From: Bacteroidales bacterium | GTDB lineage: Bacteria; Bacteroidota; Bacteroidia; Bacteroidales; UBA932 | Direction: 5' to 3' | NCBI GenBank assembly: GCA_017438975.1 | Contig: JAFRUH010000009.1 | Location: 1 to 64,000, forward strand | Length of the DNA stretch: 64,000 bases | Shown: piece by piece, positions 1 to 64,000 of the stretch | Position numbering within the stretch: position 1 is the stretch's first letter | How the letters are laid out: every line of letters begins with the position of its first letter | Made by a program: the position numbers and the translations under genes | The notes under the pieces: generated by a model | What the model saw: the letters and a program-made list of their open reading frames with translations, nothing else | Databases searched by the model: none | What the model was told of the DNA's origin: nothing

Positions 1-306
1 CCAATAGTCCAGAGGAACGGTACGCCAACGCTGTTTCCTGATCTGGTCGATGGCCTTGTTGATGGCAATCCTGCTTATCCATCCATACAGTGAGCCCTTT
101 CCAGTAAACTTGTATGTATCAATCCTGTCGAGCGCCTGGTTGAGTGTTTCCAGCATCAGGTCCTTAGCCTCTTCTTCATCCCCCAGGTATCGCCTGCAGA
201 GTACATTCACCCTGACTGCATATCTCCTATACAGTTCATCCTCCGCCTTTCTGTCTCTCTGCGAGCAGTACCTGGCCAGCGCCTGCTCGTCCAGCTGTTT
301 ATACAC
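1..306 (-). CDS. ECF-type RNA polymerase sigma factor, N-terminal part (cut by window start)
   Basis: The reverse frame is open from a GTG at 304-306 to the window edge and encodes about 102 residues. They form sigma-70 region 2: the stretch DLMLETLNQALDRI followed by GSLYGWISRIAINKAIDQIR is the usual core-binding and -10 recognition helix pattern of extracytoplasmic-function sigma factors. Region 4 lies outside the window. The GTG start fits a -7-like TAACTTTG at 328-335 on the minus strand, about 22 bases upstream; no better in-frame start is seen. No anti-sigma gene is visible upstream, so the signal it answers to cannot be told. The family call is firm; the target regulon is unknown. Confidence 0.85.
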   Translation of the reverse strand, partial: MYKQLDEQALARYCSQRDRKAEDELYRRYAVRVNVLCRRYLGDEEEAKDLMLETLNQALDRIDTYKFTGKGSLYGWISRIAINKAIDQIRKQRWRTVPLDYW

Positions 307-327
307 TCACGTCTTTGTCTGAACTAA

Positions 328-335
328 CAAAGTTA
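328..335 (-). promoter_or_regulatory. Bacteroidota -7 element of the ECF sigma gene
   Basis: TAACTTTG on the minus strand matches TAnnTTTG and sits 22 bases before the GTG start. No TTTG is seen at the right -33 distance, so it is only moderately supported. Confidence 0.45.
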
Positions 336-363
336 CACAGATTTACGCAAATGGCATTTCCGC

Positions 364-792
364 TCATTCCAGTAGCGATATCCTGGACAGCTCGTATGTG
401 GCTGCAACACTGTCGCAGTTAAGTGCCTGCAGGGTCATTTTCTCGCTAGTGATGGTTCCGGAGAACTCCAGCAGGGACTGCCCGCCGGATGAGCGATACA
501 GGGCGAAACGGTCCTTCCCGGACCAGCGCGCCTCAAACTTCCTGCAATTTGTGCCAATCATCCCGGAGATGCCCGTATATATGATGCACTCAATGCCGTT
601 ATTCATGAATTGCAGCATAATAACCCCGGTATGGTCCTCCATCTCTCCGGTGGTTCCGTTCTGGGTTTTAACGGGGTATTCGCCCGTCCAAGCATAGTCT
701 GAATAAGGGTCTGTTTCTACTTTTGAGCATGCCGCAATCGTCATGCAAAGGAATCCAAACGCTGCAAATACAACTCTGTCAATAACCTTCAT
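364..792 (-). CDS. Small hypothetical lipoprotein
   Basis: The product is 142 residues from ATG at 790-792. I chose this start over the longer reading frame (to 885) because MKVIDRVVFAAFGFLCMTIA is followed by AC, giving a lipoprotein signal with Cys22 as the lipidated residue. The mature part (about 120 residues) is rich in beta-prone stretches (IECIIYTGISGMIG, FALYRSSGGQSLLEFSG) and may be a small beta-sandwich or lipocalin-like fold, but I recognise no family. It faces the same way as the sigma factor gene with a 57-bp gap, so the two could be co-transcribed in the order lipoprotein then sigma factor. Function unknown. Confidence 0.6.
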   Translation of the reverse strand: MKVIDRVVFAAFGFLCMTIAACSKVETDPYSDYAWTGEYPVKTQNGTTGEMEDHTGVIMLQFMNNGIECIIYTGISGMIGTNCRKFEARWSGKDRFALYRSSGGQSLLEFSGTITSEKMTLQALNCDSVAATYELSRISLLE

Positions 793-1183
793 ATCCTTCA
801 ATTTTCTTTTTCTGCCATATAAACGTACCTTTTTCCGAAATGCGTCACTTCGGGCTCTCAAGAAAGAAGAATATTTCTGTTCCATTCCACTTCGTCTATG
901 TGCCTGCGATTTCGGAGTAAACTATTTGTCGAGAAAAAGCACTATGTTTGAACAATGCTCATTCAAACAAATAGCGGACATAGCGAAGTCGCCTAACAAA
1001 CTATCATTTTAGAACGCTAGAAAACGAAGTTTGTTTGTCTCGCTGTCTTTTTAGGCTATTTGTTTGCCGAAGTTCCCGTTGTGCACAAGGCTGCCCCGGT
1101 TATTACGTCTGTCTTTCCTTCGATGAGGTTCATAAAGACCACGACAACGAGGGGGTTGATTGGCATGTCCAATATGCGTATAC
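793..1183. other. AT-rich intergenic region with nested inverted repeats
   Basis: No gene is seen in these 391 bases. They hold an 11-bp perfect inverted repeat (964-974 with 1056-1066), a second nested 8-bp inverted repeat (995-1002 with 1029-1036) and one copy of a 20-bp sequence that recurs at 3905-3924. A -7-like TACGTTTA (820-827, minus strand) could serve the lipoprotein gene. Confidence 0.6.
1020..1039 (+). repeat. 20-bp exact direct repeat, copy 1
   Basis: GAAAACGAAGTTTGTTTGTC occurs here and again at 3905-3924, in the same orientation. Both copies are preceded by GCCTAAC (991-997 and 3840-3846) at different distances. The two copies enclose the barrel gene and the TPR regulator gene. 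Confidence 0.8.
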
Positions 1184-1894
1184 TTACAGGTAGAAGCGCA
1201 GTCCGACAACAGCGGATGTATTCATTCGGAAGCCAATAGTCTGACTGTCAATACTGATCTTCTTTTCTTGGGCATCTCCCGACAAGGAGACATATTCAAT
1301 CTGGCCGAAGGAAACAGCAATGCCGATTCTGTCTGAGGGTTTGAATTCTAATGCAAACAGGTTTGCGGCCAGTTCAAATCCATGCAATTCGGTCGAGAAA
1401 TCAGAGATGCCTACAGTAGCGGTTCTGTTTTGGGGATCTCCTGCCGAACCTGAAAAAATAAGGGAGATGTCCCGCTGTTTTGTCGTTCCAAACGCATAGA
1501 ATGCGCCTATCTCAGGTGTAAAATACAGTCCCCGTGCTATCTTCAGATAGTATGAGAAACTTGGGCCTATCGCGAAAACTCCTGTGGACATCTTTGGCTC
1601 CACTCCTCCATATGTGCCCTCTTTTCTCTCGGATTGTAGAGCATAACCGCCTGATAAGGAAATCTTCAAATTGTCGACGATAAAATAACCGATTTCGGGC
1701 GAGGCTGAAACACCGAATGAGTAAACTGAGTTATTATCCGTGTTTCCGCTAATTGTTGTCTTTGACAATGTCGTAGCATCTGTATACGAAATCCCGGCAG
1801 AAAGCCCTAGCGAAAAATCGCCTTTCTTTTGTGCATTGAGGCAAAGGACCGATGTCGTAAAGAGGATGGTCAGAAATAACTTTTTAATTTTCAT
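1184..1894 (-). CDS. Outer-membrane beta-barrel protein
   Basis: The product is 236 residues. It starts with a type I signal peptide (MKIKKLFLTILFTTSVLCLNA, cleavage before QKKGDF) followed by alternating amphipathic strands (FSLGLSAGISY, YFIVDNLKISLSGGYAL, FAIGPSFSYYLKIARGLYFTPEIGAFYAF), and it ends in an aromatic strand, VGLRFYL, as outer-membrane proteins do. The size fits an 8- to 10-stranded OmpW/OmpA-like barrel of the porin-family OMP_b-brl type. No periplasmic peptidoglycan-binding domain is present. It lies alone between two longer gaps, so its job cannot be read from context. Confidence 0.7.
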   Translation of the reverse strand: MKIKKLFLTILFTTSVLCLNAQKKGDFSLGLSAGISYTDATTLSKTTISGNTDNNSVYSFGVSASPEIGYFIVDNLKISLSGGYALQSERKEGTYGGVEPKMSTGVFAIGPSFSYYLKIARGLYFTPEIGAFYAFGTTKQRDISLIFSGSAGDPQNRTATVGISDFSTELHGFELAANLFALEFKPSDRIGIAVSFGQIEYVSLSGDAQEKKISIDSQTIGFRMNTSAVVGLRFYL

Positions 1895-1995
1895 ATACTA
1901 TATTATTTATATTTAACTTCCTGTAGCACAAAACTTTGCATTTATAGCATCAAGAGCAAGAAGGAAAGGCTGTTCTTCATGTCAACATCATCTCT

Positions 1996-3663
1996 TTAGT
2001 CTATGTATTCCAGGTAGAAATCCCTGCTCGGCGAGGCTAAGGCCGCGATTTCTGCTTTCAGTCGGTTCTTCTTTGTGTAAACCGTCCCTACTGTATAACC
2101 TGTGAGATTGGCGATGGTCTTGGCATCGAACCCCACGATGAGTAGCACAAGGAAGCGGAAGTCCCGCTTCTGACGGTCGGGAAGATCCGCCTTAAGTTTA
2201 TCGATGATACCGTCCAGGGACTGATTTACGATGGCCATAAACTTGTTCTGGGAATCCACATCCTGGCCGATGACGCTTATCTGCCGCAGGGCTTCTTCAT
2301 AAATCATCTCCTTCTTGTCCCTCTTGATGGGTGACCAATAAGCTGCGCACAAATCGTTCAACGTTTTGTACTGAGCCTTATACATAGATGCGAACTCCTT
2401 TCGGAGCGCCAAAAGTGCCGCCTCCTTCTGCTTGAGTTCGGTTTCAGACTGTGCGTTTTGAAGTTCAAGCATTCTTTGCGACTCCAGACTGAGGGATGTC
2501 AACTGCTCTATCTTCCTATTCAAGTGATTCCGTTTCCTCTCGTAAAGAAGGACCAGGGAAGCAATCGCGAGCAATGCAATGATGATAATGAAAGTGATGC
2601 GCTGCTTCTCCAGTGCATTTTCATTCTTCAATCTCGCCGTATCGGCCATAAGAAAGTCCTGCTGGGCCTGAAGCAAAGATTGATACAGGGCTTTTGTGAC
2701 AATGGAATCTTGTGCAGCCAGGGAGCTCTCCAGATCGGCCAACGCTTCCTTGTCGCTGCCTTGATTTTTTCTGATTCTATATCTCCACAACTTTAAGATT
2801 TCGTTGTCACCTGCCATGGATTCGAGTTGTCCTATAATAATGTCGGCTGCTTGCTCATTACCCGATAACTGAAGAGCTGCGGCATAAAGGCAGTAGCCTT
2901 CTACAGACAAGGGATTATGACGGGCAACCTCCTCAAGAATCCCAATACAACGCTTTGCATCAGGCTGAGGCCCCAGCAATATCGCTTTCGCGTGATTGAC
3001 TTTTCGGCGGTAATACGTTAGGGAGTCGTACACTGGCATGGAAAAGAATTCGTTGTACGTCCTCTCCGCATCAGCCCACATATGCATATTGGCATAGCAT
3101 GCAGCCAAATGTCCGGTTACAGACCAGATGCCCACACTGTCTCCAGCCATTCTTCCGTACTTCAACGCATCCAGCGCGTATTTTAATTCCTGAGGACTGT
3201 TATGACTTCGGGAATACACATTTGAAATGGCCGAATTAACCAATTCTTTGCAGCGGTTGTCCCGAACAGCAGAGGAATCCTCAAGCGCCATGGAATAATA
3301 ATACAACGCCCGGTCATCTTCCTTCCTGTTTTGATGAATAACACCATAGTAAAAGCAGGCAGCCATCTTATCAGCCGGATTCCCATGCCTCGAAAAAAAG
3401 TCGAATGCCGGGGCAATTACACCCATATCTGTTGTGTCGATGTAGTTCTTGTCCAACGCCATCGTATACAGGAGCGAATGCCGCGCCTTCAACTCCCGCG
3501 TGTTCAAATTCCTTTCAGACATCGATTGAAGAACAGTCAACGCACTGTCCGGCCGCTCATTGATATAAGCCCCCACATCTGCCAAAGTCTTAGCCGCCTC
3601 CCGGCTCCCGCAGGCGCAAAAAATCAATGCCGTTAAAAGAAGGATAATGTAATGCTTTCTCAT
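1996..3663 (-). CDS. TPR lipoprotein-like membrane regulator with C-terminal helix-turn-helix
   Basis: The product is 555 residues from ATG at 3661-3663. The longer upstream reading frame (to 3966) is rejected because this ATG begins a lipoprotein-type signal (MRKHYIILLLTALIFCACGS). Residues about 20-320 are tetratricopeptide-like helices (for example DDRALYYYSMALEDSS). One transmembrane helix (FIIIIALLAIASLVLLYERK) follows near residue 350, then a coiled coil, and then a C-terminal LuxR-like HTH (LLIVGFDAKTIANLTGY, then TVGTVYTKKNRLK). This layout is common in Bacteroidota one-component regulators, where periplasmic TPRs sense and the cytoplasmic HTH acts. If Cys18 were really lipidated the protein would be anchored at both ends; more likely the first helix is a signal anchor. 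The target is unknown. Confidence 0.7.
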   Translation of the reverse strand: MRKHYIILLLTALIFCACGSREAAKTLADVGAYINERPDSALTVLQSMSERNLNTRELKARHSLLYTMALDKNYIDTTDMGVIAPAFDFFSRHGNPADKMAACFYYGVIHQNRKEDDRALYYYSMALEDSSAVRDNRCKELVNSAISNVYSRSHNSPQELKYALDALKYGRMAGDSVGIWSVTGHLAACYANMHMWADAERTYNEFFSMPVYDSLTYYRRKVNHAKAILLGPQPDAKRCIGILEEVARHNPLSVEGYCLYAAALQLSGNEQAADIIIGQLESMAGDNEILKLWRYRIRKNQGSDKEALADLESSLAAQDSIVTKALYQSLLQAQQDFLMADTARLKNENALEKQRITFIIIIALLAIASLVLLYERKRNHLNRKIEQLTSLSLESQRMLELQNAQSETELKQKEAALLALRKEFASMYKAQYKTLNDLCAAYWSPIKRDKKEMIYEEALRQISVIGQDVDSQNKFMAIVNQSLDGIIDKLKADLPDRQKRDFRFLVLLIVGFDAKTIANLTGYTVGTVYTKKNRLKAEIAALASPSRDFYLEYID

Positions 3664-3839
3664 GCGTATGTCAATCGAAAAAATCCGAAATAATATCAGT
3701 GCAAAATTAAGAATAATCCCGTTAGGATACGTCTCATCCTGTTTTATCAAAGCGCACACTAATAACATCTTAATCAATGAATTATAAAAGGCGCTTTGCA
3801 AGAATCTCAACAAGCCGGTTCCCTGGCCATATTTGTTTA

Positions 3840-3924
3840 GCCTAACCCGCATCCGGATTGTGATCGTCAGGGAAACAGGCACAAGCTGATTGCAGAGTAC
3901 CCCTGAAAACGAAGTTTGTTTGTC
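3840..3924 (+). repeat. Second GCCTAAC plus 20-bp repeat block
   Basis: GCCTAAC at 3840-3846 is followed by the second exact copy of the 20-bp repeat at 3905-3924. It lies upstream of the TPR regulator gene. See the copy at 1020-1039. Confidence 0.7.
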
Positions 3925-4244
3925 CAAATTGACGGCGAAAACACTAACTAATTGATAATCAACCAAGCAATCTATCTTTAACGAAGAGGAATATTAAGTC
4001 AATTAACTGGCTGAAATACAGTTAATTAAATGAATAACACGGCAGTACTTAAGGGTTCTGTCGTGTTGTTTTTGCGTATTAAAGCATAACAAATAGCGTA
4101 ATAAGTTATGCCATTTTGGGGGCCAGGCATACTCTTCAAATATGAAAGAAAATGAGTAGTTATTAGAAATACTAGAGAAGCTTTTTCCAGACCTATTTAT
4201 GGTAAAAATAGTAAACTTTTGTTAGTTTTTTATCGAAACTTTAC
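3925..4244. other. AT-rich intergenic region with two tandem hairpins
   Basis: No gene is seen here. A perfect 9-bp stem (4001-4009 with 4019-4027) is followed by a 10-bp stem with one mismatch (4036-4045 with 4058-4067) and then GTTTTT. The second looks like a rho-independent terminator reading rightward, yet no complete rightward gene precedes it. That suggests a lost gene or a small RNA. Confidence 0.45.
4036..4073 (+). terminator. Terminator-like hairpin
   Basis: A 10-bp stem with one mismatch (4036-4045 with 4058-4067) and a 12-base loop is followed by a run of five T. No rightward gene upstream explains it. Confidence 0.4.
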
Positions 4245-4252
4245 TATATTTG
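4218..4252 (+). promoter_or_regulatory. Promoter of the Fic gene
   Basis: TATATTTG at 4245-4252 fits the -7 consensus TAnnTTTG, with TTTG at 4218-4221 (23-base gap, slightly long) as a possible -33 element. Transcription would begin near 4259, just before the start codon. Confidence 0.5.
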
Positions 4253-4269
4253 TAGAAAAATAATATGTG

Positions 4270-5586
4270 ATGATAGAGAATCCGCCTACCCTAACACCCG
4301 AATTGCTGAATTCTGCAGTGGCTAAAATGAATAACCCACAGATTATGGATGAGGTCTCGGAGATTAACCGTAAATACCTTTATTGGAATGATGTCAAGTA
4401 TCGTAAAGTAGAAGGGGTGTCTCCGTTGGAGTTATGGGGGATTGTTCGCTTGTCTCGTTTGAGCTTATATGCCTTTATATGGACTAACCATAGGATTTGC
4501 GTGCCTATGACTAACCATATGCAGGAAATGTGTCACGATTTCGACATGAATTTTGGTGGCCTTTGGGGGACGGATTCAATTATTCCGAAAGAAGGGCGGG
4601 AAAAGTATCTTACTTCTTCCATTATGGAAGAAGCGATTGCCTCCAGTCAGATTGAAGGAGCCTCTACTACAAGAAAAGTCGCGAAAGATATGTTGAGGAG
4701 AAATCAATCTCCAAGAAACAGGGCAGAGCAAATGATTCATAATAATTATGTAGCGATACGATATATTACAGAAAATAAATCAGCGGATTTAACGGTTGAT
4801 ATTATTCTGCGACTTCATGAGATAATGACTGAAAATACGTTGGATAATGCGGAGGATGCTGGCCGTTTCCGGCTAAATAATGATGTTGTCGTTGCAGATA
4901 GCATTAGTGGAGAAGTGGTTCACACTCCTCCAGATTTTAGACAAATACCCGGTTTTATCGATTCGCTTTGCGCATTCGCAAATGCGAATGATAATAATGG
5001 CGGAAAGTACTTCCTTCACCCCATAATAAAAGCTTTGACCATTCATTTCCTAGTGGCGTATTATCATCCATTTGTCGATGGGAATGGTAGGACCGCACGA
5101 GCATTATTCTATTGGTATATGCTAAAAAGCGGTTATTGGCTTACCGAGTATCTGTCTATTTCTCGAATTATTTATAGAAGTAAAGTCTCCTACGAGAAAG
5201 CTTTTGAATATGCCGAACATGACGGGAATGATATAGGTTATTTTATTGTGTATAACCTTCGCGTGTTAAAACTCGCTTTCGAGGAACTAAAAAACTATAT
5301 TGAAACCAAGATCGCTCAAAAACAACGTTCTTACACCATACTTTCCATTGGTGGAATCAACCATAGGCAGGCAACGATATTGTCTATGTTTAGAGATAAC
5401 CCGACAATGGTATTAGCAGTTAATGATTTGGTTGCTAAGTTTGGTGTAAGTAAACCAACGGTCAATAAAGATATAGTACATTTGGTCGAACGTGGCTTAT
5501 TGAAGAAGATTCCCATTAATCAGAAACAAAGTAATTATGTCAAGGGGCCTGACTTTGATAGTGTTGTGAATAGTCAGGAAGAATAG
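4270..5586 (+). CDS. Fic domain protein with C-terminal winged helix
   Basis: The product is 438 residues. ATG at 4270 is preferred over the GTG directly before it. The N-terminal Fic_N-like region contains an inhibitory helix motif, SSQIEGAST, matching (S/T)xxxE(G/N). The core motif HPFVDGNGRTAR is an intact HPFx(D/E)GNGRxxR near residue 265, so the AMP-transfer activity should be present and held in check by the protein's own inhibitory helix (class II layout). The last ~80 residues form a winged helix (MVLAVNDLVAKFGVSKPTVN). Fic proteins of this shape modify a target hydroxyl with AMP; the winged helix suggests DNA binding, possibly of its own promoter. The gene is AT-rich compared with the rest of the window, and a small ORF follows closely. 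The target is unknown. Confidence 0.88.
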   Translation: MIENPPTLTPELLNSAVAKMNNPQIMDEVSEINRKYLYWNDVKYRKVEGVSPLELWGIVRLSRLSLYAFIWTNHRICVPMTNHMQEMCHDFDMNFGGLWGTDSIIPKEGREKYLTSSIMEEAIASSQIEGASTTRKVAKDMLRRNQSPRNRAEQMIHNNYVAIRYITENKSADLTVDIILRLHEIMTENTLDNAEDAGRFRLNNDVVVADSISGEVVHTPPDFRQIPGFIDSLCAFANANDNNGGKYFLHPIIKALTIHFLVAYYHPFVDGNGRTARALFYWYMLKSGYWLTEYLSISRIIYRSKVSYEKAFEYAEHDGNDIGYFIVYNLRVLKLAFEELKNYIETKIAQKQRSYTILSIGGINHRQATILSMFRDNPTMVLAVNDLVAKFGVSKPTVNKDIVHLVERGLLKKIPINQKQSNYVKGPDFDSVVNSQEE

Positions 5587-5628
5587 TTGTGGGAATACGG
5601 CTCATACCGATCTGCTATATTCGCTATC

Positions 5629-5958
5629 ATGGTACACGAAGATGAATTGCCTGCCTTCAGGGGAGAAGTCAGAAGAAGTGCGCTTCTCGCATGTGACAAC
5701 AAGCCCGAATACGTACGGGCATTTCGGGAGGGCCCGACCTGGTACAGGTTTGGGAACGATGAAATCGGTTACTGGAAGAACGCCGGCTACAGGTACGATT
5801 TCTATGAAAAACCTAACGAGTTCAGAGAGATGATGATGCAAAACAAAATTGCCGCATACCTGTCGGATAGAAGACAAGGCTGCAGCAATCTTATGGACTA
5901 TCTCCCTTTACTGACGTTCAAGAACGAGAAAGCGGAAGGGGAATGTGCCACCCCTTAA
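5629..5958 (+). CDS. Hypothetical protein downstream of the Fic gene
   Basis: The frame is open from directly after the Fic stop codon (TTG at 5587). I place the start at ATG 5629, giving 109 residues. The sequence is rich in aromatic and charged residues (PTWYRFGNDEIGYWKNAGY), soluble, and lacks a signal peptide or membrane helix. I recognise no family. Because the frame is open back to the Fic stop, this may be a partner protein translated with Fic or the tail of a larger decayed gene. It ends about 40 bases before a terminator hairpin. Confidence 0.45.
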   Translation: MVHEDELPAFRGEVRRSALLACDNKPEYVRAFREGPTWYRFGNDEIGYWKNAGYRYDFYEKPNEFREMMMQNKIAAYLSDRRQGCSNLMDYLPLLTFKNEKAEGECATP

Positions 5959-5995
5959 AATTGATTTCATTCTTGACGTCTGTCCGCTTAAAAAT

Positions 5996-6036
5996 GAGGG
6001 TGACCTGAAGTCTCGAGACCCGGTCACCCTCGTTTT
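5996..6036 (-). terminator. Bidirectional rho-independent terminator
   Basis: A perfect 10-bp stem (5996-6005 with 6022-6031) has a 16-base loop that itself contains TCTCGAGA. Read on the minus strand it is followed by ATTTTTA and would end the six-gene C25-like operon; on the plus strand it is followed by GTTTTC and would end the Fic transcript. Confidence 0.8.
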
Positions 6037-6052
6037 CGGTTATCCGAAGCCC

Positions 6053-8269
6053 TTACTGCAGCCGCAGGATGGTCTGGATAAGTTCTCCGCGGAGTTCTTC
6101 CGGCAGCGAGTCGCCGCCTTTTGACAGAATGTCCTGACAACCTGCGATGATTTCCGCCTTGCGGTAGGAGCATGTGAACCAGCCGAGGGCTTCGGCCATA
6201 ATGACGCGAAGTTCGGTGTCCTCTTCGGAATCGGCGATGACCGAGAGGAACTTCGGTATGCCGGCGTGGTGGTTGTTGTTGCGCACCAACCGCATACTGG
6301 ACTTGCGGTCCTCCCACGAGATGCTCTTGTCCGTGATCTTGTCAAGCATCCCGGCGTTGGATTTGGCCTGCCCCATGATCATCTTGGAGACCTGAGCGGA
6401 GACCGCGTCTGCGTCAAGACACGTCAGCGTCGGCCGTATCTCTTCCAGGGCGCTTTCAAATCCACTGGCATCCATCATCCTCATCGAGGTGGTGATATCA
6501 TAAGCGACACGGGCGTCTTCCGGATGCTCCAGAAAAGTGCGAAGCAGGGGAGCAGCCAGCGAAGGGTCCCCGCATTTGCCGGCGTAGATGGCGGCGTTCC
6601 GGCGGACGAGCTCATAGCGGTCGTCCAGTCCGAGGCGTATGCCGCTGATGAAGGCATCCCCGCCAGCTCGGCTGAGGAGTTTGAGGCACTCCATACGCAC
6701 GGTGCCGTAAGGACTGTTCCGCATATGCTCCAGCAGGAAGGGACCGTCGATGGCACTGGCGTCAAACAGCATTCTCAGCCCCACTGCCTGCAGCGCAGGG
6801 TCATCGGCAGCAAGAGTCTTGCGCCAGAAGGGGATTTTTTTCGCTTTGGCGGCAATCTGTCCGCGAAAACTCTGTCCGACAGGGTTGAAATGGAAGGTCG
6901 GGTCTCCGATGATGTGGCCTTCGAGCGTGGCTACAAGGCGGTTGTATTCACCGACACGGCAGCCCAGCGAAAGCAGTCCTATATTATCGTAGGTCCAGCG
7001 GTCTTGCAATACGTTGACCGTATTGCCTTGACAGGCGACGGTACGGCCTTCTCCGAAGATATAGTAGGCTGCTATGCTGCCAGGGCGGTGGAACGACCCG
7101 TTGTAACATGCATTGAAAACCACGAGGCGAGGCTGTGTGGCGATGCCCTTAAGGTCGTCAAGCGAGATGATGTTCTTGGCCGCCTCCTCCTTGGACTCCT
7201 TGGCCCTGGTCTTTCGAAGTTCCTCGTTGAAGTAATCGTCGAAGAACTTATCGGTCAGGTGGTACTCCGCCTTGAGCTTGGCGATTGCCTCGTCCTTGTC
7301 CATTTTCTTGCACAAAGAGCCAAGTTCCATGTATACTCCTCCGTAGCCCCATTTCAACTGATCTACCCATTCCTCGGTTGAGGAAGGAAGATCGCCGCCG
7401 CTGATGTGCTGCTTGTCGATGGAGCCGTGCTCGTTGAAAAAGAATGCATCCACCTCAGGCCTTTGCAACTGGTCGAACAGACGGTACTTCATATAGGTAT
7501 CCATCCTGAAGTCCAGTTGTTTGATGTTGTCCCTTCCGGGTTTCATGCCCGGGAAGCACTCTCGCAGCAAAATGCTTTCGTCGAGCCATGCATTGAGGCA
7601 GTCGGAAGTATATCCGTGACCTGCGAAAGTGACTATGTTATCCAGGTCCTGGGGGTTGTGTTTGGCTTCCACAACTTTGTCGAGGAACCGGGCGATGGCT
7701 TCGTATTTGTCGCCGCCGAGCATGGGCGGATACTTGATGCGGCCGGAATAGAATGCGGGCAGAAGTTTCTGCGGCGAGTCGTCCTTCAAACGGTAGTACC
7801 AGAAATCCTCATCCTTGTCGATGTACTCGAACTTCAGGTCGGGAGTGTCGTAGAAACGGTCTGAACCGACGCTGGATTCGGTTCGGTCGAAGGCCTTTTC
7901 ATCCATTTTGAAGGCCGTGGTAAAGTGCTGGGCATTGCGCACCATCACTACGGGAATGTCGCCTATGAGCACGATACCTTCGAGTTTCTTGGCCCGCTTC
8001 CGCAGGATGCCGAGCTGCTCGCGTACCTGGTCCGGCGACTGCCAGTCGGCACGCAGTATCCAGGTTGAGAGCCCGTCACCCTGGAGGGCGTCGCGATAGG
8101 CGAGCACCGACTCGGCCGTATGCTCATAGGTGATGTTGTCTATCACGATGGCAAAGTCGTTGCCGGCCTTTGCCGTAGGCTTGTCTACTGTGACCGTCTG
8201 CGCCTGCAGTTGGCAAAACGTTGAAAAAACGAATAACAGTGTGATTATCTTTTTCATAGGCTCTGTCAT
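6053..8269 (-). CDS. Caspase-fold (C25/gingipain-like) protein with HEAT-like repeats, paralogue 1
   Basis: The product is 738 residues with a type I signal peptide (FVFSTFCQLQAQ). Residues ~40-440 match the catalytic core of the clan CD family C25: VLIGDIPVVM near 100, SDRFYD near 136, a GHG at 217-219, a beta strand ending in EHG (His281) and VVFNACYNGSF (Cys388), then GDPTF. His281 with Cys388 is the likely dyad; His218 is an alternative. Residues ~470-738 are short helical repeats of the HEAT type (for example VRRNAAIYAGKCGDPSLAAP). No type IX sorting domain is seen, so it is probably periplasmic or held at the membrane by partners. The start ATG overlaps the stop of paralogue 2 as ATGA, so the two are translationally coupled. 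Last gene of the operon. Substrate unknown. Confidence 0.75.
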   Translation of the reverse strand: MTEPMKKIITLLFVFSTFCQLQAQTVTVDKPTAKAGNDFAIVIDNITYEHTAESVLAYRDALQGDGLSTWILRADWQSPDQVREQLGILRKRAKKLEGIVLIGDIPVVMVRNAQHFTTAFKMDEKAFDRTESSVGSDRFYDTPDLKFEYIDKDEDFWYYRLKDDSPQKLLPAFYSGRIKYPPMLGGDKYEAIARFLDKVVEAKHNPQDLDNIVTFAGHGYTSDCLNAWLDESILLRECFPGMKPGRDNIKQLDFRMDTYMKYRLFDQLQRPEVDAFFFNEHGSIDKQHISGGDLPSSTEEWVDQLKWGYGGVYMELGSLCKKMDKDEAIAKLKAEYHLTDKFFDDYFNEELRKTRAKESKEEAAKNIISLDDLKGIATQPRLVVFNACYNGSFHRPGSIAAYYIFGEGRTVACQGNTVNVLQDRWTYDNIGLLSLGCRVGEYNRLVATLEGHIIGDPTFHFNPVGQSFRGQIAAKAKKIPFWRKTLAADDPALQAVGLRMLFDASAIDGPFLLEHMRNSPYGTVRMECLKLLSRAGGDAFISGIRLGLDDRYELVRRNAAIYAGKCGDPSLAAPLLRTFLEHPEDARVAYDITTSMRMMDASGFESALEEIRPTLTCLDADAVSAQVSKMIMGQAKSNAGMLDKITDKSISWEDRKSSMRLVRNNNHHAGIPKFLSVIADSEEDTELRVIMAEALGWFTCSYRKAEIIAGCQDILSKGGDSLPEELRGELIQTILRLQ

Positions 8270-10389
8270 TTAACGGTACTGAGACGGACGATGGCACCGG
8301 TAAGCGCCGGTTTAAGCTCCTCGGGGCAGTCCGCGTTCGAGAGCATATCCTTGAAAGCGGAGATGATCGATGGCTTGGTATAGGACAGTTCGTACCAGGC
8401 GAGCGCCTCCACGATGAACGTGCGAAGCATCATGTCCTGGGCCGAATCCTTGACGATATCCAGCAATTGAGGAGTGATCTGGTGCAGGGGGTTGTTGCGG
8501 AGGCTCTGGACGTAGGCCTTGCGCCATCCGGGCTTCTCGTCGGGATCGGAAATACTCTTAATGCGTTCAGCGGCAGTATCCTTGGTGATGACGTCCAAGA
8601 GGGCCCGACGGTCTTTCTCCAGGTTATAATAATCCTTGCCTTCGAAATAGTTGTTTACGGCCGTCTCGGCCGCCGCGGCGTCGAAGCTCGGCAGGGCGTT
8701 CAGGACATTGAACACCACCCGAGCCGAGTTGCGGTCGCACACGTAGGCATCAATAAGGCAGGGAATGAACTCCTCGTCACCGCATTTGCCCATGCGGTTG
8801 ACGGCGATCCGCCGGATAAACTCAAAGCCGTCAGTGACGGCCGCTTTGAGTACGGCACGGTAATTCGCATCGTCCAGGCGCTCGAGCAGCGTCATGGCGT
8901 TGTAACGGACGATTGCATAAGGCGAAGTCTCGAATTTGTTGCGAAGCATGTCCGAGATCCCGGGGTAATCTGCCTCGAAGAGACGGATTGCGGCCATATT
9001 CTGGATTTCCGGATCGTCGTCATCCATCCTTGATGCCCAGAAGGCGGTATCCTTGTTCGTAAGGATAACGTTGACATCATCACCTGCTGCGGCAGGTGAG
9101 AAACGGAAGGTAGGGTCGCCTATGATGTGCGATTCCAGTATATTGACATGCTGTGCCCACAGGCCTACCCGCGCGCCGTGTCCCAGCAAGCCAAGCAGGT
9201 CGAAGGCAGACTTGTCCTGCAAAACGTTGACGCTGTTCGCGAATCCGACCAGGCACTTGCCGGAGCCCATGACGAATTTGCCGGCGATGAAATCATCGTG
9301 GCGGAAGTCGCCGTTGTAGCAGGCGTCGAAAACTACCATGCGGGCGTCGGGCGCGATGTTATCCACCTCCTGGAGTATGATGCCCGTCCGGAGGTCCTGC
9401 AGCGAGTCGGCCGCAATCCTTTCGGGACTGTTCCAGTTGTCGTACCAGGTACTTTCGAACCCCCAGCCTTCGGCTTGTTCACGTGCCTTGTCAAGGCTGC
9501 TGGAAGCCGTGCGGCGCAGGCGTGCAGCAACGACTTCTTCGGGACTCTCAGGCTTGACGTCGCCGCTCAGGTACATCCTATGCCAGTCGCCGTGCTCATG
9601 GAAGACCATAAAGTCCAGGTCGGGCCGGCGAAGCTCCTTGATAGCAATGTCCTTGATGTCCTCGTCCATGGAGTAGCGCAGGAATCGGGCGTTGTGACCG
9701 GTGAATATGCCGGGGAACTGTTCGTCCAGGATGTCCCTTTCCGCCCTCCAGGCAGTCAGGCATCCCGAGTAGGACCCGTGCCCCGTGAAGGAGCAGAATT
9801 CGTCGAAAGGATTGTTCTCCGCGTGTGCCGCCGCCGCTTTGAGCAGGTAGGCCGAAATCTGGGCGTAAGGGTCGCCATAGGAAGACTGTGCCTTGATGCG
9901 GCCGGTGTAGATGTCGCATTCAATATAGGGGAGAGACTCCGGAGCGAGTTCGTAGAAATGCATCAGCCCCTGCGGCGGAGCGTCGAGGTGATTGAAAGTC
10001 AGGTCGAAATCATCGTAGAAGCGGTCAGAAGGGACAGCAACTTCCTCGAGCGGATACTTTCGCTCGTCCATCTTGTAGGCGGAGGTCATATACTGGGCTT
10101 TCATCACCATGGGGATGGGGATGTCACCTATGAGGACGGCACCCTCGATTCCGTGCTTCTTGTACAGGTCGTGGAGGGTGGATCGGACCTCGTCCGGGTT
10201 CTGCCAGGCGGCGGTGCACAGATAAACGCAAAGGCCATCGTTTTCAATAGCCTTTGTGTACTGTGAAACCGCCTCCTTGCACCGAGTGCTGGTCACGTCA
10301 TCGATGATGAGCGCAACCCCTCCGCCCTGTGCCCGGCCGCACAGGCAGCCGGCACAGAACAGCAGAAAGGTCAGTATTCGTTTTTTCAT
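8266..10389 (-). CDS. Caspase-fold (C25/gingipain-like) protein with HEAT-like repeats, paralogue 2
   Basis: The product is 707 residues with a signal peptide ending near GRAQG. The layout matches its neighbours: VLIGDIPIPM (86-95), SDRFYDDF (121-128), FTGHGSYSG (201-209), MVFHEHGDW (261-269; His266), VVFDACYNGDF (352-362; Cys357), SVNVLQD and IIGDPTFRF. Residues ~440-707 are HEAT-like helical repeats (IRRIAVNRMGKCGDEEF). The His/Cys pair is intact, so peptidase activity is plausible, with substrate choice unknown. It lies 3 bp after the stop of the barrel gene and overlaps paralogue 1. Paralogues 1 and 2 share clear motif-level similarity but differ widely elsewhere, so the duplication is old. 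Confidence 0.75.
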   Translation of the reverse strand: MKKRILTFLLFCAGCLCGRAQGGGVALIIDDVTSTRCKEAVSQYTKAIENDGLCVYLCTAAWQNPDEVRSTLHDLYKKHGIEGAVLIGDIPIPMVMKAQYMTSAYKMDERKYPLEEVAVPSDRFYDDFDLTFNHLDAPPQGLMHFYELAPESLPYIECDIYTGRIKAQSSYGDPYAQISAYLLKAAAAHAENNPFDEFCSFTGHGSYSGCLTAWRAERDILDEQFPGIFTGHNARFLRYSMDEDIKDIAIKELRRPDLDFMVFHEHGDWHRMYLSGDVKPESPEEVVAARLRRTASSSLDKAREQAEGWGFESTWYDNWNSPERIAADSLQDLRTGIILQEVDNIAPDARMVVFDACYNGDFRHDDFIAGKFVMGSGKCLVGFANSVNVLQDKSAFDLLGLLGHGARVGLWAQHVNILESHIIGDPTFRFSPAAAGDDVNVILTNKDTAFWASRMDDDDPEIQNMAAIRLFEADYPGISDMLRNKFETSPYAIVRYNAMTLLERLDDANYRAVLKAAVTDGFEFIRRIAVNRMGKCGDEEFIPCLIDAYVCDRNSARVVFNVLNALPSFDAAAAETAVNNYFEGKDYYNLEKDRRALLDVITKDTAAERIKSISDPDEKPGWRKAYVQSLRNNPLHQITPQLLDIVKDSAQDMMLRTFIVEALAWYELSYTKPSIISAFKDMLSNADCPEELKPALTGAIVRLSTVK

Positions 10390-10392
10390 CTT

Positions 10393-11979
10393 TTAGAATG
10401 TCAAACCGATGGAGAATACAAGGAAGCTGCGCTTCTTGAATTGGTCACCTTTGGGGAAGAGGTGCTTGTAGGAAGCGCCGGCGAACAGGGACGAAGAGCC
10501 CTTTAATCCACTGAACACATACTTGAGATCCGCTCCGAAATTGGCGAAGTCGGTGGTGGCATACTGGAAGTCCAGCAAGGTGAACTCGGTGTACCCGGGA
10601 TCCTCGCTGCGGGTGCCGTTGTATTCGAGCTCAGCAGTGGTGGCGTGGCTATAGCCGCCGGAGACGTTTGCCACCATGGAACTGTTGCTGCCGAGGGCGA
10701 AGTTGCGGGTCATGTGGGCGCCGGCGTCAAAGTAGCCGATCTTCCTGTGGCTCTCGGGGACGTAGTAAACGAATGCGTCGTTGCAGAGGTTGCCCTCGAC
10801 GCCGAATTTCCATACGTAACCGTCGGCCCCGTCGGTCACCATATAATCGACTTTCAGGGTGTTCAGGGTGTTCTTGAAGTTGGAGCGTACAAACTTGGCG
10901 TCGGTAATCCATGTCTGAACCTCATATGTATTGTCATAGGTCTGGAAATACTCGATGCCGTCATAATCCTTGGACGAAGCCTTGAAATTCAGGAACAGCA
11001 GGTTGCCGTTATCGAACTTCTTCTCGGCCGCCAGGGTGATGTCGTAACGGTTGTCGCGAACGGTACCGGCCATCTGGGGTTTCTCGTAGCTGAACATGAC
11101 GTCCTCGACCTTATAGGTGTAATTGAAACCTATGACGGCCTTGAACTTGTCGCACTCGTATCCGAGCTGCGCACCGCCGCCGAGGGCGTTTGCATTATAT
11201 GCCCGCAGGGCGTGGATGGACGAGCCGAAGTTGGCCAGAACGCCGGCGTTGAAGAAACCGGGAGCTACCATATCCCAGGCCTTGGGGTCTACCAGGGAAT
11301 TGACCCTGGACCCGGATCCGTCTTCACGATAGCTGTAATACTGGAAATCGGCACCCAGGCTGAATCCTCCATAGATCTTCCACACAAGTGAGGGAAATAT
11401 CTCTACCTTTGACTGGAGAGTTTTGGGGCGAGGATCAATCTGTTTGGCCGCGATGGAATTGTCATAGTTGCCGGCGACACCGAGGATCAGGTGGTCCCAG
11501 AGCAGGGGAGTCGCGGCTTTGAACTTGATATTGTATTTCTGGTTCTTCCATTTGCTGTAGTTGTCATCCGCGAGGAAGAAAGGCATGTCCCTGAGGGGGT
11601 CGACCAGAGTGGCATTCCAGCGTGCGCCGGAAATGCTCTCGTTGGTATAGGTGAATTCTCCCCAGAAGTATGCGCCTCCGAGATTCTCATAGATACCGCC
11701 TCCTTTGGTGTGGAAGATGGCAGTCTTGTTGTCATCGCCGAGTTGGGCGTATTTGAAATCACCCTTGGTAAGGTCGTATTTGGCCTCGGCGAAGGCCTGG
11801 CGCTTGGGAGCATCGATGATTCCGCCGGCTGCGTTGTTGGTGTTGGACAGCCAGAGGCTCTCCATATTAGCCCGGTCGATGGTCACTGGGGTAACCTTGT
11901 CCTGCGCGAATGCGGCGGAGGACACTCCGAGTGCCGTGATGGCGAGTATTGCAATAATCTTTTTCATAATCTTTCGCAT
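10393..11979 (-). CDS. Outer-membrane beta-barrel protein (DUF6850-like)
   Basis: The product is 528 residues from ATG 11979 (MRKIMKKIIAILAITALGVS). A longer start at 12015 would overlap the upstream gene, and ATG at 11967 is a close alternative. A signal peptide ending AAFAQ is followed by a beta-rich protein ending in FSIGLTF, a typical C-terminal strand of outer-membrane barrels. Its place after a DUF4876-type lipoprotein and a TonB receptor fits the barrel family I know as DUF6850; that family name is from memory and not checked. Likely role: an outer-membrane partner or accessory channel for the receptor. Gaps of 3 bp downstream and 17 bp upstream show tight operon packing. Confidence 0.65.
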   Translation of the reverse strand: MRKIMKKIIAILAITALGVSSAAFAQDKVTPVTIDRANMESLWLSNTNNAAGGIIDAPKRQAFAEAKYDLTKGDFKYAQLGDDNKTAIFHTKGGGIYENLGGAYFWGEFTYTNESISGARWNATLVDPLRDMPFFLADDNYSKWKNQKYNIKFKAATPLLWDHLILGVAGNYDNSIAAKQIDPRPKTLQSKVEIFPSLVWKIYGGFSLGADFQYYSYREDGSGSRVNSLVDPKAWDMVAPGFFNAGVLANFGSSIHALRAYNANALGGGAQLGYECDKFKAVIGFNYTYKVEDVMFSYEKPQMAGTVRDNRYDITLAAEKKFDNGNLLFLNFKASSKDYDGIEYFQTYDNTYEVQTWITDAKFVRSNFKNTLNTLKVDYMVTDGADGYVWKFGVEGNLCNDAFVYYVPESHRKIGYFDAGAHMTRNFALGSNSSMVANVSGGYSHATTAELEYNGTRSEDPGYTEFTLLDFQYATTDFANFGADLKYVFSGLKGSSSLFAGASYKHLFPKGDQFKKRSFLVFSIGLTF

Positions 11980-11996
11980 TATAGACACTCTGTATA

Positions 11997-13274
11997 TTAA
12001 GGAATAGGTCTCCAATCAGGGGCCTTTTCGCCGTTGCGGCGCAGGACCGGGTGTTCGTTGACCTGGAAGTCGTCGGTGGAGTTGTTGGTATCCTGGAGAA
12101 TAGGAGTGCCGTCGGCTCTGGTGCCGATAACCTTCCTGGAGACGGTTTTGCCGCAGTAAGTTGCGTCCACGGAGGTGCCGCCGGCATCGATGAATCCGGG
12201 GACCCTCTTCATGTTGAAGGCGCCGGAATTGGTCAGCAATTCGACACCGTCGAGGATTGCGTCGGCGGGAATCTTGGCGTACTTGGCGGTCTTGTTGACC
12301 TCGTTCTGAACGTTGGGACCGGACTTGTTGAAATAGTCTGCATCAACGGTTTGGCCCTCGATCTTGAACAGGCAGAATGCGGCGCCGAACACGCCGGAAA
12401 GCCATTGCATCGCGTTCCACGAGGTGTAGTAGATAGGAGGCATATTCGCCACTTCGGGATTGTCACGTCCGGCGTTGGCTGTCCAGCATTCCCATTCGGC
12501 GATGGAGTTGTCGAAGGAGTTCTCATTGTTGGTGGTGTGGTCGCGGGCTTCCTGAGCCAGGATTACGGACTGTCCGGGTTTGAGAGGATATTCGTTGCCG
12601 CTTCCGGGGAACTGCCATACCCACATGCAATATGCATAGTTGTCGGTACCGTCCTCATCGGGCCAGACGGGCAGATTCGCCGTGGCGTTCTGGGGATAGA
12701 GCTGACCGAGGCAGACGCCGTCAAGATAGACTGTTTCGTCTCCGTTGTTGTAGATCTGGTAAGTCTGGTCGCGGAAATAGTAACTCTGGACACCACAATA
12801 GTATATCTCGCTGAATACCAGGGAGCCTACTTTGGCGGGGCGCACTGTCAGGTTGAATGCGGGATCTGCTTCGGCATCGGCCTTGGTGACGGTCTTGAAC
12901 AGGGAGATGCTGGGTACGTTACCGTTGATGAAATACTCGTATCCTTTGAATGTGGCATTACCGGAGATACCTATTGAATATACTCCGGGTTCTACGTCCA
13001 CCGTAGCGAAACAGTCAGTGCCGGTCTCGGTCTCAAACACCTGGTTGGTCGTTATGTTGGTAAAGGTGACCTTGACACCGGCAGTGGAGAAGTTGGGGTC
13101 AGGAGTTACAGATCCGCCCTTGGGGATGAATCCGGTAGCCGCATTGACCTTATAAGAAACCGTAATGGGCTCCACGATGGGTACATCCTGCACCTCTTTC
13201 ATCATCTTTATGCAAGATGACAAAGCGGCGATCGCGAGGACAAGTACCGATATTTTTGCAAATATTTTTTTCAT
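11997..13274 (-). CDS. DUF4876-type surface lipoprotein
   Basis: The product is 425 residues with a lipoprotein signal (MKKIFAKISVLVLAIAALSS followed by Cys21). Residues ~35-140 look like an immunoglobulin-like or carboxypeptidase-regulatory beta domain. Residues ~150-425 contain FSEIYYCG, QIYNNGDETVYLDG and YNGD-like turns typical of lamin-tail/DUF4876 proteins (SEIxY ... YIEIYNNSDE). In Bacteroidota these lipoproteins sit beside a TonB-dependent receptor and are thought to capture ligand at the cell surface. Here the gene is 12 bp after the receptor gene. Ligand unknown; the domain assignment is from sequence feel, not a search. Confidence 0.7.
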   Translation of the reverse strand: MKKIFAKISVLVLAIAALSSCIKMMKEVQDVPIVEPITVSYKVNAATGFIPKGGSVTPDPNFSTAGVKVTFTNITTNQVFETETGTDCFATVDVEPGVYSIGISGNATFKGYEYFINGNVPSISLFKTVTKADAEADPAFNLTVRPAKVGSLVFSEIYYCGVQSYYFRDQTYQIYNNGDETVYLDGVCLGQLYPQNATANLPVWPDEDGTDNYAYCMWVWQFPGSGNEYPLKPGQSVILAQEARDHTTNNENSFDNSIAEWECWTANAGRDNPEVANMPPIYYTSWNAMQWLSGVFGAAFCLFKIEGQTVDADYFNKSGPNVQNEVNKTAKYAKIPADAILDGVELLTNSGAFNMKRVPGFIDAGGTSVDATYCGKTVSRKVIGTRADGTPILQDTNNSTDDFQVNEHPVLRRNGEKAPDWRPIP

Positions 13275-13286
13275 AATGCGGTGCTT

Positions 13287-16148
13287 TTAGAAGATTTTTG
13301 CGGTCAACTGGAGACCGAAGAAGAAGGTTTTCGCATTGACACGATCGTAAGTGCCCGGATATTTCTTGAGGGGTTGCAGAGGGGTGGAACGGAACATATT
13401 GTTCACAAAGAATGAAACGCTGAACCGGTCGAACTGTTTCGTGACGTTGGTGTTGATACAGAGAGCCGGCTTGTAGGCAGGTTCGATTTCCCGACGGTTG
13501 GAAGCAATCGCTCCATTGGCCTCGTTGCGAAGGATGGGCAGCCATTTGGCATACTCGTCGGAAGCGGGATCGGCAATCCAGGTTCTATTGAAGTCGTGAA
13601 TCTTGCCGTCTTCAATGCTCAGGTATTTGACAGGGATGTCATCATCTTCGCCGTACTCCTCCCAATCCGTGTAGCGCCAGTTGACATTGGCGGTCATCGA
13701 GATAACAAGTCCCAGGGAAGGGATGTTGTGGATCGCGATGAGGTTGGTGATGAGATTGCGGTAGCGGGATACTCCGCTGGATATTCTGGACTCATAGATG
13801 CCGAGGTCATAGCCGCCGTCGCTGCCGTGGGTGTTATAGAATGTATATCCGTTGTTCCATGAGGCACGGTCGTAATACTGCCCGTTCAGCACGAAGGATG
13901 TGCGGATCGCGTTGATACGGCCGAAATCGATTTCGAATTCCACACCCTTGTTGTCAAATGAAACGTTGTTGCCGGGCTTGGTGAAGGACAGGATAAAGTT
14001 CTTGGAATCCTTCGGCGAAAGGGTCGGCCATGTCGTTCCGTCTTCGGGATAAGCGCCCGCCTGGTATGTGTCATACTTGACGAAACCGTAGCTGTCCAGG
14101 GTGCGACTGAAGCTGTAGCCATTGTTGCAGCGGTCCCTGAAACCGGTCACTGATACTTTGACCTGACCGAGTTTGAGGTCGAATCCGACCTCCTGTTTGG
14201 CCTGCCTGGCCAATTCCAGCTCAGGATTGCTGCCGTCATAGACATGGGTCGTGATGACATCGAACTTCTGGGCGTCGGGGATGTTTGCCACGGCATTGTT
14301 GGAGAAGTTCTCCATGTCGAAGAACGCCTTGTCCGGATAAACATAAGCAATTCCGGGAGTCTTGACGTTGACACCGTATGCACCGCGTACGCTCAGCACG
14401 TCGGGGATAAGCTCATAGGACGCATTGACCCTGGGGGTAACGACACCCTTGGCTACATCCAGTACCTTGTCATAACGCACACCGGCGACGATTTCGAGCT
14501 GGCGTCCAAGGATCTTGGCCCTCATCGTCTCTTCGGCGAAAACGCCGAATCTGTTGAGGAAAGGAATATCCTTGTAGGCCCTTTCCCTCTGGGTGGCGAA
14601 CAGGTAGGAAACATTTCTGGGCGGAGGGTTATTCTGGTCGAAAACCTTACCCTTGCCGACGTTGCCGTCGTTATTCCATTCTCCACCGACGATGATGCGG
14701 TGGTTTGTCCTGCCGATGTTGCCGGCGAAGTTGGCGACCGTCTTGGCAAAGGTGTTGAGTTCCTTGCCAAAGACATTGTACTCATACCAGTAGGATCCGG
14801 GGATGAACCAGGACCTGTATCCGGCAAGTTCGTCGGGGAACGAGGTGATCTCTGCTCCGTTGCTGTCATAGATCCTCTTCCCGGCAGCGCTTGTGAGCGT
14901 AGAACCGTCAACCCTCGACGTGGAGTAAGAGAAGGTAAAAGCTCCCGTCGCAAAGTTCTTTTCGTAGCTCAACCGGTCGGTGTAGTTGAAGGAGGCGTTA
15001 TATTTGATGTTCTTGAACCATCCCTTGTTGATGTCCAGGGTTCCGCGGGTGGTCAGACGCACTCCGAGGTCACGGCTGTTGCTGGTCTGGAAATCGTTTT
15101 CATCGTCCGGGTTCGGTTCACCCTTGTCCTTGGTCCAGGTGAAGCTGGCCGAGGTTGTGGAGTTGAGTTTACCGAAGGTGTTGGAGTAGCTCAGGCGGGC
15201 GGTCGCCCTCTGGTAGTAGTCGTAGCTCTCGCGTGGGTCCTGCACTGAATAGGCATAGTCGGCACCGTAGTTGATGAAACCTTTCTTCCCACCCAGGCCG
15301 ACGCCCTGGGTGACACCGAGGGAGTAAACGTTGGGGTTCGTATTGAAACGGACGGTCATAGGCTCACGGCCAGCCTTGGCATTAATGATGACGGTACCGG
15401 CGGTAGCGTCGCCGTATTCAACGGATGCTACACCACGGATGACTTCGATGGATTCGATGTTGTCGGTGGTTATGGTACGGAGGTCGATACCGGAGGAAGG
15501 ACCTGTCGAACCGGCGACGACGTTGCCAGCGCCCATAGCTGTGGTCATCGTGTTGAGGTTGGCGGCATTGGAGATGGGCGCACCGTCCATGATGATGGAG
15601 GTGCCTTGGGACTGGCCGCCGCGGATAGACAGGGTCTTCGCGCCCTGAAGGTCGGGTTTGAAAGTCTCGCTGGTAATGTCGGCACCGGGGAGCAGGGCCA
15701 TCACGTCGATAAGAGAACTTGCCTGCATGTGCTCGATAGCGGTGCGGCTGATCTTGGATGCCGTAGCCGCCCCGGCCTTGGACACTTCGGCGGTGACGGT
15801 CACCTGGTCCAGATGGAAGTCGGCGACGTTCATGCTGAAGTCCATCTGGCGCTTGGAGGCGCCGATGTTGACTTTGATGGAGACGGTCTCGTAACCGAGG
15901 CACTGGACCGTAACTTCGTGCTCTGCAGGCAAGATGTGGTCCAGAACATAATTACCGTCAACGTCAGAAACGGTGGCAATTCCCAATGCGGGGATTGACA
16001 CGACGGCGTAGGGGATGCCCTGGGAGATATCCGCGGATTCGCGGACCTTTCCCGCAAGGGAGCCTGTCGCCTTGCCCTGGCCGAATGCCGCGATGGACAT
16101 CAGCAGTGTTGCAAGTACGGCTGCGCCTGTAAATAACTTTTTTGTCAT
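13287..16148 (-). CDS. TonB-dependent outer-membrane receptor
   Basis: The product is 953 residues. A signal peptide (LATLLMSIAAFGQ) is followed by a carboxypeptidase-regulatory-like domain (~30-110; GIPYAVVSIPALGIATVSDV), a plug domain (~130-260; LSIRGGQSQGTSIIMDG, then IESIEVIRGVASVEYGDATA) and a 22-stranded barrel ending FGLQLTAKIF. It lacks the SusC hallmark and has no SusD neighbour, so it belongs to the classical receptor group rather than a glycan locus. Import of its ligand needs TonB-ExbBD, which are not in the window. The neighbours (DUF4876 lipoprotein, extra barrel, three peptidase-like proteins) suggest uptake of a peptide, a protein-bound cofactor or a metal complex, but the sequence alone does not decide. 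Confidence 0.88.
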   Translation of the reverse strand: MTKKLFTGAAVLATLLMSIAAFGQGKATGSLAGKVRESADISQGIPYAVVSIPALGIATVSDVDGNYVLDHILPAEHEVTVQCLGYETVSIKVNIGASKRQMDFSMNVADFHLDQVTVTAEVSKAGAATASKISRTAIEHMQASSLIDVMALLPGADITSETFKPDLQGAKTLSIRGGQSQGTSIIMDGAPISNAANLNTMTTAMGAGNVVAGSTGPSSGIDLRTITTDNIESIEVIRGVASVEYGDATAGTVIINAKAGREPMTVRFNTNPNVYSLGVTQGVGLGGKKGFINYGADYAYSVQDPRESYDYYQRATARLSYSNTFGKLNSTTSASFTWTKDKGEPNPDDENDFQTSNSRDLGVRLTTRGTLDINKGWFKNIKYNASFNYTDRLSYEKNFATGAFTFSYSTSRVDGSTLTSAAGKRIYDSNGAEITSFPDELAGYRSWFIPGSYWYEYNVFGKELNTFAKTVANFAGNIGRTNHRIIVGGEWNNDGNVGKGKVFDQNNPPPRNVSYLFATQRERAYKDIPFLNRFGVFAEETMRAKILGRQLEIVAGVRYDKVLDVAKGVVTPRVNASYELIPDVLSVRGAYGVNVKTPGIAYVYPDKAFFDMENFSNNAVANIPDAQKFDVITTHVYDGSNPELELARQAKQEVGFDLKLGQVKVSVTGFRDRCNNGYSFSRTLDSYGFVKYDTYQAGAYPEDGTTWPTLSPKDSKNFILSFTKPGNNVSFDNKGVEFEIDFGRINAIRTSFVLNGQYYDRASWNNGYTFYNTHGSDGGYDLGIYESRISSGVSRYRNLITNLIAIHNIPSLGLVISMTANVNWRYTDWEEYGEDDDIPVKYLSIEDGKIHDFNRTWIADPASDEYAKWLPILRNEANGAIASNRREIEPAYKPALCINTNVTKQFDRFSVSFFVNNMFRSTPLQPLKKYPGTYDRVNAKTFFFGLQLTAKIF

Positions 16149-16177
16149 AACGTTTTGGGTTAAAAAATATAGAAATA

Positions 16178-18313
16178 CTATTCTGACTTGATCCTTGCGA
16201 CGGTTTTATTAAGTTCGGCCTTCAGGGGCCCGGATGTCACCGTTCCAGAGAGAGCGGTGCAGCGCTCCATCACTTCGTCGCGTTTGCATGAGAAATTGTA
16301 CCAGCCCAGCACCTCGGCGGCGGTAACCCGCAGGCCTTCGTCGGCGTTTTCGTCTTCCAGGAGAAGGAAGATGGCCGGAAGCGATTTGACCGAGCATCTG
16401 TTCCTTTCGGTCTTAATGAGGTTGCGGGCCTGCTTGACTGTCAGGACGCCTTTCCCCAGCGAGGCGTATTCTGCCCTGGAGACGCTATCCGCGCGCACAA
16501 GGGAACTGGCGAAGGTCCTGGCGGCCTCCTCTCCCCTCCAATAGGGGCGTTTGGCAAATTCGGCCAGCACATCTGAGGGCTCATATCCTTCCAGGGCGTC
16601 CTTGATGTGGAACACCTCACGGATGGTGCAGTTCGGATCCTTATACCTCTCTACGAGAATGGGCATCAGTTCAGGGGCAAGGTGCTTGGCGGCAATCTTG
16701 GCCCCGAGACGGCGCGTAAGTTCGTAACTGTCGACCAAGGCAGTCCGTATGGCTCCGGTCAGTGAGGCATCGCGTCTGAAGCACAGCAGGTTGAAGGCCT
16801 CGAGCCTTACGATGGCAGAAGCGTCCTCCCGCTGTATCTTGAGCAGGGCGTCGGAAGAAATCTTGCCGGCTTTGTACAGGTTTTTGAGAGAGAGGCACCG
16901 GAGTTCGGCGCTGTCGCTGTTCAGCAGTTTGCGCCATACCCTGGTATTACCGCCCTTCGTGCTGATCATATGGTCGATCATGCCGTTCCGACCGGATGAG
17001 GCAAATGCGAAGGTCGGATCGCCGAAGAGGTGATTCTCCAGTGTCATCTCACCTTTTGCCCAGTTGCCGGCGCAGACCCCGAGCGCCAGCAGACCGCATT
17101 GTTCGTCCGGCCAGATGTCCTGCAGTGTATTGACGCTGTTGGCCCTCACCGCCATCGTCCCTCCGCCGGGGTGGAAGATATAGTGTGCGGCCAGATAGTC
17201 CTTATGGATGAATGCACCGTTGAAACAGGCGTCCAGCATCACCACAGCAGCCTGCGGGCAGTGGGCATCGATGTCGGCAAGGTGGATATCCACCGATTCC
17301 GCATAGATGCTATCCTGTTCCACCATCGCCGGATCGTTGGCGTCGTCAAGCCATGCCGCCGGCACGCCGAAACGGCTCATGAAATACTGCCTGCTGGCCT
17401 TGGGGTCCTTTGCATCCCGGATTTTTCCGCGGAAATAGCGCCTCGCCTGCTCGATCCATCCGTCGGGAGAACTGACGTAGGGAGAGCCGTTCATATACTG
17501 TAGATCCGGATTCCCGTGATGATGCAGCAGGGCCAGGTCCAGATCCACGTCATCAAGGGCGGCGAGCAGCCTCGGGCCGATGAAACGTTCAAAGTCATGG
17601 TTGAGGTACTCGAGTTTGGCGGAAGGCTCCATAAGGAAAGGGAAGTGCTCCCGAAGGGCTTGCGCCTCGTCGATTCGAGCGTGCATGGAATTGGAATTGT
17701 AGCCATGTCCGGAGAAGTACAGCACCTTGTCCATGGCTTGGGCACCGTTGAGGTGCTTTTCTGCAGCACGGAGGAGGAAATCGGCAATGGCAGCATATTT
17801 ATCGGGGCCTTCCGGTGCCTTGATGCGGGCCGTATAGATATCACAGGATACTCTCTGGTCGCCGTTGCCGGTCAGCGAATAATAATACAACAGGCTGTCG
17901 CTCTCATCCCTTTTGATAAACTCGAAGTCAAGCCCGAAATCGTCGTAAAATCTGTCCGAAGGGACGCTCGAACGCTGCCAGGGCTGGCTCTGGTCCATCT
18001 TGAAAGCTGTGCAGAGGTGCTGAGCGTCACGAATCATGGGGATCGGGATGTCTCCGATGAGCACCGCTCCCTCCAGGCGTCCGTTCCTGTAAAGTCTCTG
18101 CAGTTCGGCACGGAGTGAGTCTGGCACGCCCCAGCGGTCGATCAGCAGCACTCCCTTCTTCCATTTACTGTCAATGGCTTTGACATAGCTGTCCACGGCA
18201 TCGGAAATGCGCTCATAACATACAGGATCGACGATAACCGCTACTTCGGAGCGGCGGGCACACGACGCCAAAAACAAAAGCCCGCTTAAAACAATCAGAA
18301 ACAGCCTTCTCAT
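16178..18313 (-). CDS. Caspase-fold (C25/gingipain-like) lipoprotein with HEAT-like repeats, paralogue 3
   Basis: The product is 711 residues from ATG 18313, chosen because it gives a clean lipoprotein signal (MRRLFLIVLSGLLFLAS followed by Cys18). Core motifs are VLIGDIPIPM, SDRFYDDF, YFSGHGYNS (His203), LALLHHHGN (His266), VVMLDACFNGAF (Cys363), SVNTLQD and GDPTFAF. The C-terminal third is HEAT-like helical repeats (TRRLGAKIAAKHLAPELMP). Unlike paralogues 1 and 2 it is lipidated, so the set would include one membrane-anchored and two soluble members. It is the first gene of the operon, behind a promoter at 18335-18365 and 29 bp before the receptor gene. Confidence 0.75.
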   Translation of the reverse strand: MRRLFLIVLSGLLFLASCARRSEVAVIVDPVCYERISDAVDSYVKAIDSKWKKGVLLIDRWGVPDSLRAELQRLYRNGRLEGAVLIGDIPIPMIRDAQHLCTAFKMDQSQPWQRSSVPSDRFYDDFGLDFEFIKRDESDSLLYYYSLTGNGDQRVSCDIYTARIKAPEGPDKYAAIADFLLRAAEKHLNGAQAMDKVLYFSGHGYNSNSMHARIDEAQALREHFPFLMEPSAKLEYLNHDFERFIGPRLLAALDDVDLDLALLHHHGNPDLQYMNGSPYVSSPDGWIEQARRYFRGKIRDAKDPKASRQYFMSRFGVPAAWLDDANDPAMVEQDSIYAESVDIHLADIDAHCPQAAVVMLDACFNGAFIHKDYLAAHYIFHPGGGTMAVRANSVNTLQDIWPDEQCGLLALGVCAGNWAKGEMTLENHLFGDPTFAFASSGRNGMIDHMISTKGGNTRVWRKLLNSDSAELRCLSLKNLYKAGKISSDALLKIQREDASAIVRLEAFNLLCFRRDASLTGAIRTALVDSYELTRRLGAKIAAKHLAPELMPILVERYKDPNCTIREVFHIKDALEGYEPSDVLAEFAKRPYWRGEEAARTFASSLVRADSVSRAEYASLGKGVLTVKQARNLIKTERNRCSVKSLPAIFLLLEDENADEGLRVTAAEVLGWYNFSCKRDEVMERCTALSGTVTSGPLKAELNKTVARIKSE

Positions 18314-18334
18314 GGTAAATTCAATACTCAAAAA

Positions 18335-18365
18335 TAAAGGTACGAATTTTTTTCAACTATGCAAA
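18335..18365 (-). promoter_or_regulatory. Promoter of the C25-like operon
   Basis: On the minus strand TTTG (18362-18365), 19 bases, then TACCTTTA (18335-18342), seven of eight positions of TAnnTTTG. Transcription would start near 18328, about 15 bases before ATG 18313, which supports that start. Confidence 0.65.
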
Positions 18366-18437
18366 TCTTTGTGTCCAAAAGAATATGTTCGGAAGACATC
18401 TGCGGCTTCTATCGGCACGGATTCGTAGACAACCTGA

Positions 18438-19312
18438 TTATTCTCCAAGCTTGCCAGACATCCATTCCAAGTCTTTACGCATCACATCGTAACTAAGGAT
18501 GAATTTGTCAGGATAATTTGCCAAGAGATAATCGTAGTCGAACTGAAGTTCTTCTGCCAGTTTTACCGCTGCCTGCCGGTCTTCTGAAACAAGAGCCGTA
18601 AACTTGTCACGGGCCGCATTGTACGATGTTTTGCCCTGCCCTGCAGCCATATTTGATGAGTATATATCTGCCAATGAAGCCAGGACCTTTCTGTCTTTTG
18701 CTTTAGGGCTGAAGCGCTTGATTGCCTTTGTCAGGGCCTTCTGCTCTTCATAAGAGGCCGGTGCATTCATATAGTCGGCAATCGTAGAAAGGGGCAGATG
18801 ATTCAACCTGTTGTCACGCATAGGATTTGACATCATTCCGTACAGCTCCCGGCAAAGGTCTGCATCCCTTCCCGTCAAAGGACCGAGGTACAATGTATTG
18901 TAAAAGTCGTTAACCGGGTAGTTGTCCCAAAGGATGATCCGATGCTTCACAACGGACTTGTACTTCCTTGCATCGGAAGCACTTATTGTCGTGCTCACCA
19001 CGCTCTCACCTGTCCAGAAAACGAAAACATCCGGGTCATTCTTCTTCAGATCATCGTATAAACGATTTACAAAGTGAAAATGGCCTGCCGCAATTTCCGC
19101 CTGCCCTTCCAGTTCCAGATCATCCAAGGCCAGATAGAACCATTTCACGCCCAGGCTTTGGAACCATCTGTACTTTTCAAAAAGAACGGAATAATCTTCT
19201 TCGTTTTTGACGGACAGGGGGTGCCCCGGATTTCGAAGCCTTGTTCCTTTGGCGAACAGGCATAGGAACAAAGTACCGCACAAAGCCACAAAGCAATTGC
19301 ACATTTCTTCAT
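18438..19312 (-). pseudogene. Truncated, frameshifted GH84-like beta-N-acetylglucosaminidase
   Basis: Reading leftward, ATG 19312 opens a good lipoprotein signal (MKKCAIALWLCAVLCSYACS) that runs out of frame after ~30 codons. A second frame, open from about 19304 to the stop at 18438, continues as a GH84 catalytic segment: PGHPLSVKNEEDY, LGVKWFYLALDDLE (the DD pair is the catalytic Asp-Asp of GH84) and LWDNYPVNDFYNTLYLGPLT. The N-terminal GH20b-like domain and the first part of the barrel, some 200 residues in known GH84 enzymes, are missing, and the signal and catalytic parts lie in different frames. A deletion plus frameshift near the C-run at 19221-19225 explains this. It is probably inactive. 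Confidence 0.7.
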
Positions 19313-19427
19313 AAAAACAAAATCCCTATAGTCAAAGTAAGAAAAATCAATCGAGAGAACTTGAATTATTCAATGAAGTCACTTGTTCTTGTTTTTCCGC
19401 TTTCCGCTGTCGAAAAGGAATTATTCG

Positions 19428-19435
19428 TATATTTG
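19428..19435 (+). promoter_or_regulatory. -7 element of the phosphatase-peptidase gene
   Basis: TATATTTG matches TAnnTTTG 12 bases before ATG 19448. It rules out the longer upstream frame (from 19241) as the real start. No clear -33 TTTG. Confidence 0.55.
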
Positions 19436-19447
19436 AAAAGAAATTCC

Positions 19448-21679
19448 ATGAGTATGAAAAGAGTATACGCCCTGTTGCTGCTTGCGGTACTGACGGCTCC
19501 GATGGCTGCCCAGACCCGGATCAAGCCTTACCTGGAGGCCAAGGACCTTCCGGATGCCACTTTTTTCCTGCCGCCCCCGCCGGCGGAGGATTCGCCCCTT
19601 TTCGAGGCGGACAAGGCCATCCATGCACACGCACGGGACTATATGCGGACGGGGCCGAGGGCTCTTCGCGCCAGGAGGGAGGGAACCATCGACATTGACA
19701 CCATGGCTGCTCTTTTCAGCGGCGCCTTCGGGAGGGAACTCTCCGGGGAAGCCACTCCGAAGACGCTCAACCTGCTCCGTCGGAGCGTCGTGACCATCCG
19801 CCTGGCGGCCACGGCCCCCAAGAAGGCCTATATGCGGAAGCGTCCCTATGTCCTGTATCATGAAAAGACGCTCATCCCGGAGGATGAGGAGGTGGAGCGC
19901 AATACGGGGTCCTATCCCTCCGGCCACTCAATCCGGGGGTGGGGGATGGCCCTTGTCCTTGCAGCGCTTAATCCGGAGCGCCAGGATACCCTGCTCCGTG
20001 CCGGTTATGAATGGGGGCAGAGCCGTGTCATCGCGGGTTATCACTGGCAGAGCGATGTCGAGGCCTCGCGCCTTCTCGCCGCAGCGGCTTTCTGCCGTCT
20101 GCAGGAAAGTGAGGAGTTCCGGAGGGACTTCGCCGCCGCAAAAGATGAACTTTCGGCACCGAGGGTGTCCATATCCGATGACGATATCCTGCTCCGGAAC
20201 TGGATCCGCACCCTGTCTTCGGACGATTTCGGAGGCCGCAAGCCCATGACTGCATACGAGGACAAGACGGTCTCCTACCTGGCCGGAGAACTGGAAGCGC
20301 TCGGCCTTGAACCCGCTTTCGACGGCAGCTGGTATCAACCCTTCGAGATGATTGCCGTCACGGCGAAGCCGGAAGGCGGAAGGTTCATCGTCAAGGGAAA
20401 GAAGAAGACCCAACTGGACTATCCGGACGACATGGTGGTCTGGACCGCCCGCGCTGTGGACAGGGTAAGCATCCCCAAAGCGGAATTTGTTTTCTGCGGT
20501 TTCGGCATCCATGCCCCTGAGTTCGGATGGGACGATTACGCGGGGGTCGATGTAAAGGGAAAGATCGTCATTGCGATGGTCAATGACCCCGGCTATTACG
20601 ACGCCTCGCTTTTCCGGGGCAGGAACATGACCTACTACGGACGGTGGATCTATAAGTTCGAGGAGGCCCGCCGCCAGGGAGCCGCCGGCTGTCTCGTACT
20701 GCACAACACGGAAGCGGCCAGCTATGGCTGGCACGTCTGCGTCAACGGCCACCTGGACGGCAACCTGGCCCTATACGACCCGGACACGCGCAACGCCGAC
20801 GAGCTCGCCGTCAAAGGATGGCTCCATGAAGATGGTGCCCGGAAACTCTTCAAGGCCGCCGGAATGGATATGGACACGGCCGTCTCGGCCGCCAAAAAGC
20901 CCGGATTCAGGAGTTTCCCCCTCAAGGTAAAGGGCGATGTGGACATGGCCGTTACCTATGACATCCGGAAGACGCGGAATGTCGTGGGCATCCTCCGGGG
21001 AACGGACATCGGGGACGAGGCTGTCGTGATGAACGCCCACTGGGACCATCTCGGCACGGGCGCTCCCGATGAAACCGGGGACGCGATCTATAACGGTGCG
21101 GCGGACAATGCGTCCGGGATGGCCGGGGCCCTGCTTGCCGCGAAGAAGTTCAAGCAGCTGCCCTCTGCGCCGCGCCGTTCGGTCCTTTTCCTCTTCCCTT
21201 CATCCGAGGAGAGCGGACTTTTCGGCTCCGAATATTACTGCGCCCACCCGGCGATTCCCATGGAAAAGACAGTGGCCTGCCTCAATTTCGAGAGCATCGG
21301 CCCTGCGGAACTGACCCATGACGTGGTCATCCTCGGGGGAGAGGGGAGCGGTCTTGAGACCTTCTATGAAGCGGCTGCTGCGGCGCAGGGAAGGTACATT
21401 TTCTATGACGACGACAATTCGGACGGCTGGTTCTACCGCTCTGACCATTTCAATTTCGTGAAGAAGGGCGTTCCCGCCGTGGTGATGGAGAACGGCCGCC
21501 ATCCGGTGGACCTGTCCCGTCCCAACCGCTATCCCATGCAGGAGTGGTACCACAAGCCGTCGGATGAGTACCGGGATGACTGGGACCTCAGCGGCACCGT
21601 CGCCAATGTAAACCTTGTCTTCAGCGTGGGAGTCTCCCTGTCCAATGCTAAAACTGGTTCAGGAAGTGCCGGAAAATAG
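19448..21679 (+). CDS. Fusion of class A acid phosphatase (PAP2) and M28 zinc peptidase
   Basis: The product is 743 residues with a signal peptide ending APMAAQT. Residues ~25-235 are a complete class A non-specific acid phosphatase: KKAYMRKRP, GSYPSGHS (154-161; His160) and SRVIAGYHWQSD. Residues ~240-743 are an M28 peptidase with an inserted PA domain: HWDH (His531), GAADNASG (Asp553, bridging zinc) and SSEESG (Glu587/588). All metal ligands and phosphatase residues seem intact, so both halves should work. The protein is exported, probably periplasmic. The phosphatase could release phosphate from nucleotides or phospho-substrates while the peptidase removes N-terminal residues. I do not know this fusion as a standard architecture. 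The 3' end overlaps the convergent rhomboid gene by 32 bp. Confidence 0.85.
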   Translation: MSMKRVYALLLLAVLTAPMAAQTRIKPYLEAKDLPDATFFLPPPPAEDSPLFEADKAIHAHARDYMRTGPRALRARREGTIDIDTMAALFSGAFGRELSGEATPKTLNLLRRSVVTIRLAATAPKKAYMRKRPYVLYHEKTLIPEDEEVERNTGSYPSGHSIRGWGMALVLAALNPERQDTLLRAGYEWGQSRVIAGYHWQSDVEASRLLAAAAFCRLQESEEFRRDFAAAKDELSAPRVSISDDDILLRNWIRTLSSDDFGGRKPMTAYEDKTVSYLAGELEALGLEPAFDGSWYQPFEMIAVTAKPEGGRFIVKGKKKTQLDYPDDMVVWTARAVDRVSIPKAEFVFCGFGIHAPEFGWDDYAGVDVKGKIVIAMVNDPGYYDASLFRGRNMTYYGRWIYKFEEARRQGAAGCLVLHNTEAASYGWHVCVNGHLDGNLALYDPDTRNADELAVKGWLHEDGARKLFKAAGMDMDTAVSAAKKPGFRSFPLKVKGDVDMAVTYDIRKTRNVVGILRGTDIGDEAVVMNAHWDHLGTGAPDETGDAIYNGAADNASGMAGALLAAKKFKQLPSAPRRSVLFLFPSSEESGLFGSEYYCAHPAIPMEKTVACLNFESIGPAELTHDVVILGGEGSGLETFYEAAAAAQGRYIFYDDDNSDGWFYRSDHFNFVKKGVPAVVMENGRHPVDLSRPNRYPMQEWYHKPSDEYRDDWDLSGTVANVNLVFSVGVSLSNAKTGSGSAGK

Positions 21680-22250
21680 TCGGGTCGCAGACGAGGGGGA
21701 AGAGGAATCCGTAAACGGCACCCCAGAAATGGGCGGAGTGGCCGATGTTGTCGGCGTTCCGCTTCGCCATGTACCAGCAATAGAAAAGGTATAACGGAGC
21801 GAAGATGAATCCCGGTACCGGTATGGGGATCAGATAGATGTAGATGCCCATCTTCGGCTCGAAGAGGATGGAGGCGAACAGAATGGCTGAAACCGCGCCG
21901 GATGCCCCTACCGCATTGTATTGGGGAACGTCCCGGTACCGGAGGAGGTCTCCGATGGTGGAAACGGCTATGGCGGAGACATACAGGACGATGTAGAGGA
22001 TCGTTCCGGCCGGATTTCCGAAAGCGGCTGAAAAATACTTCTCGACGACGTCGCCGAAGAAGAACAGCGTAAGCATGTTGAAGAACAGATGGCCCCATCC
22101 GCCGTGGACGAAAGCGTATGAAAACATCCGATACCACTGTTTCCGGTGCCAGACGGCGTACGCATTGAATTTCAGCGCATCAAAGCCGCTCCCGTAAAAA
22201 CAGTAGAGACTTGCCGCTACGGTAATGAGGATAAAAATAAGAGTGACCAT
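21648..22250 (-). CDS. Rhomboid family intramembrane serine protease
   Basis: The product is 200 residues, about six membrane segments and no extra domains. The rhomboid landmarks are present: HGGWGHLFFNM in the second segment, NAVGASGAVS with the catalytic Ser, and IGHSAHFWG with the catalytic His. It would cleave single-pass membrane proteins within the inner membrane; substrates are unknown. The gene is convergent with the phosphatase-peptidase gene (32-bp overlap) and divergent from ridA, with its own -7 element at 22276-22283. Confidence 0.9.
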   Translation of the reverse strand: MVTLIFILITVAASLYCFYGSGFDALKFNAYAVWHRKQWYRMFSYAFVHGGWGHLFFNMLTLFFFGDVVEKYFSAAFGNPAGTILYIVLYVSAIAVSTIGDLLRYRDVPQYNAVGASGAVSAILFASILFEPKMGIYIYLIPIPVPGFIFAPLYLFYCWYMAKRNADNIGHSAHFWGAVYGFLFPLVCDPTIFRHFLNQF

Positions 22251-22275
22251 TAGAAAAATCTACCCACAACAAGAA

Positions 22276-22283
22276 CAAATATA
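22276..22283 (-). promoter_or_regulatory. -7 element of the rhomboid gene
   Basis: TATATTTG on the minus strand, 26 bases before the start codon. Confidence 0.5.
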
Positions 22284-22362
22284 GGTTATTCCCGCTGAAA
22301 TGCAAAATTTCGCGTCAAACATACACATAATTGTCTTGTCGGAGATTTGAATCAGACAATGG

Positions 22363-22394
22363 TTTGACAGAAGAAGAATTATTATGTATATTTG
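22363..22394 (+). promoter_or_regulatory. Promoter of the ridA-glycosidase pair
   Basis: TTTG (22363-22366), 20 bases, then TATATTTG (22387-22394). The predicted transcript starts near 22401, so ATG 22411 is the start codon and the upstream in-frame ATG at 22384 is excluded. Confidence 0.75.
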
Positions 22395-22410
22395 GGAAAA
22401 ATACAGCAAT

Positions 22411-22788
22411 ATGAAAGCGATTCAATCAGAGAAGGCTCCGGCGGCGATCGGACCGTACAGCCAGGCCATAGACAGCGGAGCGGGCATCGTATTCGTTTCC
22501 GGGCAGCTGCCCATCGACCCGGCCACGGGAGCCTTTCCGGAAGGTGGTGTCAAAGAACAGACCTGCCAGAGTTTGACCAATGTCAAAGCCATTCTGGAAG
22601 CGGCGGGACTGGGCCTTGGAAATGTCGTCAAGACGACGGTTTTCCTCGCCGACATGGCGGATTTCTCCGCGATGAACGAAGTGTACGCCCGGTTCTTCTC
22701 GGCTCCTTTCCCCGCAAGAAGCGCCGTGGCCGTTAAGGCCCTTCCGAAAGGCGCCCTGGTCGAGATCGAATGTATAGCCGCAAGATAA
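22411..22788 (+). CDS. ridA: RidA family enamine/imine deaminase
   Basis: The product is 125 residues, full length for the YjgF/YER057c/UK114 family. Hallmarks: KAPAAIGPYSQAI, VFVSGQLPIDP, NVVKTTVFLADM and RSAVAVKALPKGALVEIECIA with the substrate-binding Arg. It hydrolyses reactive enamine intermediates made by PLP enzymes, in the cytoplasm, as a trimer. It precedes a secreted glycosidase gene by 10 bp; the pairing is probably only a shared transcript. Confidence 0.93.
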   Translation: MKAIQSEKAPAAIGPYSQAIDSGAGIVFVSGQLPIDPATGAFPEGGVKEQTCQSLTNVKAILEAAGLGLGNVVKTTVFLADMADFSAMNEVYARFFSAPFPARSAVAVKALPKGALVEIECIAAR

Positions 22789-22798
22789 GCCCGATCCC

Positions 22799-24244
22799 AT
22801 GAGAAGAATCACCCTCTTTGTCCTCGCCCTGATGCTGGGGGTGGGGACCCTCGGCGCCCAGGAACTCTGGGAGTCCGTTTCCTGGAAGAATCTGCGGGCC
22901 CATCCCGCCCCGATTCCCGTCATCGGCGAAGTCGCTCCCGTCCACTCTGACCTGAACACGCCGTCGCTGTGGAGTATCGGCGTGGAAACGCTGGACCGGA
23001 ATTTCGCCGAATTCTCGAAATTCAAGCAGTACATCGGCGAGACCGGAGTCGGCTATGGACGGCTCCAGAGCGGATGGGCCAGAACCGAAAAGAAAAAGGG
23101 GAAATATGACTTTTCATGGCTGGACGAACACGTGGACGGGCTCCTTGCGGAAGGGGTCCATCCCTGGATGTGCCTCTGTTATGGGAACCCGATCTATTCC
23201 GAACACGGGATTACCCTGAATTCCCAGATATTCCCCGAAGGACCCATCATGGACGCCTGGCTCCGGTATGTCCGCGCTATCGTCCAGCACTACAAGGGGA
23301 AGGTGACCATGTGGGAAGTCTGGAACGAACCGGACGGGAACAGGACTTCCTATGAACTCTACGCCCATCTTTTCGCCCGGACCGCCAAAGTTATCCGGGA
23401 AGTCGATCCGGAGGCGAAGATCGCAGCCTTCGCCTGTGTCTTCCCTAATCTGGCATATATCGGTAAAGCTCTGAAAATCATTGAGGAGGAAGATGCCATC
23501 CAGTATATCGACTATCTCACGTCCCACGCCTATTACCAGATTCCCGAGACCGTCGTTCCTTCCTTGAAGCAATTGCGGAAGCTCGTCGACAAGTATAATC
23601 CCGGGATCAAGCTGCTACAGGGCGAAGCCGGCTGTCCTTCCCGCCTGGAATACGGCCATTCCGCCCTCAAGGACGTGGACTGGACGGAAACCAGCCAGGC
23701 CAAGTGGGACCTGAGGCAGATGCTGAACTACTACAGTCTCGGAATCCCGTATTCGGTCTTCACCATGGTCGACCTGCAGTATGAGTGGAAACTCCAGACC
23801 TTCGGGCTCCTCAGGATGGATCTCCAGAAGAATCCCGCTTACAAGCGGCCCAAGTTCTATGCCGTCCAGCATGTTACCAGCCTGATTACCCCGGATATCG
23901 TTCCGCTCGAAACCGTTTCGGCAATCGGTACCCAGGCGCAGGACCTGCGGTGTGTCGGACTCGGGAAGGAGGGGAAGCCTGTCGGCTGCATCCTCTGGTT
24001 TTCCGGGCTGACGCCCACCTCGTCCCTGGACCGGACCCTTGTGGAAAACCTCGTCCTCAAGGGCCTCATCCTCAAGGACCCCGTCTATGTCGATCTGGTA
24101 ACCGGTTATGTCCATGACCTCAAGGATATCGTTGTTCCCAAAGGCGCGGGAGATCCCGTGGGCATCACCTTCAGCGGCCTGCCTCTCTGGGATGCACCGG
24201 TCTTGATCATCGAGCGCGGCGAAGTCCCGATGAAACAGGACTGA
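22799..24244 (+). CDS. Secreted clan GH-A glycoside hydrolase (GH39/GH5-like)
   Basis: The product is 481 residues with a signal peptide (LALMLGVGTLGAQ). A TIM-barrel of clan GH-A is indicated by TMWEVWNEPDG (acid/base Glu) and KLLQGEAGCP (nucleophile Glu) with beta strands between (YIDYLTSHAYYQ). The C-terminal ~80 residues form a small beta domain (GITFSGLPLWDAPVLIIE). The exact family is not clear; GH39-like or an unclassified GH-A member fits best. Exported, substrate unknown. Second gene of the ridA transcript. Confidence 0.7.
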   Translation: MRRITLFVLALMLGVGTLGAQELWESVSWKNLRAHPAPIPVIGEVAPVHSDLNTPSLWSIGVETLDRNFAEFSKFKQYIGETGVGYGRLQSGWARTEKKKGKYDFSWLDEHVDGLLAEGVHPWMCLCYGNPIYSEHGITLNSQIFPEGPIMDAWLRYVRAIVQHYKGKVTMWEVWNEPDGNRTSYELYAHLFARTAKVIREVDPEAKIAAFACVFPNLAYIGKALKIIEEEDAIQYIDYLTSHAYYQIPETVVPSLKQLRKLVDKYNPGIKLLQGEAGCPSRLEYGHSALKDVDWTETSQAKWDLRQMLNYYSLGIPYSVFTMVDLQYEWKLQTFGLLRMDLQKNPAYKRPKFYAVQHVTSLITPDIVPLETVSAIGTQAQDLRCVGLGKEGKPVGCILWFSGLTPTSSLDRTLVENLVLKGLILKDPVYVDLVTGYVHDLKDIVVPKGAGDPVGITFSGLPLWDAPVLIIERGEVPMKQD

Positions 24245-24257
24245 GTGGGTCCCGTTG

Positions 24258-24983
24258 TCAGAATTCCAGCTGGAACCCCTTGGCTTTCAGCCTGTCGTAG
24301 TTTTCTTTGTCGAAACGGTATTTGATGGGGGTACGGGTCCCGTGACGCGGCGTCCCGTCTTCCACCACCGTGAGCATTCCGAAATGCTTCATCTTGTTGG
24401 CGAAGTTGCGGCGGTCGAACTTGACTTCGAGGATGGACTCGTACAGGTTCTGCAGCTGCGGCAGGGTGAAGATTTCCGGCATCAGGTCGAAGCCGACCGG
24501 TTCGAAATGGATGTCCTGGCGCAGCCTGGAACAGGCTACCCGGAGTATCTGGTCATGGTCGAAAGCCAGTGAAGGGACATCCTTCATGCTGAACCATTCC
24601 GCCTTTTCGGCGTCCGTGGAGGCCTCGACGGCTGCGAGTTTGACCAGGGCGTAGTGGGCGATGGTGATGACACGCTCGCGCGGATCCCGGTCCCGGTCGC
24701 TGAACGCGGCGACTTCCCGGAAGTCTTTGATTCCCAGTTTCAGACCGGTTTCCTCTTTCAATTCCCGCTGGGCGGTATGGGCGATGGTCTGATCTTTATC
24801 TACATCCATGAATCCGCCGGGCAGCGCCCAGGATCCGGTGAATGCCGTGGAACTGGCTTCTTTTTCGGGACCACGCTTGATCAGAAGGATCTTCAGCTCT
24901 TTCCCGTCGTAGCCGAAGACGACGCAGTCGGCCGTTACCGCCGGATGCTTATATTCATAGATATACTGTCCTTTTTTTTTCAT
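24258..24983 (-). CDS. Nudix-winged helix transcriptional regulator (NrtR/AraR-like)
   Basis: The product is 241 residues. Residues ~10-150 form a Nudix fold with RELKEETGL, but the first Glu of the Nudix box is not in its usual place (the glycine-rich part is lengthened: GGFMDVDKDQTIAHTAQ), so hydrolysis may be weak or lost. Residues ~165-241 are the winged helix of the NrtR family (VKFDRRNFANKMKHFGML). Such proteins sense ADP-ribose-type ligands or, in Bacteroides, arabinose (AraR). A perfect palindrome overlaps its own -7 element at 24986-25011, so it probably represses itself. No NAD or arabinose gene lies beside it. Confidence 0.85.
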   Translation of the reverse strand: MKKKGQYIYEYKHPAVTADCVVFGYDGKELKILLIKRGPEKEASSTAFTGSWALPGGFMDVDKDQTIAHTAQRELKEETGLKLGIKDFREVAAFSDRDRDPRERVITIAHYALVKLAAVEASTDAEKAEWFSMKDVPSLAFDHDQILRVACSRLRQDIHFEPVGFDLMPEIFTLPQLQNLYESILEVKFDRRNFANKMKHFGMLTVVEDGTPRHGTRTPIKYRFDKENYDRLKAKGFQLEF

Positions 24984-24985
24984 TT

Positions 24986-25008
24986 CTTTGTGTTTTAATC
25001 ACACAAAG
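24986..25008. promoter_or_regulatory. Palindromic operator in front of the Nudix regulator gene
   Basis: CTTTGTGT (24986-24993) and ACACAAAG (25001-25008) form a perfect 8+8 inverted repeat with a 7-base spacer. The right arm overlaps the -7 element TATCTTTG (25004-25011, minus strand), so a bound protein would block transcription. The divergent flavin reductase-like gene lies 68 bp away and may be controlled too. Confidence 0.7.
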
Positions 25009-25045
25009 ATAGTAAATATAGCGGAGGTTTCCCGATTTTTTTCGT

Positions 25046-25053
25046 TAAATTTG
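25046..25053 (+). promoter_or_regulatory. -7 element of the exported flavoprotein operon
   Basis: TAAATTTG matches TAnnTTTG, 22 bases before ATG 25076. The -33 region has only TTTC near 25028. Confidence 0.5.
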
Positions 25054-25075
25054 CAGGAAGATAAAGACCTTTTTT

Positions 25076-25750
25076 ATGAAACGGATCCTCTTACTTCTTG
25101 CCGTTCTGGCCGCAGTGGCCGGATGCCGGAACAATGAAACCAAAAACCCTGAGAATATGAGTACCAGCAAACCCCTTTCTGAAGTCGCCGGGCGCAAGAA
25201 TTTCGGCCCGGAACATGCCCTCGTCACCACGCCACAGCCTTGTGTTATGATCGCGACCTGGGACAAGGACCGGAATCCGGATGTCATGATGGCGGCATGG
25301 GCCGGCCAGTATGACTACAAGGAGATCGTGATCAGCCTGTCGAAGCATAAAACAACTGAGAACCTGGATCTTACGGGCGCCTTTACCGTCAGTTTCGCGG
25401 ATGAGCGGACGGTGGCGGAATCCGATTATTTTGGTCTCGTAAGCGGAAACAAGGTTCCCGACAAGGTCGCGAAGGTCGGCTTCACCGTGACGCCCAGCCC
25501 GAATGTCGATGCACCGATCATCAACGAGTATCCCCTGACCCTGGAATGCCGGGTCGTCCGTTTCGAGAACGGCTGCCTGATCGGTGAGGTCGTCAATATG
25601 AGCGCCGACAAGAGCATTCTGAACGAGCAGGGCAAGATCGACCTCGGCTTGCTCAAGCCCATCGTCTTCGACGCCTCCGGGATGTGCTACCGCTCCCTTG
25701 GAGAGGTGGTCGGAAAGGCCTGGGGGGCAGGAAAAGTATTTGCCGAATAA
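25076..25750 (+). CDS. Lipoprotein with flavin reductase-like (split-barrel FMN-binding) domain
   Basis: The product is 224 residues. MKRILLLLAVLAAVAGC gives a lipoprotein signal, so this flavin reductase-like protein should be outside the cytoplasm. The core (GPEHALVTTPQPCVMIATWD, SLSKHKTTENL, GAFTVSFAD) is the FMN-binding split barrel of the flavin reductase family, which in most relatives is cytoplasmic and begins about where MSTSKPLSEVAG starts here (25157). An internal start there could yield a cytoplasmic form. It is followed 10 bp later by an exported flavodoxin, so the two may exchange electrons at the cell envelope. Confidence 0.8.
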   Translation: MKRILLLLAVLAAVAGCRNNETKNPENMSTSKPLSEVAGRKNFGPEHALVTTPQPCVMIATWDKDRNPDVMMAAWAGQYDYKEIVISLSKHKTTENLDLTGAFTVSFADERTVAESDYFGLVSGNKVPDKVAKVGFTVTPSPNVDAPIINEYPLTLECRVVRFENGCLIGEVVNMSADKSILNEQGKIDLGLLKPIVFDASGMCYRSLGEVVGKAWGAGKVFAE

Positions 25751-25760
25751 TCATTGAGAT

Positions 25761-26588
25761 ATGAAAGCATTGAAATGGATCCTGCTCATCGGAGCGGTAA
25801 TGCTGGCCGCAGTTTCCTGCCGCCAGAAGGAAAAGGCACCGAAAATCCTGGTGCTCTATTATTCGCAGAACGCCACTACGAAGGCGGTGGCGGAAGAACT
25901 GCAGACCCGCTTGGAAGCGGATATCGAAGAAATCGTCCCCGTCCAGCCTTATGACGGGAGTTATCAGGAGACGATTGAGCGGGGCAGGAAGGAAAGGGAG
26001 TCCGGAAACCTTCCGGAGATCCGTCCGCTCGCATCCGACCTGTCCGGTTATGATATCATTTTCCTGGGATATCCGATCTGGTTCGGAACCTATGCACCCC
26101 CGATGGCCTCCCTGCTCGACCTGGTCGACCTGAGCGGGAAGAAGGTGGTTCCGTTCTGCTCGTTCGGAAGCGGGGGACTGGTTTCAAGCGTACGGGATCT
26201 CGCCGCAAAGCAGCCTGGAGCGGAAATCCTTCCGGGATACGGAGTCCGTGCGGCCCGGATCGCGTCCATGCCCGCCGAGATCGACCGTTTCCTGAAAGAG
26301 GGGGGATTCGTTGAAGGTGAAGTCGCGCCTCTTGCCGCTTTCCCGGCGTCCCATCCGGTTTCAGAGGCGGAAGCCGCCGTCTTCGATGCCGCCGTGGACG
26401 GTTATCCGATGATCCATGCCAAGGCTACGGCCGTTTCATCCCGGGAACTTCCTGAGGGTGTAGAATATCTGTTTACGGCTGTCGACCTGCCGCGGGAAGG
26501 CGCTCCGGAGATGACTCCCCGGGAGATGCAGGTCTATGTTACCGTACCCCGGGACGGAACTCCGGAGTTCACGCAGGTCGTCCGTTAG
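25761..26588 (+). CDS. Flavodoxin-like lipoprotein
   Basis: The product is 275 residues. MKALKWILLIGAVMLAAVSC is a lipoprotein signal. Residues ~28-185 are a flavodoxin fold: ILVLYYSQNATTKAVAEEL (phosphate loop), FLGYPIWFGTYAPPM and VVPFCSFGSGGLVSS. The C-terminal ~80 residues are an extra segment not found in short flavodoxins. Flavodoxins normally carry electrons in the cytoplasm; exported lipoprotein versions do occur in Bacteroidota. Together with the upstream split-barrel lipoprotein it makes a two-gene exported flavoprotein operon. Confidence 0.85.
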   Translation: MKALKWILLIGAVMLAAVSCRQKEKAPKILVLYYSQNATTKAVAEELQTRLEADIEEIVPVQPYDGSYQETIERGRKERESGNLPEIRPLASDLSGYDIIFLGYPIWFGTYAPPMASLLDLVDLSGKKVVPFCSFGSGGLVSSVRDLAAKQPGAEILPGYGVRAARIASMPAEIDRFLKEGGFVEGEVAPLAAFPASHPVSEAEAAVFDAAVDGYPMIHAKATAVSSRELPEGVEYLFTAVDLPREGAPEMTPREMQVYVTVPRDGTPEFTQVVR

Positions 26589-26593
26589 CAGAG

Positions 26594-27097
26594 TTATTCC
26601 GTCTTTTCGCGGCGGAACTCGTAGGTCGCTTTCTGGTTTCCCGAGAAAAGGGATCCCAGGCTGACATTGAAATCCTTCTGTGTAAGGACGAGCGAAGTTT
26701 CGTCGACGGTGACGATATAATCATTGACAAGAGCCATGGCCTTTCCGTTGTCAGAGACGGAGAGGCCTTTCCGGAAATGAATGACAGAAGTTTCCGGATC
26801 GTAGGTAAACGAACTGACTTCCACTTCGAGATTGAACTGGGCGGTAGCGGTATATTTCTTTCCGATGACCAGCCTGCAGTTTTCATTGGTGAAATCGGTT
26901 ACGTTGGAAGTCGTGTGGGTAGAACCGTTGATGCTTGTTTCAGTCCTCACGGTAAGGCACTGGAGATGCCAGCTTCCGACAATCGAACCGGGATCGCCCG
27001 TGGTCTCGATCTCATCGAGGGGCTTGTTTTCGCAAGCGGCCAGGAGAAGGACGGCGCTGATGGCCATAAAGAAGGCCCTGAACATGTTTCTCTTCAT
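26594..27097 (-). CDS. Lipocalin-like small lipoprotein
   Basis: The product is 167 residues with a lipoprotein signal (FFMAISAVLLLAAC). The mature part begins GSIVGSWHLQ and has alternating strands (YTATAQFNLEVEVSSFTYDP), the layout of the lipocalin-like DUF families common in Bacteroidota. Ligand and role unknown. It is convergent with the flavodoxin gene (5-bp gap) and has its own -7 element TACCTTTG at 27132-27139. Confidence 0.65.
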   Translation of the reverse strand: MKRNMFRAFFMAISAVLLLAACENKPLDEIETTGDPGSIVGSWHLQCLTVRTETSINGSTHTTSNVTDFTNENCRLVIGKKYTATAQFNLEVEVSSFTYDPETSVIHFRKGLSVSDNGKAMALVNDYIVTVDETSLVLTQKDFNVSLGSLFSGNQKATYEFRREKTE

Positions 27098-27131
27098 AAT
27101 TATCCGGTCTAGTATACGTTTATAATCAAGG

Positions 27132-27158
27132 CAAAGGTATAAAAAATGTTTAACTTTG
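27132..27158. promoter_or_regulatory. Divergent -7 elements
   Basis: TACCTTTG on the minus strand (27132-27139) serves the lipocalin-like gene; TAACTTTG on the plus strand (27151-27158) serves the small lipoprotein gene. The two promoters overlap in their -33 regions. Confidence 0.55.
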
Positions 27159-27184
27159 CCTTATAAATCAATTATTTTACAAAA

Positions 27185-27424
27185 ATGGGACCCAAGAGAT
27201 TTGCAGCCATCGCAGCGTTGTCCATACTGTTGGTAATCCTCCCGGGCTGCGGCCGGAGGCATGCGGAGAGTTATTCCGGATGGTGGGCGGAAAAGATTTC
27301 CGAACGCGTCGTCGCTTCTTTCTCGCCTTGTGACGGAGGGTTCAGCGTGGAGATCGGCTGGAGGGAGGACGGACTTGCCCAGTACGGGCGGTGGTCCATG
27401 ACGGCATTGTCCGGTGGAAGATGA
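27185..27424 (+). CDS. Short lipoprotein, apparently truncated at its 3' end
   Basis: The product is 79 residues: a lipoprotein signal (AALSILLVILPGC) and about 58 mature residues (VVASFSPCDGGFSVEIGW, RWSMTALSGGR). The pattern of a Trp strand, a DGG turn, an IxW strand and a closing WxMT strand resembles a family of short beta-rich lipoproteins that normally go on for another strand or more. Here the stop codon is directly next to the left arm of a 25-bp inverted repeat (27425), suggesting that an element cut the gene short. A -7 element lies at 27151-27158. Function unknown. Confidence 0.5.
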   Translation: MGPKRFAAIAALSILLVILPGCGRRHAESYSGWWAEKISERVVASFSPCDGGFSVEIGWREDGLAQYGRWSMTALSGGR

Positions 27425-27533
27425 GGTGCAGGGCAGCCCCTGTGAAACCGCCGCTTCGCGGCCCCTCCCTAAAGGGCCCCTCCCTCTTATAGTGCCGAGG
27501 GTGGCATAGGTTTCACAGGGGCCGCCCTGCACC
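27425..27533. repeat. Long inverted repeat element (25-bp arms, one mismatch)
   Basis: Arms 27425-27449 and 27509-27533 are complementary at 24 of 25 positions and flank a 59-base GC-rich loop with a small internal hairpin (CCGCTTCGCGG). It lies between convergent genes and could end transcription from both sides, but its length and the apparent truncation of the left gene also fit a palindromic (MITE- or REP-like) repetitive element. Confidence 0.7.
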
Positions 27534-27540
27534 CCTCTGC

Positions 27541-28959
27541 TTACAGGACGGCGCCCCAGGATTTCAAGGTCTTGACGAGGGCCTCCGTGTCGATATCCTG
27601 GACCGGTTTCTTCTCGGCGATGCTGTGGGCGGCCGCTGCACCCGCCGCTTGTCCGGTCCCCATGCAACTGGCCTGGACGCGCAGCGAAGCGAGGGCCTGA
27701 CGGTCTGTCGAAATGCAGCGTCCGGAAACGAGGAGGTTCGGATAATCGGGGGCTATGAGGGCACGGTAGGGGACATAGGCCGGCTGCTTGAGGTCGATCC
27801 GGACCTGACCGGAGCCGGAACTCTGGTGGATGTCGATCGGATGGATTCCCCTCGAAATGCTGTCCGGATAACGCTCCCCGCTGACATACTCGTTGGCGGT
27901 GACGGTATGGACCCCGACGATCCGCCGGGATTCCCGGATGCCGGCCTGGGGCGCGGTCGAGGACACATAGCAGTCCTTGAATTCGGGAAACTCCTTCCTG
28001 AGGATGTCGACGAAGGTGAAGATATCCTCCCGAAGTTTGCACTCCGCCGCCGTGAAATTGCGGTTGTCGCAGGAATCCGCCGCCGTCCGGGTAATGTTGA
28101 CCGCGACGCTCCCCTTATGGAGCACATTGTTGAACCAGGGTCCTCCGAAATCGGGGAGATCAGCCCCTTCCTCTTTCATTTTGAGTAACTTCTCCCGGAC
28201 CGGGAGACACTGGCTCGGCCCCCGGACTCCGTCATGGTACATGCAGTTGCGGAGCAGTTCGCTCTCGGTATCGACGCCGGAAAGGACGAAACAGAAGGAG
28301 GAAGGCTGCAGGGCACCGTCGGGATTCGGCTGCATCGGAACGCCCGCCATCCAGGCCAGGTCCGCATCCCCGGTCGCATCGATAAAAACCTTTCCCTGAA
28401 GGGTCTCGAGGCCGTTTTTATTTTCGATGACAACCCGGTCGATCCGCTTTCCGAGACACTCGCAGCCGATCAGAGAGGAGTGCATGAACAGATCGACGCC
28501 CGCCTCGAGGACCATCCGCTGGACGCAGAGTTTATAGAGTTCGATATCGAAATCGACATTGGCTTTCGGCCATTCGATGAAGGCACCGCCCATGGACTCG
28601 AGCCTTTGGATGAATTCCCAGGGAATTCCGCCGATGACGAGATCCCCCTTGAAGGCGAAGACGCTGAGCGGAGCGACGTATCCCGCCGTGGCCATGCCGC
28701 CCAGGAAACCGTAGCGTTCGACGAGGGCGACTTTCGCCCCTTCCCGGGCTGCGGCGACGGCGGCGATGAACCCGGCCGGACCGCCACCGCATACGACGAC
28801 GTCATATTTGCCGGCCGGAGCGGTCGGGCGCTTGAACTTCTTTCCGTCCGGAGATGAGAATTCCGTCATGCAGGAGCTTGCGACTCCGCCGCTGAGAGTC
28901 AGGGCGACAACCCCGGCGGCGCTTTCTTTCAGGAAAAGCCTTCTGTCCAGTTTTGCCAT
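27541..28959 (-). CDS. Tat-exported FAD-dependent oxidoreductase
   Basis: The product is 472 residues. The N-terminus has a twin-arginine signal (DRRLFLKESAAG ... GGVASSC), with a Cys that could be lipidated, so it should be exported folded with FAD. A Rossmann dinucleotide motif (VVVCGGGPAGFIAAVAAAREG, of the GxGxxG type) lies near residue 55, then LVERYGFLGG and FIDATGDADLA, as in the FAD_oxidored family (PF12831). The C-terminus contains LLVSGRCISTDRQALASLR. Family members often act on carbohydrates or unknown periplasmic substrates. It has its own -7 element at 28981-28988. Confidence 0.85.
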   Translation of the reverse strand: MAKLDRRLFLKESAAGVVALTLSGGVASSCMTEFSSPDGKKFKRPTAPAGKYDVVVCGGGPAGFIAAVAAAREGAKVALVERYGFLGGMATAGYVAPLSVFAFKGDLVIGGIPWEFIQRLESMGGAFIEWPKANVDFDIELYKLCVQRMVLEAGVDLFMHSSLIGCECLGKRIDRVVIENKNGLETLQGKVFIDATGDADLAWMAGVPMQPNPDGALQPSSFCFVLSGVDTESELLRNCMYHDGVRGPSQCLPVREKLLKMKEEGADLPDFGGPWFNNVLHKGSVAVNITRTAADSCDNRNFTAAECKLREDIFTFVDILRKEFPEFKDCYVSSTAPQAGIRESRRIVGVHTVTANEYVSGERYPDSISRGIHPIDIHQSSGSGQVRIDLKQPAYVPYRALIAPDYPNLLVSGRCISTDRQALASLRVQASCMGTGQAAGAAAAHSIAEKKPVQDIDTEALVKTLKSWGAVL

Positions 28960-28980
28960 AATGAAGATTCTTGGTCAGTA

Positions 28981-29011
28981 CAAAAATAATGAATATTTTT
29001 CTTTATTTTTG
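28981..29011. promoter_or_regulatory. Divergent promoter region of the oxidoreductase and S46 peptidase genes
   Basis: TATTTTTG on the minus strand (28981-28988) and TATTTTTG on the plus strand (29004-29011) both match TAnnTTTG and lie 22 and 21 bases before the respective start codons. Confidence 0.55.
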
Positions 29012-29031
29012 TTCCGGTAATACTGTTTCAT

Positions 29032-31101
29032 ATGAAAAGATTGATTCTGCTTCTTCTTGCGGCCTTCCTTGCCATGCCGTCCCTCTTCGCGGACGAAGGC
29101 ATGTGGCTGCCTTCCCTGATCGCCCAGAGGATCCCCGACATGCAGTCCAAGGGATTCCGCCTGACCGCCGAGGATATCTACAGTGTCAACCAGGCCTCCC
29201 TCAAAGACGCCGTCGTGCTCTTCGGCTCCGGCTGTACGGGGGAACTCGTCTCGGACGAAGGCCTGCTCTTCACCAACCATCACTGCGGTTTCAGTTACAT
29301 CCAGCGGCACAGCAGCCTGGAACATGACTATCTGAAAGATGGCTTCTGGGCGATGAACCGCAAGGAAGAACTTCCGAACAAAGGCTTGACCGTCAGCTTC
29401 CTGGAACGGATGGACGACGTGACCTCCGCGGTCCTTTCCGGCTGGGATCCGTCCATGACGGAAAAACAGCGGGATTCCCTCGTCCGGGTCAATTCGTCCG
29501 GGCTGGTCTCGAAGGCCGTCTCCGGCGGAAAAGGCCTGCGGGCCAGCGTGGAAGCGCTTTTCTATGGAAACCAGTACTTCCTTTTCGTGTACAAGGTCTT
29601 CCGGGATGTCCGTCTCGTCGGGGCACCGCCCTCGTCCATCGGAAAGTTCGGCGGGGACACGGACAACTGGATGTGGCCGCGTCATACGGGCGATTTTTCC
29701 ATCTTCCGGATCTATGCGGACAAGGACAACAATCCCGCGGACTATTCCGAGGACAATGTCCCGTACCGCCCGAAAAAGTCCTTCAAAATCTCCCGCGCGG
29801 GAGTGAAAGAGGGGGATTTCACCTTTGTCTACGGCTGCCCCGGCAGCACGAAGGAATATGTCACTTCCGACGAGGTCCGCTACGTGGCCGAGATCTCGGA
29901 TCCCGCCAAGATCGCCCTCCGTACCAAGAGACTCGATATCCAGAAGAAATATATGAATGCGGATCCCGCTGTCCGGATCCAGTACGCTTCGAAAAACGCC
30001 TCGACGGCAAATGCCTGGAAAAAGTGGCAGGGAGAGGCGAAGGGAATCCTGAAAAACCATACCGTGGACGCCAAGAAGGCCTATGAGAAAGCCTTCCGGG
30101 AGTGGGCGGCCGGGACCCGCTACGAAGGCGTCCTGGACCGTCTGGAGTCCCTCTACGCCCGGCGCAACCCCTATTATCTCGCCTACGAGTATTATACCGA
30201 GACCATCCGCTCCGTCGAACTTCTCCGGTTCGCTTCTTCCGTCGCGGCGGACCTCGGACGGCCCGAGGCCTTGTCCGAAACGGTGAATTCCTTCTTCAAG
30301 GATTACTGTCAGCCGATCGATGAGGAGATTTTCACCGCCATGCTGGACGCTTTCGACAAGGAAGTCCCCGATGAGTTCAAGCCGTCCTGGTTCAAGGAGA
30401 GACTCGCCGAATTCGGCGGCGTCAAAACCTGCCGGGAGGCCCTTTACGCGAATACCCTCTTTACGGACCGTGCCAAGGTGGCGGCTCTGACGGAGAAAGA
30501 CCGGGATCTCGTCCTCTCCGATCCGGCCTACCGGGTTTACGAAGCCTTCTACCGGTGGTATTATGATGAACTCCGACCCGTCATCAACGATGTCAACCGG
30601 GAGATCCGGCTGGCCTATCGGGATTATATGCAGGGACAGATGGACTTCGAGAAGGACAAGGCCTTCTATCCGGACGCCAACCTGACCCTCCGGGTCGCCT
30701 ATGGTCACGTCGAGGGATATTCCCCCGCCGACGGAATCGATTATTATCCGGTTTCGACCCTGAAGGGCATCATCGAGAAAGACAATCCCGACATCTACGA
30801 CTACAACATCCCCCAAACCCTCCGCGACCTCTATGCCAAGGGCGGCCTCGAGAACCAGCCCGTCTGTTTCCTCGCGACGAACCACACCACCGGAGGCAAT
30901 TCCGGGAGCCCGGTCCTCAATGCCGACGGCAACCTGATCGGAATCAATTTCGACCGGGTCTGGGAAGGCACGATGAGCGACATCGATTTCGATCCGGAGA
31001 TCTGCCGGAATATCTCGCTCGATATCCGGTATCTCCTTTTCAACATCGAACAGATCGGGCATGCTTCCTACCTGTTCGATGAGATGAATTTCGTGGATTA
31101 A
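29032..31101 (+). CDS. dpp11: S46 dipeptidyl-peptidase, DPP11 type (Asp/Glu specific)
   Basis: The product is 689 residues, full length for S46, with a signal peptide ending SLFA before DEGMWLPS. Catalytic landmarks: TNHHCGF (His84), DTDNWMWPRHTGDF (Asp) and TTGGNSGSP (Ser624). Eighteen residues after the Ser is Arg642 in GINFDRVWEGTMSD; this position is Arg in DPP11 (specific for Asp/Glu at P1) and Gly in DPP7. It therefore probably releases acidic dipeptides in the periplasm for import. The gene is single, with a promoter at 29004-29011, and its last bases overlap the convergent CobW-type gene. Confidence 0.9.
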   Translation: MKRLILLLLAAFLAMPSLFADEGMWLPSLIAQRIPDMQSKGFRLTAEDIYSVNQASLKDAVVLFGSGCTGELVSDEGLLFTNHHCGFSYIQRHSSLEHDYLKDGFWAMNRKEELPNKGLTVSFLERMDDVTSAVLSGWDPSMTEKQRDSLVRVNSSGLVSKAVSGGKGLRASVEALFYGNQYFLFVYKVFRDVRLVGAPPSSIGKFGGDTDNWMWPRHTGDFSIFRIYADKDNNPADYSEDNVPYRPKKSFKISRAGVKEGDFTFVYGCPGSTKEYVTSDEVRYVAEISDPAKIALRTKRLDIQKKYMNADPAVRIQYASKNASTANAWKKWQGEAKGILKNHTVDAKKAYEKAFREWAAGTRYEGVLDRLESLYARRNPYYLAYEYYTETIRSVELLRFASSVAADLGRPEALSETVNSFFKDYCQPIDEEIFTAMLDAFDKEVPDEFKPSWFKERLAEFGGVKTCREALYANTLFTDRAKVAALTEKDRDLVLSDPAYRVYEAFYRWYYDELRPVINDVNREIRLAYRDYMQGQMDFEKDKAFYPDANLTLRVAYGHVEGYSPADGIDYYPVSTLKGIIEKDNPDIYDYNIPQTLRDLYAKGGLENQPVCFLATNHTTGGNSGSPVLNADGNLIGINFDRVWEGTMSDIDFDPEICRNISLDIRYLLFNIEQIGHASYLFDEMNFVD

Positions 31102-32231
31102 CCGGCCAGGCAGCCGTCGAGGAGGCGCTCTATGCCCTCCTTGTCGAGATGCTGGCCGATGAAGACGATCTTCTGCATCCTGTCTCCGTACTCGGGATCC
31201 CAGTCCCTGCGGAGTTTCCAGTCGCGCTCCAGCATTTCCTTCAGGTCTTCTTCCTCCATGGTGGCGTACCAGAGACCGGCGTCGCGTAGCATTTTCTGCT
31301 TGCCGGCCTGCTCGAAGAGGTAGCACTTATCCGTGTCGTCCGAAAAATAGCAGAGTCCTTTCGCCCGGATAATCCCCTTGGGCCAGTTCTTGGCCGCGAA
31401 ATAGTCGAACTTGTTGAGGTCGAACGGTAACCTGCTGAAATAGACGTAGGTGTCGATGCCGTATTCGAGGGCTTCCCCCTCTGCCTCTTCTTCCTCGTCC
31501 TCTCCTTCGATCGCCGCGATCCATGCCGCGGAGGTCGCCACGCGCTCGAAATCGAACATCCCGGTATAGATGATCTCGTCCAGGTCGATGTCCCCGTAGT
31601 CGCACTGGAGCACCTTGGCGCCGGGATTGATGCCCTTGACGATTCCGCGGAGCTTGCCGAGTTCCTCCGGGGATATCTCGGATGCCTTGTTGAGGAGGAC
31701 GATGTTGCAGAACTCGATCTGCTCGATGACGAGGCGCTCGAGGTCGTCTTCCCCGATGTCGTCCCGGCCGAGCGCATCGCCCCCGTCGAATTCCTCCTTC
31801 ATCCGGAGCGCGTCCACGACCGTCACGATGCTGTCGACATAGGGAAGGGCTCCCTGGACATACTGGGGTCCCAGGGCGGGCATCGTGCTGATGGTCTGGG
31901 CGATCGGGGCGGGTTCGCAGATTCCGCTGGCCTCGATGACGATGTAGTCGAATTTGGAGGAAGCCGTGAGTTCGGAAAGCTGGGCGACAAGGTCCATCTT
32001 GAGTGTGCAGCAGATGCACCCGTTCTGCAGGGCGACGAGGCTGGCGTCGGTCTGTCCGACGATGCCTCCCTTCTCGATCAGGTCCGCATCGATGTTCACC
32101 TCTCCGATATCATTGACGATAACGGCGAACCTGATGCCTTTCCGGTTGGCGAGGATGCGGTTCAGAAGGGTCGTTTTGCCGCTTCCGAGATAGCCGGTGA
32201 GGAGCAGGACCGGCACCTGTTTCTTTTCCAT
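31098..32231 (-). CDS. CobW/ZNG1-like GTP-binding metal chaperone
   Basis: The product is 377 residues from ATG 32231; an in-frame ATG four codons upstream (32243) is possible. Walker A GYLGSGKTT, the switch segment FAVIVNDIGEVNID, the metal-binding NGCICCTL (CxCC) and VIEASGICEPAPIAQT are standard for the G3E family. The C-terminal CobW domain carries an acidic insert (EGEDEEEEAEGE), then WPKGIIRAKGLCYF. These GTPases hand zinc or other metals to client enzymes in the cytoplasm. No obvious client lies next to it. A -7 element is at 32269-32276. Confidence 0.9.
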   Translation of the reverse strand: MEKKQVPVLLLTGYLGSGKTTLLNRILANRKGIRFAVIVNDIGEVNIDADLIEKGGIVGQTDASLVALQNGCICCTLKMDLVAQLSELTASSKFDYIVIEASGICEPAPIAQTISTMPALGPQYVQGALPYVDSIVTVVDALRMKEEFDGGDALGRDDIGEDDLERLVIEQIEFCNIVLLNKASEISPEELGKLRGIVKGINPGAKVLQCDYGDIDLDEIIYTGMFDFERVATSAAWIAAIEGEDEEEEAEGEALEYGIDTYVYFSRLPFDLNKFDYFAAKNWPKGIIRAKGLCYFSDDTDKCYLFEQAGKQKMLRDAGLWYATMEEEDLKEMLERDWKLRRDWDPEYGDRMQKIVFIGQHLDKEGIERLLDGCLAG

Positions 32232-32268
32232 ATAAAGGTTCATGTTCTGAGAGCTGTTTTTTGTCCTG

Positions 32269-32276
32269 CAAAATTA
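32269..32276 (-). promoter_or_regulatory. -7 element of the CobW-type gene
   Basis: TAATTTTG on the minus strand matches TAnnTTTG, 38 bases before ATG 32231. Confidence 0.5.
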
Positions 32277-32320
32277 CGCAATTCGTCCCGATTCCGGATA
32301 GCTTTTCCGTTTTTTTACCG

Positions 32321-32328
32321 TATCTTTG
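32321..32328 (+). promoter_or_regulatory. -7 element of the WbsX-like gene
   Basis: TATCTTTG matches TAnnTTTG, 21 bases before ATG 32349. Confidence 0.5.
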
Positions 32329-32348
32329 GGAAGATAATCTTCCTGACC

Positions 32349-33536
32349 ATGAAACATATTCTCCGTATCCTCCTGGCCGTCGTCCTCGTTCTGGCGGCCT
32401 GTACGCCCCGTTCTTCCCGGAACAACGCCTATCCCGTGACGACGAACGGCTACATCGTTGCCGCCTATGTCTGGCCCTCCTGCCATGACGATTCCCTCGC
32501 CCATGCGTATCTCTGGGGCGACGGGGAAGGGGAATGGGAGGTCATCAAGAAAGGCAATCCGCGTTTCCCCGGCCATTACCAGCCGAAACAGCCGCTCTGG
32601 GGCTATGAGATGGACAACGATCCCAAGGTCGTGGAGCGTTGGATCGACACGGCCGTCAGCCACGGAGTGAACACCTTCGTTTACGACTGGTACTGGTTCA
32701 TGGACTATCCCTACCTGGAAAGCGCCCTTAACGACGGCTTCCTCGGGGCCCGCAACAACGGGAAGATGAACTTCTATATCATGTGGGCGAACCATACGGT
32801 GGTCCATAATTACTGGAATTACCACCGCTGGGGGGAGGACCGTTCCGTTCTCTTTTCACCGACCGTCGACTGGGATGCGTTCAAGGTTGTGGTCCACCGG
32901 GTGATTTCCCAGTACTTCTCCCGGCCGAACTACCTCAAGATCGACGGCTGTCCTGTCTTCGGCCTTTTCAGCGCCACCGAGCTGAAGAAAGGATTCGGAA
33001 CCTGGGCCGAGACCGCCAAGGCCATCGCCTATTTCCGCGAGGAAGTCAGGAAAGCCGGTTTCCCGGACCTCCACCTCCAGTTCAACTACGGGGGCGGATT
33101 CCCGCTTCTCAAGGACAGGAAAGGGCGTCCGTACACGGAGATCGACAGCCTGGGCGCCAACAGCGTCGCATTCTACAACATGGGCGGTTTCGACTGCGAT
33201 TACATGACCCACGGCCGGCGGGCGGAGGAAATCCGCGCCCAGTGGGATTCCCTCGTGGACGTCACCCTCTTCCCGACAGTTTCGATCGGATGGGACGATA
33301 CGCCCCGGTTCCCGGAGAAAGGGGAGAACCAGGTCACGCGCTGGCACAATACGCCCGAGAGTTTCGCCGGGTTCCTCACCGCGGCTAAAGAGTATGCCGA
33401 CAACCATCCCGACCAGCCGAAGATCGTCTATATCAATGCCTGGAACGAGTGGGTCGAAGGCAGCTACCTCCTGCCCGACAAACTCAACGGTTTCGGGTAT
33501 CTGGAGGCGGTCCGGAAGGTGTTTATGGAGGACTGA
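32349..33536 (+). CDS. WbsX-like/GH99-like lipoprotein
   Basis: The product is 395 residues with a lipoprotein signal (ILLAVVLVLAAC). The body matches the WbsX-like/GH99-like family: IVAAYVWPSCHDD at the start, GVNTFVYDWYWF, NFYIMWANHT and the closing INAWNEWVEGSYLLPD. Relatives are annotated as glycosyltransferase WbsX or GH99-like; the TIM-barrel form and export favour a glycoside hydrolase. Substrate unknown. It ends one base before the convergent esterase gene. Confidence 0.75.
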   Translation: MKHILRILLAVVLVLAACTPRSSRNNAYPVTTNGYIVAAYVWPSCHDDSLAHAYLWGDGEGEWEVIKKGNPRFPGHYQPKQPLWGYEMDNDPKVVERWIDTAVSHGVNTFVYDWYWFMDYPYLESALNDGFLGARNNGKMNFYIMWANHTVVHNYWNYHRWGEDRSVLFSPTVDWDAFKVVVHRVISQYFSRPNYLKIDGCPVFGLFSATELKKGFGTWAETAKAIAYFREEVRKAGFPDLHLQFNYGGGFPLLKDRKGRPYTEIDSLGANSVAFYNMGGFDCDYMTHGRRAEEIRAQWDSLVDVTLFPTVSIGWDDTPRFPEKGENQVTRWHNTPESFAGFLTAAKEYADNHPDQPKIVYINAWNEWVEGSYLLPDKLNGFGYLEAVRKVFMED

Positions 33537-34946
33537 TCAGCCCTGTCCCTCGCTCTTCGGGGCCCCGGAATGCGTTCCGGAACGGTTGAGCCGGCGGACA
33601 TAGAGTTTTCCCCCGCTTAAGGCGAAGAGCCGGTTCCCGGCGAAGGCGATGGACGTGACTTCCCCTCCCGGGAGGGAAAGGATCGCCCGTACGCGGCCGT
33701 TCTGGTCGCAGACCTGGATTCCGACCCGGCTCGCGGCGTAGAGGTAGCCCGCGTTATCATAGAGGATCTGGCCTGCATCCGTGTAGAGATAGTAGAAATC
33801 CTGTCCATGGACGGGATTCCCCTTGTCGTCGAGGATATAGTCCATCACCCAGTTGCTCCCTTCGACCCGGCGGGCGAGATGGGCGCCTCCCGGATAAATC
33901 GCTGAGTACGGGTCGCTTTCCGGAACCTTTCCTTTCATAAGGGTTCGTTCCCCGGCTTCGTCCACGGACCAGGCGGATTTCCCTTCTTTCAGGAGAACGG
34001 CCGCTTCGGAGAGGGGGTGCAGCATCGCTTCTTCCCCGAAATCTCCGGGGAGGCGGGTCCATCCGGACTCCGGGTCCAGAATCTCGTTCAGGGTCTTGTT
34101 GGAAGTCGTTCCGAGCGGGACTTCCGCGGGCCAGCCCGACCAGAGCCAGCGCATGACATCCTTGAAAATCCGGTTCCCGTTGGCCCCGGAGTGTCCTCCT
34201 TCGTTCCATTGGTGGCGGACGTCATATCCTGCGAATTCCAGGGAGGAGAGCATGACCCGGTTGTATTCGAACCAGCTTCCGAAGAGGGGATTCCAGGTAT
34301 CGTCCATGTTGTCCTGCAGGAATACCCGGAGCCGGCGCGGTTCGCTTTTCCGGACGAGGGCCGGGAACTGGTCCCCGCCCCGGAAGGCTACATAGGTGCC
34401 GACGACGCTGTAGACCCGTGAGAAGAGGTCCGGACGCTGCCAGGCGGCGTTGAAGGCGCAGATCGCACCGCTGCTCGCCCCCGTGATGGCCCGGTCAGCC
34501 GCCCGGTCGGAGAGGAGGACCTTCCTCCCGTCCGCTGTGGCCAGTTCCCCGACCAGGGGAAGGACCTCCGTCTCGAGGAAGGTTGCAAAACGGCCGTCCA
34601 TCCGGTCGTATTCGTTGCTCCGGTTGTACCGGATGACGTTTCCGTTCCTGTCCAGGATCTTCCCGGGCTCGATGAAGACGCCGACCGTGACGGGGACGGA
34701 ACCTTCCGCAATCAGTTCATCCAGGATATCCGCCGTGAAGGCGCCTCCTTCGTCCATCCGGACGAGCAGGCAGGCGGGGGTCTTCCCGTCGTATGCCGCA
34801 GGGACGTATACCTGGATCTCGCGCTGCGTCCCGGGATAGACGGCCGATCCGTTCATCTTGAAGGAAAGCAGTTCTCCCTTGTAGGCGAATGCGGAAGGCA
34901 GGAGGAGGAATGCGGCGCAAGAGGCCGCCAGCCATCTTTTCATCAT
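33537..34946 (-). CDS. Secreted esterase with C-terminal gluconolactonase-like propeller
   Basis: The product is 469 residues with a signal peptide (FLLLPSAFA). Residues ~25-265 are an alpha/beta hydrolase of the putative esterase (CE1/enterochelin esterase-like) type, with TGASSGAICAF (nucleophile Ser) and WNEGGHSGAN (catalytic His). Residues ~280-469 look like blades of an SMP-30/gluconolactonase beta-propeller (YLYTDAGQILYDNAGYLYAAS). The pair is found in exported carbohydrate esterases of Bacteroidota. Its start overlaps the stop of the DUF4298-like gene by 4 bp (last gene of the dtd operon). Confidence 0.75.
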   Translation of the reverse strand: MMKRWLAASCAAFLLLPSAFAYKGELLSFKMNGSAVYPGTQREIQVYVPAAYDGKTPACLLVRMDEGGAFTADILDELIAEGSVPVTVGVFIEPGKILDRNGNVIRYNRSNEYDRMDGRFATFLETEVLPLVGELATADGRKVLLSDRAADRAITGASSGAICAFNAAWQRPDLFSRVYSVVGTYVAFRGGDQFPALVRKSEPRRLRVFLQDNMDDTWNPLFGSWFEYNRVMLSSLEFAGYDVRHQWNEGGHSGANGNRIFKDVMRWLWSGWPAEVPLGTTSNKTLNEILDPESGWTRLPGDFGEEAMLHPLSEAAVLLKEGKSAWSVDEAGERTLMKGKVPESDPYSAIYPGGAHLARRVEGSNWVMDYILDDKGNPVHGQDFYYLYTDAGQILYDNAGYLYAASRVGIQVCDQNGRVRAILSLPGGEVTSIAFAGNRLFALSGGKLYVRRLNRSGTHSGAPKSEGQG

Positions 34947-35221
34947 AATCCGAGTCTTTCTTTCAGTTCCTTTTCTTTCTCCAGGAGGTCGTAGAGGCCG
35001 TCCTGCGACAGGACGCCACGCTTGACGCGCGGCGGAATCTCTCCGCGTTCGTCCGCCTCGTAATCCTCTCTCCAGTCGCCGGAGAGGTATTCGGCAAGCG
35101 CCCGGAAGGTTTCAGCGGATGCTTCGTACCGGTCCGCCGACTTTTCCAGGTCTTTCAGGATGGAGGAAGCCTCGTCGAAAAGCGCTTCCATCCGTCTGAC
35201 TCTCTTCACAGTCTCTTTCAT
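34943..35221 (-). CDS. DUF4298 family small protein
   Basis: The product is 92 residues, helical and cytoplasmic, with no signal. The line MEALFDEASSILKDLEKSAD, then YLSGDWREDYEADERGEIP and a C-terminal GVLSQDGLYDLL match the DUF4298 pattern (YYxSxxWxxDxExxExGxxP, then SEDxVYxLL). Biochemical function unknown. It is translationally coupled to the esterase gene and 18 bp after the PAP2 gene. Confidence 0.75.
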   Translation of the reverse strand: MKETVKRVRRMEALFDEASSILKDLEKSADRYEASAETFRALAEYLSGDWREDYEADERGEIPPRVKRGVLSQDGLYDLLEKEKELKERLGL

Positions 35222-35239
35222 ACGCTGATTCCAAAAGGG

Positions 35240-36643
35240 TTATTTCTTTTTTCCCAGTTCCTCCCTGGCCTCCGAAACTGCATCCTGGAACTCGGGCTCT
35301 GCCAGCAGGCGGAGGATCGCCGCCATGGCGCTCGGGAGACTCTGTTCCGTATCGCTCTTGAAATGGTGGCCGCAGACGACACGGTTGTCAGCGATCAGGA
35401 CAGACCGTGCGACGAGGGCTTCCGTCCTCTCCGGGAAGAGGAAGGCAAGGGCGAGCGCGCAGGCATATCCCCGGATGCTGTGTCCGGAAGGATAGGAGAA
35501 TGTCTTGCCCATCAGGTCGTCATGGCCCGGGGCGAGGGACGGCTCCCCGAACAGGACGAAGGGCCTGAGCCTGTGGAAATACCCCTTGGCGGTCGTGTTC
35601 ATTTTCTTGGAGTCGTTCGCGGTCCGGACGAGGAATCGGTAGGTGAGCGGCGTCTTCCTCGGGGCGATTTCGACGGGAAGGCAGCAGTTGAAACGGGTGT
35701 TCATCGAATCCACGTCCCCCAGCAGGTAGTCGTCCAGGGCAGACTTGGCGAGGGAAGGGTCTTTACGCTGCTCCTTACCCCAGAAATACCAGGCGTAATC
35801 GGGGAAGAAGGTGTCGCCCATGAACTCGGGCGGGGCGGGAAGGAAGCGGCTTGCGTCGGGAAGGTCCGTATCGGCCACGAAACGGTCCCGTTTCGTATTT
35901 GCTTTCCTGGGAAGGGGAATGATCCGGCCGGATAGTTCCTTCCGGGCCTTCCCCAGCTGGTCCAGGTAGCCCTTGGAGGACTGCAGGCGGGCGAACACGG
36001 CCGCCGCGACGAGGACGGAAGCGTGGATGTCGGATTCCCACTGCCGGAGCTGCAGGACCCTCACTTCCGCAAAATCGCGGGCGAGGGCCATCAGGGGAAC
36101 GATGGCCGTCGGCTGAAGCTGGGAAAGGACCTGGGCGAGGAGATAGGCGTCCGTGATCTCGGGGGAAGGATAGCAGAACCGGGAACTGTCCGGAGATGCC
36201 GCGGCAGCTCTCATGGCGGTAAGGTGGAGGGGATCCGTTCGGGCGATCCGTTCCCTGGCAGGGAGGGTGGATGCCCTACCGTCCGCCAGGACGCGGGAAA
36301 GGAGGAGGAAAGTCTCGGGATTCTCCTGCGCATTGACGCGGAGTCCGGCCGCTACGGAAAAGTACGGGATCAGCGCTTCCGTGTCCATCTTTTTCCGGGC
36401 TTCGTCGGCGTATGTGCCGGCCGGATTGTCCCGGAGGATCCGGGCGGCCCGGGCATAGGCCGAGAGGTCTCCGGCAAACCTGAGATCGGAGGAATCCGGA
36501 GGAACTGGAAGGAACCGGAGCGGATCGATCCGTTCGGACGGGGCGAGGAAACCTTCCTTGGGCGCCGTACGGGCGAAAACGGACAGACAGGAGGTCGTGG
36601 CCAGCAAGAGGCCGATGGCGAGGCTGTAAATGGCTTTTTTCAT
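35240..36643 (-). CDS. Tandem PAP2 acid phosphatase, first copy degenerate
   Basis: The product is 467 residues with an N-terminal signal. The second half (~265-467) is an intact PAP2/class A phosphatase: KGYFHRLRP (353-361), SYPSGHSIRG (384-391, catalytic His388), and RVVCGHHFKSD (Arg421, the HH pair at 426-427, Asp431). The first half (~40-240) aligns to it (CYPSPEITDAYLLAQVL against SYPSGHSIRGYACALAL; LRQWESDIHAS against GHHFKSDTEQS) but has lost the catalytic His residues. So the protein is an internal duplication with one dead domain, perhaps kept for binding or folding. Exported. It shares the DLPDA/FLPAPPE lead-in with the phosphatase-peptidase fusion at 19448. Confidence 0.8.
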   Translation of the reverse strand: MKKAIYSLAIGLLLATTSCLSVFARTAPKEGFLAPSERIDPLRFLPVPPDSSDLRFAGDLSAYARAARILRDNPAGTYADEARKKMDTEALIPYFSVAAGLRVNAQENPETFLLLSRVLADGRASTLPARERIARTDPLHLTAMRAAAASPDSSRFCYPSPEITDAYLLAQVLSQLQPTAIVPLMALARDFAEVRVLQLRQWESDIHASVLVAAAVFARLQSSKGYLDQLGKARKELSGRIIPLPRKANTKRDRFVADTDLPDASRFLPAPPEFMGDTFFPDYAWYFWGKEQRKDPSLAKSALDDYLLGDVDSMNTRFNCCLPVEIAPRKTPLTYRFLVRTANDSKKMNTTAKGYFHRLRPFVLFGEPSLAPGHDDLMGKTFSYPSGHSIRGYACALALAFLFPERTEALVARSVLIADNRVVCGHHFKSDTEQSLPSAMAAILRLLAEPEFQDAVSEAREELGKKK

Positions 36644-36655
36644 ATGGGCAGGGTT

Positions 36656-37108
36656 CTATTCCCGGTTCCGGGAGTCCATGCAAATAGTGACGGGACCGTC
36701 GTTGACGAGGAAGACTTGCATATCCGCTCCGAACCGGCCCGTTCCGACCGGCTTCCCGATCGCTTCGGAAAGGGCGCGGCAGAATTCTTCATAAAGGGGA
36801 ACTGCCGTTTCGGGTCCGGCCGCGGCGATATAGGACGGCCGGTTTCCCTTCTTCGTAGAGGCCATCAGGGTGAACTGGCTGACGACGATGATGTCTCCGC
36901 CCGCCTGTCGGACATCCAGGTTCATCACGCCGTCTGCGTCGTCGAAAACCCGGCATCCGGCAATCTTCCGGACCAGGTAGTCGATATCGGTCCGGTCGTC
37001 TTCATGGCCGACGCCTAGGAGGACCAGCAGTCCCTCCCGGATTTCTGAAAGAACGACGCCGTCGACGGAAACCGACGCCCGGCGTACCCGTTGGATCACT
37101 ACGCGCAT
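36656..37108 (-). CDS. dtd: D-aminoacyl-tRNA deacylase
   Basis: The product is 150 residues, full length. Signature segments: MRVVIQRVRRASVSVDG, LLVLLGVGHEDD, VVSQFTLMA (SQxT) and VNDGPVTICMDS (cross-subunit NxGPVT). It hydrolyses D-amino acids (and glycine) wrongly joined to tRNA, in the cytoplasm. First gene of a four-gene minus-strand run (dtd, tandem PAP2, DUF4298, esterase) with a -7 element at 37129-37136. Confidence 0.95.
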   Translation of the reverse strand: MRVVIQRVRRASVSVDGVVLSEIREGLLVLLGVGHEDDRTDIDYLVRKIAGCRVFDDADGVMNLDVRQAGGDIIVVSQFTLMASTKKGNRPSYIAAAGPETAVPLYEEFCRALSEAIGKPVGTGRFGADMQVFLVNDGPVTICMDSRNRE

Positions 37109-37128
37109 CTCTCACTCATTTCTTAGGA

Positions 37129-37156
37129 CAAATATAGGGATAATTGATTATATTTG
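37129..37156. promoter_or_regulatory. Divergent -7 elements of dtd and the sialate esterase gene
   Basis: TATATTTG on the minus strand (37129-37136) points to dtd; TATATTTG on the plus strand (37149-37156) points to the esterase. The latter touches an in-frame ATG at 37158, so the esterase must start later, at 37173 or 37179. Confidence 0.6.
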
Positions 37157-37172
37157 TATGAGTTCGAACGGA

Positions 37173-38618
37173 ATGAATATGAAAAGACTGGCATGCATTC
37201 TCCTCTCGGTCCTCGCTCTCGGGGCTCCCGCAGGAGCGAAAGTGGTTCTCCACCATCTGGTCGGAGACAATATGGTCCTTCAGCAGCAGACCCGTGCCCG
37301 GGTCTGGGGAAAGGCGGATCCCGGCAAGACCGTCCGGGTCGTCCCGTCGTGGTCCGGGAAGACCTATACGGCGAAAGCCGGAAAGGACGGCGCATGGGAA
37401 GTATTCCTCGATACCCCCGCCGCGGGCATGACCCCCTACGAGATCACTTTCTCGGACGGGACGCCTCTGAAAATCGGCAATGTCCTGATCGGGGAAGTCT
37501 GGGTAGCCGGGGGCCAGAGCAACATGGAAATGCCCGTCCGCGGTTTCGGCAACTGCCCCGTGGACGATTACAACGATGTCGTCGCGGAGTCGGCCGCCTT
37601 CCCGGCGGTCCGGTATGCCAAGATTCCGTCCGTCACGAGCATGGTACCCCTCGAGGATGCCGATACGAAATGGAACGTCATTTCCCCGGAAACGGTCCCC
37701 TGGGCCAGTGCGGTGGGCTATTTCTTCGCGAGAAGACTCTTCCTAAGCCTCGGGATTCCAGTCGGGATCATCGAGGCCAACAAGGGCGGCACGCGGGTCG
37801 AGGGATGGCTCAGCCGGGAGAATCTGGAGAAATATACCCGGGAACCTCTTGACGAGGCCGCTATCGAGAAAGCTTTCCCCGGAAACGAATGGCACCGTCC
37901 CCTGGTCTGGGGGAACGGCACCTTCAATCCCGTCTTGAAGTATACGGTCAAGGGGATCCTTTTCTATCAGGGCTGCTCGAACGTCGGAAACCCCGGAAAC
38001 CAGTATTCGGAGCGTCTGGCCCTCCTGGTGCGTCAGTGGAGGGACCGGTTCGGTCTCGGTGAGATTCCGTTCCATTTCGTGCAGATCTGTCCGTTCGGAG
38101 GAACCGGGACGGAGAAAGAACAGGTGGGAACCTGGGTGTCACTCCTCCAGGAGCAGCAGTTCAAGGCCTCGCGGGAGATTCCGAACAGCGCCCTTGTGTG
38201 CACGACGGACTGCGTCTATCCCTACGAGGTCAACCAGATCCATCCCGCCGCGAAGAAGAAGGTGGGGGAGAGACTGGCCTACCTGACGCTCAACCGGACC
38301 TATGGGATGACCTCTTTCGCCGCCCAGTCCCCGTCCTATCGGGACATGGAGGTACGGGACGGCCGGATCTATGTCTCTTTTGACAACATGGAAGGAGGAA
38401 TGAACCGGATGTATGATATCCGGGGATTCGAGATCGCCGGGGAGGACCGTGTTTTCCATAAAGCGGACGCCGTCCCCGAAGGTAACCGCCTCCGGTTGAG
38501 CAGCCCGGAAGTGCCCGCGCCGGTCGCCGTCCGGTATGCCTTCCACAACTGGCCGGAAGCCAATTTCGGCAACGGCCTCGGCCTGCCTCTTTTCCCTTTC
38601 CGTTCCGACGACTGGTAG
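37173..38618 (+). CDS. Secreted sialate O-acetylesterase-like SGNH esterase
   Basis: The product is 481 residues from ATG 37173 (37179 also possible; the ATG at 37158 lies on the promoter). The signal peptide ends GAPAGA. The protein has an Ig-like N-terminal domain and the SASA core: VWVAGGQSNMEMPV (nucleophile Ser) and EVNQIHPAAKKKVGERL (catalytic His). Such enzymes remove acetyl groups from sialic acids or from plant glycans such as xylan and mannan. Given the glucomannan locus next door, plant acetyl groups are as likely a substrate as sialic acid. The next gene is convergent, 12 bp away. Confidence 0.85.
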   Translation: MNMKRLACILLSVLALGAPAGAKVVLHHLVGDNMVLQQQTRARVWGKADPGKTVRVVPSWSGKTYTAKAGKDGAWEVFLDTPAAGMTPYEITFSDGTPLKIGNVLIGEVWVAGGQSNMEMPVRGFGNCPVDDYNDVVAESAAFPAVRYAKIPSVTSMVPLEDADTKWNVISPETVPWASAVGYFFARRLFLSLGIPVGIIEANKGGTRVEGWLSRENLEKYTREPLDEAAIEKAFPGNEWHRPLVWGNGTFNPVLKYTVKGILFYQGCSNVGNPGNQYSERLALLVRQWRDRFGLGEIPFHFVQICPFGGTGTEKEQVGTWVSLLQEQQFKASREIPNSALVCTTDCVYPYEVNQIHPAAKKKVGERLAYLTLNRTYGMTSFAAQSPSYRDMEVRDGRIYVSFDNMEGGMNRMYDIRGFEIAGEDRVFHKADAVPEGNRLRLSSPEVPAPVAVRYAFHNWPEANFGNGLGLPLFPFRSDDW

Positions 38619-38630
38619 CCCTCGGAATAA

Positions 38631-41021
38631 CTACAGGAACAGTTCCAGTGAATGTTTCCCCGGTTCATAGGGGATGAACCTGCTCTTGCCGGGAGCGGAG
38701 GGATGGATCGTCAGGTCATATTCCGCATCCCGGAAAACCCGGTGGACCCGGTAGGTCCCGAATCCTTCCGGAAGGCAGGGCTCGATGAGCAGACCGTCAT
38801 AGCGCGGCTTGATTCCGAGCAGGTATTCCGTTACGGCGTGCCAGTTCCATGCGGCGGTTCCCGTCAGCCAGCTGTTTTTCCCTTCGCCGGGTTTCGGCGC
38901 ATCCTTCCCCGCGACCATCTGGCAGTAGACATAGGGCTCTACCTTATGCAGCCGCTGGTCCCGGATGAAAGCCGGGGAGATCCGGCAGTAATGGTCCCAG
39001 GCGTCGTCCGCCCGTAAAGCGAGCGCCTCCCCGATGATGATCCAGGGGTTGTTGTGGCAGAAGATGCCGGCGTTTTCCTTGTAGCCTTCCGGATAGGAGG
39101 AGATTTCCCCGTATTCGATCCGGTAGGAGCTGAAGGCCGGATTGTTGAGGACGAGGCCGTATTCGCAGCCGAGGAGCCGTTCCGCAGCGTCCAGGGCCTT
39201 GTCGCAAAGCCCTTCTTCCGCGCCGATCCGGGCCATGGTGCACCATCCCTGGCTTTCGATGAAGATCTTTCCTTCCGCATTCTCTTTCGACCCGACTTTC
39301 CCGCCGTTGAAATCATAGGCGCGGAGGAACCATTCCCCGTCCCAGCCGTATTCCCGGATAGCGGTTTCCATCTTCCTGACGGCCTCGCGGACCTCTCCGA
39401 TCCTTTTTCCCGGCGCTTTGATCCGCTCGAGAAGTTCGGCGAAATCCTTTCCTTCCACGACGAAGAGTCCCGCGATCATCAGGGATTCCGCCCGGCTCCC
39501 TTCAGTCCGGTTTTCGGTCGTCTGGAATGACTCGTCGGGATTGTCGGAGAAGCAGTTGAGGTTCAGGCAATCGTTCCAGTCCGCCCGGCCGATAAGCGGG
39601 AGACCGTGGGGCCCGAGATTCCGGGTGACATGGTCAAAACTGACCTGCAGATGCTCCAAAAGGCTTTTCTCGGTCCCGGGACGGTTGTCGAACGGAACGG
39701 GAACTTCCAGGATTCCGAAGTCTCCGGTCTCCCGGAGATAGGCGATCGTTCCGAAGAGGAGCCACAGGGGATCGTCGTTGAATCCGCTTCCGATATCGTG
39801 GTTCCCGCGGCGGGTAAGGGGCTGGTACTGGTGGTAGCAGCTTCCGTCCGGGAACTGCGTCGCGGCGATGTCGAGGATCCGCTGCCGGGCCCGCTCCGGG
39901 ATCTGATGGACAAAGCCAGCGAGGTCCTGATTGGAGTCCCGGAAGCCCATCCCGCGCCCGATCCCGCTCTCGAAGTAGCTGGCGCTCCGGCTCATGTTGA
40001 AGGTGACCATGCACTGGTACTGGTTCCATACATTGACCATCCGGTCGAGCCGGGGTTCCCCGGAACGGACCTGGAACCGGCCCAGGATGCCGGCCCAGTA
40101 AGCCCGGAGCCGGCCGAAGGCGTCGTCCGCCTTTCCCGCCGTGCCGAAGAGGTCCATGAGACGCAGGGCTCCCGTCTTGCAGATCACGCCGGGCGCGGAG
40201 AATTTCCGCTCGGGCGGGTTCTCCACATAACCCAGGACAAAGACCAGTTCTTCCGTTTCCCCGGGACCGAGTTCGAAGTCGAAACGGTGCGAGGCGACGG
40301 GACTCCAGCCGTGGGCGGTGGAATTCCCCGAAGTTCCGGCGAGGACCTGTTCGGGAGCGTCGAAACCGTTGTACGGTCCCAGGAAGGTATCGCGGTCGGT
40401 ATCGAACCCGTCGAACTTCCGGTTGACGCCGTAGAAGGCGTAGTGGTTCCTGCGTTCGCGGTATTCGGTCTTGTGATACAGGATATTCCCTTCGATTTCC
40501 ACCTCTCCGGTCGAAAGGTTCCGCTGGAAGTTCTCCAAGTCGGTCTGGGCGTTCCAGAGGCACCATTCCACGAAGGAATAGAGCTGGAACCGCTTCTGAT
40601 TCTTCCCGGTGTTGGAAAGGGTCACCCGATGGATCTCGCACCGTTCTCCCGGCGGCACGAAAAAGAGGACGGAGCAGCGGAGGTCTCCTTTTTCGCCCGT
40701 GATCCGGGTATAGCCCATCCCGTGCCGGCATTCATAGGAATCGAGCGGTGTCCGGCAGGGTTTCCATCCCGGATTCCAGACGGTTCCGCCGTCCTTGATG
40801 TAGAAATAGCGGCCCCCGGCGTCCATCGGAACCCCGTTGTAACGGTACCGGAGGATACGCCGGAACCGGGCGTCCCGGCAGAAACAGTAGCCGCCCGCCG
40901 TCCCCGAGATCAGGGAAAAGAAATCGTCGGTTCCGAGGTAATTGATCCACGGCCACGGCGTGTCTGGCCTGGTGATGACGAATTCCCGGGCCCCGTCATC
41001 GAAATAACCGTAATTGTCCAT
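38631..41021 (-). CDS. GH94 cellobiose phosphorylase-type enzyme
   Basis: The product is 796 residues, cytoplasmic (no signal). It has the GH94 layout: N-terminal beta-sandwich ([19 protein letters not shown]), a linker helix and an (alpha/alpha)6 barrel with [26 protein letters not shown] (the DWND motif supplies the catalytic Asp) and [16 protein letters not shown]. Family members split beta-glucosides such as cellobiose with phosphate. In this locus it would use cellobiose from glucomannan and leave glucose 1-phosphate. Last gene of the locus; 4 bp after the symporter gene. Confidence 0.88.
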
Positions 41022-41025
41022 GCTG

Positions 41026-42573
41026 TCAGGAAAGAGGAGCCTGCAGGCCTGTCACAAGGACGAAAACCAATTCGGCGACAAGGATGAGTGCGAGGATGGC
41101 CAGGATGTAACGCATTACGTTCGGCAGGCCCTTCCAGACCCGTCCGGTGGCTTCCACGGCTTCCTCCTGTTTCTCCAGCGCCCCTTCTCCGGTAAGTCCG
41201 CGCTTGACGGATAGTTCCTCCTGGATCTTTTCCATCCGGGAGCGGGTCAGCGGGTAGAAGAAGATGCAGAGGACCGCCAGGGCGGCGACGGCCGCGGGGA
41301 TCCAGCTCATCAGGATCTTCAGACCCGTGATGGCCCCTTCGGTCTGGACGGCTCCCTGCGCAGTATTGTATCCGAAGGCCTGGAGCAGCCACATGACCGC
41401 AGCGCCGCCGAAGGCCCCTCCGAATTTCTGGGCCATGGAAGCGGAGGAGAAGATCAGGCCGGTCGAAGCCGTCCCGTCCCGGTTCTCGGCGAAGTCGCTC
41501 ACGTCGGCGTACATGCTCCAGACGAGCGGGGAGATGATTCCGGTGAAGATGCTGATGATCACCTGGAGGACGAGCATCCACCAGTATCCGGATTGGCTGA
41601 CCGGAATGTAGAAGAAAATGATGCTCAGCGCGATCAGGGCGATAAAAGAGGTCATGTAGGTCGTCTTCTTGCCCAGTTTCGCCGCGATGGGGACAGCCAG
41701 GGCGACTCCGGCCATGTTGCATACCTCGCCGATGGACAGGAAAAGGCCGGCGTAGAAGAGGAATCCCCAGCCTCCGAGGTTCAGATGGACGTTCTCCCCG
41801 ATGACATCGTTGAAGAAATAGGCGACGGTGCTGCCCCGGACCGTGTTGAACAGGTTGGAACAGAGGGCTGCGCCGATCAGAATCCACCAGGGGGCGTTCC
41901 TGAGGAGGGATTTGAGGTCGCTGCCGACGGAAACGGTACTCTCCGTGTGCAGTTTCTCCCGGGTCATCCCGAAGCAGAGGAGGAACATGACGAGGCAGGC
42001 TGCGGCGATGACGATCATCGCATGCTGCCAGCCGGCCGGGGTATCATATCCGCCGAGGACCCGGCAGAGGGGCTCCCAGCAGAAAAGGGCGATGAAACTG
42101 CCGCCGTAGGCGAAGAACATCCGGAAGGAACTCAGGACGGTCTTGGTATCGGAATCATCGGTCATGACCCCGAGCATGGCCCCGTAGGGAACGTTGATCC
42201 CGGTGTAGACCGTCATCATGAGGATATAGGTCAGGTAGGCCCAGAAGAGCTTCAGGGTCGGTCCCGCGGCCGGCGTCGAGAACAGGAAGATTCCGCTCAG
42301 GGCGAAGGGAACGGCGATGAGAAGGAGGTAGGGACGGTATTTCCCCCAGCGGGTGGAGGTCCTGTCCGCCAGGATGCCCATCATCGGGTCGCTGACGGCG
42401 TCCCAGATCCGGGTGATGATCAGCAGGAGGGCGACCTGGTCGAGCCGGAGTCCGAAAATGTTGCTGTAGAAAAAGGGTAGATAATAGGAAAAGATTTTCC
42501 AGAACATCGACGACGACATGTCCCCGAAGCCGTATCCGACCTTCTCCTTGAGGCTGGTCTTGATGATTCCCAT
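41026..42573 (-). CDS. Glycoside-pentoside-hexuronide (GPH) family sugar:cation symporter
   Basis: The product is 515 residues with about 12 membrane helices. The GPH/melibiose family signs are [16 protein letters not shown] at the start, [20 protein letters not shown], and [10 protein letters not shown] in the first cytoplasmic loop. It sits between the GH130 and GH94 genes, so it most likely takes disaccharides (mannobiose or mannosylglucose, cellobiose) from the periplasm into the cytoplasm, where the two phosphorylases act. 4-bp gaps on both sides. Confidence 0.9.
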
Positions 42574-42577
42574 AGGA

Positions 42578-43741
42578 TTACCGTTGTTTCAGATTTTTGT
42601 CGATGAGGCGGTTGAGCCGTTCCACGGTCAGGCCGGTCCGGAATTCGTCCGGCTCCGTATGGAGGCAGTAGTCGACGAGTCGGTCGACGCTGGAGACGGC
42701 GACGTGCATCCGGGTGTCGCTGGATGCGTAATAGATCAGTACCCGGCCATCTTCGTCCGCGATCCATCCATTGGAGAAGAGGACGTTCATGACATCCCCG
42801 ACGTATTCCCACCCTTCCGGGGCGAGGAAGAATCCGGCCGGCTCCGCGATGACGCGGGACGGATCGTCGAGGGCCGTCATGTAGAGGTAGAGCACATAGC
42901 GGAGTCCCGAAGCGCAGCCCCTGACCCCGTGGGCCAGGTGAAGCCATCCCCGGTCCGTCCTGATCGGGGCGGGACCTTCGCCGTTCTTGCATTCCATGAC
43001 GGTATGGTAGTGGCGGGAGCTGATGATCTTCTCCTCGCCGATGACGGCGCCGTCCATCGTGTCCACGAGGGCCCAGCCGATGCCGCCCCCGTTCCCGGTA
43101 TCGATGAAACCGTCCTGTGGACGCGTGTACAGGGCATATTTCCCGTTCACGAATTCCGGATGGAGGACGACGTTGCGCTGCTGGGTGCGGCTCTTGATAT
43201 CCGGAAGCCTTTCCCAGGTACCGAAGTCCTTCGTCCGGACGACGCCGGCGCAGGCGACAGCCGCGGAGAGGTCTCCCTTCGGTGCGTCCGGGTCCTTCCG
43301 CTCGACGCAGAAGATGCCGTAGACATATCCGTCCTCATGGGCCGTCAGGCGCATGTCGTAGACGTTCGTCGCGGGCTCCCCGTACTCGGGAAGGGTCAGC
43401 GGGCGCTCCTGGAACCGGAACCGGTCCACCCCGGTCGGGCTGTCCGCGAGGGCGAAAAAGGACTTGCGGTCGGCTCCTTCGACCCGGGCGACGAGCCGGT
43501 AGAGACCGTTCCATTTGATGGCGCCGGAATTGAAGACGGCATGGATCCCGAACCGTTCCATCAGGAAGGGATTGTCCGCGGGGCTGAAATCGTACCGCCA
43601 TTCAAGGGGGGCATGGTCGGCCGTCAAGACCGGGAACGCATACCGTTCAAAGATTCCGTTCCCTTCGATGGGTTGGTTTTCCCTTTCAATCAACTGCTCA
43701 TGCTTCTCACGTAGAAAAGCTTCTCTCTCTTGATAGTTCAT
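42578..43741 (-). CDS. GH130 4-O-beta-D-mannosyl-D-glucose phosphorylase
   Basis: The product is 387 residues, cytoplasmic. The GH130 five-bladed propeller is indicated by FNSGAIKWNGLYRLVARVEG, NVYDMRLTAHEDGYVYGIF, GVVRTKDFGTWERLP, LHPEFVNGKYALYTRPQDG and IYYASSDTRMHVA. These match subfamily 1, which splits mannosylglucose into mannose 1-phosphate and glucose. The cellobiose 2-epimerase encoded at 60276 would supply this substrate from mannobiose, completing the known mannan catabolic route. 4 bp before the symporter, 1 bp after the GH26 gene. Confidence 0.92.
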   Translation of the reverse strand: MNYQEREAFLREKHEQLIERENQPIEGNGIFERYAFPVLTADHAPLEWRYDFSPADNPFLMERFGIHAVFNSGAIKWNGLYRLVARVEGADRKSFFALADSPTGVDRFRFQERPLTLPEYGEPATNVYDMRLTAHEDGYVYGIFCVERKDPDAPKGDLSAAVACAGVVRTKDFGTWERLPDIKSRTQQRNVVLHPEFVNGKYALYTRPQDGFIDTGNGGGIGWALVDTMDGAVIGEEKIISSRHYHTVMECKNGEGPAPIRTDRGWLHLAHGVRGCASGLRYVLYLYMTALDDPSRVIAEPAGFFLAPEGWEYVGDVMNVLFSNGWIADEDGRVLIYYASSDTRMHVAVSSVDRLVDYCLHTEPDEFRTGLTVERLNRLIDKNLKQR

Positions 43742-43742
43742 T

Positions 43743-44870
43743 TTATAGTAGTGTAATCTGTTCCATTTGACTGAATTGGACGAAGTCGTCCTCGTGCTCG
43801 AATCCCTTCCAGGGAGCGTAGAAGTGCATCGGTTTGTCGCAGGCGTTCCGCCAGGTCAGGACATAGCAGACCGGATAATCCTTGATGGCAGGATAGAGGA
43901 CCCCGGTCCACCATTCCGGGTCGACGAGGGACTCCAGGCCGGTTTCGGACAGGCAGATCAGTTTCCCGTGTTCGACGCCGAGCGCGTTCATGAAGGTCAG
44001 GGAACCCTTGACCTGTTCCGAGAAGGCGACTCCGGCCTCTTCGATCCCGTCCTTCCCGATATATTCATAGCAGTCCAGGCCGAGGAGGTCGATGAATTCG
44101 TCTCCCGGATACCGCTCCATATAGCCTTCCGGCTCCACCCCGGCGCCGGGGGAGTAGCACCAGAGGATGTTCTCCAGCCCCCTGTCCTTCGCCAGGTACA
44201 GCCAGGTCATGCGGAAGAGTTCCCGGTACTGGTCTCTCGTGCAGAGATCCTTGCCCCACCAGAACCAGCTTCCCGTATGTTCGTGCCAGGGACGGAAAAT
44301 GAAGGGAATGCGCTCTCCTTCAGGAGTTTGTAGCGACTCGAAGAAATCTCCGACCCGCGTCAGCCACCGGCGGAATTCCCCGTACTTCTCCCCGCCGGGA
44401 AGGATCGACCCGACGACTTTGTCGGAGGATATATCCCAGGCGTCCCCGCCGGTCAGGGGATTGCGGGGATGCCAGGAGAAGGTGACCACGCCTCCTCGCG
44501 CTACATGGGCGAGGGCGGCTCTCCGCATCAGGGTGAAGGACACGCTGTCGAGGTTCTTGTCATCGCCCGTTTCGATTCCGCCGAGATCGAATCCGACGAC
44601 GGCGGGGTAATGGCCGCTGACCTCCCGGACATCCGAACGGGTCAGGGAATCGGTATCGGGATCGGTGACCCGCCAGGCGTGTCCATAGGACAGGTCGTCC
44701 TGGTGGCCGTAGAGGATCTTTCCGGCCTTGACGGTTTCGAACAGGCGTTCCACCAGTTCATTCCCGGCCTTGTCGTGCTGCATCGCGGGTGCTTTCCGGT
44801 TTTGGGCGCCGCCGCATCCTGCGATGACCGCAAGGGCGGCCGGAAGAAGGATTCTTGTCAGGGTTCTCAT
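43743..44870 (-). CDS. GH26 beta-mannanase lipoprotein
   Basis: The product is 375 residues with a lipoprotein signal (lipidated Cys19). Catalytic residues are Glu197 in FRPWHEHTGSWFWWG (acid/base) and Glu309 in CLSETGLES (nucleophile). There is no extra binding module, unlike the other GH26 gene, and the protein is close to the size of exo-acting, mannobiose-releasing GH26 enzymes, so it may be the periplasmic or surface mannobiohydrolase. Start ATG overlaps the stop of the GH5 gene by 4 bp; one base separates it from GH130. Confidence 0.9.
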   Translation of the reverse strand: MRTLTRILLPAALAVIAGCGGAQNRKAPAMQHDKAGNELVERLFETVKAGKILYGHQDDLSYGHAWRVTDPDTDSLTRSDVREVSGHYPAVVGFDLGGIETGDDKNLDSVSFTLMRRAALAHVARGGVVTFSWHPRNPLTGGDAWDISSDKVVGSILPGGEKYGEFRRWLTRVGDFFESLQTPEGERIPFIFRPWHEHTGSWFWWGKDLCTRDQYRELFRMTWLYLAKDRGLENILWCYSPGAGVEPEGYMERYPGDEFIDLLGLDCYEYIGKDGIEEAGVAFSEQVKGSLTFMNALGVEHGKLICLSETGLESLVDPEWWTGVLYPAIKDYPVCYVLTWRNACDKPMHFYAPWKGFEHEDDFVQFSQMEQITLL

Positions 44871-46432
44871 GGTTTCGGTGCGTTATCATATACATCCTGC
44901 AGCGTATAGGAGGCGATGTCCGTGAACATGGCCTTGACCAGCACGTCAACGACTTCTTTTGAGTTGCCGATATAGGCTCCGGTGCCGTGGTTGATATAGC
45001 CGTGCTGTTCCTGTCCGGTCCCGTCCGTGCCGTTGTCCCAGAGGAAGGCGGGTAGGCCGTAGACTTTCGCCGCCTTGGCGACATATTCCATATAGTACAG
45101 ATAGAAGGCCCAGGCGCGCGTGTCGGCTTTGTTTCGCATCGAACATCCGAATTCTCCGAGATAGACCGGTACATTCTTCGCGACATACTTCGTGTTCAGG
45201 TTGGAGAAGGTCTCCTTGACATGGTCTTCGTCCCCGCCGGAGGACTTCTTCCCGGCGGCTCCCGTGTGCCCCCAGTCGGAGTACTGGGCCGTCCCGATCG
45301 TGTAGTCGCTCGGATCATAGAAATGGACGGCGAGCATCAAATGGCCGGCGGGATCGGAAGGAAGCTTGAAATAGGTCTCGAGAGAGGGGTTGGAGGCATA
45401 GGTCGGAACCCCGAGCCAGCGGGTGGCGTTCTTCCCGCCGGTCGCGCGGACGGCGTTGACGAAGGTCTGGTTCCATCCGTTGAGGATGTTGCACTGTTTG
45501 GAGGGATCCGCCCGGAAGTCGGCGCTCCAGCCCCATCCCCCGTCCTGGATTTCATTGAAGGACTCGAAGATGAGGAAGTCGCCCTTGTCCTTGAACCGCT
45601 CCGCGATCTGGGTCCATACGGCGGTGATCTCAGCCTTGATGGCGGCGTCCTTCGACGCGTCTTTCGAGGCCCCCAGCACGTCCAGCCAGTGGCCGTCGTT
45701 GTTGCATTCGTCGTGATGGGTGTTGATAATGACGTTGAGCCCGGCCTTTTCCGCATAGCCGACCACTTCTTCGACCCGGCCCATCCAGGTTTCGTCGATC
45801 TTGTATTCCGGAGCATCCCCGATCATCCGGAGCCAGGTGATCGGAATCCGGACGGAGGTAAACCCGGCCTTCCGGACCCCGTCAAAGGTAGCCTGGGTGG
45901 CCTTGGGGTTCCCCCAGACCGTTTCGTCCGGGAAGTCTTTCCGGTCTGAATCCCAGTTGATGAAGGCGTCCAGCTGGTTCCCCATATTCCATCCGAGGCC
46001 GAGTTTCGCGGCCATCTTCCAGGCATCGTTCGTCCCGGGCGTCGGGTCGACCGGACGGTCTTTCCCTTTCTGGGTGACGGTCAGGGTTACGGACGCAGCA
46101 TCGGTACAGGAAACGGTCAGGGAGGCATTCCTGGCCTCGTACGAGGGGTTCGCAGCAATGTTCAGGACGAGGGGCAGGGTGTAATCCTGGTAGGTCCCGT
46201 CCTTGACGGTGATCCAGTCCGGAAGACCGCCCAGTTTCGGCCTGGCCGGCGCTTTCAGGGTCAGGTTGAAACTGCCTCCGGCCGCATCCGCATCGATGGA
46301 CGCGGGAGAGACCGAGATGGCGGACGGCTTGTTGTCCGGAACGACCGGTTCCGGTTTTTCTTCGGGGTTGCAGCAGGTCGCCGCAGCAAGCAGGACGACG
46401 GCTGCGAGAAGGTATAGGTAGAGTCTTTTCAT
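44867..46432 (-). CDS. BACON-GH5 (subfamily 4-like) endoglucanase lipoprotein
   Basis: The product is 521 residues. Lipoprotein signal, BACON domain (~38-122, PDWITVKDGTYQDY), then a GH5 barrel: GLGWNMGNQLDA, VWGNPKATQATFDGVRKAGF, ESFNEIQDG (Glu294, acid/base) and VYLGEFGCS (Glu427, nucleophile). The first two motifs are typical of subfamily GH5_4 (endo-beta-1,4-glucanase, xyloglucanase or glucomannanase) rather than the GH5_7 mannanases. It probably cuts Glc-Glc or Glc-Man links in glucomannan at the cell surface. The gene lies between the two GH26 genes. Confidence 0.85.
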   Translation of the reverse strand: MKRLYLYLLAAVVLLAAATCCNPEEKPEPVVPDNKPSAISVSPASIDADAAGGSFNLTLKAPARPKLGGLPDWITVKDGTYQDYTLPLVLNIAANPSYEARNASLTVSCTDAASVTLTVTQKGKDRPVDPTPGTNDAWKMAAKLGLGWNMGNQLDAFINWDSDRKDFPDETVWGNPKATQATFDGVRKAGFTSVRIPITWLRMIGDAPEYKIDETWMGRVEEVVGYAEKAGLNVIINTHHDECNNDGHWLDVLGASKDASKDAAIKAEITAVWTQIAERFKDKGDFLIFESFNEIQDGGWGWSADFRADPSKQCNILNGWNQTFVNAVRATGGKNATRWLGVPTYASNPSLETYFKLPSDPAGHLMLAVHFYDPSDYTIGTAQYSDWGHTGAAGKKSSGGDEDHVKETFSNLNTKYVAKNVPVYLGEFGCSMRNKADTRAWAFYLYYMEYVAKAAKVYGLPAFLWDNGTDGTGQEQHGYINHGTGAYIGNSKEVVDVLVKAMFTDIASYTLQDVYDNAPKP

Positions 46433-46435
46433 GCT

Positions 46436-47893
46436 TTATTTCCAATTGCCCATTTCTTCGCGGGTCAGGACATACTCGCTGCTCATCAAGGTTTTCCAAT
46501 AAGCCGGCGTATTCAGGGAATAGCCGCTGATGTTTATCACATTGTTCTCTGCAACAGGCCAGACCATGAACCAGGACCAGGGAACGCCCCCCGTAAGGGA
46601 TTTTTCCGGATCCGGCACATTCCCGCATTCGCTGCAGGTCGCCATCTTCCGGGATGTGACCCGGTTCAGGAATGTGAACTGCACCGTCTTGGCATCGAGG
46701 GTATACTCGTAGATGTCCGCGCCGATGATGTCGACCCTGTCGTCTCCGGGGTACCATTCCCGGGCGGCCGTTTCAAACCCGCCGGAGACGTCGACGGTCC
46801 ATACCCAGATCAGGTTGTTGAGTTTGTGGTGGTTCGTCAGGCGGTCGTACAGCAGGTCCCAGAGGGCTTTGCAGGGAGCCGCCCCGTAGCGGCCCCACCA
46901 GAACCACGCTCCGCCGTCCTGATTGTATCTCGTATAATTGCCGGCGGCTTCGTGCAGGGGGCGGAAGAGGACCGGGATTCCTTCGTCCTGAAGGGCCTTG
47001 AACGTAATGGCGATCTCATCGATGTCCCGCAGAATGCACTCGTGCTGCCAGGTCCCCTCCTTTATGGCCTCACGGATGTCGAAATCGGTCTCTCCGTTTC
47101 CGTTGTGGGCGCCTTTGACATAGAATCCGTAATGGTCCGTATCGCTGTCGTCGCGGAAGACCGATTCGCTGTCCGGTACGTTCCAGTGCCACATATAGCA
47201 GACGATGCCGCCCTTTTCCCAATGCTCCTTCGGTGCTGAGATGTCCGTATAATCCTGTTTCCAGGACCACGAAGCCGGCGTGGGGGAGAACTGGAGGAAA
47301 ATGAAATCATATCCGGCGAGAGCGGGATGGCTCCCGGTCGCGGCATAGACGGCATCCACGAAATCGTTGGTATGGGACATGTTTGACTGGACCCCGGAGA
47401 GGATGTGCCGGTTGTAATGGTCCAGCAGGAAGGCGTAGAGTTTCCGGGCTTCCGTACTGGCGGAGGGATTGACGGGGGCCGGATCGATCTTGCTCTTGTC
47501 GATTTCCGGAACCACCGGCTTTTCGAGGCCCTTCTGGCTGACGGAAAGGCTTCTCGTCATTGATCCGGCCCGGATGACGATCTCGCCGGTGCGAGTCTCG
47601 TAGGTCGTGTTGGGGGCGACCGTCATCGCGAACGTGATCTTGTAGCGGTCGTAGGTCCCGTCCTTGAAGGAAATCCAGTCCGGCAGCGTCAGGGCAGGCC
47701 GCGAAGGGGCCGTCACCGTCAGGGAGAACACGGTTCCGCCGCTTTCAAAGGGGGAAAGGGAGGAAGGGTCCAGACTTATCTCCGTCGGTGCCGGGTCCGC
47801 GGGGACAGGCTCAACGGGCGGTGTCTTCTCGCAGGAAACGAGCGCCAGGGCGGCGGCTGCGACCAGCGCCAGTATGGAATGGAATCTTTTCAT
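46436..47893 (-). CDS. BACON-GH26 endo-beta-mannanase lipoprotein
   Basis: The product is 485 residues. Lipoprotein signal with Cys21, BACON domain (~36-122, LPDWISFKDGTYDRYK), then GH26: GIVCYMWHWNVP, FRPLHEAAG (Glu315, acid/base) and ATCSECGNVPDP (Glu422, nucleophile). BACON modules act as spacers or mucin/glycan binders on the cell surface, so this is likely the surface endo-mannanase. Its BACON resembles that of the GH5 neighbour (shared WI.KDGTY), so the module was probably copied between the two genes. Confidence 0.9.
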   Translation of the reverse strand: MKRFHSILALVAAAALALVSCEKTPPVEPVPADPAPTEISLDPSSLSPFESGGTVFSLTVTAPSRPALTLPDWISFKDGTYDRYKITFAMTVAPNTTYETRTGEIVIRAGSMTRSLSVSQKGLEKPVVPEIDKSKIDPAPVNPSASTEARKLYAFLLDHYNRHILSGVQSNMSHTNDFVDAVYAATGSHPALAGYDFIFLQFSPTPASWSWKQDYTDISAPKEHWEKGGIVCYMWHWNVPDSESVFRDDSDTDHYGFYVKGAHNGNGETDFDIREAIKEGTWQHECILRDIDEIAITFKALQDEGIPVLFRPLHEAAGNYTRYNQDGGAWFWWGRYGAAPCKALWDLLYDRLTNHHKLNNLIWVWTVDVSGGFETAAREWYPGDDRVDIIGADIYEYTLDAKTVQFTFLNRVTSRKMATCSECGNVPDPEKSLTGGVPWSWFMVWPVAENNVINISGYSLNTPAYWKTLMSSEYVLTREEMGNWK

Positions 47894-47910
47894 TATCTGT
47901 GCTTTGGATC

Positions 47911-47936
47911 CCGGAGGGAGGGTCAGCCCCCTCCGG
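47911..47936 (-). other. Intra-operon hairpin between glycan-binding and enzyme genes
   Basis: CCGGAGGG (47911-47918) and CCCTCCGG (47929-47936) form an 8-bp stem with a 10-base loop in the 49-bp gap, the longest in this operon. No T run follows on the minus strand, so it looks like an mRNA processing or stability element separating SusCD/binding proteins from the enzymes, not a terminator. Confidence 0.45.
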
Positions 47937-47942
47937 AATAAA

Positions 47943-50240
47943 TTATTTCAGGGAAACCTTGGTCAGGATGTACCCGGTTCCCGTCACGACGAGGCCGCTG
48001 TTGGCGATCAGGTCGCTGATGATTTCCTGGGTGAGCTTGACGCCCATCGGGCTTTCCGGGGAGTCATACTGTCCGGGAACTCCGGCGAGGGCGCCCCAGT
48101 TTGTTCCATGACGAAGGCTGATACACCACCATTCGCCTTCCGTGACGGTCGGAGTCATGTGGAAGAAGAGCGTCTGGCCGGGAGCGGCGGTACTCCAGTC
48201 GAATCCGCCCCAGGCGAGGCTCTGGTCTCCATTCCAGTTGCTGCAGTTGAACTCGCCTTCCCAGATGGTCGTCCCGTAGCGGAGATCCTGGACGAGGACG
48301 ATGGACTTCATGATGAATCCGTCTCCTGTGACGACCAGACCGTTGTGGGCGATGAGGTCGTCGAGGATTTCGCGGGTCAGGACGACGTCCATCGGCATTT
48401 CCGGCGTGTCATACTGTCCGGGAACTCCGGCGAGGGCGCCCCAGTTGTCTCCATGGCGGAGGCTGATGCACCACCAGCTTCCTGCGGCAACCGTGGGCTC
48501 CAGTTCGAAGCGGAGGATCGTGCCGGGAGCGACTGTACTCCAGTCATATCCGCCCCATGCGAGGCTCTGGTCCCCGTTCCATCCGGAGATGGCGGAGGAT
48601 CCCGTCCAGATCGGCGTGACGATGAAGTCGCCCGGATCGATGTTCATGGTGTAGGTCACTGCTCCGTTGTCGGAGATGAGGGTCAGCTGGCTGCCCGCTC
48701 CGGCCGATGCCGGGATCTGCATGTAGAGCGTCTTCTCGTGGAGGATGAAATTGACCTTCTCACCGTTGACCTGGACCTCGGTCAGATGATCGGGATTCTC
48801 GATGTCGATGATGAACATGTCGCCCGGGGAATACAGTTCGCCCGGGAAGACGGCAATGTATGCACCGGCCGGCTTGTCAACCTTCAGCTCGATACTCTCC
48901 TGGGAAGTTCCGTTGATAAGATTCAGCGTAAGATTACCGGTTTCTGCTGCCGTCGGGACAGAGAGGACGATTTCTGTCTCGCTCGGTTCGGCTTCCACCT
49001 CGATGCCGCCTCCGAAGGTGACGGACTTGACGAGGTCAAGGTCGGTACCGGTCAGGACGACATCGGAACCGGCGGATGCCGGATTCGGGTTGGCTGCGGT
49101 CAGAGCCGGCTTGACAAGGGTGTAAGCGACAGATACGGTCTTTCCGTTGGCCAGGGAGAGGGTAATGTCTCCTTCCTGTGCGGTCTCCGGAACGGTAAAG
49201 ACGATCTTGCCGTCGTTGGTGTATTCAACAGTTCCCGTTCCGGGAACGCTGATTCCGGTAACAAGATCGAGATTGTTTCCGCTGATCGTGAGCTCTCCGC
49301 CTGCCTTAACCGGGCTGGGCGCTGCTGTAAGGTTGGTCGGGACGGCCGTCCCGATCGTTCCTGCACTGACCTCGACGCCGGATGCATGGACAAGGAAAAC
49401 TTCGCCGTCCGTTGCAGAGTCAGGGAGGGTGAAGGAGATCTTAGACGCGCTCTTGCTGAATTCTGTAACGGTGGCGCCTTCAACCTTGACCGCGGTGACG
49501 AGATCGAGGCGGGTTCCGTTGATGACAACTTCGTCGCCGGCCTTCAGGGCGGTGGCGGCGAGTTTGCCTTCTGCCGTCTTGACCGTCAGTTCGGTTTCGG
49601 CTTCGACAATATTAAGGGTGCTCAGAAGCGATTCATCTGTGACCTCTCCTTCATCGATCGTCCCGAGTCCGACGGTCCCGGTCTGGGCTTCGGCGGGAAC
49701 GGTGACGGTGATGGAATAGCGGTCGTGTTTCGAGAAGGCCGTCTCGGGGACCTTTACTTCATCCGTAAAGATGACCTCATGGATGAGGTTGAGGTAATCG
49801 CCGGTGATGGTGACCTGCTCGCCCGGATAGACGGCTGCGGGGCTGATCGCCGTGATCTCGATCGGCTCGGAATAGGATATCTGGGTCTTGGCGGTGATCG
49901 TCTTGCCGTCCTTGGTAGTCAGGGTGACGAAACCGGGTTCGGGACCATCCTTGGGAACGGTGACCCGGATTTCGGACGGGACGCCGGACTTGACGACTTC
50001 GATCGAGGTGATCGGAGCGATGCCCGGGATGGTCACGGAACTGACGTCCTGGAGGTTGGATCCGATGAAGCGGAGGACGCCTCCGCGGACGACCGGCTGC
50101 GGCCCATAGGCCTGGAGGCTGACGCCCGTCTGGGTGAACTGGTTGGTGTCGAGTTCCTCGCGGGAGCAGCCTGCGACGGCGGTGAGGAGGGCGCAGGCGG
50201 CCAGAATGGCAGTGAGTTTTACTATCTTTTTCATATCCAT
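47943..50240 (-). CDS. Surface glycan-binding lipoprotein with tandem IPT/TIG domains
   Basis: The product is 765 residues. Lipoprotein signal (LTAVAGC) and about six IPT/TIG Ig-like repeats over ~45-540, each starting like AGDEVVINGTRLDLVTAVKV or AGGELTISGNNLDLVTGISV. Two C-terminal copies (~543-650 and ~657-765) of a ~105-residue module, about two-thirds identical, share WNGDQSLAWGG, WWCISLRHG and NWGALAGVPGQYD. The Trp-rich modules are the likely mannan-binding heads, held off the membrane by the IPT stalk. Sits in the SusE/F position after SusD and the other binding protein. Not an enzyme. Confidence 0.8.
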   Translation of the reverse strand: MDMKKIVKLTAILAACALLTAVAGCSREELDTNQFTQTGVSLQAYGPQPVVRGGVLRFIGSNLQDVSSVTIPGIAPITSIEVVKSGVPSEIRVTVPKDGPEPGFVTLTTKDGKTITAKTQISYSEPIEITAISPAAVYPGEQVTITGDYLNLIHEVIFTDEVKVPETAFSKHDRYSITVTVPAEAQTGTVGLGTIDEGEVTDESLLSTLNIVEAETELTVKTAEGKLAATALKAGDEVVINGTRLDLVTAVKVEGATVTEFSKSASKISFTLPDSATDGEVFLVHASGVEVSAGTIGTAVPTNLTAAPSPVKAGGELTISGNNLDLVTGISVPGTGTVEYTNDGKIVFTVPETAQEGDITLSLANGKTVSVAYTLVKPALTAANPNPASAGSDVVLTGTDLDLVKSVTFGGGIEVEAEPSETEIVLSVPTAAETGNLTLNLINGTSQESIELKVDKPAGAYIAVFPGELYSPGDMFIIDIENPDHLTEVQVNGEKVNFILHEKTLYMQIPASAGAGSQLTLISDNGAVTYTMNIDPGDFIVTPIWTGSSAISGWNGDQSLAWGGYDWSTVAPGTILRFELEPTVAAGSWWCISLRHGDNWGALAGVPGQYDTPEMPMDVVLTREILDDLIAHNGLVVTGDGFIMKSIVLVQDLRYGTTIWEGEFNCSNWNGDQSLAWGGFDWSTAAPGQTLFFHMTPTVTEGEWWCISLRHGTNWGALAGVPGQYDSPESPMGVKLTQEIISDLIANSGLVVTGTGYILTKVSLK

Positions 50241-50246
50241 CTGTCT

Positions 50247-51575
50247 TTATTTGTTAGGAACCGCACGGATGTTGTCGATCTTGATGACCGGCTGGCAGGG
50301 GGTTCCGATGAGACCGCCGCTGACAACGAAGATTGTCAGGGACGTGAAGTCCTCGGCGGAGAGGGAACCGGCGGCAACCGTACCGTCCATCCGATAGATG
50401 AAGTTGCTGTAAGGAATCGTGACGGTGACCCACTCGTCACCCGTATCGAACGATCCGGTCGTCGACCACGGGGTATAGAGCCCGCGCGGAAGGTCCGTTC
50501 CGTTGAAGAAGGTGTTGTTGGCACCGGCGAGGGTGTTCCCGTAGATATCGGTCGCACCGGCAGCGCCTCCCGTGATCTTGTCGACGCCGCCGACGATGAT
50601 CTGCATCGAACCGGCCGACCAGGGATTGGAGGAAGGAATGAAGAGCTCGAACTTCAGGGCCATGTTCTCCCAGTCGGAGAAGTCGACGAAATCAGTCAGC
50701 CTCGGGCTGTCGGCATAGGTGACAGGATCGTCCCAGTCGCCCGGCCAGTATTCGAACGAGAAGTTTCCGTCGTTCCATGCGCCGTCTTCGGACATGGTGA
50801 CACCGGGGTCGCCGAGACGGAGAAAATTGCCGCTGAGGGCGGTCGCGTCAGTCTCGATGACCTGGGAGTGCCAGCCATGGTTGCCGGGGTGCGGGTCATT
50901 GTCGAACGTGAAGAGCATGCCGCGGGAATCCTTGTACAGGAAGGAGGAGACGGTCTCGCCGTAGATGGTCTTGACTTTGATCTTGTCTTCCGGAGCTCCG
51001 TCGGGAATGACGAAGGTGACGGCGCCCTTGGTGATATCCTTGACCTGGGCCTGCTTGCCACCGATGGTGAGGGTAAGCGGGACATTGGGATCATTGATGA
51101 AAAAGTCACCGTAGAGCGTGGCGGTCGATCCGGCCGGCGCCCATTCGTTCGACATCGATTTGATGGTCGGACCGGGAACTAGGACCTTGAAATCGTATGT
51201 GGAGGATTCCCCGTTCTTGTTGTAGAAATAGATCTTGTCGGAAACTTCGCCGGGAATGGTGCTCGGGACGTTGACAAGAAGGGTATGGTCGGTGATGTAG
51301 CTGTTGTTCAGAACGGCTTCCTGGTCGTTGAAAACCATCTTGTAGACGCTCTTGAGGTTATCGCCGACGATGCAGATCCCGTTGCCCATATAGGCGCCGG
51401 TGAGCAGGGAGTCCGCTGCTTCGACGTCAATGGGACGGATATAGTGGACGGTCGGAAGGCCGTCGGTGAGCACGAATTTGTCCGGTTCATCCTCACACGC
51501 GGTGAAGCCCAGGGCGAGCAGAAGTGCTGCGGCGGCGTAGAGACTTGTTTTGGCGAAAATATGTTTCATTTTCAT
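50247..51575 (-). CDS. Surface glycan-binding protein B-type lipoprotein
   Basis: The product is 442 residues with a lipoprotein signal (LLLALGFTAC). Two IPT-like domains (VHYIRPIDVEAADSLLTG; GPTIKSMSNEWAPAGSTATL) are followed by a C-terminal binding domain of the SGBP-B type (LFTFDNDPHPGNHGW, PWSAGSMQIIVGG and the closing IKIDNIRAVPNK). Such proteins hold polysaccharide at the cell surface for the SusCD pair. 13 bp after susD. Confidence 0.85.
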   Translation of the reverse strand: MKMKHIFAKTSLYAAAALLLALGFTACEDEPDKFVLTDGLPTVHYIRPIDVEAADSLLTGAYMGNGICIVGDNLKSVYKMVFNDQEAVLNNSYITDHTLLVNVPSTIPGEVSDKIYFYNKNGESSTYDFKVLVPGPTIKSMSNEWAPAGSTATLYGDFFINDPNVPLTLTIGGKQAQVKDITKGAVTFVIPDGAPEDKIKVKTIYGETVSSFLYKDSRGMLFTFDNDPHPGNHGWHSQVIETDATALSGNFLRLGDPGVTMSEDGAWNDGNFSFEYWPGDWDDPVTYADSPRLTDFVDFSDWENMALKFELFIPSSNPWSAGSMQIIVGGVDKITGGAAGATDIYGNTLAGANNTFFNGTDLPRGLYTPWSTTGSFDTGDEWVTVTIPYSNFIYRMDGTVAAGSLSAEDFTSLTIFVVSGGLIGTPCQPVIKIDNIRAVPNK

Positions 51576-51588
51576 GCGTTGTTAAGGA

Positions 51589-53352
51589 TTAGAAGGTAAT
51601 GGTGCTGAAATCGAAGGCCTGTGCCGGCTTTTCGAGGTTCGGGTTGAAGACGACGTCCTCGGAAGGGAATGGCAGGGCTTTGATCTTGGAGAGGATGGCT
51701 TCCTTGGTCGGAATCGGATTCTCGTCGGTGTTGTATACGACGCCGGAGGCATTCCAGACGCCGGTCTCATAGTAAGCCTTGCAGGTGGCGTCGAAACTGA
51801 CATCCAAAGCTGTACCCATCAGTCCGTTCCTGCGCTGGGACTGGATGTCGGCGACAGCGAAGTCGGGATTGTAATATCCGACGCGGACATAATCGTACCA
51901 GCGGTCTCCTTCGAGGGCGAGCTCGAGGTTGCGCTCTTTCCAGACCTGTTCGAACGTGATGGAAGAAGGTTTGTCCGTCAGGGTCGGAATGGCGCGTTTG
52001 CGGATCCGGAAGAATACGTCGCAGGCGAGGGGATCGCTCGTGGAGGAACCCGGTCCGTGGAGTTTCGCTTCGGCATAGACCAGATAGATATCGGCAAGCC
52101 GGAGGATGTGGGTGGAAAGGCCGTACGCCATACGGCTGGCGGAAACGCCGAGAGCCGCCATATGGTCCTGACCGTCCCCGTAGAGGAACTTCACGCAAGT
52201 AGCGCCGGTCGGGCTGTTCAGCGCCTTGTCGGAGGCGTTGGAGGAGCCGCTCGGGCCGAAATTGTCGTCATAGAAGAACCGGAGGTAGTCGAGACCGCCC
52301 TGGGCGGCAAAGAAGTATTCGTACTTGTCTCCCGGGAGCATCATCGTCGCCTTGCGGCGGGTATCCACGTCGCTGCGGAGGGCAGGGTCCTGGAGGATGT
52401 TGATGCCGAACTGTTCCTGGAGGGCGATCGACGGGCCGGTCCAGCCGCCCCAGCAGTCGCCGAACTCGTCGAATCCCTTCGGGGCGAGGTCGCTCTGGAA
52501 GGAGTTCTGGGCGGTCCAGGGCTGTGCGGAAGCATCCCAGTGCCAGGAGATCATGGCCTCGATGTTCTTGTTGTTCTGCATCCTGAAGATGTCGCTGTAG
52601 TTCTCCATCAGCTGCCGGCCGGAATTCTGGATGACATCCTTCGCGTACTCGGCGGCCTTGTCGAGATCAGCCTGGTTGAGGCTGCCGGAAACGCCGGCTT
52701 TCTGCAGATAGACTTTGGCAAGGAGCGCTTCAGCGGAGTAGTAGTCGATGCGGCCGTCCTTGTTGGCGACTTTCTTCGGGAGAAGTTCCATCGCTTTCTC
52801 GAGCAGCATGACCGTATACTGGTAGACATCTTCCTTCGTGGCCTTGTAGATCTCGTTGTAGCCGCCTTCGGCGAGCGTCTCGGAGATGTTGTGGATTATC
52901 GGAACCTCACCGAAGGAGCGGACGAGGAAGAAGTTGGCGAAAGCCTTCCAGACGAGGGCCTCGCCCATGCACATGTGCTTGACCGTCTCGTCTACGTCGG
53001 ATTCCTTGATCCGGTTGTAGACCATGCCGGCCTGGGCGTTGACGGCCCAGAGGGAGCTGGACATGTCCCGGAGTTCCTTGTCGGAACCGTTGACGGAGAA
53101 CTGGAGGTACGGGCTGTCGCCCATGTAATAGTTCCCGGAGAAGCACTCGCCGACGCGGTAGAAACCGCGGATGACGTCGTACCACGGGGAATTGTACAGG
53201 TAATTGACGCCCTGGATGCACTGTTCGGGAGTCTGGTAGAAATTGTCGCGGTTGTACGTATCCTCCGCCGGACGGTTCAGGAATTTCTCACAGGAAGAGA
53301 GGCTGAGGACGGCGATGAGGGCGATGGCAATATTGAGTATATTCTTTTTCAT
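51589..53352 (-). CDS. susD: SusD-like glycan-binding lipoprotein
   Basis: The product is 587 residues from ATG 53352; an in-frame ATG five codons earlier carries GGAGG, which would serve as the ribosome binding site of the second ATG, so I take the second. Lipoprotein signal (LIAVLSLSSC), then the TPR-like SusD fold: FLNRPAEDTYNRDNFYQT, MGEALVWKAFANFFLVRSFG, YYSAEALLAKVYLQKAG and AYGLSTHILRLADIYLVYAEA. It forms the lid over the SusC channel and binds mannan oligosaccharides. 18 bp after susC. Confidence 0.95.
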   Translation of the reverse strand: MKKNILNIAIALIAVLSLSSCEKFLNRPAEDTYNRDNFYQTPEQCIQGVNYLYNSPWYDVIRGFYRVGECFSGNYYMGDSPYLQFSVNGSDKELRDMSSSLWAVNAQAGMVYNRIKESDVDETVKHMCMGEALVWKAFANFFLVRSFGEVPIIHNISETLAEGGYNEIYKATKEDVYQYTVMLLEKAMELLPKKVANKDGRIDYYSAEALLAKVYLQKAGVSGSLNQADLDKAAEYAKDVIQNSGRQLMENYSDIFRMQNNKNIEAMISWHWDASAQPWTAQNSFQSDLAPKGFDEFGDCWGGWTGPSIALQEQFGINILQDPALRSDVDTRRKATMMLPGDKYEYFFAAQGGLDYLRFFYDDNFGPSGSSNASDKALNSPTGATCVKFLYGDGQDHMAALGVSASRMAYGLSTHILRLADIYLVYAEAKLHGPGSSTSDPLACDVFFRIRKRAIPTLTDKPSSITFEQVWKERNLELALEGDRWYDYVRVGYYNPDFAVADIQSQRRNGLMGTALDVSFDATCKAYYETGVWNASGVVYNTDENPIPTKEAILSKIKALPFPSEDVVFNPNLEKPAQAFDFSTITF

Positions 53353-53370
53353 ATTCTTTTCCTCCATAGC

Positions 53371-56300
53371 TTAGAAAGTGAAGTTGACACCGAAGGAATA
53401 GACAGTCGGGGAAGGATAACGTCCGTTGTCCAGTCCCATGACGTTGACCGAGGCCATGCTGACGCCTATTTCGGGATCGTAGCCTGTGTACTTGGTCAGG
53501 GTATAGAGGTTCTGGATATTGACGTAAGCGCGGAGATTGTCGATCTTGACTTTCTGCAGAAGCGCTTTCGGGAAGGTATAACCGAATGTGATGTTCTTCA
53601 GGCGGACATAGGAGCCGTCTTCGATGTAGCGGTCGCTCAAGCGGTCGTTGTCGTTCGGGTCGCCGGTGGTCGCCCGCGGAAGCTTGGCACCGGGATTCGC
53701 GATCTTGACGTTGGTGATGTCCTCATACCAGTTCCACACGCTGCCGGTTCCGTCATAGGTCTTTTCCGGGTCGATCGCGACGAGTTTCGTGCGATTCAGC
53801 ACGCTCGCCGGCTGGTTGGCCCAGGCGGACTTCATGTTGCCGGTATTCATGTTCAGGTAGTTGAGGACCTTGTTGCCGTAGGAACCGTTGATGAAGATAC
53901 TGAGGTCGAAGTTCCTGTAACGGAAGGTATTGGTCCATCCGAAGGTGAATTTCGGCATCGGGGAACCGATGTTGGTACGGTCGGCCTCGGTGATCTTGCC
54001 GTCTCCGTTGAGGTCCTTGAACTTGATGTCGCCGACCCACGGGGTGTTGTACTGGTTGAAGGAGACGCCGTCGGCCGGATAGTTCTCCGTCTGCGGGGAA
54101 TTCTGCAGGTCTTCGAGGGAGGTGTAGACACCGTCCGTCTGATAGCCGTAGAAGCTGAACAGGGGCTCTCCGATCTTGGACTCGCTGACGATGTCGTTCC
54201 ACTGTCCGTAGCCGACGATGGCGGCGGAAGCGGTGCCCGAGAGGGCAAGGAGCTTGTTCCGGTTGAAGGAAAGCTGACCTTCCGAGGTCCATTCGAAATT
54301 GGCGGTGGTGACCGGATGGACGGTCAGGGTGAATTCATAACCGGTGTTCTGGATGGAACCGTAGTTGCCGTAAGGAGCGGCCATGGCGGAGGAGGGGTTC
54401 CCGGAGGTGCCCATATAGGTCGGCATCTGGAGCGGCATCAGCATGTCGTTGGAGCGCTTGTCATACCACTCGGCGACGAGGTTCACCTTGCCGTGCCAGA
54501 AAGAGAGGTCGAGACCGAGGTTGAGCTGCTGCTGTTTCTCCCACATGACGTCGAGGTTCGGGATGTTGGTCATCCTGTAGCCGACGCCGAGGCCCGTGGC
54601 GACTTTGGTCATCGCCGAGCCCCAGCGGTATCCGCCGATGTTGGCGTTGCCGGTCTGGCCCCAGCCGATACGGAACTTGCCGTCGGTAAGGACATCTTTC
54701 AGTCCGGCGGGGAAGAAGGGCTCGTTGGAGAATCTCCAGGCGAGGGCGAAGGAATGGAACGGTGCCCAGCGCTTGTTAGGTCCGAAGTTCGAAGAACCGT
54801 CGTAACGGAAGGTATAGGTCCCGATGTAGCGGTCGTCATAATTATAGGTTTCGCGCGTAAAGAACGAAGCCATGGAGGAACTTCCGAATCCATAGCCGAT
54901 GGTCGGGGTACCGGTTCCGAGGTTCGGGTTGTGGACGTCGTTGGAAGGAAGTGCCGTATTGTAGACCGACATATAGTTATAGGTGCTTTCCCACATTTCC
55001 TGGCCGACCATTGCCGTCAGGCTGTGCTTGCCGAAGGTGTTGTTGTAGGTCAGGTAGTTCTTGAGCTGCCAGAACAGGGAGCTGTTCTTCTGGCCGCGCA
55101 TCTCGTTGGCCGCCCTCTGGTAACCGCCGAGGTTGACGGTCGGGTTGAAGGTCTGGGCGTCGGAGGCGCTGATGTCGTAACCGAGTTCGGCGTGCCAGAC
55201 CAGGTTCTTCATCAGGTAGATGTCGGAGAAGATGTTGCCCTGGAGTTTCTGGCGCTGGAGGAGGATCTCTTCGAGCATGGCCATGGCGACCGGGTTGACG
55301 ATCGAGTACTTGTCCATGGAGATGCTGTAGTAGTTGCCGTCCTGGTCATAGATCGGGGCGCTCGGGAGGGAGGTGAGGGTGTAGTTGATGATACCCTCGT
55401 CGGAATCCGCGAGTTTCATGTTCTCGTCGGTGCTGGAATAGGTGGCGCTGAGACCGACCTTCCACCAGTCGCGAAGCTTGGCGTCGATGTTGGCGCGGAT
55501 GCTGTACCGGCTGAATTCGGAACCGATGATGGTACCTTTCTGGTCCATCCAGGATCCCGAAATATAATAGGTAACGGTATCGTTGCCGCCCTGGGCGCTG
55601 ATCTGGTGCTGCTGCTGGGGCGCCGTACGGAAGATGGCGTCCTGCCAGTTGGTACCCTTGCCAAGGATGGAAGGATCCGAATACCAGGCGTTTTCGCCGA
55701 CCTGGCCGACCGAATAGAGGTCGTTGTAGTACTCGGCGAATTCGCGGAGATTCAGGAGTTTGATTCTCCGGGTCTGGCGCTGGAGGGCGAACATGCCGTC
55801 ATAGGTGAACTTCGCCTCGCCGCTTTTGCCGCGCTTGGTCGTGATGAGGATGACGCCGTTCGCGCCCTGGGCACCGTAGATGGCCGTCGCGGAAGCATCC
55901 TTGAGGATTTCCATGCTGACGATGTCGGAAGGGTTGATCGTGGACAGGGGGGAGATGGTCGAGACGGCACCGTTTCCGAGTGCGTCACCGAGACCGAAAT
56001 CGGCTCCGGACTGTCCGCCGCCCTGCATGATGACGCCGTCAACGACGTACAGCGGTTCTGCGTTGGCATTGATGGTTGCCTGGCCGCGGACGCGGATGGC
56101 GGAGGAGGAACCCGGAGCACCGGAGGTTGCCGTAGCCTGGACACCGGCCGCACGTCCCTGGAGGGACTGGTCGATGTTGGTGATGATGGAGCCCTTGATG
56201 GCGTCTTCCTTCATGGAGACGGAAGCGCCTGCGAGGTCGCTCTTTTTCATCGTACCGTAACCGACTACGACGACTTCATCGAGGAATTCGCTGTCTTCCT

Positions 56301-56577
56301 GGAGGGTGATGATGAATTCCCTCTGGGAGCCGACTTCGATTTCCTGGGTCGCATAACCGATGGAGGAGATCACCAGCACGGCGCCGGGCTTGACGCTGAG
56401 GGTGAACTGTCCGTCCAAATCGGTCGTGGTGCCATTGGCCGTGCCTTTTTCAACGACACTGACTCCGATGGCGGGGCCTATCTGATCGCTCACGACACCC
56501 TTGACGGTGACATTCTGGGCCATCAGGCTGAGACTCGAGAAGAGTATCAATAGGCAAGTAAGGAGTTTACTTTTCAT
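53371..56577 (-). CDS. susC: SusC-like TonB-dependent oligosaccharide transporter
   Basis: The product is 1068 residues. Signal peptide (LLILFSSLSLMAQN), carboxypeptidase-regulatory domain (VTVKGVVSDQIGPAIGVSVV), the SusC hallmark DEVVVVGYGTMKKSDLAG, a plug (SSAIRVRGQATINANAEPLY) and a barrel ending VYSFGVNFTF. It imports glucomannan oligosaccharides across the outer membrane with its SusD partner, powered by TonB. A long reading frame on the opposite strand (52057-56553) is only a shadow of this gene's codon use. Confidence 0.96.
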   Translation of the reverse strand: MKSKLLTCLLILFSSLSLMAQNVTVKGVVSDQIGPAIGVSVVEKGTANGTTTDLDGQFTLSVKPGAVLVISSIGYATQEIEVGSQREFIITLQEDSEFLDEVVVVGYGTMKKSDLAGASVSMKEDAIKGSIITNIDQSLQGRAAGVQATATSGAPGSSSAIRVRGQATINANAEPLYVVDGVIMQGGGQSGADFGLGDALGNGAVSTISPLSTINPSDIVSMEILKDASATAIYGAQGANGVILITTKRGKSGEAKFTYDGMFALQRQTRRIKLLNLREFAEYYNDLYSVGQVGENAWYSDPSILGKGTNWQDAIFRTAPQQQHQISAQGGNDTVTYYISGSWMDQKGTIIGSEFSRYSIRANIDAKLRDWWKVGLSATYSSTDENMKLADSDEGIINYTLTSLPSAPIYDQDGNYYSISMDKYSIVNPVAMAMLEEILLQRQKLQGNIFSDIYLMKNLVWHAELGYDISASDAQTFNPTVNLGGYQRAANEMRGQKNSSLFWQLKNYLTYNNTFGKHSLTAMVGQEMWESTYNYMSVYNTALPSNDVHNPNLGTGTPTIGYGFGSSSMASFFTRETYNYDDRYIGTYTFRYDGSSNFGPNKRWAPFHSFALAWRFSNEPFFPAGLKDVLTDGKFRIGWGQTGNANIGGYRWGSAMTKVATGLGVGYRMTNIPNLDVMWEKQQQLNLGLDLSFWHGKVNLVAEWYDKRSNDMLMPLQMPTYMGTSGNPSSAMAAPYGNYGSIQNTGYEFTLTVHPVTTANFEWTSEGQLSFNRNKLLALSGTASAAIVGYGQWNDIVSESKIGEPLFSFYGYQTDGVYTSLEDLQNSPQTENYPADGVSFNQYNTPWVGDIKFKDLNGDGKITEADRTNIGSPMPKFTFGWTNTFRYRNFDLSIFINGSYGNKVLNYLNMNTGNMKSAWANQPASVLNRTKLVAIDPEKTYDGTGSVWNWYEDITNVKIANPGAKLPRATTGDPNDNDRLSDRYIEDGSYVRLKNITFGYTFPKALLQKVKIDNLRAYVNIQNLYTLTKYTGYDPEIGVSMASVNVMGLDNGRYPSPTVYSFGVNFTF

Positions 56578-56605
56578 TTGACCTGAGTTTGTTGTTAATG
56601 ATTAT

Positions 56606-58978
56606 TTAGTATTGATTGAAAAAATCTTCCCGGGTGCGGTTCCATTCCGGTTCGGCCCACATGCCGTGGCCGCAGGTCGGAACGCACAGGTACTTTTTCT
56701 CGGATTCGATCAGGTTGTAGGCCGCGAAGTTCGTATGCGGCGGGCAGACGGGATCCTGGAGCCCGAAAGCCATCAGGACCGGACAGGTGACCCGTCCGGC
56801 GAAGTTCTTGGTGTCGAAGTAGGTCAGCATTTCCAGCAGGGCGTCGCGTCCGATCCCTTCGGCCTCTCCATGTTGAAAAACTTCATGGACTGGCCAGCTG
56901 ACGATCTTCCCGTAATCGGCGAAATCCCCCATGAACGGCACGCTCACGGCGAGGGCTTTCACACCCTTCCCGAGACTGGCGGCGACCAGGGCGAGGGCTC
57001 CTCCCTGGCTCTCTCCGGAGACGAGGATCCGGTCGGGATCCGCCTTCCCGAGGGAGCGTACGAAGTCGAGCGCCCGGACGGCGTCGCAGTAAGCGCCTCT
57101 GTAATAGAATGTATCCTTGGATGAAAGGCCGCGGGTGATCCAGAGACCCTCCTTATCCCTGAAGATTCCCTGGTTGCGGACACTAACGAGAAAATCGATC
57201 CGTTCCGGGTCGGCGGACGGATCCCGGTAATAGATGTCGGCGCCGTAGCCCATATACTCCAGCCGGACCGGGTAGCGCCCTTCTTTGACGGGTACGTAGA
57301 GGATCCCTCCCATCGTGCCCCCTCCGAACGAGGGAATGGAGACATGGTAGCAGAACCGGGATGAATCGCAATGGCTCCTGATGCGGGTCATGACCGGGGT
57401 CATCGGCACCTCCGCCAGGGCGGCGAGGGTCTCTTCCCAGAAACGGTCAAAGTCCTCGCGGCTGTCCGCAGGACTCTCGATCCGCTCGGGGTTGATTCCG
57501 ATGTTGAAGGTCTGCCTCCCGTCCAGGGTGACCCGGTAGAAACCGGGCCCGAGTCCTTCGAGCGGGAAAGAAACGGTCGCCGTCTTCCCGGGTTCGGGCC
57601 TCGCCGTTTCCTTCAGGGACAGGACCGGTTCCGCCGCGGGGTCCATCAGGTCCAGGTCCCGCGTCAGGGTCAGGCTTATTTCCGCTTCATCCGTCCCGGA
57701 AACCTTCGCGTCAAGGGAAAAGGGGCCGTCACCGAGGTAGAGCCAGGTTTCGGGGGCCGGAGCGGTGATCGTCGCGCATTGCCGGAGGCTGTCCGCATAG
57801 GAGGTGATCACGTCCACGGTGCTCCGGTCGCTGAGATATACGCCGTTGAGCCCCTGGGCTTCCTGGAAAGGATCCCCGGCGAGATCATCGCCCTCCTCCC
57901 AGAAATCGTGTCCGGGCGTCTGGCGGGCCATGCCGCTCCAAGCCCAGAAGTTGCATCCGGCAAGGACGTCGCCGGTGCGAGCGGAGGAGAGGATGCGGGA
58001 AAAGATATAGTCGTAATAGGCGTCCCGGCCGGTCGCGGGTTTCATGTTGTCGAAGACGAAACCGTCCCGGGGGTAGCCGAATTCTTCGATGACGACGGGT
58101 TTCCCGAGTTTCCGCCCCATGGCGATGTGGCGGTCGATGTAGTCCTCGGTCTTCGCGATGGCGTTGTCAAGGCCTTCCAGTACGCCGTCCGCCGAGATCC
58201 AGCTCCAGTTGTAGGGCCAGATATGGACGGTGATGTAATCGATGTCGGGCCAGTCGTTGAGGCGCTCGCAAAGCTCGTAGTCGCCGTCGTTGCAGCCGAT
58301 CCCGCCCTCGTTTCCGGTACTGACCATGTGGCGGCGGTCGATGGACTTGATCAGGGTGGCGGTCTCCTGGACGTACTTGACGAAAGCGTCGACCGCATCC
58401 TTGTCCTTGCTGAAGGGACGGGGCTCATTGCAGACCTGCCAGGAGAAGATCGCGTCCGAGTCCTTGTACCGGTTGACGATCCGGCGGACATGATCCTGAA
58501 AAAGCTTGACGGCGCGTCCGTTCTTGGCGAATTCGGCCATTCCTTTCATGTACGCGGGGTAGCCGTCCTTGACGGGATGCGGCTGGGGACCGGCGCCGGC
58601 GGCTTCCAGGTAGGAACCGTAGCGGTCGTCGCTCCATTCCCAGGCGTTGTTCAGGAAGAGAACCGCGCCCATTCCCCGCTTTTCCATCTCGCGGAGGACG
58701 AAGTCCATCCCTTCCCAGTTTTCGTCGGTCGCGAGGATCCGGAGGTTGTCGATGCCGCGTCCATGGAGGGAATCCAGTTCGGCAAGCAGCCGTTCGGGCT
58801 GTTCGACGGCCAGCCTGGAGGCGTACCAGACGTTGGTTCCGATGTAGTACTGCGGCTCTTCGCCGATGACAAAATGACCGTCAGAGACGTGTACACCGGT
58901 GGTTTTGGGCGTGCAGGAAAGCAGCCAGGCGAGGCTGGCAAGGGAGCAGAGGGCGTATTTGAGAAAATTCGTGTGCAT
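56606..58978 (-). CDS. Bifunctional GH5_7 beta-mannanase-CE7 acetyl esterase lipoprotein
   Basis: The product is 790 residues. Lipoprotein signal (LASLAWLLSC). Residues ~30-400 form a GH5 subfamily 7 mannanase: YIGTNVWYASRLA, SWQVCNEPRPF (Glu185, acid/base) and VVIEEFGYPRDG (Glu299, nucleophile). Residues ~500-790 are a CE7 acetyl esterase: LVSGESQGGALAL (Ser657), GLQDPVCPP (Asp) and PTCGHGMW (His). One chain thus deacetylates and cuts acetylated mannan. First gene of the locus, 28 bp before susC, directly behind the promoter at 58998-59029. Confidence 0.88.
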   Translation of the reverse strand: MHTNFLKYALCSLASLAWLLSCTPKTTGVHVSDGHFVIGEEPQYYIGTNVWYASRLAVEQPERLLAELDSLHGRGIDNLRILATDENWEGMDFVLREMEKRGMGAVLFLNNAWEWSDDRYGSYLEAAGAGPQPHPVKDGYPAYMKGMAEFAKNGRAVKLFQDHVRRIVNRYKDSDAIFSWQVCNEPRPFSKDKDAVDAFVKYVQETATLIKSIDRRHMVSTGNEGGIGCNDGDYELCERLNDWPDIDYITVHIWPYNWSWISADGVLEGLDNAIAKTEDYIDRHIAMGRKLGKPVVIEEFGYPRDGFVFDNMKPATGRDAYYDYIFSRILSSARTGDVLAGCNFWAWSGMARQTPGHDFWEEGDDLAGDPFQEAQGLNGVYLSDRSTVDVITSYADSLRQCATITAPAPETWLYLGDGPFSLDAKVSGTDEAEISLTLTRDLDLMDPAAEPVLSLKETARPEPGKTATVSFPLEGLGPGFYRVTLDGRQTFNIGINPERIESPADSREDFDRFWEETLAALAEVPMTPVMTRIRSHCDSSRFCYHVSIPSFGGGTMGGILYVPVKEGRYPVRLEYMGYGADIYYRDPSADPERIDFLVSVRNQGIFRDKEGLWITRGLSSKDTFYYRGAYCDAVRALDFVRSLGKADPDRILVSGESQGGALALVAASLGKGVKALAVSVPFMGDFADYGKIVSWPVHEVFQHGEAEGIGRDALLEMLTYFDTKNFAGRVTCPVLMAFGLQDPVCPPHTNFAAYNLIESEKKYLCVPTCGHGMWAEPEWNRTREDFFNQY

Positions 58979-58980
58979 AG

Positions 58981-59022
58981 TTACGCGGTAATGGTTGCAA
59001 AGTTAGAGAGTTACGCGCGTAA
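58981..59022. promoter_or_regulatory. Operator-like palindrome and related half-site at the glucomannan promoter
   Basis: TTACGCGCGTAA (59011-59022) is a perfect 12-bp palindrome placed between the -33 and -7 elements. A near copy, TTACGCGGTAA (58981-58991), lies 30 bases away, on the far side of the -7 element, within the predicted leader. Both are well placed to bind a regulator. Confidence 0.55.
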
Positions 59023-59029
59023 GGACAAA
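58998..59029 (-). promoter_or_regulatory. Promoter of the glucomannan operon
   Basis: On the minus strand TTTG (59026-59029), 20 bases, then TAACTTTG (58998-59005): a full match to the Bacteroidota consensus. The start codon at 58978 lies about 20 bases downstream of the -7 element. Confidence 0.75.
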
Positions 59030-59061
59030 TACGATTTTGTCAAATATCGCAAACTTTTTTG

Positions 59062-59937
59062 CTAAACGATCACTTTCTTCTTCCGGTAGAGCTGCCGGAA
59101 TTCCCGGGGAGACAGGCCGCGCCGCGCCTTGAAGATCCGGTTGAAGTTCGACAGGTTGTTGAATCCGCAGGCGTAGCAGATCTCGGAGACTCCTTCGGTC
59201 GTATCCACGAGAGCACGGGCGGCGTTCCCTAGTCGGATGTCGGTCAGGTATTCGGAAACGGTCCGCCCGGTCCGCATCTTGAAAAACCGACTGAACGAGG
59301 ATGGACTCATATTGGTCATGGCGGCGAGGTCGGCGAGGCTGATCCTCTCGGGATAATGGACAGCGACATATTCCTTGACTGTTTCGATCCGCCGACTTTC
59401 CGAGCCTCTAGGCGCTTTCGCGAACGAACTGCTGGCCAGCACTTTACCTTCGCAGAGGGAGAGCTCATGAAGCACCTCGACGCAGAGCATGAACTGCTTG
59501 AAACTGTCTTCTTCGGAGGCGATCGTGTCCAGGATCGAGTAGACTTTCATGATCGCTTCGATCGGGAAGGCCAGCCCCCGTCCGGCCCGTTCGAACATCC
59601 GCTTGATCGAGGCGAACTGGTTTTTGGAGAGGAGGTTGCCGTCGAAGAGACCCGGGGAGAACTGAATGGTGATTTCCCGGATGTCCCTGGAGCGGCAGTT
59701 GCCCTGTTCCCAGACATGTTCCAGTCCTTCTCCGGTGACGAGAACCAGTTCGTACTCGCCGATCGTCTCGACGCTGTCTCCGACGATGCGGCGGACCCCC
59801 GCTCCGTGGCAGATGAAATTCAGTTCGTACTCCCGGTGGCAGTGCAGGGGATAGGTGAACTTGTTCTTGTGGCGTTCTACGATGTAGAAACAGTCTTTTT
59901 CCGAAAGTTCGGATATTTCCGAGAGAACGTGTGTCAT
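59062..59937 (-). CDS. AraC family transcriptional regulator
   Basis: The product is 291 residues from ATG 59937; the longer form starts from TTG on the promoter itself and is rejected. Residues ~15-130 form a cupin sensor domain (YPLHCHREYELNFICHGAGV); residues ~190-291 are the double-helix-turn-helix of the family (ISLADLAAMTNMSPSSFSRF, then CYACGFNNLSNFNRIF and RRGLSPREFRQLYR). It is the likely sugar-responsive activator of the glucomannan operon, from which it is separated by 83 bp in the same orientation, and perhaps of the divergent epimerase-esterase operon. Confidence 0.9.
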   Translation of the reverse strand: MTHVLSEISELSEKDCFYIVERHKNKFTYPLHCHREYELNFICHGAGVRRIVGDSVETIGEYELVLVTGEGLEHVWEQGNCRSRDIREITIQFSPGLFDGNLLSKNQFASIKRMFERAGRGLAFPIEAIMKVYSILDTIASEEDSFKQFMLCVEVLHELSLCEGKVLASSSFAKAPRGSESRRIETVKEYVAVHYPERISLADLAAMTNMSPSSFSRFFKMRTGRTVSEYLTDIRLGNAARALVDTTEGVSEICYACGFNNLSNFNRIFKARRGLSPREFRQLYRKKKVIV

Positions 59938-59958
59938 ATTTGCGGCATTGAATGGCAA

Positions 59959-59966
59959 CAAATATA
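59959..59966 (-). promoter_or_regulatory. -7 element of the AraC-type gene
   Basis: TATATTTG on the minus strand, 21 bases before ATG 59937. It overlaps the upstream TTG that would give the longer frame, supporting the later start. Confidence 0.6.
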
Positions 59967-60000
59967 TGCATTCTTTTCAAATATTGATACTTTCTTGACA

Positions 60001-60226
60001 TATTTCCCCCTCCGCCCTGCCGAATCCCCCCTCCCAGCCCTGCAGATTCTCCGCTCCGAGCCCTGCAGATGATCCTATGGGTCCACGGATTGGACCGATA
60101 GGAGCAAAAACGCCCTTAAATGCTCCTATGGGTCCACGTGCTGGACCCATAAGTGCGCCCGGCTCCACTTGGGATTGTCCGCCCGCCGGAGTCTTCTCCG
60201 GAAAGGAGAAGATTGGGGAGGGCAAG
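60001..60226. repeat. Intergenic region of short repeats and three tandem hairpins
   Basis: No gene is seen. AGCCCTGCAGAT occurs at 60036-60047 and 60059-60070 (23-bp period, with a weaker third unit upstream). TCCTATGGGTCCACG occurs at 60073-60087 and 60124-60138; each copy opens a hairpin (12-bp stem with one mismatch, 60074-60085 with 60091-60102; perfect 10-bp stem, 60127-60136 with 60142-60151). A third hairpin (8-bp stem, 60192-60199 with 60205-60212) follows just before the epimerase promoter. Confidence 0.7.
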
Positions 60227-60258
60227 TTTGATAAGATTCGGCAAAATGATTACATTTG
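60227..60258 (+). promoter_or_regulatory. Promoter of the epimerase-esterase operon
   Basis: TTTG (60227-60230), 20 bases, then TACATTTG (60251-60258). It excludes the in-frame ATG at 60246 and fixes the start at ATG 60276. Confidence 0.75.
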
Positions 60259-60275
60259 TGAGGAGAGAAATCAAT

Positions 60276-61451
60276 ATGGATATCAAGGAACTCAAATGCG
60301 GACTCGCCCGCGAACTGAAGGGGGATATCCTTCCGTTCTGGATGGAACGGATGAAGGATCCGTCGGGCGGTTTTTACGGCCGGATCGACGGGACGGGCAA
60401 ACGGGACGCCGACGCGCCCAAGGGAGGGATTCTCAATGCAAGGATCCTATGGACCTTTGCCTCTGCAGCCCGTCTTTTCGGGGAAGAACCTTATTTCAAG
60501 ACGGCCGCCCGCGCCTTTTCGGAAATCCGGGACCGTTTCCAGGATCCGGAGTACGGGGGCATCTACTGGAGCCTTGACGCGTCCGGAAAGCCGCTCGAAA
60601 CGAAGAAGCAGTTCTACGCAATCGCATTCGCGATCTATGCCCTTGCCGAATACTTCAGGGCCTGCGGCGACCGGGAGGCGCTCGACCTCGCGATCCGTTT
60701 CTGGTGCAGCATAGAGGACCACAGTTATGATGCCCTCCGGGACGGTTATCTAGAGGCCGCAACCCGGGAATGGGCCCCGATTGCCGACATGCGCCTTTCC
60801 GAGAAAGACCGCAACGACGCCAAGACGATGAATACCCATCTCCATATCCTCGAGGGCTACACAGGTCTCTACCGGGTCTGGAAGGACCGGACGCTGGGGA
60901 AACGGCTGGAAGGACTGATCCGTATCTTCCTGGACCGGATTATCCGGCCGGACGGTCACCTCGGCCTTTTCTTCGACGAGGATTGGAATCCGACCTCGGA
61001 AACGGTCTCCTACGGCCATGACATCGAGGCCTCCTGGCTCCTCTATGAGGCGGCGGAAGTGCTTGGGAACAAGGACCTTATAGAAGAAGTACGGGCGGCG
61101 ACCGTCCGCCTCTCCGACGCGGCGCTGGAAGGGTACCGCGAAGACGGGTCCATGGTTTATGAGTCCGATCCCGTCACCGGACATACGGATACCGATCGAC
61201 ATTGGTGGGTCCAGGCGGAGACCGTCGTCGGATGTCTCAACCGCGCGCGGATCTCCGGAGATGGGGAGTGGGCGGAAAGGGCGATCCGGAGCTGGGACTT
61301 CATCCGGAACCATCTCCTGTCTCCCGACGGCGAGTGGTACTGGAGTGTCCGCGAAGACGGAAGCTTGAATCTCGACGAAGACCGGGCGGGGTTCTGGAAA
61401 TGCCCTTACCACAATGGGCGGATGTGCATGGAAATCATTGAATACTACTGA
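60276..61451 (+). CDS. Cellobiose 2-epimerase
   Basis: The product is 391 residues, full length for the AGE/cellobiose 2-epimerase family and cytoplasmic. Segments of the (alpha/alpha)6 barrel: PKGGILNARILWTFASAARL, MNTHLHILEGYTGLYRVW, SYGHDIEASWLLYEA, RHWWVQAETVVGCLN and FWKCPYHNGRMCMEI, which supply the conserved His and Arg of the active site. It turns mannobiose into mannosylglucose for the GH130 phosphorylase encoded at 42578. The start follows an AGGAGAG sequence 7 bases upstream and the promoter at 60227-60258. Confidence 0.92.
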   Translation: MDIKELKCGLARELKGDILPFWMERMKDPSGGFYGRIDGTGKRDADAPKGGILNARILWTFASAARLFGEEPYFKTAARAFSEIRDRFQDPEYGGIYWSLDASGKPLETKKQFYAIAFAIYALAEYFRACGDREALDLAIRFWCSIEDHSYDALRDGYLEAATREWAPIADMRLSEKDRNDAKTMNTHLHILEGYTGLYRVWKDRTLGKRLEGLIRIFLDRIIRPDGHLGLFFDEDWNPTSETVSYGHDIEASWLLYEAAEVLGNKDLIEEVRAATVRLSDAALEGYREDGSMVYESDPVTGHTDTDRHWWVQAETVVGCLNRARISGDGEWAERAIRSWDFIRNHLLSPDGEWYWSVREDGSLNLDEDRAGFWKCPYHNGRMCMEIIEYY

Positions 61452-61452
61452 T

Positions 61453-62319
61453 ATGGCTATGAAAAGATTGCTGATTTTCCTCGCCGCCCTGCTGACGGCT
61501 GCGGGGACATGGGCCCAAAGCCGCATCGAAAGCGGAACCGTCGAGAGCCGGATTCTGGGCGCGGCGAAGGAATACCGGGTCTACCTTCCCGACGGATATG
61601 ACGCCCATCCGGACAAGGTCTATCCCGTCCTCTACCTCCTGCACGGGGCCGGCGGGACCTGCGACACCTGGCCGAAAACCTACAACATGAAAACGATCAC
61701 GGACTGGCGGATCGATTCGGGGTTCTGCCTGCCGATGATCATCATCATGCCGGATGCCGGCGGTACGGCCCCGAACCACCGCGGCGAACAGATGGGCTAT
61801 TATAATTACGACGACTGGCGCTACGAAGACTTTTTCTTCCGGGAGTTCCTGCCGGCGGTCGAGAAACGCTACCGGATCTGCGCCGATCGGGCCCATCGCG
61901 CCATCGCAGGCCTTTCGATGGGCGGCGACGGGACGATTTTCTACGCCATGCAGCGTCCGGACCTCTTTTCGTCCGCCTGCCCCCTGAGCGCCCGGGTGGA
62001 AGGCGTTCCCGGAAAGTTCGCCGGTGACAAGACGATGCAGCCCTTCCTCAGGCTTCTGGCGAAGAATGATATGGTCCGTGATCTCCGTGAGGCTTCTCCC
62101 GAGAAGCAGAAAGCGATCGCTGCCATCCGCTGGTACATCGATGTCGGGGATGACGACTATCTGTTCGTCGGCAATACCCACCTCTACCTCCTGATGCGGG
62201 AACTGGGGTTCCCTCGGGTCAATTTCCGCGTCCGGGAAGGAACCCACCAGCAGGAATACTGGCGCACCGCCCTTCCCGAGGTCCTTACTTTCGTATCCAT
62301 CGGCTTTGCCGGGAATTGA
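61453..62319 (+). CDS. Secreted CE1-type esterase, copy 1
   Basis: The product is 288 residues with a signal peptide (LAALLTAAGTWAQ). Alpha/beta hydrolase of the putative esterase/CE1 type: YRVYLPDGYDAHPDKVYPVL, YLLHGAGGTCDTW, AIAGLSMGGDGTIF (nucleophile Ser), YIDVGDDDYLF (Asp) and REGTHQQEYWR (His). Probably removes acetyl or feruloyl groups from mannan in the periplasm or outside. One base after the epimerase stop; ATG 61459 is an alternative start. Confidence 0.85.
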   Translation: MAMKRLLIFLAALLTAAGTWAQSRIESGTVESRILGAAKEYRVYLPDGYDAHPDKVYPVLYLLHGAGGTCDTWPKTYNMKTITDWRIDSGFCLPMIIIMPDAGGTAPNHRGEQMGYYNYDDWRYEDFFFREFLPAVEKRYRICADRAHRAIAGLSMGGDGTIFYAMQRPDLFSSACPLSARVEGVPGKFAGDKTMQPFLRLLAKNDMVRDLREASPEKQKAIAAIRWYIDVGDDDYLFVGNTHLYLLMRELGFPRVNFRVREGTHQQEYWRTALPEVLTFVSIGFAGN

Positions 62320-62331
62320 TCTGAACTGCGT

Positions 62332-63195
62332 ATGAAAAGAATTGTCTTTCTCTTTGTCCTCCTGTCCCTTGCGTGCCTTCCCGCCCGGGCCCAGAGCAGG
62401 GTCGAAAACGGAACCGTCGAGAGCCGGATCCTGGGCGCGGCGAAGGAATACCGAGTCTATCTTCCGGACGGTTACGATGCCAGCCCGGACCGGACCTATC
62501 CGGTCCTGTATCTGCTCCATGGAGCGGGCGGATCCTGTGATACCTGGCCCGACAATTACAATATGAAAACAATAACGGATTGGCGGATCAACTCCGGTTT
62601 CTGCGTTCCGATGATCATCGTCATGCCGGATGCGAGCGGTATGGGCCCGAATCACCGAGGTCCCCATATGGGCTATTTCAACTATGACGACTGGCGGTAT
62701 GAGGATTTCTTCTTCGAAGAGTTCATCCCGACTATCGAAAAGCGCTACCGTATCCGTTCCGAACGGTCTTCAAGGGCCATCGCGGGTCTCTCCATGGGCG
62801 GCGGGGGAACGACGATCTTCGCGATGGAGCACCCGGAATACTTCTCCTCGGCCTGCCCGCTCAGCGGCCGGATCGACGGTGAACCCGCCTACCAGAACGA
62901 AGCCCGTACGCCCCGTGCCTATATCGACCAGATCCTGGCCCATGACATGGTCCGCTACCTTCGCGAGGCCTCTCCGGAGAAGCAGAAAGCCATCGCCGGG
63001 GTCCGCTGGTACATCGATGTCGGGGATGACGATTACCTGTTCGAGGGAAGCGCCCATCTCATCCTCCTGATGCGGGAACTGAACTTCCCTCACGCTAACT
63101 TCCGTGTCCGGGAAGGGACCCACCAGCAGGAATACTGGAGGACGGCCCTTCCGGAAGTCCTGACCTTCGTCTCCATCGGATTCGCCGGAAACTGA
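62332..63195 (+). CDS. Secreted CE1-type esterase, copy 2
   Basis: The product is 287 residues with a signal peptide (LLSLACLPARAQ). It is a tandem duplicate of the preceding gene: both share VESRILGAAKEYRVYLPDGY, TITDWRI and the C-terminal YWRTALPEVLTFVSIGFAGN. The catalytic triad is intact (LSMGGGG Ser, DVGDDDYLF Asp, GTHQQ His). The region between the catalytic Ser and Asp differs most (ARVEGVPGKF against GRIDGEPAYQ), which may tune acyl or sugar preference. 12 bp after copy 1. Confidence 0.87.
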   Translation: MKRIVFLFVLLSLACLPARAQSRVENGTVESRILGAAKEYRVYLPDGYDASPDRTYPVLYLLHGAGGSCDTWPDNYNMKTITDWRINSGFCVPMIIVMPDASGMGPNHRGPHMGYFNYDDWRYEDFFFEEFIPTIEKRYRIRSERSSRAIAGLSMGGGGTTIFAMEHPEYFSSACPLSGRIDGEPAYQNEARTPRAYIDQILAHDMVRYLREASPEKQKAIAGVRWYIDVGDDDYLFEGSAHLILLMRELNFPHANFRVREGTHQQEYWRTALPEVLTFVSIGFAGN

Positions 63196-63196
63196 A

Positions 63197-64000
63197 ATGA
63201 AGAGAATCGGGCTCAGAGTTATCCAGTCTGTTGTATTCATTCTGATGAATGCAATGCCTTCTCTGGCCCAAAACTCCGTCAGACTGACCGGAACCATCCT
63301 TGAAAGCGATACCTCCCTGCCGCTTCTCCAGGCCGCCGTCCAGCTCCTGTCTCCCAAGGACAGTTCGAGCGTCGTGGGATGCACTACCGACAATAACGGC
63401 CGGTTTTCCCTCAGGGCGGCCCCCGGAGACTATGTCGTAAAGGTTTCCAGTCTCGGTTTCGTCCCCCAGTACATCGACCTCCACCTGACAAAAGCCATCG
63501 ATGGAACCGACCTTGACGCCATCCGGCTCGCTCCCGACAATGAACTCCTGGAAGAAGCCGTCGTCGTCGCGAAAGCCCCGATCGTGACGGTCTCCGCCGA
63601 TACCCTCGTCTATAATCCGGAAGCGTTCCGGCTGGAGGATGACGCCATGCTCGAGGACCTGCTCCGGAAGATTCCCGGGCTTGAAATCCACGGAGAGACC
63701 CTCCTTCTCCACGGCCAGCCCATCTCCGAACTTCTGGTTAACGGAGAGCGTTTCTTTTCGGGCAATCTCCGGACCGGTCTCCAGAGCCTCCCGGCTGACA
63801 TGGTGGAAAAAATCAACGCCTATGAACGGGAATCCGACTTCGCCCGGCTCACCGGGGTCGATGACGGCGAACAGGTCCCGGTGCTGGACATCAAGATAAA
63901 GAAGAACACCCTCAAGGGATGGAAAGGGTCCGTCAACACCGGATACGGAACTTCTTCCCGCTATACCGGAAGGCTGAACGCCAACAACATCGGGAAGCAG
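63197..64000 (+). CDS. Outer-membrane receptor-like protein, N-terminal part (cut by window end)
   Basis: The frame from ATG 63197 is open for 268 codons to the window edge. Signal peptide (FILMNAMPSLAQN), carboxypeptidase-regulatory domain (~33-115: LPLLQAAVQLLSPKDSSSVV; VVKVSSLGFVPQYIDLHL), then a plug-like region (VSADTLVYNPEAF, LEDLLRKIPGLEIHGETLLL, ELLVNGERFFSGN, SLPADMVEKINAYERESDF, TGVDDGEQVPVLDIKIKKN). This matches Bacteroidota outer-membrane beta-barrel family receptors that lack a SusD partner. One base after the second esterase, so it is part of the glucomannan operon and may help import or anchor products. Confidence 0.8.
   Translation, partial: MKRIGLRVIQSVVFILMNAMPSLAQNSVRLTGTILESDTSLPLLQAAVQLLSPKDSSSVVGCTTDNNGRFSLRAAPGDYVVKVSSLGFVPQYIDLHLTKAIDGTDLDAIRLAPDNELLEEAVVVAKAPIVTVSADTLVYNPEAFRLEDDAMLEDLLRKIPGLEIHGETLLLHGQPISELLVNGERFFSGNLRTGLQSLPADMVEKINAYERESDFARLTGVDDGEQVPVLDIKIKKNTLKGWKGSVNTGYGTSSRYTGRLNANNIGKQ

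Follow-up and report, generated by a model that had tools for sequence, protein, structure and literature searches.

An operon of C25-like HEAT-repeat proteins and a TonB-dependent receptor in Bacteroidales: a candidate system for polypeptide import and periplasmic processing

What could three protease-like proteins with HEAT repeats be doing in one operon with a TonB-dependent receptor? The question is raised by six genes in the window, by which we mean the whole 64-kb stretch of DNA analyzed here, and the initial annotation answered it with one lipidated and two soluble C25-like peptidases that form a complex and process a protein or peptide ligand before or during import. We propose that this C25-HEAT system imports a polypeptide and processes it in the periplasm, a reading that we consider reasonably probable. 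The arrangement itself is real, widespread and, within the literature searched, undescribed; among open-licence PMC papers we found none that describes the C25-HEAT proteases or the mechanism of the operon.

All six ORFs are found on the minus strand where they had been placed, and their tight spacing is confirmed. In the order of transcription, C25a (16178..18313), the receptor (13287..16148), the DUF4876 lipoprotein (11997..13274), the DUF6850 protein (10393..11979) and C25b (8266..10389) are separated by 29, 12, 17 and 3 nt, 29 nt being the largest gap, and C25b overlaps C25c (6053..8269) by 4 nt. The start codons of C25a and DUF6850 are taken at an inner ATG, the ORF list having an upstream TTG for both. 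One promoter and one terminator had been claimed, and both are in place. The motif TTTG-N19-TACCTTTA (18335..18365, minus strand), which by its consensus we take to be a Bacteroides-type promoter, stands 21 nt before the first ATG, that of C25a, and is one of 5 matches to this pattern in the window compared to 0.32 expected. A Rho-independent terminator (5985..6052, minus strand), consisting of a GC-rich stem and then ATTTTT, comes directly after the C25c stop, and the stem 3' of position 6053 has a folding energy of -30.2 kcal/mol (z -3.9). This stem is absent from the list of a generic terminator scan, in which the number of sites was not above shuffles, and the sites of an E. coli-type promoter scan within the operon were likewise not above shuffles. 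Just upstream of the operon, a GH84 (NAGidase) ORF (18438-19304, minus strand) matches its profile in two stretches, the best spanning profile positions 170-288 of 295, and is maybe a truncated gene; elsewhere in the window a single ORF at 19373-21679 (plus strand) joins a PAP2 phosphatase domain to an M28 peptidase domain, and a Fic protein at 4267-5586 (plus strand) has helix-turn-helix matches at its C-terminus.

The three C25-HEAT proteins are indeed distant paralogues (C25b shares 31% and C25c 32% identity with C25a) that carry His and Cys motifs, HHG or EHG and DACFNG, DACYNG or NACYNG, and HEAT-like repeats are found on each, with Pfam HEAT_2 matches at E 1e-9 in C25b, 1e-6 in C25c and 3e-5, which is below the Pfam cut-off, in C25a. 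Their reading as C25-like peptidases is supported by the fold of one member and less so by sequence, as Pfam Peptidase_C25 matches C25a at E 0.16, C25b and C25c not at all, the gathering score being reached in none; in the family, 9 of 64 proteins are matched at E 0.1 or lower, the best being 1.6e-7. Since the match by sequence is weak, the peptidase reading required evidence from the fold. In C25b, the one protein of the three that was modelled, a gingipain/caspase-like alpha/beta fold (about residues 23-437, with His266 and Cys357) is followed by a HEAT solenoid (about 437-707), as the initial annotation had expected of structure prediction; the protease domains of C25a and C25c are assigned by alignment with C25b. 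The candidate catalytic His and Cys are invariant in 237 of 237 family members. The gingipains RgpB and Kgp share the caspase-like alpha/beta fold with the C25b model, yet their protease domain is followed by an Ig-like domain instead of HEAT repeats, and their His-Cys spacing is 33, whereas the median in the C25-HEAT family is 101. A PDB profile search with the protease domain, based on a 64-row alignment (63 listed rows minus L025 and L137, plus the three window proteins), did not reach the gingipains and returned only NlpI at E 0.2, which we take as chance. The VIA-align rows of the HEAT part consist mostly of designed repeat proteins, and no function was drawn from them; solenoids of the HEAT kind often bind peptides.

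Where would such proteins act? C25b and C25c begin with a signal peptide and C25a with a predicted lipoprotein signal (lipobox by pattern). In the N-termini examined (up to 7 per class) the signal peptide runs straight into the protease domain, and no more than 11 residues extend beyond the profile end in all 237 C25-HEAT members, leaving therefore no room for a prodomain or a type IX sorting tail of the kind that gingipains carry. In agreement with the absence of a type IX sorting domain noted earlier, no match to this domain was found in the window proteins. No SprA, the translocon of the type IX system, was detected in the window genome, which is 98.5% complete, or in six close relatives carrying C25-HEAT genes (one of them 78% complete), and it is present in 13 of the 22 C25-HEAT genomes examined. 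With no type IX tail and no SprA found, a gingipain secreted by the type IX system is an unlikely reading for the window genome, despite its one match to the sorting tail TIGR04183 (E 1.5e-6). The periplasm is the simplest reading of where the C25-HEAT proteins would reside, and as they bear a signal peptide only, cutting would more likely be periplasmic, during or after import; of the proposed processing "before or during import" the first alternative is for the same reasons unlikely. That one protein is lipidated and two are soluble holds for the window by the C25a lipobox and does not hold for the family, in which 11 of 237 members show a lipobox by pattern, several of these resembling ordinary signal peptides, so that lipidation as a family feature was rejected. 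The residues that follow the lipobox Cys of C25a, ARRSEV, are without the acidic cluster that is the consensus of the lipoprotein export signal; some Bacteroidota lipoproteins face outward.

The receptor has an N-terminal CarboxypepD_reg domain and a plug (Pfam; Plug E 7e-16), and in the PDB it matches, at E 1e-3, ferric enterobactin receptors and no others. A receptor with these domains and a lipoprotein partner is reminiscent of SusCD/RagAB; unlike there, the partner is named by Pfam as DUF4876 (E 2e-44), and no SusD/RagB match was found in the six operon proteins. DUF4876 is related to the solved structure 4q1z, itself named only a putative lipoprotein, and a lipobox is present by pattern in 160 of 183 DUF4876 ORFs, duplicates included. 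DUF6850 (Pfam E 4e-78), for which no solved relative was found by sequence, is probably an outer-membrane barrel, which fits its nearly invariant C-terminal Phe. The window genome carries a second, distant DUF6850 gene (G000:C10:58067-59380) and a single DUF4876 match.

A scan of one genome per species, covering 84,980 species, detected 504 stretches that encode a relative. Receptor, DUF4876, DUF6850 and C25-HEAT occur together in 71 of the best 80 of these (some of which share genomes with loci fetched later), and the remaining 9 start no more than 254 nt from the end of a contig. C25-HEAT ORFs number three in 49 of the 71 loci, two in 19, four in 2 and one in 1. Among 392 genomes sampled evenly across the window's order, DUF4876 is present in 79, DUF6850 in 77 and C25-HEAT in at least 18, a count that may be low as at most two candidates were scored per genome. 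In 17 of the 18 the C25-HEAT gene shares a contig with DUF4876 and DUF6850 and is near them, other genes intervening in G167; G312, the one exception, has a C25-HEAT fragment on a different contig. Stray copies away from the core are seen in G310, at a distance of about 16 kb, and in G167 and G312, on a separate contig. The core of receptor, DUF4876 and DUF6850 has a broader distribution than the protease set, which is seldom present without it, and the survey proposed in the initial annotation finds the C25-HEAT genes where expected, usually beside this core. The paralogues cluster by gene position: the first downstream gene ("down1", as C25b) is one cluster, the second downstream gene ("down2", as C25c), which falls into two groups in a midpoint-rooted drawing, is another, and a third comprises the upstream gene ("up", as C25a), third downstream genes and a number of single copies. 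In-frame fusions of adjacent paralogues occur, a+b in L097 and b+c in L095, and their junctions show no signal peptide; L098, which is cut by its contig, and L099 have a+b junctions like that of L097. These fusions suggest that the paralogues work side by side, lending indirect support to the complex that had been proposed.

Which other genes accompany the core? We analyzed 101 DUF4876 loci (105 fetched minus 4 missed by the DUF4876 profile), in which the same-strand run includes C25-HEAT in 16, M16 in 10 (one of which also has C25), S46 in 5 (one of which also has M16) and an ABC/PepSY module in 34, and consists of core or unlabelled genes only in 39. As 39 loci are without a labelled companion and 34 have the ABC/PepSY module, proteolysis is not essential to the core. 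The module comprises a small lipoprotein, a PepSY membrane protein, an ABC ATPase, a likely permease and a DUF4857 protein, the small lipoprotein and the permease having no Pfam match; L108 and 33 other DUF4876 loci consist of the core plus parts of it. M16 genes lie within 8 kb in 17 DUF4876 loci compared to 2.3 expected from genome density (computed from per-genome totals and the fetched loci); 7 of the 17 are outside the same-strand run, three of these in one genus, so that not every case counts as an independent event. The M16 proteins of L118 (from the window's genus), L115 and L189 match PqqL and the PDB entries 6b03, 6b05 and 6brs, which we take to be FusC, over almost their whole length (E 4e-47 to 5e-72 against full-length structures), their best match being 9ldy, named only an M16 peptidase; that of L134, one of the four tested, is of another type, by best match not PqqL/FusC-like. 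The window operon itself has no M16 of the FusC/PqqL type by Pfam. In a quick FastTree of the receptors, the clade with the window (13 rows) holds 9 C25, 2 M16 and 2 core loci, and its parent clade (21 rows) adds all 4 S46 loci, one M16, one core and two ABC loci; 6 of the 15 C25-bearing receptors and the M16-bearing L118 and L119, both of the window's genus, are elsewhere in the tree. As receptors appear to exchange peptidases, the ligand is suggested to be a polypeptide. By eye, a papain-like companion is seen near the C25-HEAT genes in L066, L087, L095, L101 (on the other strand), L135 and L138; Pfam C1 matches two of the six at only E 0.049, and five of the six have a HmuY-like C-terminus, all below the Pfam cut-off, a weak hint at iron that we treat as a lead only.

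Import of an intact protein via a TonB receptor with periplasmic proteolysis is described for ferredoxin in Pectobacterium and proposed for YddB/PqqL of E. coli, PqqL being described as a periplasmic, iron-regulated protease (PMC6793856), and FusC, as proposed in PMC6071955, would catch ferredoxin at the periplasmic face of FusA and draw it in by a ratchet. The operon is close in principle to these systems of Proteobacteria: a TonB-dependent receptor gene is clustered with a signal-peptide-bearing protease, PqqL/FusC-type M16 is found at loci related to the operon core, and iron regulation is reported for both (PMC6793856; PMC10434189). Unlike in Fus and PqqL, the protease here combines a C25-like domain with HEAT repeats and mostly comes as two or three paralogues, three of them in the window, and two extra families, DUF4876 and DUF6850, belong to the gene set. 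We propose that the receptor, the DUF4876 lipoprotein and the DUF6850 barrel would carry a polypeptide ligand over the outer membrane, a small protein or large peptide that probably comes with iron or haem; that it might be a host or diet protein, named as one option in the initial annotation, is conjecture. Three non-interchangeable gingipain-fold proteases, one of them lipid-anchored in the window genome, would stand ready in the periplasm, their HEAT solenoids would catch the emerging chain, their His-Cys domains would cleave it and the cargo would be set free. With solenoid and protease domain joined, C25-HEAT proteins could both capture and cut. Many Bacteroidales may thus import proteins or peptides and digest them inside the outer membrane, perhaps for iron. 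If this is true, the principle of intact-protein import extends to Bacteroidales, where another protease fold serves it, a function can be given to DUF4876, DUF6850 and C25-HEAT, three groups so far without an assigned role, and a route by which such bacteria could gain iron from proteins without type IX secretion becomes testable.

Several points count against the import model, namely the 39 of 101 DUF4876 loci with no labelled companion and the 34 with an ABC/PepSY module, the type of the L134 M16, the 7 of 17 M16 genes off the same-strand run, the scattered C25 and M16 receptors, the stray C25-HEAT copies, the enterobactin receptors as sole PDB matches at E 1e-3, SprA in 13 of 22 genomes, the equation of BT1933-39 with this gene set by annotation and gene order and not by sequence, and the strong iron regulation of PG1019-22, where the available part of the source lists no HEAT protein (PMC10434189). 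A bolder form of the model, which we offer tentatively and would not expect to hold, is that Bacteroidota own a widespread machine for importing and digesting proteins, in which three gingipain-fold proteases have co-evolved and use their HEAT solenoids as a ratchet on the trans side, pulling the chain through the TonB receptor with ordered cutting; related receptors would have exchanged their proteases (C25-HEAT, PqqL/FusC-type M16, S46), making a receptor with any periplasmic peptidase a general protein-feeding architecture.

Alternatively, the proteases could work outside the cell, stripping haem or iron from proteins like gingipains do, and the receptor would import the freed cofactor only. 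The gingipain fold of the C25b model and the presence of SprA in more than half of the C25-HEAT genomes examined agree with this, as does the predicted lipoprotein C25a if it is among those that face outward, yet the lack of a type IX tail and of a gingipain-kind prodomain, SprA not found in the window genome and ARRSEV in place of an acidic cluster make surface digestion improbable, even with the published iron regulation of likely orthologues on its side (PMC10434189). We give as little credit to the idea that the receptor, DUF4876 or DUF6850 are themselves the substrates of the proteases, being processed or turned over by them (maturation, plug removal or quality control), with no imported ligand. 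Tight gene linkage would fit it equally well and so would the 39 loci without a labelled companion, but the PqqL/FusC-type M16 and S46 peptidases beside related receptors fit ligand processing better, and three conserved paralogues are many for a single maturation step. Somewhat less doubtful is a polypeptide ligand taken up for a purpose other than iron, such as peptide nutrition, another metal or cofactor, or the breakdown of imported antibacterial peptides, a reading that overlaps with the import model and does not exclude it. The S46 companions suggest it, as S46 peptidases have a role in peptide breakdown, and against it stand the HmuY-like C-termini of the papain-like companions and the induction of related operons by iron depletion in three species (PMC10434189).

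Returning to the import model, we rate iron as the purpose at about even. Induction by iron depletion would be expected here by analogy with likely orthologues in the literature: the operon of figure 1C in PMC10434189 rises under iron depletion in three species, BT1933-39 increasing 3.5-7.4-fold without iron and PG1019-22 20.8-214.5-fold, with no HEAT protein named for the latter in the available text. BT1933-39, a row of an IS256 transposase, hypothetical proteins, a HEAT repeat protein, a DUF4876 protein and a TonB receptor (PMC10434189), is likely the same gene set, judged by annotation and gene order and not by sequence, and the gene order of B. xylanisolvens (L051) fits BT1939 to BT1934. 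The iron-regulated transport locus PG1019-22/BT1938-39 shares DUF4876 and the TonB receptor with the operon, the BT1933-39 row adding the HEAT repeat protein; it differs in having been published as expression data and a locus figure, the available part of the paper leaving the proteases unrecognized and giving no mechanism (PMC10434189). In P. gingivalis, a DUF4876 gene responds to haemin in parallel with HmuY (log fold changes of -5.42 and -6.11, respectively, whose direction is not worded in the part available; PMC10470040), and PG_1019 and PG_1020 are reported among the changed genes along with the HmuY gene (PMC10101095). From the upstream regions of 77 non-redundant operons, 45 of which were inspected, no shared iron-box motif was derived.

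B. xylanisolvens, B. bouchesdurhonensis and Phocaeicola faecicola share stretches of 12-13 kb at 99.92-99.97% identity, which span the entire operon in the latter two, and this near-identity across Bacteroides and Phocaeicola indicates that the operon probably moved recently as a unit between genera. Of 60 genomes drawn around B. xylanisolvens (centre included), 5 carry the operon; its presence in some Bacteroides and its close match between two genera point to an operon that is probably both mobile and useful. Integrase- or transposase-like ORFs are seen by eye near the region shared by Bacteroides and Phocaeicola (L051, L053 and L054), and the receptor of L051 reads as two ORFs.
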